A stretch of DNA of 32,764 nt, from positions 1 to 32,764 of the forward strand of contig JAAYGI010000016.1 of the NCBI GenBank assembly GCA_012727815.1. The letters run 5' to 3'. Source of the DNA: Erysipelothrix sp. (GTDB lineage: Bacteria > Bacillota_I > Bacilli_A > Erysipelotrichales > Erysipelotrichaceae). The notes under the pieces are model-generated. The model saw nothing but the letters and a program-made list of their open reading frames with translations, was not told where the DNA came from and made no database searches. The position numbers were made by a program, and so were the translations under genes. Every line of letters begins with the position of its first letter. The first letter of the stretch is position 1. Of this stretch, positions 1-32,764 are shown piece after piece.

Positions 1-21
1 ACTTAACTTTTTGTCTACTAA

Positions 22-606
22 AGTGTTGACAGTCCAGTATGGTACTCTTTCTCATCAAATGAAACTACAAAGAAAAATTATCCTTTTGATTTTAAGATTA
101 GAATAGGATATGAATTGAAAGATAATAAGTTAAGAGTTTTATGGAATGTTATTAATACTGGTGAGAGTGATCTACTCTTTTCAATCGGTGCACATCCTGC
201 CTTCTTATCAGATGAAGGTGACACTTTAAGTATTGAAACAAGAGCAACACCTTCTAGATATATTATTGGTCAAGATGGAATGGAAGCAGGATATAAAGAA
301 ACTGTGGAAACCATAGAAGTAAGACCTGAAGTATTCTATGGAGATGCATTAATCTATGATAATGTTGATGCAATAACTCTACATACTCAAGATTCAAATA
401 TAAAACTGTCATTTAAAGATTTTGAATATGTAGGTATTTGGTCGAAAATAATTGATGATAAAATGGCACCTTTTGTATGTATTGAACCATGGATGGGGAT
501 ATCTTATTTCAAAGATTTCTCAGGAGAATTCAAAGATAAGACTGGAATCCAAACATTATCTTCTGATAATGAGATTACCTACACTTATGAAATAGAAATA
601 TCTTAA
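22..606 (+). pseudogene. Aldose 1-epimerase (GalM/LacX-like), 3' portion; 5' part missing or frameshifted at the window edge
   Basis: The ORF at 115 extends upstream in frame (VDSPVWYSFSSNETTKKNYPFDFKIRIGYELKDNK...) to an in-frame TAA at 19-21. SIGAHPAF and the following sequence are LacX/GalM-like. The N-terminal part of the family is absent in this frame. Confidence 0.6.
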
Positions 607-730
607 TTAAGATTGAGACTCAAGAATAATAAACAAAAGGCTTCAAAATTTAGGTGAAATAGACACGATAAACGCTATCATTTAAAGAAAAAGTGCTATA
701 TATTGAGTTTGTCTCATAATCATGAAGAAA

Positions 731-756
731 AATCGCGCTCACAGCGCTTTTTTCTT
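731..756 (+). terminator. Rho-independent terminator candidate
   Basis: GCGCT-CAC-AGCGC hairpin followed by a T-rich run; the stem is only 5 bp. Confidence 0.5.
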
Positions 757-811
757 TTGTATTGAGCCTTTTTAGTGTATAATAACACAGTTATGAAAAG
801 AGATGTAAATC

Positions 812-3765
<2,954 letters not shown>

Positions 3766-3766
3766 G

Positions 3767-4798
3767 ATGGAAGTAAAAGATTTTGATTTTGAACTACCAG
3801 AAGAACTTATTGCACAAACACCCCTAGAAGATAGAAAGTCATCCAAACTGTTAGTTGTGGATGACTTTAATCTAGAAGACAGACATTTCTTTGATGTTAT
3901 TGATTATCTTAATAAAGGAGATGTCCTTGTACTTAATGATACAAGAGTTTTAGCAGCACGTTTATTTGGTATTAAAGAAGATACAGGTGCAAATGTTGAA
4001 GTACTTATCTTAAAGATGACTCAAGATACTGCAGAATGTCTTGTAGGTAATGCACGTGTTGTAAAAGTAGATACAGTAGTATCTTTTGGTGAAGGTATTT
4101 TAAAAGCTAAATGTATTGAAGTTAAGGAGGAGGGTATCAGAGTATTTGAGTTTATCTATGAAGGAATCTTTTTAGAGAAACTTGATTTACTGGGTGAAAT
4201 GCCATTACCTCCTTATATACATGAAAAATTAGAAGATAAAGAACGTTATCAAACAGTATACTCAAAAGACTTGGGAAGTGCAGCAGCACCTACTGCAGGT
4301 CTTCACTTTACAAAAGAATTATTAGAAGCGATTCAAGATAAAGGTGTCACGGTAACTTATGTGACATTACATGTAGGATTGGGAACATTCAGACCTGTTA
4401 AGGTTGATAAGATAGATGAGCATATTATGCATCATGAAGCTTACAAGATGTCACAGGAAACTGCTGACATTCTAAATAAAGCAAAAGATGAAGATAGAAG
4501 AATAATTGGTGTTGGTACAACAACAGTTAGAACTTTAGAAACTGTTTATTCATTACATAATGAATTCAAAGCATCATCATCAACAAGTGATATTTTTATT
4601 TACCCAGGATATGAATTTAAAGCAGTCGATGCAATTATTACAAACTTTCACTTACCAAAATCTACACTCATCATGATGATCAGTGCATTTTCTGGAAAAG
4701 ATGTAATAGACAATGCATATGCACACGCAATTAAAGAAAAATATAGATTCTTCTCTTTTGGAGACAGCATGTTTCTTACACATAAAAACATGTTATAA
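3767..4798 (+). CDS. queA: S-adenosylmethionine:tRNA ribosyltransferase-isomerase
   Basis: [47 protein letters not shown]. The likely start is MEVKDF at 3767, behind AAAGGA; the ORF track starts at 3743. Confidence 0.95.
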
Positions 4799-4824
4799 TA
4801 ATAAAGATAGAAATGAGGCGCTAT

Positions 4825-5319
4825 ATGGATAAGAAAAACATCATAAGAAAAACGTTCTTACATCTTGTTTTAATTCATGTACTGATGAGTTTAATACATT
4901 TGTTAAGTAGTGATTTGGGGCATCCACTATATAAATTTCTAAAAGGACAACATTTCATAGTGATGCTAAGTATATTGGTAGTACTAGATGTTATAGCGTA
5001 CTTTGTAGCTGGTATGCTTTATGCACGATTTATTCCTGATAAGAAACGATTTAATTTAGTACTGGAGATTGTTAGTATTACACTTGCAATGTTTTTCCTC
5101 GTTTTATTTGCTGTAGTATATTTCTTATCATTGCAATTTTATAACAGAGATATTATGTTGATATATACTTTGATTAATCCGTGGTACGGAACATTTATGT
5201 ATAAACTTCCGGATAAAGAATTATATTCTTTATGGTGGATGATATCTGCAATTGTACCCTCTGTTGGATATTATGCAGGAGCGAAATTTACTTTAAGAAA
5301 GTTGGGTAACGAAAAATGA
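4825..5319 (+). CDS. Uncharacterised multi-pass membrane protein
   Basis: Several hydrophobic segments; the likely start is MDKKNIIRK. No family recognised. Confidence 0.7.
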   Translation: MDKKNIIRKTFLHLVLIHVLMSLIHLLSSDLGHPLYKFLKGQHFIVMLSILVVLDVIAYFVAGMLYARFIPDKKRFNLVLEIVSITLAMFFLVLFAVVYFLSLQFYNRDIMLIYTLINPWYGTFMYKLPDKELYSLWWMISAIVPSVGYYAGAKFTLRKLGNEK

Positions 5320-5654
5320 AAAACACATGGAAATCATTATTAGTTATTATATTAAGTGCAATACTTTATAGATTCCTAGACCGTATTGTACCTACAAATT
5401 ACGCAAGTTTTATACAGTTTATCTATCTTGTTATCTTAGTGGTTATTGGATTTTTCCTAGCCCCTACACACAAGAAAAACAACCGTTGGTTGGGTAAAGT
5501 AATAGTATCACTTGTGATTGTATTTATTTTTGGAATTAGAATGAACTGGTTTGTATTAACTGAATTCTATGATTTTTTAATCATGATTGGTTTATATGGA
5601 AGTTTTTTAGACATAATACTAATATATTGTGGTTGGGTATTCTACCAAGTATAA
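5316..5654 (+). CDS. Uncharacterised small membrane protein
   Basis: ATGA overlap with the preceding ORF; hydrophobic segments; no family recognised. Confidence 0.65.
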   Translation: MKNTWKSLLVIILSAILYRFLDRIVPTNYASFIQFIYLVILVVIGFFLAPTHKKNNRWLGKVIVSLVIVFIFGIRMNWFVLTEFYDFLIMIGLYGSFLDIILIYCGWVFYQV

Positions 5655-5676
5655 GTGTGTCTAGTGATTAATATTA

Positions 5677-5710
5677 AAAGATCATCATGGAGACATGATG
5701 ATTTTGATTT
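5677..5710 (+). terminator. Rho-independent terminator
   Basis: ATCATCATG-GAGA-CATGATGAT hairpin followed by TTTGATTTTT. Confidence 0.7.
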
Positions 5711-5732
5711 TTATAAGAAGGATGTGTGAGAA

Positions 5733-6596
5733 TTGAATAAAATAGTACCTTTGGTAAGTCTCATTGAGGTAGACAATTATATAAGTAATGGTGTAGATAG
5801 TGTTTTAATGGGAACACACTTTGGATCTACAAGACAAGAAAGAGTTTATGATCTTGAGGAAATCATCGACACAAATGCCAAGATTCCAGTTATAGCAATG
5901 TATAATAGATTCTATTTTGAACAAGAATTAGAACAATTAAAAGACGAAATAAAAGCATTGCATGATGGTGGAATTGACCACATTATGTGTACTGATATGG
6001 CTGTAATTCAAATCGTGAATGAAGAAGAATTAGACTTAAAGATCATTTATAATACAGATACAACAATGACCAATGCAGAAGATATCCAACTCATGTTAGA
6101 TAAAAGTGTAGATGAAGTTATCGTATCAAGAGAATTAACATTTGATGAAAGACTTGAAATTTCAAAAAATGTTAAGGGTAACTTGGGAATGCATTTCTTT
6201 GGATATCAATTGATGAGTTTTTCTAGAAGAAAACATTTAAGCCAATACAAGGACTTATCAGGTATTGAGATAGAAACTGAATCTATCAATTATCTTAAAG
6301 AAGTAAATAGAGATGATCTTTATATGACATTTGAAGATACATATGGAACACATATGTTTGCACCAAATGTTTTAAGTATGATTCATTTATATGACCAACT
6401 TAAAGCATCAAATTACAAGAACTTATATTTTGAAACAATTAACATCAATATTGATGATGTCTTATTTGTTATTAGAAATATAGATATGATTGAAGATTAT
6501 AAAGAATTTGAAGAAATTGTAAGAGAGACAAGTGGTTTAGAACTAGATCATGGTTTACTTTACAGTGAGACAGATAAAGGTAAGGTAAGATCATGA
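5733..6596 (+). CDS. trhP1: U32 peptidase-family protein (YrrN/TrhP1-like, tRNA hydroxylation)
   Basis: U32-type N-terminal domain; adjacent to a second, longer U32 paralogue as in yrrN-yrrO; TTG start. Confidence 0.75.
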   Translation: MNKIVPLVSLIEVDNYISNGVDSVLMGTHFGSTRQERVYDLEEIIDTNAKIPVIAMYNRFYFEQELEQLKDEIKALHDGGIDHIMCTDMAVIQIVNEEELDLKIIYNTDTTMTNAEDIQLMLDKSVDEVIVSRELTFDERLEISKNVKGNLGMHFFGYQLMSFSRRKHLSQYKDLSGIEIETESINYLKEVNRDDLYMTFEDTYGTHMFAPNVLSMIHLYDQLKASNYKNLYFETININIDDVLFVIRNIDMIEDYKEFEEIVRETSGLELDHGLLYSETDKGKVRS

Positions 6597-7792
6597 GTAA
6601 GTATGAACTTTTAGCACCAGCAGGTGATTTACCACGTTTAAAAACAGCGGTTGATTTTGGAGCAGATGCTGTTTTTATCGGAGGTAAAAAGTATTCACTA
6701 AGATATCGTGCAAGTAACTTTGATTTACCAGAAATACAAGAAGGCGTAGACTATTGTCATAAGTATGGAGCAAAGTTATTTGTAACAGCAAATATGATTT
6801 ACCATGATACAGACTTAGAAGGTTTAAAAGATTACTTTGTAGCACTTGAAGAAATTGGGGTTGATGCAGTTATTGTTGCATCACTTTATGCTGTATCACT
6901 TGTTAAAAAGTTTGCACCAAAAATTGAAGCACACCTCAGTACTCAACTATCAACACTAAATTCTAAAGCTGTTGAATATTTAAAAACAATGGGTGCTGAT
7001 CGTGTTGTATTGGGACGTGAAACTACCATGGAAGAAGTTGCTGAATTAATGTCTAATACAAAAGTTCCGATTGAAGCTTTTGTTCACGGTGGTATGTGTA
7101 CTAACTACTCAGGTAGATGTACTTTAAGTAACTATATGACAAACCGTGATGCAAATCGTGGTGGATGTGCACAAAGTTGTAGATGGAACTATATGGTATA
7201 TGATGGTGATAAAAACTTAATATCAGATCCTAAACAACATTTAACAATGTCATCTAAAGATATGAGAACTATAGATGTATTGGATGATTTATTAAAGACA
7301 GGCGTTTACAGTTTAAAAATTGAAGGACGCATGAAATCGGAATATTATCTTGCAAATGTTGTCTCAGCATACCGTTTAGTCATTGATGCATTTGAAAATA
7401 ATGAAGATGTCGAAGCAGCTAAAAAGGCAGCAAATAAGATACTAGCTCAAACTGAAAATAGAGAATCATTCGCAGGATTTTACGAAGGTAAAGATTTTTC
7501 ATATGATGGATACATCTACCATGAGAAAACTGCACGTGTTAATCAGAATTTCTTAGGAATAATAAAAGAAACACATGACTCACTTGTAACATTACAAGTA
7601 AGAAATAAATTTTCAATAGGAGAGAAAGTTGAGGTCTTTGGACCCAATAATTTCAGTGAAACATTTGTTGTTGATACATTAATTAACAGCAAAGAAGAAG
7701 CTGTTGAAAGTGTAAGAAGACCCATGGAACTGATTCAAATCAAAGTTCCATTTGATGTAAAAGAGAATTACTTTGTGAGGCGCATAGGATGA
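6593..7792 (+). CDS. trhP2: U32 peptidase-family protein (YrrO/TrhP2-like, tRNA hydroxylation)
   Basis: ELLAPAGDLPRLKTAVDFGADAVFIGG, VHGGMCTNYSGRCTLSNYMTNRDANRGGCAQSCRW, LKIEGRMKSEYY signature of U32. Confidence 0.88.
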   Translation: MSKYELLAPAGDLPRLKTAVDFGADAVFIGGKKYSLRYRASNFDLPEIQEGVDYCHKYGAKLFVTANMIYHDTDLEGLKDYFVALEEIGVDAVIVASLYAVSLVKKFAPKIEAHLSTQLSTLNSKAVEYLKTMGADRVVLGRETTMEEVAELMSNTKVPIEAFVHGGMCTNYSGRCTLSNYMTNRDANRGGCAQSCRWNYMVYDGDKNLISDPKQHLTMSSKDMRTIDVLDDLLKTGVYSLKIEGRMKSEYYLANVVSAYRLVIDAFENNEDVEAAKKAANKILAQTENRESFAGFYEGKDFSYDGYIYHEKTARVNQNFLGIIKETHDSLVTLQVRNKFSIGEKVEVFGPNNFSETFVVDTLINSKEEAVESVRRPMELIQIKVPFDVKENYFVRRIG

Positions 7793-8493
7793 TAGTAGTA
7801 GGAAAAATTAGTATTAAAGCAATACTTGAAAATAAAAAAAGAGATATTGATACAGTCTATATCTTAGATTCAAAAAAAGATAAAGAAACACGTTACATTC
7901 TAAGCCAATGTAAAGGACAAAATGTAAAAAGAGTATCTCGAGATTATCTAGATAAATTAACAGGTGTTACATCCCATGGTGGGTTTGCAATCGATACATC
8001 AGCTAGAAAATCTGATACAATGGAATCATTAATGAAGGACTCAAAATCTATACTATGTGTTGAAGGTTTAACTGATCCATTTAATATGGGTGAGATACTT
8101 AGAACAATAACAGTACTTGGTTTTGATGGATTCATTACACCAAAATATGAATTTTTCGAACATGAAGCAAAATTAATTAGAGCAAGTGCTGGTGCAAGTG
8201 AGAAAATTACTTGGGTTATGTCAGATGACTTAGGTAGTGACTTAAAGAAACTAAAAGCACAAGGTACTACGATAATATCAGCACACAGACAAGAAGAAAG
8301 TATCTCTTTAGTTGATTATAAATTCGATAAAAAGGTATGTGTTTGTCTGGGTGGTGCACTAAGAGGTCTTTCAAAAGACGTACTTGATCAAAGTGACCAA
8401 TTTGTTAGATTAGATACACCAGAGCGTATAGCACTGAGTACACAAGGAGCAGCAAGTGTCTTTGCGTATGCAAGACTTACACAAAGTAAATAG
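7789..8493 (+). CDS. SpoU/TrmH-family RNA 2'-O-methyltransferase
   Basis: GVTSHGGFA, DPFNMGEILRTITVLGFDG (motif 1), GGALRGLS (divergent motif 2). Confidence 0.85.
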   Translation: MIVVGKISIKAILENKKRDIDTVYILDSKKDKETRYILSQCKGQNVKRVSRDYLDKLTGVTSHGGFAIDTSARKSDTMESLMKDSKSILCVEGLTDPFNMGEILRTITVLGFDGFITPKYEFFEHEAKLIRASAGASEKITWVMSDDLGSDLKKLKAQGTTIISAHRQEESISLVDYKFDKKVCVCLGGALRGLSKDVLDQSDQFVRLDTPERIALSTQGAASVFAYARLTQSK

Positions 8494-8505
8494 GAGGCAT
8501 CAGTT

Positions 8506-10137
8506 ATGAAAGTAGCATTGGGACAAATTAGAATTATATCTAACAATCCAAATAAAAATTATTTGGAAATGGAAGACACTATAAAAAGAGCAATCAAGGA
8601 AAATGCAGATATAATTATTTTTCCAGAGCTCTGTGTTTCAGGAGCCTATGTATCAAAACGTAACTTAAATGATAATTTTATTGAAGATGTATTATCTTAT
8701 AACGATAAAATAGTTGCACTCAGTAAAGATATTGATATCATTTGGGGTTCATACTATAAAGAAGAACTTTTATATAATGCAGCATACTATGCAAAAAATG
8801 GTGCAGTAGTTGATTACAGCTTGAAGTCAAATCTTGATAAATCAAGAAATGAAGATCAGTTCTTCACACCTAAATCTAAATCATTTAGTATAGAAATTGA
8901 AGATATAATGTATGAGGTATCTCTTGATAATCACAAAGAGAATACAATCTACTTATGTACTAATATTTATAAACATGATGAGTCCATTCCAATGAAAAAG
9001 AATAGTATTCTTATCAGTGGTGTAGGAATCTACAATGATGGTAATTCAGTATTTGGATTACGTGGAGAGAGTTACTTTAACTATCATGGACTGGAAGCAT
9101 CATTAAATGAAGTATATGAAAGTGAACTTTTAGTACTGGATACACAATCTTTTATAGAATACCTAAATATTCCAAGTGATGAAATCTTACCTTATATACT
9201 TCCAATTCTTGAAATGTTTGATGAGGAGCACTTGTCATATGGTCCAAAATGGATTGTGGGTGTATCAGGAGGTCTTGATAGTTCAGTATCATTAGCACTG
9301 CTATCCTTAGCGATTGGTGAAGATAGAGTCCATGGCGTTACAATGCCAGGAGAATTCACCCGTGATATAACATTATCCAATGCATATCATTTATCAAAGA
9401 AACTGGGAGTAAGTTTTCAAGAAATTCCAATTGGAAAACTTGTTAAAGAAACAGTGAATACTTTAAATGAAGCTGCTTATGATCGTGTTGAAGGTTTAAC
9501 ATATGAAAATATCCAAGCTAGACTCAGAGGGCATACACTGATGAGTGTAGCCAGTTTAATTAATGGTGTTGTATGTAATAACGGTAACAAAGTAGAGACG
9601 GGTCTTGGTTATGCAACAATGTACGGTGATGCTATTGGTGCATTATCAGTACTTGGAGATTTAACAAAGCTTGAAGTAGGACAGCTTGCAAGAGAAATAA
9701 ATGAAGCATATGATGAGGATGTTATTCCTTTAAATCTTATTCCTAAAATTGAATCAGATCGTATCGCTTGGGATTTTGCTCCGAGTGCAGAATTGTCACA
9801 AGATCAATTTGATCCATTCAAATGGGGATACCATGATAACCTACTTGTTTATCTACTCTCCAACTCTCCAGAATCTGTACTGGAAATGTATCTGGATGAA
9901 TCTATTTACAATACAAACTTTGGAATGTACATGAGGCATTTAGAACTCGATAATCCACATGCATTTATTGAGGATTTTGAATGGTTCTTAAGAACAATAC
10001 AACTTGCAACATATAAAAGACTTCAAACGCCTCCGATTGTTAGGGTGTCTAAAGTTGGGTTTGAATTTGAGAACCAAAGCAATATCTATAAGACAAAGCA
10101 ATATGAATTATTAAAAGAGGAAATACTTAAAAAATAG
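8506..10137 (+). CDS. nadE: NAD+ synthase, nitrilase-domain plus synthetase-domain type
   Basis: N-terminal nitrilase-like domain (IIFPELCVSG), then VSGGLDSSVSLALL and the NadE synthetase region. Confidence 0.9.
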   Translation: MKVALGQIRIISNNPNKNYLEMEDTIKRAIKENADIIIFPELCVSGAYVSKRNLNDNFIEDVLSYNDKIVALSKDIDIIWGSYYKEELLYNAAYYAKNGAVVDYSLKSNLDKSRNEDQFFTPKSKSFSIEIEDIMYEVSLDNHKENTIYLCTNIYKHDESIPMKKNSILISGVGIYNDGNSVFGLRGESYFNYHGLEASLNEVYESELLVLDTQSFIEYLNIPSDEILPYILPILEMFDEEHLSYGPKWIVGVSGGLDSSVSLALLSLAIGEDRVHGVTMPGEFTRDITLSNAYHLSKKLGVSFQEIPIGKLVKETVNTLNEAAYDRVEGLTYENIQARLRGHTLMSVASLINGVVCNNGNKVETGLGYATMYGDAIGALSVLGDLTKLEVGQLAREINEAYDEDVIPLNLIPKIESDRIAWDFAPSAELSQDQFDPFKWGYHDNLLVYLLSNSPESVLEMYLDESIYNTNFGMYMRHLELDNPHAFIEDFEWFLRTIQLATYKRLQTPPIVRVSKVGFEFENQSNIYKTKQYELLKEEILKK

Positions 10138-10145
10138 TAAAAGGG

Positions 10146-10380
10146 GAACTGACCCCATATAATGGGACCCAATAAAAAAAGAAAGCACCTTGCATTTGTA
10201 CTATTGTTGATAGACAATATTATGTACAAATGGAGGTGCTTTATTATGTCTAAAAAAAGAATATATCCACTCGAGGTTAAATTAGAAGCAATTAAGCTTC
10301 GGGAAGAAGGATTCAGTATTAAAGAAATTCAAAAGTTACTAAATATAAAAAGTGAATCACAAATAGGGATATGATACACT
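10146..10380 (+). mobile_element. Remnant of an IS3-family (IS150-like) insertion sequence: left end plus 5' piece of orfA
   Basis: GAACTGACCCC...TGGGACCC end-like sequence, a leader hairpin, and MSKKRIYPLEVKLEAIKLREEGFSIKEIQKLLNIKSESQ resembling the OrfA HTH. Truncated at 42 codons. Confidence 0.6.
10246..10374 (+). pseudogene. Truncated transposase OrfA (HTH domain only)
   Basis: Start ATG at 10246 behind GGAGG; only 42 aa before the stop. Confidence 0.6.
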
Positions 10381-10433
10381 TTATTAAGTATAAAATTATT
10401 ATAACATGAAAGTTTAGTCTCTATATGAATCCA

Positions 10434-10474
10434 TGAAAAAAAGTAGACATACTAGGCGTATAGACTACTTTTTA
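10434..10474. terminator. Bidirectional terminator hairpin
   Basis: AAAAAAAGTAG...CTACTTTTTA inverted repeat, downstream of the minus-strand Nfu gene. Confidence 0.65.
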
Positions 10475-10475
10475 C

Positions 10476-10727
10476 TTAAGTTCCATATAAATAGGTAGAT
10501 TCTTCAATGACTTCAGTTACCTCAGGTATCTCGTCCATTAGAAGCGCTTCTACACCACCCTTAAGGGTGAAATCAATAAGTGAACAACCAACACAAGCAC
10601 CCAGTAATTTAACCATTACAACGCCTGTATCTTTATCAAAACTAACAAATTCTATATCTCCACCATCACCTTGTATATAAGGTCTGATACGATTGATGGT
10701 AAGAATAATTTTATCTTCTATTTCCAT
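10476..10727 (-). CDS. NifU-like C-terminal (Nfu) Fe-S scaffold protein
   Basis: RPYIQGDGGDIEFVSFD and GACVGCSLIDFTLKGGVEALL (CxxC motif). Confidence 0.93.
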   Translation of the reverse strand: MEIEDKIILTINRIRPYIQGDGGDIEFVSFDKDTGVVMVKLLGACVGCSLIDFTLKGGVEALLMDEIPEVTEVIEESTYLYGT

Positions 10728-10736
10728 ATAATACTC

Positions 10737-11189
10737 CTATAAAATAATATTAAATAATATTGCGATAACAATTCCCAGCAAAAATCCACTAAAGACTTCA
10801 ATCCATTTATGTCCAAGGACACTTTTAACCTTCATAAGATAAATAGGATCCGATAATTTATGCTGTGTCAAAGTTTCAAAGTCACTGATTAATTGTTTTG
10901 TAATTGCGATGTTTTGACCAGCATAGTATCTAACATTTGCTGCATCGTATATTGTAATAAGCGAGAACACCGCGCTTATATAAAAAGCTGTCGAATCAAA
11001 TCCTTCAGAAAGGGCGATTGATACTGTTAGGGCCACTACCATTGATGTGTGTGAACTAGGAAGTCCGCCACTTTCAACAATCATACCCATATTCTTTTCA
11101 CCAGTTTTGATATAGTGAAATAAAGGCTTCAAAGCCTGTGCTGCGATATTTGCAATAACCGCAGATATCAGGGGGTAAAAGATTCTCAT
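10737..11189 (-). CDS. Divergent PAP2/DUF212 family membrane protein (YuiD-like)
   Basis: MRIFYPLISAVIANIAAQALKPLF, ESGGLPSSHTSMVVAL, YDAANVRYYAGQ. The start is trimmed from the ORF track (11477) to 11189, which has an AGAGGTGAT SD. Confidence 0.9.
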   Translation of the reverse strand: MRIFYPLISAVIANIAAQALKPLFHYIKTGEKNMGMIVESGGLPSSHTSMVVALTVSIALSEGFDSTAFYISAVFSLITIYDAANVRYYAGQNIAITKQLISDFETLTQHKLSDPIYLMKVKSVLGHKWIEVFSGFLLGIVIAILFNIIL

Positions 11190-11264
11190 GTAATCACCTC
11201 TTGAAATTATTATACCATATAAGTAAGCATGTGATATAATAGAAAAGGATAAGAGGTTATACTG

Positions 11265-12905
11265 ATGAAAGATGAGTTTAAAACTGGACAAATAATTGAA
11301 GGTATTATTACTGGAATCAAACCCTATGGTGCGTTTGTGAAAATAGACGATCACACTACAGGGCTTATTCATATTTCTGAGATTTCTGATGAATTCGTAA
11401 GAGATATAGAATATTTCGTATCTCAAGGAGAGAAAGTAATTGCCAAAGTAATTGATATAGATGAAGATAGAACTCAATTAAGATTGAGTTTAAAAGCATT
11501 GAATTACTCTCACAGAAAGAAAAGAAAAGTACAGGTCGAAGATAAAAAAAGACCACTTCTACCAAAAAATGTCATAGGATTTGAATCCATTAAAGAAGTA
11601 TTACCAAGTTGGTTGAAAGCGAGGAAGAAAGAAATGGTTAAAGTAGATTTACAACACGCATTATTGACAGAAGATATTTTATCTTATCAAGAAGAGGTGT
11701 CTAAAGTACACCGTATGATTCATGATAAAACAGGTAAGGGAAATGATTATGTAGGCTGGGTAGATTGGGCTAATACATATGATAAAGATGAGTATGCTCG
11801 TGTAAAAGCAGCAGCTAAGAAAATTCAAGATCAAGCAGAAGTATTATTAGTTGTAGGAATTGGTGGATCATATTTAGGAGCACGTGCTGCTATTGAAATG
11901 ATTCAAGGACAATATAGCAATAACAAACTTGAAATTATCTATGTAGGTAACACATTTTCTTCAACATCGATTGTAAGAACATTAAACTATATTAAAGATA
12001 AAGAAGTAGCAGTAAATGTTATTTCTAAATCAGGAACAACAACAGAAACAGCACTAGCATTCAGATTGATTCGTCAATTTATGGAAGAAAAATATGGTGA
12101 TGATGCAAAAGATAGAATCTATGCAACAACTGATAAAGATTCAGGATTACTAAAACCATTGGCTGATCTTAAAGGATATGAAACATTTGTAATTCCAAAC
12201 GATATTGGAGGACGCTTCAGTGTTATTACACCTGTTGGTCTATTACCAATCGCAGCAGCAGGTATTGATGTAGATGCTTTAATGAAAGGTCTAGAACAAG
12301 CAACATTAGATTTTAATAATGATGATCTAAATGAAAACCCAGCATATGTATATGCAGTAGCAAGACGTATGTTAGAAAAAGAAGGAAAAGTTGCTGAGAT
12401 GTTCGTATCTTATGAGCCACAGCTTGTATTCTTAGCTGAATGGTGGAAGCAATTATTCGGTGAATCAGAAGGTAAGGAAGACAAAGGATTGTTACCTACA
12501 AGTGTTAACAACTCAACAGACCTACACTCTGTAGGACAGTTTGTACAAGAAGGTTCAAAAATCTTATTTGAAACAGTTGTAACAGTTAAGAATCCTATGG
12601 AAGATATGATTTTCCCAACAGATGAAGGTGATATTGATCAATTAGATTACCTTGCTGGAAAATCACTACACTGGGTAAACCAAAAAGCATTTGAAGGAAC
12701 ACTAGAGGCACATGTTGTCACAGGTAAAGTTCCTAACATCATTCTTGAAATTGATGCAATGGATGCATATAACTTTGGTTACCTTGTATACTTCTTCTTT
12801 AAAGCACTTGCAATGTCAGTTTATATGTTAGATGTTAACCCATTTGACCAACCAGGTGTTGAAGTATATAAACGTAATATGTTTAGACTTTTAGGTAAAA
12901 AATAA
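11265..12905 (+). CDS. pgi: Fusion: N-terminal S1 RNA-binding protein (YugI/GSP13-like) plus C-terminal glucose-6-phosphate isomerase
   Basis: Residues 1-123 match YugI architecture (GIITGIKPYGAFVKID...GLIHISEIS, then GFESIKEVLPSWL). Residues 124-546 are a complete Pgi (VVGIGGSYLGARAAIEM, SKSGTTTETA, PNDIGGRFSV). The frame is continuous across 11625-11640. Confidence 0.93.
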   Translation: MKDEFKTGQIIEGIITGIKPYGAFVKIDDHTTGLIHISEISDEFVRDIEYFVSQGEKVIAKVIDIDEDRTQLRLSLKALNYSHRKKRKVQVEDKKRPLLPKNVIGFESIKEVLPSWLKARKKEMVKVDLQHALLTEDILSYQEEVSKVHRMIHDKTGKGNDYVGWVDWANTYDKDEYARVKAAAKKIQDQAEVLLVVGIGGSYLGARAAIEMIQGQYSNNKLEIIYVGNTFSSTSIVRTLNYIKDKEVAVNVISKSGTTTETALAFRLIRQFMEEKYGDDAKDRIYATTDKDSGLLKPLADLKGYETFVIPNDIGGRFSVITPVGLLPIAAAGIDVDALMKGLEQATLDFNNDDLNENPAYVYAVARRMLEKEGKVAEMFVSYEPQLVFLAEWWKQLFGESEGKEDKGLLPTSVNNSTDLHSVGQFVQEGSKILFETVVTVKNPMEDMIFPTDEGDIDQLDYLAGKSLHWVNQKAFEGTLEAHVVTGKVPNIILEIDAMDAYNFGYLVYFFFKALAMSVYMLDVNPFDQPGVEVYKRNMFRLLGKK

Positions 12906-12938
12906 TTAAACCTTTTAGTTAATTAAATGACTTAATTA

Positions 12939-12970
12939 GAACCTTACATTATGTATGTAAGGTTCTTTTT
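12939..12970 (+). terminator. Rho-independent terminator of pgi
   Basis: GAACCTTACAT-TATGT-ATGTAAGGTTC followed by TTTTT. Confidence 0.88.
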
Positions 12971-12995
12971 ATTTGAAGTGTGAAACTAGTGACAT

Positions 12996-13049
12996 AAAAA
13001 AGTTCCTCATTGAGACTTCCTGGATAGAAAGTCTCAATGGGGAACTTTT
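12996..13049 (-). terminator. Terminator of nrdDG (minus strand)
   Basis: AAAAGTTCC..ATTGAGACTT...AAGTCTCAAT..GGAACTTTT long inverted repeat; T-run on the minus strand. Confidence 0.8.
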
Positions 13050-13087
13050 GATTTAATTATATCTTAAGAGAAAATATATTTAATATA

Positions 13088-13639
13088 TTAAATATAGATG
13101 CCTTCTGGTTTTTCTCTTTTGATTGATTGTGGTTGTGGATCTTTATATTGAGATGCAACAATCGGTGTTTCATCCTTTAAGGAAGCTTGTACATCAATAA
13201 TTCTTTGATTACTAGAACCTCTGAATAGTGTTGCGATACTTCTTTGTGATAAAACGAAACGTCCATCAATAAGAATATCTAATTGCTCTAAGAATTTACG
13301 AACATAAGGATCACGATGTCTAAGCAGTGCATCCATCTTGAATCCTGTATAAGACCATAGGGTAAAGCCATTAGCCTTAAGCTCTTTAGCAATTCTGTAA
13401 CATGCTTCTGCTTGAACAAAGGGCTCACCACCTGAGAATGTAACACGTTTTAAATCTCTTTTAAGTACATCCTTAAGCACATCGTCGATGTTTAGGATTG
13501 TACCCCCATCAAAGGGGATTGATTTTTGATTGTGACATCCAAGACAGTTGTGTGGACAACCTTGTGTAAAGATTACTGTACGAAGTCCTTCACCATCAAC
13601 AATACTATCATGTATTAAAGAAGCAAGTCTTATTGTCAT
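13088..13639 (-). CDS. nrdG: Anaerobic ribonucleoside-triphosphate reductase activating protein
   Basis: GCPHNCLGCHN radical-SAM CxxxCxxC motif, FSGGEPFVQ, adjacent to nrdD. Confidence 0.95.
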   Translation of the reverse strand: MTIRLASLIHDSIVDGEGLRTVIFTQGCPHNCLGCHNQKSIPFDGGTILNIDDVLKDVLKRDLKRVTFSGGEPFVQAEACYRIAKELKANGFTLWSYTGFKMDALLRHRDPYVRKFLEQLDILIDGRFVLSQRSIATLFRGSSNQRIIDVQASLKDETPIVASQYKDPQPQSIKREKPEGIYI

Positions 13640-15966
13640 TATCTATGTTTGACTCTGTCTTTCTCTTCAGATTTTTTAGCATCATTAAATCTATCTAAGG
13701 TACCAACAAGGTATCCTGTAATTCTTCGAATTCTTTCAAATCCAGGTTCATTGTGATCCGCTTCTAGGCGTCCACATTGTGGACAAACATCATTAATGAT
13801 TCCTGTATATCCACATACTGGGTCTCTATCGACTGGGTGGTTTACTGCCCCATAACCAATTTGGTAATCATGCATCTTTCTAATAACATCTTCGAAAGCT
13901 TCAAGATTCTTAGTAGTATCGCCATCAAGTTCAACATAAGTAATATGTCCAGCATTGGTTAGTGCATGATAAGGTGCTTCAAGTCTTAATTTATCATCAA
14001 TTGATATATCATAATATACAGGTACATGGAATGAGTTAGTATAGTATTCTTTGTCAGTAATATCTTTAATACTTCCGAAAATTGAACGGTCAATACCTAC
14101 AAATCTTCCAGATAATCCTTCTGCTGGTGTAGCAATAAGGGTAAAGTTTAATGTATATTCTTCAGCGTATTGGTCAGCTCTATCACGCATATGCTTAACA
14201 ATTTCTAATCCAAGTTTTTGTGCTTCTTCACTTTCACCGTGGTGTTTACCAATAAGTGCTTTTAAAGCTTCAGCAAGTCCAATGAATCCAAAAGATAATG
14301 AACCATGTTTATATATGTCTCTTAGGTTATCTTTAGGTTTTAGTTTTTCTGAGTTTTTCCAAACACCTTGTCCTAATAGGAACTTAAAGTTGGATACACT
14401 CTTTCCACATTGGATTTCAAATCTTTCTAGTAATTGGTCTTTAACAAGATCCATTAAATGATCTAAATCTTTATAGAATCCTTCAATATCAGGAACATCA
14501 TTATTTAGAAGACCATGTTTGATACCCAATCTTACAAGGTTTATAGAGGTGAAACTTAAGTTACCACGTCCAACAACAGTTTGATCATCAGGTGCTGTAA
14601 TATCCGCCATAACGCGTGTTCTACATCCCATATAAGTACATTCTGTTTCATAGCGTCCTTCAACATAATATTCTTTGTTGAAAGGTGAGTCTATAAATGA
14701 GAAGTTAGGGAAGAGTCTTTTGGCACTTGTTTTAATTGCAAGCTTGAATAAGTCATAGTTAGGATCTTCTGGGTAGTAGTTAACACCTTCCTTTACTTTA
14801 AAGATAGAGATAGGGAAAATTGGTGTTTCACCTTTACCAAGACCACTGTCCAAAGCAAGTAGATAGTTTTTTAGTACAAGGCGCCCCTCAGCACTTGTAT
14901 CTGTTCCAAAGTTAATTGAACTAAATGGAACCTGTGCACCAGCACGTGAGTGCATTGTATTTAGATTGTGGATAAAAGCTTCCATTGCTTGGTATGTGAT
15001 ACGATCTGTAATTTGTAGTGCTTTTTCATATGATCTTTCAAGAATATGTTTGATTTGATCATTATTGTTAGAAAGGTCATTTGTAAAGTCTAAATCTGTA
15101 TCAATAGATTCAAGTTTATCAATAGCAGTCATTATCTTATCTAGGTTAACGTTTTTAAGAAGGTCAAATACGTCTAGGAAGTCATACACTTTTTGTTTGA
15201 ATTGTTTTTTAAATGTATGAAGAACACCTGGTGCCATATAATAATCAAATGCTGGAATACTTTGTCCGCCATGTTGATCATTTTGGTTTGATTGAATTGC
15301 AATAGCAGCAAGTGCTGTATATGACATGATGTCTTTTGGTGGTCGAAGATGTCCATGACCTGTTGAGAAACCTTTAGAAAATAGTTTTTCAAGGTTGATT
15401 TGATTACAGGTAGTTGTCCCCATTGGTAAAAAGTCCATGTCATGAATATGTATTTGTCCTGAATCATGTGCTTCATAGAAATCTGAACTCATTTGGTATG
15501 CTTTAGCAAATTCCTTTGAAACAGTTGACCCAAATTGTAACATCATCCCCATTGGAGAGTTACCATCTACGTTAGCATTTTCTCTTTTTGCATCATCTTC
15601 CAGAGCTTCTTTTTGGTTTAGTTTTTCAATTGCTTTTAAGAATTTATGTTGTTTAGAGATGAAAATCTTACGTGATTCATTTCTTCTATTTCTATATGAG
15701 GAAAAAGAATCATAAACATCAACATAGTTTTGTCTTAGTAGTTCACGTTCGATTAAATCTTGAATATGTTCAATAGAGATGAACTTTTCTGTTTTTGCAC
15801 TTTCTTTAATTGTTTCTAGTACAGCGAGATAGATGCTATTAACATCTCCTCCATTATATTTAGGGTTTTCTAATGAGTCGAATCCCTTTTTAATAGCAAT
15901 CGCTATTTTCTCTTCTTTGAATTGTGACTTCTGGTTGTCACGTTTTAAAATGATTAAGTCTTGCAT
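13639..15966 (-). CDS. nrdD: Anaerobic (class III) ribonucleoside-triphosphate reductase
   Basis: ATP-cone N-terminus, glycyl-radical motif DPVCGYTG, CPQCG zinc site. The likely start MQDLIILKRD at 15966 has SD AGGAAGGA; the ORF track uses 15996. Confidence 0.95.
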   Translation of the reverse strand: MQDLIILKRDNQKSQFKEEKIAIAIKKGFDSLENPKYNGGDVNSIYLAVLETIKESAKTEKFISIEHIQDLIERELLRQNYVDVYDSFSSYRNRRNESRKIFISKQHKFLKAIEKLNQKEALEDDAKRENANVDGNSPMGMMLQFGSTVSKEFAKAYQMSSDFYEAHDSGQIHIHDMDFLPMGTTTCNQINLEKLFSKGFSTGHGHLRPPKDIMSYTALAAIAIQSNQNDQHGGQSIPAFDYYMAPGVLHTFKKQFKQKVYDFLDVFDLLKNVNLDKIMTAIDKLESIDTDLDFTNDLSNNNDQIKHILERSYEKALQITDRITYQAMEAFIHNLNTMHSRAGAQVPFSSINFGTDTSAEGRLVLKNYLLALDSGLGKGETPIFPISIFKVKEGVNYYPEDPNYDLFKLAIKTSAKRLFPNFSFIDSPFNKEYYVEGRYETECTYMGCRTRVMADITAPDDQTVVGRGNLSFTSINLVRLGIKHGLLNNDVPDIEGFYKDLDHLMDLVKDQLLERFEIQCGKSVSNFKFLLGQGVWKNSEKLKPKDNLRDIYKHGSLSFGFIGLAEALKALIGKHHGESEEAQKLGLEIVKHMRDRADQYAEEYTLNFTLIATPAEGLSGRFVGIDRSIFGSIKDITDKEYYTNSFHVPVYYDISIDDKLRLEAPYHALTNAGHITYVELDGDTTKNLEAFEDVIRKMHDYQIGYGAVNHPVDRDPVCGYTGIINDVCPQCGRLEADHNEPGFERIRRITGYLVGTLDRFNDAKKSEEKDRVKHR

Positions 15967-16045
15967 GATTTTCTTCCTTCCTATCTGTGCTAACATAAGG
16001 ATAAAAAAATAAACATCTTAAAGCAATAGCAACGGTGTAATTAAG

Positions 16046-16070
16046 TACTTGTGAAGACACTTCACAAGTA
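16046..16070. promoter_or_regulatory. 25-bp palindrome, candidate operator of nrdD and/or the divergent xre gene
   Basis: TACTTGTGAAG-ACA-CTTCACAAGTA, a perfect 11-bp inverted repeat in the divergent intergenic region. Confidence 0.7.
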
Positions 16071-16122
16071 TAAACGTTAAGTATTTATCGTTTATCATTA
16101 AAACATGCTATAATGGGTCCAG

Positions 16123-16338
16123 GTGATGAAGATGATAGTAGTTAGATTGGATAGAGTATTAGCAGACAAGAAGATGAGTTTAAAACAGCTTGCTGAAGAA
16201 ACAGAAATTTCAGAGGTAAACTTATCAAGACTTAAAAATGGCCATGTTAGAGCCATACGTTTTACAACACTTAATAAGCTCTGTGAGGTTTTAAAATGCC
16301 AACCCAGAGATTTATTAGAATTCTATTACGATATATGA
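16123..16338 (+). CDS. Small Xre/Cro-CI family HTH transcriptional regulator (YozG-like)
   Basis: RVLADKKMSLKQLAEETEISEVNLSRLKNGHVRAIRFTTLNKLCEVLKCQPRDLLE. Confidence 0.88.
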   Translation: MMKMIVVRLDRVLADKKMSLKQLAEETEISEVNLSRLKNGHVRAIRFTTLNKLCEVLKCQPRDLLEFYYDI

Positions 16339-16536
16339 CTTACATGATCAAAGTTTTTGTAATGTTATTATATATAGTTGAGAAGTAGCATATTTTAAGC
16401 AAATACAGATGAATTTTAGTTAAATTGCTTAAATTGTAATAATATATTAATACTTTACAAATAGAAGCGTGTTTACGTGTTGTAAATAATCCTTAGATTT
16501 GGTATTATAACTATGTTATTTGAAAGGCATGAGATT

Positions 16537-16764
16537 ATGATAAAAACAATTTTATTAGTCGTATCAAGTTTATTAATTATTTTATCACTTTTACAGGGTG
16601 GAAAATCAGAAGGGTTTACTGGTGCTTTTTCAGGAAGTTCAGGACTCGATTTATTCTCTAATACAAAAGAGCGTGGCGCAGAGAAAGTTGTATCGCAATT
16701 GACGATGGCAACTGGAATTCTTTATTTCGCGCTTGTTATTTTAGTATTAGTTGTTGATAAGTAA
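16537..16764 (+). CDS. secG: Preprotein translocase subunit SecG
   Basis: Two hydrophobic segments around LLQGGKSEGFTGAFSGSSGLDLFSNTKERGAEK; upstream of rnr-smpB as in many Firmicutes. Start trimmed to MIKTILLV. Confidence 0.92.
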   Translation: MIKTILLVVSSLLIILSLLQGGKSEGFTGAFSGSSGLDLFSNTKERGAEKVVSQLTMATGILYFALVILVLVVDK

Positions 16765-16770
16765 GATTTT

Positions 16771-16797
16771 AAAAACCGCGTTGTGCGGTTTTTTTTA
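16771..16797 (+). terminator. Terminator between secG and rnr
   Basis: AAAACCGC-GTTGT-GCGGTTTTTTTT. Confidence 0.85.
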
Positions 16798-16815
16798 TCT
16801 TAAGATAGGGGTTGT

Positions 16816-18924
16816 ATGAAAGAATTCAATCAAAATTATGAAACTATTAAACTTTTATTGTTTAAAGATATAAAAGAAGAGAAAGTAGATGTTGTTATAG
16901 AAACAATTAAAACATCGCTTCTTTTAAGTGAGAAAAAAATTCAAGCAGTACTTACAGCTTTAGAAGAAGACAAAGACATCATCATTGTAGATGATATCTT
17001 ATATGTCTTAGATAATATTCATTTCGCTTATGGAAAACTTCGCGTTATTCGCGGTAAGTTTGGATTTGTAGGTGAAGGGGATGATGCAGCATATATTGGT
17101 GCTGAAGATTTTAAAGATGCATTAGATCAAGATGAAGTGCTTGTAAGAGTAAAACACGGTCAAAGAACATACGGTTTAATAGAACATGTTATAAAACGTA
17201 CAAAAGAGTATATTTTAGGAACAATAAAACTGGATAAAAAGAGATTTGTGTTTGAAGCATATGATCGAAGAATTCCAAATAAAATTGAATTTAAAGTAAA
17301 TAATATAAAACCTGTTGTAGATCAACGTGTAATCGCAAAAATAATTGATGTTGTAGATGGAGTTATTAAAGTAGAATTTGAATCTGTTTTAGGAATGGTT
17401 GATGAACCAGGTATTGATATACTATCGGTACTTTTTGAACATAATTTAGAAACAGAATTTAACAATAAAGTTAACGAAGAAGCTTTATTAATTCCTGAAG
17501 AAATAGATACAAGCAACATTGAAGGTAGAATTGATCATAGAAGTCAAAATGCAATCACCATAGATGGGGAAGATGCAAAGGATTTAGATGATGCTATTTA
17601 TATAGAAACATTAAATGGTGGATATAGACTTTATGTACATATTGCAGATGTATCTCATTATGTTAAAGAGAAAAGTGCTATCGATAAGACAGCATTTGTA
17701 CGAACATCTTCTATTTATATGGTAGATAGAGTAATCCCTATGCTACCTAAGGAAATATCAAATGGAATCTGTTCATTACATCCAAATGTAGACAGGTTCA
17801 CCCTGACATGCCAAATGGATATAGATTTTAAAGGTAATATTTACAATTATGAATTGTATCCATCAATCATAAATTCAAAACGTAGAATGAGTTACAATGA
17901 AGTCAATAATAATGAAGACTTTGGTGATGATACTGAGATGATTGAGCTGATGCTCTCATGTGCAGATGCATTACATTCAAAACGTAATAAAGCAGGATCC
18001 ATTGATTTTGAAAGTTCAGAGAGTCAATTCTTAGTGGATGCTTATGGACGTATTCTAGATATCACAATGCGCGAAACTGGTAAAGCTGAGAAAATGATCG
18101 AAGCATTCATGGTAAGTGCTAATGAGTCAGTAGCAAAATATGCAGTACATCAAGAACTGCCGATATTATATAGAGTCCATGAGAAACCAGATTTAGATAA
18201 GATGAAGGATTTATCTCATACACTCCTTATATTAGGTTATAGACTTAAAGGTAATCTCGCTGATGTTCATCCGAATCAATTACAAAACGTATTAGAATTC
18301 TTTAAAGATAAACCAGAACATCTTGTTGTATCAAGATTGATGTTAAGGTCTATGAAAAAAGCAAGATATGCAACAGATGCATTGGGTCACTTTGGACTGG
18401 CACTGGAAGACTATGCTCACTTTACAGCCCCAATTCGTAGGTATTCGGATTTACTAACACATAGAAATTTAAGAAAGTATATATTTGATCATAACTTCTC
18501 AGATTATGAGGCAGATCATGTATTTGCAAAAGAAGCAGCGGATCATGTATCAGAGACAGAACGAAACATCAAGGATGCTGAACGTGAAGTTGAAAAGATG
18601 AAGAAATCAGAATACATGTATAATAAAATTGGCGAAAGTTATGAAGGTGTTATTAGTGGTGTCAATAACTTCGGAATATTTGTAGAACTTGCAAATACAG
18701 TTGAAGGTGTTGTTCCACTTAAAACATTAAGAGATGACTTTTATACACTGGATGCAAAAACACACAAACTTGTAGGTGAAAGAACCAAACAAGTTTATGC
18801 ACTGGGTCAAAAAGTAGAAGTGAAAGTTGAAAGTATTAATGAATTAGAAAATGATGTTATTATGAGTTTAAAGAAAACTAGAAAGAAAGGGAATCATCGT
18901 GGTTTTAAGCGTCGCAAAAAATAG
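16816..18924 (+). CDS. rnr: Ribonuclease R
   Basis: RNB domain (TIDGEDAKDLDDAIYIE, HIADVSHYV, FTAPIRRYSDLLTHR) plus C-terminal S1 domain. Confidence 0.96.
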   Translation: MKEFNQNYETIKLLLFKDIKEEKVDVVIETIKTSLLLSEKKIQAVLTALEEDKDIIIVDDILYVLDNIHFAYGKLRVIRGKFGFVGEGDDAAYIGAEDFKDALDQDEVLVRVKHGQRTYGLIEHVIKRTKEYILGTIKLDKKRFVFEAYDRRIPNKIEFKVNNIKPVVDQRVIAKIIDVVDGVIKVEFESVLGMVDEPGIDILSVLFEHNLETEFNNKVNEEALLIPEEIDTSNIEGRIDHRSQNAITIDGEDAKDLDDAIYIETLNGGYRLYVHIADVSHYVKEKSAIDKTAFVRTSSIYMVDRVIPMLPKEISNGICSLHPNVDRFTLTCQMDIDFKGNIYNYELYPSIINSKRRMSYNEVNNNEDFGDDTEMIELMLSCADALHSKRNKAGSIDFESSESQFLVDAYGRILDITMRETGKAEKMIEAFMVSANESVAKYAVHQELPILYRVHEKPDLDKMKDLSHTLLILGYRLKGNLADVHPNQLQNVLEFFKDKPEHLVVSRLMLRSMKKARYATDALGHFGLALEDYAHFTAPIRRYSDLLTHRNLRKYIFDHNFSDYEADHVFAKEAADHVSETERNIKDAEREVEKMKKSEYMYNKIGESYEGVISGVNNFGIFVELANTVEGVVPLKTLRDDFYTLDAKTHKLVGERTKQVYALGQKVEVKVESINELENDVIMSLKKTRKKGNHRGFKRRKK

Positions 18925-19351
18925 AAAAGCATTTCATGATTACTTTATCGAAGATAAATATGAAGCAGGTATGGTTCTAACAGGAACTGAGATCAAATCT
19001 ATAAGAGATGGTCGTGTTCAATTGAAGGAAGCCTATATATCTATTATTCATAACGAAGCTTTTGTTAAAGGTATGCATATTGCCCAATATAAGTTCGGCA
19101 ATATCTATAACCATGATGAAATCCGTGATAGAAAACTCTTACTTCATAAACATCAAATACAAAAATTACAACATATGAGCAAGGCTTCGGGTTATACAAT
19201 ATTACCCCTACATTTATATCTAAAAGATGGTAGAGCCAAACTTGAAATAGGTCTGGGTAAAGGTAAACACCTTTATGATAAACGTCAGGTTCAAAAAGAA
19301 CGTGATTTAGATCGTCAAATGCAAAGAGCAATGAAAGATGTCAATCGTTAA
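18899..19351 (+). CDS. smpB: SsrA-binding protein
   Basis: AKNRKAFHDYFIEDKYEAGMVLTGTEIKSIRDGRVQLKEAYI; GTG start; overlaps rnr by 26 nt. Confidence 0.96.
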   Translation: MVLSVAKNRKAFHDYFIEDKYEAGMVLTGTEIKSIRDGRVQLKEAYISIIHNEAFVKGMHIAQYKFGNIYNHDEIRDRKLLLHKHQIQKLQHMSKASGYTILPLHLYLKDGRAKLEIGLGKGKHLYDKRQVQKERDLDRQMQRAMKDVNR

Positions 19352-19366
19352 GATGACATCTTTTTA
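19334..19366 (+). terminator. smpB terminator overlapping its own stop codon
   Basis: AAAGATGTCA-(10 nt)-TGACATCTTT followed by TT; the TAA at 19349-19351 lies in the loop. Confidence 0.75.
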
Positions 19367-19481
19367 TTTATTTTATCCAAGACAGTCACTTCACTCTGTT
19401 AAATTATCGTAACAAATATAATATCCCTTGTGAAAAATATAAAAAGGTTGTATTATATGAATAAGACATGGAGGTTGTGAT

Positions 19482-20039
19482 ATGAAAGCATTTTTAATTA
19501 TTATTGCAGTAGTTGCTGTAATTGTACTGATCCTTATATCATTATATAATGGTTTAGTAAGAGCTGATAACCTAGTAAAAGAAGCATTCTCAACGATGGA
19601 TGTGTACATGAAGAAACGTTACGATTTAATTCCTAACTTAGTAAACACTGTAAAAGGATATGCTACACATGAAAAGGAAACTTTAGATGCTGTAATCTCT
19701 GCACGTAACAGTGCGGCTAGTGCTAACACGCCAACTGCTAAATTAGAAGCAGAAGGTGAATTGAATCAAGTAATGAGTCGTTTGTTTGCATTAACAGAGA
19801 GTTATCCTGATTTAAAAGCAAATACAAATTTCTTAGATTTACAGAATCAACTATCCGTAGTTGAAACAGAAATCGCTCAATCTCGTAAGTACTATAATGC
19901 TACTGCGCGTGATTTCAACAACAAGGTAAAAACTTTCCCTACAGTACTTGTAGCTGGTGCATTTGGATTCACAGTTGCTCCAATGTTTGAAATTACCGAT
20001 GCTGTACAAAGAGAAACAGTAAACGTAAGCTTTGACTAA
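19482..20039 (+). CDS. lemA: LemA family protein
   Basis: YNGLVRADNLVKEAFSTMDVYMKKRYDLIPNLVNTVKGYATHEKETL...FNNKVKTFPTVLVAGAFGF. Confidence 0.95.
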   Translation: MKAFLIIIAVVAVIVLILISLYNGLVRADNLVKEAFSTMDVYMKKRYDLIPNLVNTVKGYATHEKETLDAVISARNSAASANTPTAKLEAEGELNQVMSRLFALTESYPDLKANTNFLDLQNQLSVVETEIAQSRKYYNATARDFNNKVKTFPTVLVAGAFGFTVAPMFEITDAVQRETVNVSFD

Positions 20040-20066
20040 AAAGGGGTAATCCCCCTTTTTTTATTT
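20038..20066 (+). terminator. Terminator or attenuator between lemA and the DUF2207 gene
   Basis: AAAAAGGGG-TAAT-CCCCCTTTTTTT. Confidence 0.75.
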
Positions 20067-20079
20067 TAGGAGGGATAAT

Positions 20080-21978
20080 ATGAAAAAGAAACTAATGAAA
20101 TTTCTAGTATTGATCTTATCTTTTATCATACTAACACCCAATGTAAGTGCATCAACACATAGCAATCTGCCGGTGTATGGAACACAGTTTGATGTAGATA
20201 TGTATGTACAAAAGAATGGTGTTGTTAAAGTAAGAACCAATGCTACAGTATTTTTTAATCAAAAACGTCAGGGAATCTTTGTTAACTTACCTGTAAAATA
20301 CAGTGACTATAATTTTTCAGCACTGACAGGTAATGAAAAAGATAATAATAGAACTTATTATTTCCCGATTACAAATTTTAAATCATCATCGCATAAGTAT
20401 GAGGAAGAAGATTCTTCAACAAGTGGTGTTGTTTATAGAATGGGTAAAGAAGGTGTTTATCTTAATGGAAGTAATACCTTTGAATACGAATATACCATGC
20501 AATTAAGAGATCTTAAGCTAAGTGATAACTCCCATATCTTCTTAATGAATTTAATCGGAGAAAGATGGGACTTTCCATTTGAAAAACTAAGCTATAGAGT
20601 AGAGTTTGAAAAAAACATTGGTGATTCAGAAGTATTACTTGAAAATAGTAATTTTGAATCTATTACTGATTTTAAAAAAGTAGGTAATGTAATTACAGGA
20701 GTTTATGATCGAAGCAGTGGTATGGGGCATGCATTAACAATGCTTGTTAAATTACCAGATGGTTATTTTAACTATAAATCATTTGATTACTCGGCAAGTG
20801 CAGCAATTGGTGCAATTGTCGCACTTGGATTTATTATTTTATTAAAATCTAGAAATAGTAAATCTTATCCTGTTGTTCAAACAGTTGAATTCACAGCACC
20901 TGAAGGATTAAGTAGTGCTGATGTTGCTTATATTGATAAAAATACAATCTCAGCAAATGATGTAACTTCATTAATCATATTTTGGGCAGAAAAAGGATTC
21001 TTGACGATTGAGGAATTTGAGGATAAAACGATTGAACTTACCAAGGTTAAAGATCTAGTAGGACCAAAAATTGAATTGGATCTCTTTAATGCATTGTTTT
21101 TAAATAGAGATAAAGTTAAACTAGATGAACTTAAAGAGAAATTCTATAATTCAATTAATAAAGCATTACTTGATTACAATCATAAATTTAAAAATGACCC
21201 AGAGTATATGTTGGTTGATAAAAAATCTCAAGGCATCAATGTTGGTATTATTGCACTCTTAACACTTGTTGCTTGGTCAATAGTATTTGTATCAATCTAT
21301 AACTTCCTTGCAATGTTTGGAATAGCACTGGCGATAAGTGTAGGGGTATCCTTTGCATTTGTGGCAATCTTTATATTCATATCCTATTACGGGTTTGATC
21401 TTCAAACCAAAAATTCAGGAAAAGGTTTATTCTATTTTATAACAATTGGAATTTTATTTATTCTAGGAGTCATACTAGCCCTAGTTGTAGGTATAGCAGA
21501 AGTAAATAAAACCTTTGCATATATCGCAATTGGTATCTTACTTGTTTCAACACTGGCTCTTACTGATGTAATCAGAAGAACACAAAAGGGTTCAAGATGG
21601 TTGGGGCAAGTCTTAGGATTAAAACGATTTATCAAGACAACAGAAGTTAAAAGACTTGAAATGTTTGCGGAAGAAACACCGCACTTATTCTATAACATAT
21701 TGCCCTTTGCATATGTATTGGGACTTTCAGATGTATGGTCTAAGAAATTTGAGACCATTGCTGTTGCTGAACCTGATTGGTACAGAACAACATACTCACG
21801 TCCATTCAGTCCATATCTACTAACACGCTCACTTAACAGATCAATGTCGAGAGTATCAAATACTATGACATCTACACCTCCTGCGAAATCATCATCAGGT
21901 GGTGGATTCTCAGGTGGATCATCAGGCGGCGGCTTTGGAGGCGGTGGCTTTGGTGGTGGCGGTGGAGGCTCTTGGTAA
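20080..21978 (+). CDS. DUF2207 domain membrane protein with Gly-rich C-terminus
   Basis: Signal peptide, DUF2207-like extracellular region, TM segments, GGGFSGGSSGGGFGGGGFGGGGGGSW tail; next to lemA. Confidence 0.88.
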   Translation: MKKKLMKFLVLILSFIILTPNVSASTHSNLPVYGTQFDVDMYVQKNGVVKVRTNATVFFNQKRQGIFVNLPVKYSDYNFSALTGNEKDNNRTYYFPITNFKSSSHKYEEEDSSTSGVVYRMGKEGVYLNGSNTFEYEYTMQLRDLKLSDNSHIFLMNLIGERWDFPFEKLSYRVEFEKNIGDSEVLLENSNFESITDFKKVGNVITGVYDRSSGMGHALTMLVKLPDGYFNYKSFDYSASAAIGAIVALGFIILLKSRNSKSYPVVQTVEFTAPEGLSSADVAYIDKNTISANDVTSLIIFWAEKGFLTIEEFEDKTIELTKVKDLVGPKIELDLFNALFLNRDKVKLDELKEKFYNSINKALLDYNHKFKNDPEYMLVDKKSQGINVGIIALLTLVAWSIVFVSIYNFLAMFGIALAISVGVSFAFVAIFIFISYYGFDLQTKNSGKGLFYFITIGILFILGVILALVVGIAEVNKTFAYIAIGILLVSTLALTDVIRRTQKGSRWLGQVLGLKRFIKTTEVKRLEMFAEETPHLFYNILPFAYVLGLSDVWSKKFETIAVAEPDWYRTTYSRPFSPYLLTRSLNRSMSRVSNTMTSTPPAKSSSGGGFSGGSSGGGFGGGGFGGGGGGSW

Positions 21979-22000
21979 GCTGGCATTAAACTAAAGTATT

Positions 22001-22025
22001 AAAGACATCTTCGGATGTCTTTTTT
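22001..22025 (+). terminator. Rho-independent terminator with UUCG tetraloop
   Basis: AAAGACATC-TTCG-GATGTCTTTTTT. Confidence 0.9.
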
Positions 22026-22098
22026 CAATACTGCCACTATTTAATTATCTTTATCTAACATGATATAATAAGAACAAGAAAGTTTAAGAGATAGATAT

Positions 22099-23793
22099 AT
22101 GAATTATTTAAAAGGTTATAAATTTAGAGCATTTATAGGTGTCCTATTTAAATTGATAGAAGCAATATTTGAATTGATTTTACCATTTCTAATGGTCGCA
22201 TTAATAGATAATGGTATTAAAAATCAAGATCTTAATATGATCTATATACTTGTAGTTCTTATGGGTGTTATGAGTCTTTTAGGATATTTATCAAGTCTTG
22301 TATGTCAGTATAATGCATCAATCGTTTCACAAGGTGTGGGTGGCAAACTTCGTAGTGCTCTGATGAAAAAGATTAATACTTTTTCAAATAAAGAAATGGA
22401 CCAATTTGGAGCATCAACACTTGTAAATCGAATGGTGATTGATATTAATCAAATACAATTGATGGTTGCAATGACAATAAGACTTGCAGTTAGAGCTCCT
22501 ATTCTTATGATTGGTTCTATTTTTGCGCTCTATAATATTAATGCAAAAATAGCATTAAGCTTACTTATCTTCTTTCCAGTATTCATAATTGTAATTATAA
22601 CTTTCATGTATCTATCCTCTAAACTATATAAAAAAGTTCAGGTTCAAACAGATAAACTTGTAAATAAAATATCGGAAGTCTTATCAGGTATTAGGATTGT
22701 AAGGTCCTTCTCAAGAGCAGATGATGAGTCTAAAAAGATTCAAATTATGAATGAAGATTTAGAAAAGAAAACAAAAGTATTGGGTATTGTTACAACCTTA
22801 TCAAGTCCAATAACAAGTCTACTTATGAATCTTGTTATGTTAATTCTAATATACCAAGGTAGTTTATTTGTGAATCTAGGAACGATGACACAAGGTCAAA
22901 TGGTAGCAATCATTAATTACTGTACGCAACTTGTTTTAGCACTTCTAGTATTTATGAATCTTGTAATGATTTATTCACGTGGAATAGCTGCAAGTAATAG
23001 GGTTAAAGAAGTCCTGCATACCCAAAAAAGTATTACTGTTTCAGATGATGCAGTAAAAGATTTAGGAAGTGATTTAACAATAAACTTTGATAATGTATCA
23101 TTTTCATATCCAGGAGAATCCTATCATGTTGTATCCAATATGAGTTTTATTATTAAACCCAATACAATGGTTGGTTTTATTGGTCTAACAGGAAGTGCAA
23201 AGAGTACTCTAATGTACTTACTAATGAGATACTATGATGTAAGTGAGGGTGCTATTTATATTAATGATATTAATATAAAGGATATTGACCTATATACTTT
23301 AAGAGAAAAAATTGGCTATGCAACTCAAAGTGCACAATTTATTCAAGGAACACTCTTTGATAATGTTGCTATGGGTAAAGATGTAGATGTCGCACATGCC
23401 TTAAGAATGGCACAAGCTCAGGATATCTTAGACAAGGGTCTTGATTCAGAAATACTTGCCTATGGTTCTAACTTATCAGGAGGTCAAAAACAACGTGTTA
23501 ATATAGCACGTGCACTTGCTAAAAATCCTGCAATTTTAATCTTGGATGATTCACTGAGTGCACTGGATTATCTAACGGATCAAAAACTAAGAACAAATAT
23601 ACAAGAGAATTATAAAAATATGACTTCAATTGTAATAACCCAAAGAACAACATCACTTCAAAAAGCAGATACAATCTATGTGCTAGAAGATGGACAACTA
23701 AAAGATGCAGGAGATCATGACTCATTACTTAAAAGAAATAAACTCTACCAAGAGATTCATGAAACTCAAGTAAGAGGTGAACACAATGTTTAA
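22099..23793 (+). CDS. ABC exporter half-transporter (degenerate ATP site subunit)
   Basis: TMD + NBD; Walker A GLTGSAKST, signature LSGGQKQR, Walker B ILILDDSLSALD, switch ITQRTTS. Confidence 0.93.
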   Translation: MNYLKGYKFRAFIGVLFKLIEAIFELILPFLMVALIDNGIKNQDLNMIYILVVLMGVMSLLGYLSSLVCQYNASIVSQGVGGKLRSALMKKINTFSNKEMDQFGASTLVNRMVIDINQIQLMVAMTIRLAVRAPILMIGSIFALYNINAKIALSLLIFFPVFIIVIITFMYLSSKLYKKVQVQTDKLVNKISEVLSGIRIVRSFSRADDESKKIQIMNEDLEKKTKVLGIVTTLSSPITSLLMNLVMLILIYQGSLFVNLGTMTQGQMVAIINYCTQLVLALLVFMNLVMIYSRGIAASNRVKEVLHTQKSITVSDDAVKDLGSDLTINFDNVSFSYPGESYHVVSNMSFIIKPNTMVGFIGLTGSAKSTLMYLLMRYYDVSEGAIYINDINIKDIDLYTLREKIGYATQSAQFIQGTLFDNVAMGKDVDVAHALRMAQAQDILDKGLDSEILAYGSNLSGGQKQRVNIARALAKNPAILILDDSLSALDYLTDQKLRTNIQENYKNMTSIVITQRTTSLQKADTIYVLEDGQLKDAGDHDSLLKRNKLYQEIHETQVRGEHNV

Positions 23794-25480
23794 ATATTTA
23801 AAAGATAAAAAACTAGGTGTTAGCTTTAGTTTACTATTTTCTATTCTAGGTAATCTTGCTTTGGTTATCACACCTTTCTATTTAGGTAAGGCGATAGATG
23901 CAATGGTCTCCAAAGGTAATGTAGATTTTACTTTGGTGAAAACATACTTACTGAATGCACTTTTACTTTATATACTTAGTTTTATATTTGTATGGATATC
24001 AAATTATATATCCTTTCTAATATCAGCAACTGTCGTGTCTGATATTAGAGAGAAAATACAAGATAAACTTTCAAGGTTAAGCCTTTCATATCTTGATACC
24101 AATGCACATGGAAGACTTGTAAACATGGTATCAAATGACAGTGATCTTGTTTTAGATGGATTATTCCAATTACTATCCCAAATACTGGGTGGTATTGTAA
24201 TTATTGTAGTTGCTACATTATTTATGTTAAGTATCAGTATTACCATGACATTGGTTGTTTATCTTACAATACCTTTTGTATACATCTCTTCAAGTCTTGT
24301 ATCAAAAGCGTCCAATCAAGCTTTTAAAGAACAACAAAGATTGGCAGGTCTACTGAACGGTTTTGTTCAAGAAAACATACATACACATAACTTAATTATT
24401 AATAGTAATTATGAAGGTGTAATGTTGGATAGATTTGAAAGAATAAATAAAGATTTCAATCTTGTGGGGCAAAAGGCACAGTTTGTATCATCAATTACAA
24501 ACCCAACCACTAGAATTGTAAATAACATGTCTTATGCACTCTTAGGACTGATAGGTGCTTTTACAATCCTAAAGGGTGGATTGAGTGTTGGATTGTTTAC
24601 CAGCTTCTTAAGTTACTCAATGATGTTCTCAAAGCCCTTCAATGAGTTGAGTGCAAATATGTCACAAGTTTTCGCAGCAAAAGCTGGGATTGAAACCATT
24701 GAAGCATTACTCAATGAGAAAGAACAAATCGATTCAGGAACAATTTCTATCGATAGTTTAGGTAAAGTTGATTTCCATCATGTTGATTTCTCATATAACA
24801 AAAACAAAAAGTTAATTAAAGATTTAAATCTTAATGTATTACCCAAACAAAAGATTGCGATTGTCGGTCCCACTGGTTCTGGGAAATCTACCCTAATTAA
24901 TATCCTTATGAGATTCTACGAAGTAGACAAAGGGATCATTACAATTGATGATGTCGATATTACAGACATGACAAGAGCATCTTTACACAATAATATATCA
25001 ATCGTCTTACAAGAACCTTGGTTATTTGAAGGGACTATATTTGAAAATATACGTTATGGAAATCCAGAAGCATCAAAAGATGCGGTCATTGAGGCGGCTA
25101 AAAAGGCTGATTGTCATGATATGATTATGCGCCTTGATAAAGGATATGAAACTCTTATTGCTAAAGGTGCAAGTAATGTATCAAAAGGGCAAATGCAACT
25201 GATAACAATTGCACGTGCACTATTAATAGCAGGATCAATTCTAATACTCGATGAGGCAACAAGTAGTATTGATAGTCTTACAGAAAAAAGAATTCAATCT
25301 GTATTTACTAAGATTATGAAACAACATACTTCATTTTTTGTAGCCCATCGCTTATCAACGGTTATTGACTCGGATTTAATCCTTGTCATGAAAGAGGGTT
25401 CCATTATTGAAAAAGGAAACCACAAAGAATTATTAGCACTGAATGGTTTTTATAAAGAACTATACGAGAGTCAATTTTAG
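23777..25480 (+). CDS. ABC exporter half-transporter (partner subunit)
   Basis: TMD + NBD; Walker A GPTGSGKST, signature VSKGQMQL, Walker B ILILDEATSSID, H-loop VAHRLST; overlaps the upstream gene. Confidence 0.93.
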   Translation: MNTMFKYLKDKKLGVSFSLLFSILGNLALVITPFYLGKAIDAMVSKGNVDFTLVKTYLLNALLLYILSFIFVWISNYISFLISATVVSDIREKIQDKLSRLSLSYLDTNAHGRLVNMVSNDSDLVLDGLFQLLSQILGGIVIIVVATLFMLSISITMTLVVYLTIPFVYISSSLVSKASNQAFKEQQRLAGLLNGFVQENIHTHNLIINSNYEGVMLDRFERINKDFNLVGQKAQFVSSITNPTTRIVNNMSYALLGLIGAFTILKGGLSVGLFTSFLSYSMMFSKPFNELSANMSQVFAAKAGIETIEALLNEKEQIDSGTISIDSLGKVDFHHVDFSYNKNKKLIKDLNLNVLPKQKIAIVGPTGSGKSTLINILMRFYEVDKGIITIDDVDITDMTRASLHNNISIVLQEPWLFEGTIFENIRYGNPEASKDAVIEAAKKADCHDMIMRLDKGYETLIAKGASNVSKGQMQLITIARALLIAGSILILDEATSSIDSLTEKRIQSVFTKIMKQHTSFFVAHRLSTVIDSDLILVMKEGSIIEKGNHKELLALNGFYKELYESQF

Positions 25481-25592
25481 ATTATGAATCTTAGGTGAAT
25501 TTTCCCAATTGTCTCTTTATATGTGTTATTGTAAATAGCAGTCAATTATCACATAATTCGTGATATAATTAAACTAGAATCAGGAGGTTTTT

Positions 25593-26702
25593 ATGCCACT
25601 AAATTTTTTATCACTAAGAACACTCATTAGTGCGATCAATATATTAATTGATTTCTCTATTGTATGGATCTTAATATACTACACATTAAGGGTAGTTCGA
25701 AATAATTCAAGAACAGTACAAATTTTTAAGGGAGTTGTGCTTGTTGTTTTAGTACGCTTTATTGCATACTACTTAGGTTTAAAGGTTGTATTATCTTTAG
25801 CTGATTTCTTAATACAGTACGGTGTACTTGTATTTGTAATTATATTCCAACAAGAAATCAGAGGACTTTTAGAACGCTTAGGAAAAACAACTGTATTCTC
25901 CTCACTTCATAGTCTTTCAGGAAATGAAAGAGAAAGACTTATTAATGAACTTGTAAAAGCAAGTGTCAGTTTATCAGAGCAAAAAATAGGTGCAATTATT
26001 ACACTGGAGCAAGGACACTCATTGGCAGACTTTATTAAAACAGGAACACCAATTAATTCCACAGTAACAGCAGACTTATTGACATCTATATTTGTAACAA
26101 CTACACCACTTCATGATGGTGCGGTAATTATTCAGGGAAACAGTATTGCTTGTGCATCTGCATATTTCCCAACGACATCCCTAGATTTACCAACACGTTT
26201 TGGTGCACGTCACCGTGCAGCAATTGGAGTAAGTGAAATTACAGACTCTATTACAATTGTTATATCTGAGGAAACAGGAACAATCTCTGTTGCTGAAAAT
26301 GGTAAGTTGACCGAAAATGATGGCAACAGTCTACGTGATTATTTGAATGTTTTAATTCAAAATACTGAAACTGAAATCAGTAATAAAGTTGAATTAAAAA
26401 CAACTAAGAAAGTTAACTTAAAAAGATTCAACATGGATCCTTTAAACATCGAGAAAGTCGACGAAGAAGATATTAACCCATTAACATCTTTCTTTAGAAA
26501 AGATAAGACTTCAGATAAAAAATCTAAAGGTAAGAACGCTGTGACACAAGAAGAAAAACAAGATGCCCCAGTAAGGTTATTCAAAAAATTAAAAGAATCA
26601 CCAAAAACAGATGAAGATGCTGCAGATTTAGAATCCCTAAAGAGCGCAACATCTCGAAAAAAAGAACCATCCATTGGAAATGGAGGTAGTGAAGATGAAT
26701 AA
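25593..26702 (+). CDS. cdaA: Diadenylate cyclase CdaA (c-di-AMP synthase) with long charged C-terminal tail
   Basis: Three N-terminal TM segments; DAC domain TPLHDGAVII and GARHRAAIG; charged tail after about residue 265. Confidence 0.95.
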   Translation: MPLNFLSLRTLISAINILIDFSIVWILIYYTLRVVRNNSRTVQIFKGVVLVVLVRFIAYYLGLKVVLSLADFLIQYGVLVFVIIFQQEIRGLLERLGKTTVFSSLHSLSGNERERLINELVKASVSLSEQKIGAIITLEQGHSLADFIKTGTPINSTVTADLLTSIFVTTTPLHDGAVIIQGNSIACASAYFPTTSLDLPTRFGARHRAAIGVSEITDSITIVISEETGTISVAENGKLTENDGNSLRDYLNVLIQNTETEISNKVELKTTKKVNLKRFNMDPLNIEKVDEEDINPLTSFFRKDKTSDKKSKGKNAVTQEEKQDAPVRLFKKLKESPKTDEDAADLESLKSATSRKKEPSIGNGGSEDE

Positions 26703-28065
26703 AAAAGATAACAAAGAACAAAAAGAATTAAGAGACAAGAAAAGAACTCAAGATAAACAAGACCTAGCAGAACGTGTTGCACAGCAAAAAGAAAAATGGA
26801 CAACACGCTATGATCTTATAGGTGGTTACTTTAAACAAGCATTCAGATGGTTTAGTGCTTGGTTTGATAGAATCGTATTCAATCCTAAATATGCACGTGT
26901 TGTAGCATTCTCATTTGCGATACTTGTATACCTAACATTCTCAGCAGAAAGTGTTGATACTGTAGTACAGGCTAAGTCATTGTCGAATGTACAAGTTAAC
27001 GCAATCTACAATAGAGAGATGTACGAAGTTTCAGGTATTGAAAGTACTGTAGGGGTAGATGTATTGGGTGATTATTCAGATATCATCGTAGTAGAACCCG
27101 AAGAAATTACGGTTGAACTGGATCTAAGAACACTTGGAGAAGGAACTCACCAAGTTGATTATGTTCCTGTGGGTGTTTCAAGTCGTGTTAAGGCTAAGGT
27201 AGTACCAGCATCAGCACGTGTAACAATCCGCATTAAAGAAACTAAAACAATGGCACTATCATATGAATTTATCAATCAAGATAAATTGGCAGACCAATAT
27301 GTATTGGGAGAAGTAACATTAGATTCAAGAGATGTAACAATATCAGCTTCTAAAGAAACACTTGATGAAATTGCATTTGTTAAGGCACTGATTGATGTTG
27401 GTGGAAAAACAAGTACATTTGATCAAGAAGCAACCATTGTTGCATATAACCAAAATGGTGAAAAACTTGAAAACGCAGACGTTATACCACGTGTAGTAAA
27501 TGCAAAAGTAGAAGTATCTTCACCAAATAAAACAGTTCCAATCTATGCAAGATTCGAAGGTGAAATACCTGATAATAAAGCAGTCGCATCAATTGTAATG
27601 GACCACGAAGCCATCACAATTTACGGACAGCAATCAGTATTGGATGCAATTGATGAGATTACGGTATATATACCGGCATCGACATTATCCTCTGGAAAAC
27701 TAACACACAACATATCATTACCAACAGGTGTTAAACACGGTAGTGTTTCAAAAGTAAGTGTTGATGTGAAACTAGATGATATGGTAACTAAAGAGTTCCC
27801 GAACGTTGAAATAGTGTATCGTGGAAATATCCATGGATATAAGATTAAAGCGGCAAATGAAGCAGACTTTACAACATCACTCATAGTAAAAGGAACTCAA
27901 GCTAATTTAGATAAGTTTGATCCAAGTGATGTAATTGTATATGTAAACATGAGAGATATTCAAATTGGAAATGGACAAGACTTAACACTCTATATTGATG
28001 AACAATTACCACTTCTTGATATTAAATCAACCAAGTCATCAATTAAAGTAGATGTTATAGAATAG
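26695..28065 (+). CDS. cdaR: CdaR/YbbR-domain regulator of CdaA
   Basis: One TM (VVAFSFAILVYLTF) followed by YbbR repeats; immediately downstream of cdaA. Likely start MNKKDNKEQ at 26695 (GGAGG SD). Confidence 0.92.
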   Translation: MNKKDNKEQKELRDKKRTQDKQDLAERVAQQKEKWTTRYDLIGGYFKQAFRWFSAWFDRIVFNPKYARVVAFSFAILVYLTFSAESVDTVVQAKSLSNVQVNAIYNREMYEVSGIESTVGVDVLGDYSDIIVVEPEEITVELDLRTLGEGTHQVDYVPVGVSSRVKAKVVPASARVTIRIKETKTMALSYEFINQDKLADQYVLGEVTLDSRDVTISASKETLDEIAFVKALIDVGGKTSTFDQEATIVAYNQNGEKLENADVIPRVVNAKVEVSSPNKTVPIYARFEGEIPDNKAVASIVMDHEAITIYGQQSVLDAIDEITVYIPASTLSSGKLTHNISLPTGVKHGSVSKVSVDVKLDDMVTKEFPNVEIVYRGNIHGYKIKAANEADFTTSLIVKGTQANLDKFDPSDVIVYVNMRDIQIGNGQDLTLYIDEQLPLLDIKSTKSSIKVDVIE

Positions 28066-28075
28066 GAGAATTATT

Positions 28076-29386
28076 ATCAAATACTTTGGTACAGACGGCA
28101 TTCGGGGGAAAGCCAACGAAATTTTAACACCTAAGCTTGCGCTTATGGTGGGTGAATATTTGGGACATACCCTAAAAAATGAAAAACTTGTAATTGGGAA
28201 AGACCCAAGACAATCGTCAGATATGCTAGAACATGCATTAGCAGCCGGTGCAGCCTCACAAGGTGCACAGGTATACTTAGCAGGTACCGTAGCAACACCA
28301 GCCTTAGCATACATTCTAAAGGAGAATGGATTCAGTGCAGGTGTTATGATATCAGCAAGCCACAACCCTTATGTGGATAATGGATTAAAAGTTTTTAGTT
28401 CAGAAGGATTTAAAATACCAGCTGATTTAGAGGATGATATAGAACGCTATATCAAAGGTGAAATTAAACTTAATAGACCAGATCATATTGGAAATATTCA
28501 CTACTACTCAGACGGAATAGAGCACTATATTAAGCATTTAGAAGATTCTATGACACATAGACTTGATGGTCTTAAAGTTGTGTTAGACCTAGCGAATGGT
28601 TCATCTGTAACTTCAGCTAAAAGATTGTTTGAAGGATTTGGAGCAAATGTTATTCTAATGAATGACACTCCAAATGGTACTAATATTAACCACAATGGTG
28701 GTTCAACACATATGGACTATATTGCGAAAGCAGTTGTAGAACACAAAGCAGACATGGGTTTTGCATTTGATGGAGATGCAGACAGATGTCTTGCAGTTGA
28801 TGAATTAGGAAATATTATTGATGGTGATAAAATTCTATACATACTTGGAAAAGATATGTTAGCAACAAATCATTTAGATAAAAATACTGTTGTATCAACA
28901 GTTATGGCAAATCTTGGATTTTTAAAATCCATGAAGAAGCTTGGAATTAATGTAATTCAAACAGATGTAGGCGACAAAAATGTTGTTGCTGAAATGATGG
29001 AAAACGACTATGTACTGGGTGGAGAACAATCAGGACATATCGTCTTAAAAGAATATGCAACAACAGGAGATGGGGTACTCACTGCAATTAAAATGGCAGA
29101 GATTATTGCAAAAAACAAAACGACAATGCACACTATATCAAATGAATGTATGACATTTCCTCAAGTACTGATAAATGTCAAAGTCAAAGATAAAAATGTC
29201 ATCATGTCAAATAGATTATTACAAGATAAAATTAAAAAGATTGCAGATAGCTTGGAGGATGAAGGAAGAATCCTTGTAAGACCTTCAGGTACTGAAAATC
29301 TACTAAGAGTTATGGTTGAAGCAAAAACCCAAGAAGTATGTCAAAAACTTGCTGATGAAGTTGTAAATCTTATTGTAAAACTATAA
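28076..29386 (+). CDS. glmM: Phosphoglucosamine mutase, apparent AUC start codon
   Basis: Codons from 28076 read (I/M)KYFGTDGIRGKANEILTPKLAL, followed by the ATG-initiated track ORF at 28145; SASHNPY catalytic motif, DGDADR. SD AGGAG at 28064-28068 lies 7 nt upstream of ATC. Confidence 0.93.
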   Translation: MKYFGTDGIRGKANEILTPKLALMVGEYLGHTLKNEKLVIGKDPRQSSDMLEHALAAGAASQGAQVYLAGTVATPALAYILKENGFSAGVMISASHNPYVDNGLKVFSSEGFKIPADLEDDIERYIKGEIKLNRPDHIGNIHYYSDGIEHYIKHLEDSMTHRLDGLKVVLDLANGSSVTSAKRLFEGFGANVILMNDTPNGTNINHNGGSTHMDYIAKAVVEHKADMGFAFDGDADRCLAVDELGNIIDGDKILYILGKDMLATNHLDKNTVVSTVMANLGFLKSMKKLGINVIQTDVGDKNVVAEMMENDYVLGGEQSGHIVLKEYATTGDGVLTAIKMAEIIAKNKTTMHTISNECMTFPQVLINVKVKDKNVIMSNRLLQDKIKKIADSLEDEGRILVRPSGTENLLRVMVEAKTQEVCQKLADEVVNLIVKL

Positions 29387-29397
29387 GGAGTGATTAT

Positions 29398-30054
29398 ATG
29401 AAATATGTTGTGAATGTTGTAGAAGATGAAAAGGACTTAAATGAACTTGTTAAAAGTTATTTAGAACAAGCTGGTTATGAGGTCCGATCATACCTAACTT
29501 ATGAAGAAGCCAATGCGCATATTCAAGATGATGATGTACATTTATGGATATTAGATATCATGTTAGATGACAAAAGTGGCTTTGATTTAATTGAGAGAAT
29601 CCGCTCATATTCAAAAACAACACCTGTTATTTTTATGTCAGCACGTGATAAAGAGTTCGATAGAATTATTGGACTTGAAAAAGGGAGTGATGATTACATC
29701 ACAAAACCTTTCTCACCAAAAGAGTTAGTGTTACGTGTCAATAATATCATTAAAAGAGTTTATAAATACGACGTTCAAATTGAAGTTGATGGCTATACAA
29801 TTGATGAAAAACAAAGAAAAGCAATCAGTGACAATGAAGAGCTGGAACTTACAACAAAAGAATTCGATTTACTGATGATGTTTGTTAAAAATAGAGGCAT
29901 TGCTTTTACACGTGAACAAATACTTGTTCATGTATGGGAGACAAATTACTTTGGATCAGATCGTGTTGTAGATGATACATTACGTAGACTTCGAAGAAAA
30001 ATGCCTAAATTGAATATTCAAACAATCTACGGATTTGGATACAGACTCGGATGA
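29398..30054 (+). CDS. OmpR-family response regulator
   Basis: Receiver domain (WILDIMLDDKSGFDL) plus winged-helix DNA-binding domain. Confidence 0.95.
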   Translation: MKYVVNVVEDEKDLNELVKSYLEQAGYEVRSYLTYEEANAHIQDDDVHLWILDIMLDDKSGFDLIERIRSYSKTTPVIFMSARDKEFDRIIGLEKGSDDYITKPFSPKELVLRVNNIIKRVYKYDVQIEVDGYTIDEKQRKAISDNEELELTTKEFDLLMMFVKNRGIAFTREQILVHVWETNYFGSDRVVDDTLRRLRRKMPKLNIQTIYGFGYRLG

Positions 30055-31373
30055 AACACATTAAGAACTTTATTAAAAGAATGCCATTGACGCAACAACT
30101 CTTATTTATGGTTGTATCAATCTCAATGTTTTTAATATCGTTCTTTTTTGGTTTTATGGCATTGAGTGTTGATACATTTGTTGAAAATCAGATGTTCAAT
30201 ATTATACATGACACACAAGAAGGCGTTATTGAAAATTACTTACTTGGGAAAACTGGTCCCAGTCTTTTTGGCTCCGATGTATCAGATATGGTTCATATCA
30301 TTTATGTAAAGGATTCGATTCCTTTGATTTCTACCAATACAAATATTGAAGATACATTTCCAGGAATCTATAAGATGATAGAAGAAGAGTTGAGTAAATT
30401 TGAAGGCGATAGATTGGATAAAAGGATAGAGAAATCTGGTCTAATATCATTCAAAAATATCAATGAATCCTCAGAAATAGTTACAATAATGCCAATTGAA
30501 TACCACAATGAATTCAAAACAGCATTATTAAATACATTTGTATATATAATTGTAATGGTGATATCTGCTGTATTCATATTTATGCTTTATTGGGTAGGAA
30601 CGATAATCCATCCTCTAAATCAAATTAAAGAATACATAGAAAAAAGAAATGAACACAATCCAGGTACTTTAAAGATTGATCGAGAAGATGAAATTGGAGA
30701 TCTTGCAAGAGTTTTATTAAAGATGGAAGAAGAACTTGAATTTCAACAAGCTCAAAAAGAAGAGATGTTACAAAATATCTCACACGATTTAAAAACACCT
30801 GTAGCGACAATTAAATCATACAGTGAAGCAATTAAAGATGGTATATATCCTTATGAGACACTAGAGAAAAGTGTTGATGTTATCATTGAACATGCTGAAA
30901 GATTAGAGAAGAAGATATATAATCTATTAATGTTAAACAGAATGGATTATATGACCCACGAAGAAATAGATGTAAATGAAGTAATACATATGGAGCCCAT
31001 TGTGAACCAAGTAATACTATCATCTAAACAAATACGTCCGGAAATCGAAATCATATTTGAATGTGATGGCGATCATTTCCAAGGGCAAGAAGAACCATGG
31101 CGTGTTGTAATAGAGAATCTATTAGATAACGCACTTCGATATAGTAAAACGAAAGTTGTTATTGAAATGAAAGACAACTATGTATCAATCTATAATGATG
31201 GAGAAAAAGTTTCTCAAAAAAGAATCGATGCATTCTTTCAACCCTATGAAATGGGTGACAAAGGCCAATTTGGTCTTGGACTTGCTATTGTACATCGTGT
31301 AGTAACAAACTATAAATATACAATAGAAGCTTCAAACCAAGAAGAAGGCGTAATTTTCGTTATATCGAAATAA
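30051..31373 (+). CDS. Membrane sensor histidine kinase
   Basis: Two TMs, HAMP-like region, NISHDLKTPVATIKSYSEAIKDG, N box ENLLDNALRYSKT, G box QFGLGLAIVHRVV. Confidence 0.95.
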   Translation: MKHIKNFIKRMPLTQQLLFMVVSISMFLISFFFGFMALSVDTFVENQMFNIIHDTQEGVIENYLLGKTGPSLFGSDVSDMVHIIYVKDSIPLISTNTNIEDTFPGIYKMIEEELSKFEGDRLDKRIEKSGLISFKNINESSEIVTIMPIEYHNEFKTALLNTFVYIIVMVISAVFIFMLYWVGTIIHPLNQIKEYIEKRNEHNPGTLKIDREDEIGDLARVLLKMEEELEFQQAQKEEMLQNISHDLKTPVATIKSYSEAIKDGIYPYETLEKSVDVIIEHAERLEKKIYNLLMLNRMDYMTHEEIDVNEVIHMEPIVNQVILSSKQIRPEIEIIFECDGDHFQGQEEPWRVVIENLLDNALRYSKTKVVIEMKDNYVSIYNDGEKVSQKRIDAFFQPYEMGDKGQFGLGLAIVHRVVTNYKYTIEASNQEEGVIFVISK

Positions 31374-31384
31374 GGAGATTATTT

Positions 31385-32113
31385 ATGTTAAATGTTAAAG
31401 ATGAAAGAGTTGCGGTACTGATAGACTCAGACAATGTATCTCATAAAAATATAAAAGGAATACTTGGAGAGATTGTTAATTATGGTACTCCAACTATAAA
31501 AAGAATTTATGGAGACTGGACAACACAACAAGCTTCAGGATGGAAATCTGTCCTATTAGAACATGCATTAACCCCAATACAACAGTATTCTTATACTGTA
31601 GGGAAAAACTCAACTGACTCAGCAATGATCATTGATGCAATGGATATTCTATATCAAGATAATATTGATAGATTCTGTATTGTTTCTAGTGATAGTGACT
31701 TTACACGTCTTGCAATCAGACTTAGAGAAGCAGGAAGATATGTTATTGGTATTGGTGAGCGTAAGACACCCAATGCATTTATAGCAGCATGTGATAAGTT
31801 TATATACACAGATATTATTACACTTGTGGAGACTGAAGGACTTCATGGTGATAAATCTGGTGTTGATATAAAATCACGTAAGATACTAACAGCAATGATT
31901 AAGGAAAGTATCAATGCTAAAGCGGATGATAATGGTTATGTATACATGGGTGATTTAGGAAACCACTTGATGACAAAATATCCAGACTTTGACCCTAGAA
32001 GTTACGGTTTCTATCAACTAACCCCACTTCTAAAAGCTTTAAATCAATTTGATATTGATGAAAGAAAAACACCCAATAGTAATGCAAAATTGGTGTTTAT
32101 CAGAAATAAATAA
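31385..32113 (+). CDS. NYN (LabA-like PIN) domain protein with C-terminal OST-HTH/LOTUS domain
   Basis: VAVLIDSDNVSHKNIKGIL, DSAMIIDAMDILY, FCIVSSDSDFTRLAIRLREAGRYVIGIG, then a LOTUS-like region (YVYMGDLGNHLMTKYPDFDPRSYGF). Confidence 0.9.
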   Translation: MLNVKDERVAVLIDSDNVSHKNIKGILGEIVNYGTPTIKRIYGDWTTQQASGWKSVLLEHALTPIQQYSYTVGKNSTDSAMIIDAMDILYQDNIDRFCIVSSDSDFTRLAIRLREAGRYVIGIGERKTPNAFIAACDKFIYTDIITLVETEGLHGDKSGVDIKSRKILTAMIKESINAKADDNGYVYMGDLGNHLMTKYPDFDPRSYGFYQLTPLLKALNQFDIDERKTPNSNAKLVFIRNK

Positions 32114-32131
32114 TTTATATATGTAGCAAGT

Positions 32132-32187
32132 AAAAAGAGTCTTGTGTCATTGAAGATAACTTCATATGACATAAAACTCTTTTTTAT
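32132..32187. terminator. Long bidirectional terminator hairpin
   Basis: AAAAAGAGT.TTGTGTCAT.TGAAG...CTTCA.ATGACATAA.ACTCTTTTTT between converging genes. Confidence 0.8.
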
Positions 32188-32196
32188 ATTAAGATT

Positions 32197-32534
32197 TTAT
32201 GCTATTTTTTTATTTAATAGACTAATTAGTAGCTTGAAAGAATCAAGATGTGTTGCAACATATCCATTGGTATATTTCTCTCGTCGCACCATGTATGTTA
32301 TCTGCTGGCATAAGGTATCTATATCAACATCATCTGTTGTAGCAAAGATAAATTCTCCACTGATAGTGTAATCTAAATTATTGAAAGAAGAGCTTTTCCA
32401 AAAAGAGAAGAAGTCTGACTTTTCTTTTGTGTATATATATATCTTCTGTAAATATCCTTATTATTTTTTAAAGTTTTAATGGTATCTGAACGTAAATAAG
32501 TGTCGAATATCTTTATAATATCTGTTTCACTCAT
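32197..32534 (-). pseudogene. Small uncharacterised protein split by a 2-nt frameshift at an (AT)n tract
   Basis: Frame 1 from 32534: MSETDIIKIFDTYLRSDTIKTLKNNKDIYRRYIYT. Second frame downstream: KEKSDFFSFWKSSSFNNLDYTISGEFIFATTDDVDIDTLCQQITYMVRREKYTNGYVATHLDSFKLLISLLNKKIA*. The stop lies at 32197-32199. Confidence 0.65.
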
Positions 32535-32764
32535 GATATCCCTCGTTTCACTGTACATACTTTTTGTATCATTCTTAGGTGAGGATATGAATTGTTTTCT
32601 TAGCTTCTTATCTAATATCCAATATTTACAGGATATTTATATCTTTATTTGATAGTGATTATATTTATATTGAATGTTTTATCGCTTAGATATCCACATT
32701 TCTCAAAAACTTTTAAATATTATATTCAAATATCGGATAAGAAACTTAAAATACTAAATCTCAA

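Follow-up and report, generated by a model that had tools for sequence, protein, structure and literature searches.

Where does translation of glmM begin in this Erysipelothrix genome? Within the window (the whole analysed stretch of 32,764 nucleotides), the gene encoding the essential enzyme GlmM follows cdaA and cdaR, a gene order borne out by Pfam, and the original prediction held that it has no ATG, GTG or TTG start and that its best start codon is an AUC derived from ATG. When the sequence was re-read, every coordinate given around the glmM start proved exact. The in-frame TAG at 28058 rules out a canonical start farther upstream, no ATG, GTG or TTG occurs in the glmM frame from 28061 to 28144, and the first canonical codon after the TAG is the ATG at 28145, so the claim that a canonical start is missing holds. 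As proposed, the cdaR stop was found to overlap the SD. Seven nucleotides (28069-28075) separate the AGGAG from the ATC at 28076, which is followed by the codons AAA TAC TTT GGT ACA GAC GGC ATT CGG, and the RNA around the start is predicted to form a stem of moderate stability (-13.7 kcal/mol, z -1.7), which does not make a clear case for strong structure masking the start codon. The features of this region are collected in Table 1.

Table 1 Features of the cdaA-cdaR-glmM region and of the glmM start, in window coordinates
Feature	Coordinates	Strand	Remarks
cdaA, diadenylate cyclase	25593..26702	+	First of the cdaA-cdaR-glmM set; PF02457 DAC, PF19293 CdaA_N
cdaR (YbbR domain, PF07949)	26674..28065	+	Stop TAG 28063-28065 overlaps the glmM SD, 10 nt before the ATC
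TAG stop in the glmM frame	28058..28060	+	Closes the frame upstream
SD AGGAG	28064..28068	+	5-nt match of ordinary strength, equal to the median of 177 sampled genes
Two in-frame ATT codons, rival starts	28070..28075	+	SD spacing too short
ATC, likeliest glmM start codon	28076..28078	+	Directly before KYFGTDGIRG; would give M-KYFGTDGIRG
glmM, phosphoglucosamine mutase	28076..29386	+	Otherwise intact; 436 aa if the ATC is the start
First in-frame ATG of the glmM frame	28145..28147	+	A start here removes 23 codons including KYFGTDGIRG

The identity of the gene is clear. Its product scored 532.6 bits against the TIGR01455 equivalog profile (cut-off 447.55), contains all four PGM_PMM domains (I-IV) of Pfam together with the motifs SASHNP, DGDADR and RPSGT, and has as its closest solved structure the phosphoglucosamine mutase 3pdk, the match to which begins at the Lys of KYFGTDG. 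In the 22 codons after the ATC, 18 of the 22 residues (82%) are identical to those of the nearest relative (G011), against 59% in the remainder of the protein, and the nucleotide differences in this stretch fall 7/0/12 at codon positions 1/2/3. Both the excess of identity and this pattern indicate that the codons 5′ of the ATG at 28145 are translated and constrained as protein. The same stretch is identical at 14-19 of 22 residues in ten other members of the genus.

Among 29 relatives within the genus, family and order, glmM starts with ATG in 27 cases and with GTG in two, the nearest relative having ATG, which confines the change of start codon to this genome. An origin of the ATC from ATG, as had been proposed, thus agrees with both the sequence and these 29 of 29 canonical starts. 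Across 296 genomes of the class, an ATH codon directly before KYFGTDG was seen in this genome only, and the pattern ATH-GGN-KYFGTDG in none. Relatives in the genus mostly begin M-G-K-Y-F or M-x-K-Y-F, so the ATC aligns with their second residue, and the ATT at 28073 stands at the position of their Met. Several other glmM genes showed peculiarities of their own. In genus member G007, a single-contig genome, glmM occupies two frames with the break at residue 346 (L019, G007:C1:199624-200924), owing either to a frameshift or to an indel error; one Erysipelotrichaceae genome encodes a GlmM with a fused N-terminal helix-turn-helix-like domain (L043, from 5183); L154 carries a similar extension before KYFGTDG, and L130 and L134, with much longer open frames, possibly do too.

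As background for SDs and start codons, 218 kb of this genome with 196 ORFs were sampled. An SD of at least 5 nt precedes 116 of 177 sampled genes, with aligned spacing peaking at 5-7. The ATC at 28076 has an aligned spacing of 6, among the commonest (23 of the 116), while the spacing of 3 for the ATT at 28073 occurs in 2 of the 116 and the ATT at 28070 has no useful spacing; the SD geometry therefore favours the ATC. The view that AUC is the best start codon of glmM is in this way consistent with the sequence, with the relatives and with SD spacing. In the ORF screen of the 218 kb and an ortholog comparison with two relatives, only glmM and infC clearly needed a non-canonical start, and among 51 genes with an aligned N-terminus glmM was, infC apart, alone in having no canonical start. 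The missing start of glmM therefore goes beyond what chance would give. The other ATH-start candidates of the ORF screen were discarded, because a canonical start lies upstream or the coding signal is almost absent.

The start of infC was compared across the genus. The infC of this genome (G000:C107, about 29701, minus strand; L054) has an ATC start behind TAG-GAGGTGAACTTT, as in G011. The ATC follows AGGAGGTGA, an SD match of 9 nt that is much stronger than the SD of glmM. ATC is likewise the infC start in G011, G004 and G008 (L055, L060 and L061), ATT is found in the other nine members, and a GAGGTG-type SD always precedes the start. From these sequences, infC in this lineage very probably does initiate at AUC, which makes initiation at AUC plausible in this organism. 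Two changes of the initiation machinery were considered as causes and set aside. IF3 aligns with its relatives in the genus and has no obvious oddity. Of the 13 genomes of the genus, 11 contain the initiator anticodon arm GGCTCATAACC; G000 and G011 were searched for it without success, and no tRNA-Met appeared among the scanned tRNA loci of these two drafts. Since GGCTCATAACC sits in a tRNA cluster in the relatives examined, its absence seems to reflect a gap in the assembly and says nothing about a variant initiator tRNA. The fMet cluster of the relatives seems to be missing from both drafts.

An exact pattern scan for ATH-KYFGTDG in about 85,000 species genomes returned 16 stretches. In two of them, both from uncultured Clostridia, ATT stands where the glmM gene should begin: L034 (genome G340, at 676), behind the extended SD GGAGGTGAT, and L038 (genome G341, minus strand, about 837), behind the extended SD GGAGGTG. 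Their SDs are 7-9 nt long, their glmM genes are 51-52% identical to each other, and a trxB-like gene lies upstream in both. In L038 there is no canonical in-frame start after the preceding stop; in L034 the trxB-like gene contains an in-frame ATG, 17 codons before the ATT and with no evident SD. The infC of the genome carrying L038 seems to start with ATA. Among the glmM N-termini of this Clostridia group (n = 29), two have ATT (L034 and L038), three are N-terminally extended and the rest are canonical. These two genes suggest that non-AUG glmM starts have arisen elsewhere. The remaining stretches were rejected: L044 and L046 have ordinary ATG-ATT starts, L036, L045 and L047 have an ATG upstream, L043 is the N-terminal fusion, and L035, L037, L039-L042, L048 and L049 are not glmM. 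A first literature search on AUC start and glmM returned unrelated papers alone.

Taken together, we regard it as rather likely that glmM starts at AUC 28076-28078 through a lineage-specific AUG-to-AUC change, initiation there being weak but assisted by translational coupling to cdaR. Against this reading stand the 29 canonical starts of the relatives and an SD of ordinary strength, where the infC of this genome and both Clostridia glmM genes have extended ones; moreover, a drop to about a tenth would be expected to be costly for an essential enzyme. The first two points also lend weight to an error in sequencing or assembly, or a minority strain variant in the consensus, with ATG as the real codon at 28076. 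The C at 28078 is a single base in a draft assembly (123 contigs, 84% complete), the change is limited to one genome and lies one base from the expected start, and the ordinary SD offers no compensation. On the other side, an alignment of 76 genes (71 kb) with relatives showed no frameshift or internal stop that would mark an error, a check that bounds indels and hardly bounds substitutions; what it flagged was the place where a gene naturally ends, the stop that precedes infC and, in a match of 33% identity, the C-terminus. An error would also have to be set beside the ATC with which infC of this genome begins and the ATT-start glmM genes elsewhere. In our judgement, which was not computed, C is fairly likely to be the true base at 28078, and we consider an error or minority variant unlikely, if by no means negligible.

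If the sequence is real, initiation might instead occur at AUU 28073, giving M-I-KYFGTDG, or at both codons. The one residue that relatives in the genus have between Met and KYFGTDG would place the Met at this ATT, but the rarity of its SD spacing compared with that of the ATC makes such a start very improbable. A real loss of the start, leaving only a truncated GlmM from the ATG at 28145 or a decaying glmM, would make use of a codon that is in frame but preceded by a weak SD (TAAG). As had been predicted, KYFGTDGIRG would then be lost, and domain I would begin at profile position 30 of 138. The remainder of glmM is intact with all its motifs, and no second glmM was found in the genome, where the two other PGM-family genes are far relatives of 28% identity; we therefore consider a start loss very improbable.

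For an AUC start of glmM, the following course of initiation can be proposed (for E. coli, see PMC2268962). The AGGAG SD would set fMet-tRNA on AUC 28076, where initiation would be weak because the codon is near-cognate and partly rejected by IF3. Ribosomes ending cdaR at the UAG inside the SD would probably reinitiate 10 nt downstream and so raise the yield, and the likely outcome would be full-length GlmM, beginning MKYFGTDGIRG, at a reduced level. GlmM inhibits CdaA in B. subtilis (PMC8573169) and the CdaA homologue DacA in S. aureus (PMC6368335); lower GlmM could therefore raise c-di-AMP here. We infer the use of the AUC in the cell, the coupling, the sensitivity to IF3 and the effect on c-di-AMP through CdaA. 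The original interpretation is thus partly supported, and on its sequence glmM probably joins the AUN-start genes, a class already known, as a new member.

Such a start would matter in several ways. Gene finders limited to ATG, GTG and TTG would cut 23 residues, and with them the N-terminal motif, from GlmM. If the AUC is true, an essential metabolic gene is placed on a weak start codon beside the gene for the c-di-AMP cyclase, which in relatives is inhibited by GlmM. The interest of the case lies mainly in the essentiality of the gene and in the independent existence of ATT-start glmM; with the two Clostridia genes the situation is not unique, and second and third systems are at hand. To our knowledge, few bacterial genes outside infC have an AUU, AUC or AUA start. 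We also raise a broader idea, which we think improbable: that non-AUG glmM starts, with AUC in this genome and AUU in two or more Clostridia, arose more than once, hold GlmM low and tie it to initiation fidelity through IF3. The supply of cell-wall precursors would then follow the state of the translation machinery, as would the relief of CdaA from inhibition where cdaA, cdaR and glmM form an operon.

Among known systems, infC is one of the closest. It starts with ATT in E. coli and ATC in Streptomyces (PMC5472188) and with AUA in S. aureus (PMC13009471), and is autoregulated by IF3. Like glmM, it departs from AUG at the third base, after an SD, and in this genome its start is also ATC; the infC SD is 9 nt long, however, and the non-canonical start is kept across the genus, whereas the glmM change is found in one genome behind a 5-nt SD. 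With AUN-start genes in general, glmM shares an SD at working distance and the want of any canonical start that would preserve the N-terminus; the extended SD and the start kept in relatives, which characterize the conserved regulated type (infC, ccpN), are both lacking. In S. aureus, infC (AUA), cvfC1 (AUU) and ccpN (AUA) have extended SDs, citZ is a metabolic enzyme gene with a non-canonical AUA start specific to one lineage, and expression from the non-canonical sites tested, citZ included, was about 10% of that from AUG in poor medium (PMC13009471). For the AUC of glmM, citZ counts as a precedent in favour, while the ordinary SD speaks against an AUC start that has been kept for long. Thus ccpN, cvfC1 and citZ resemble glmM as genes outside translation with non-canonical starts, citZ being lineage-specific as well, while ccpN and cvfC1 differ in having conserved starts and extended SDs. 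The S. aureus starts have Ribo-Ret mapping and reporter assays behind them; the AUC of glmM is a prediction from sequence. In sigR of Streptomyces, a GTC start sets a low output in a translationally coupled operon (PMC5472188), which is reminiscent of the arrangement suggested here; the codon is GTC rather than ATC, and repression by IF3 was demonstrated by experiment for sigR, where for glmM we infer it. Also close are the glmM genes of the two Clostridia (L034/G340 and L038/G341), the same gene with an AUN codon directly before KYFGTDG, which differ in having ATT instead of ATC, extended SDs and a trxB-like gene upstream in place of cdaR.
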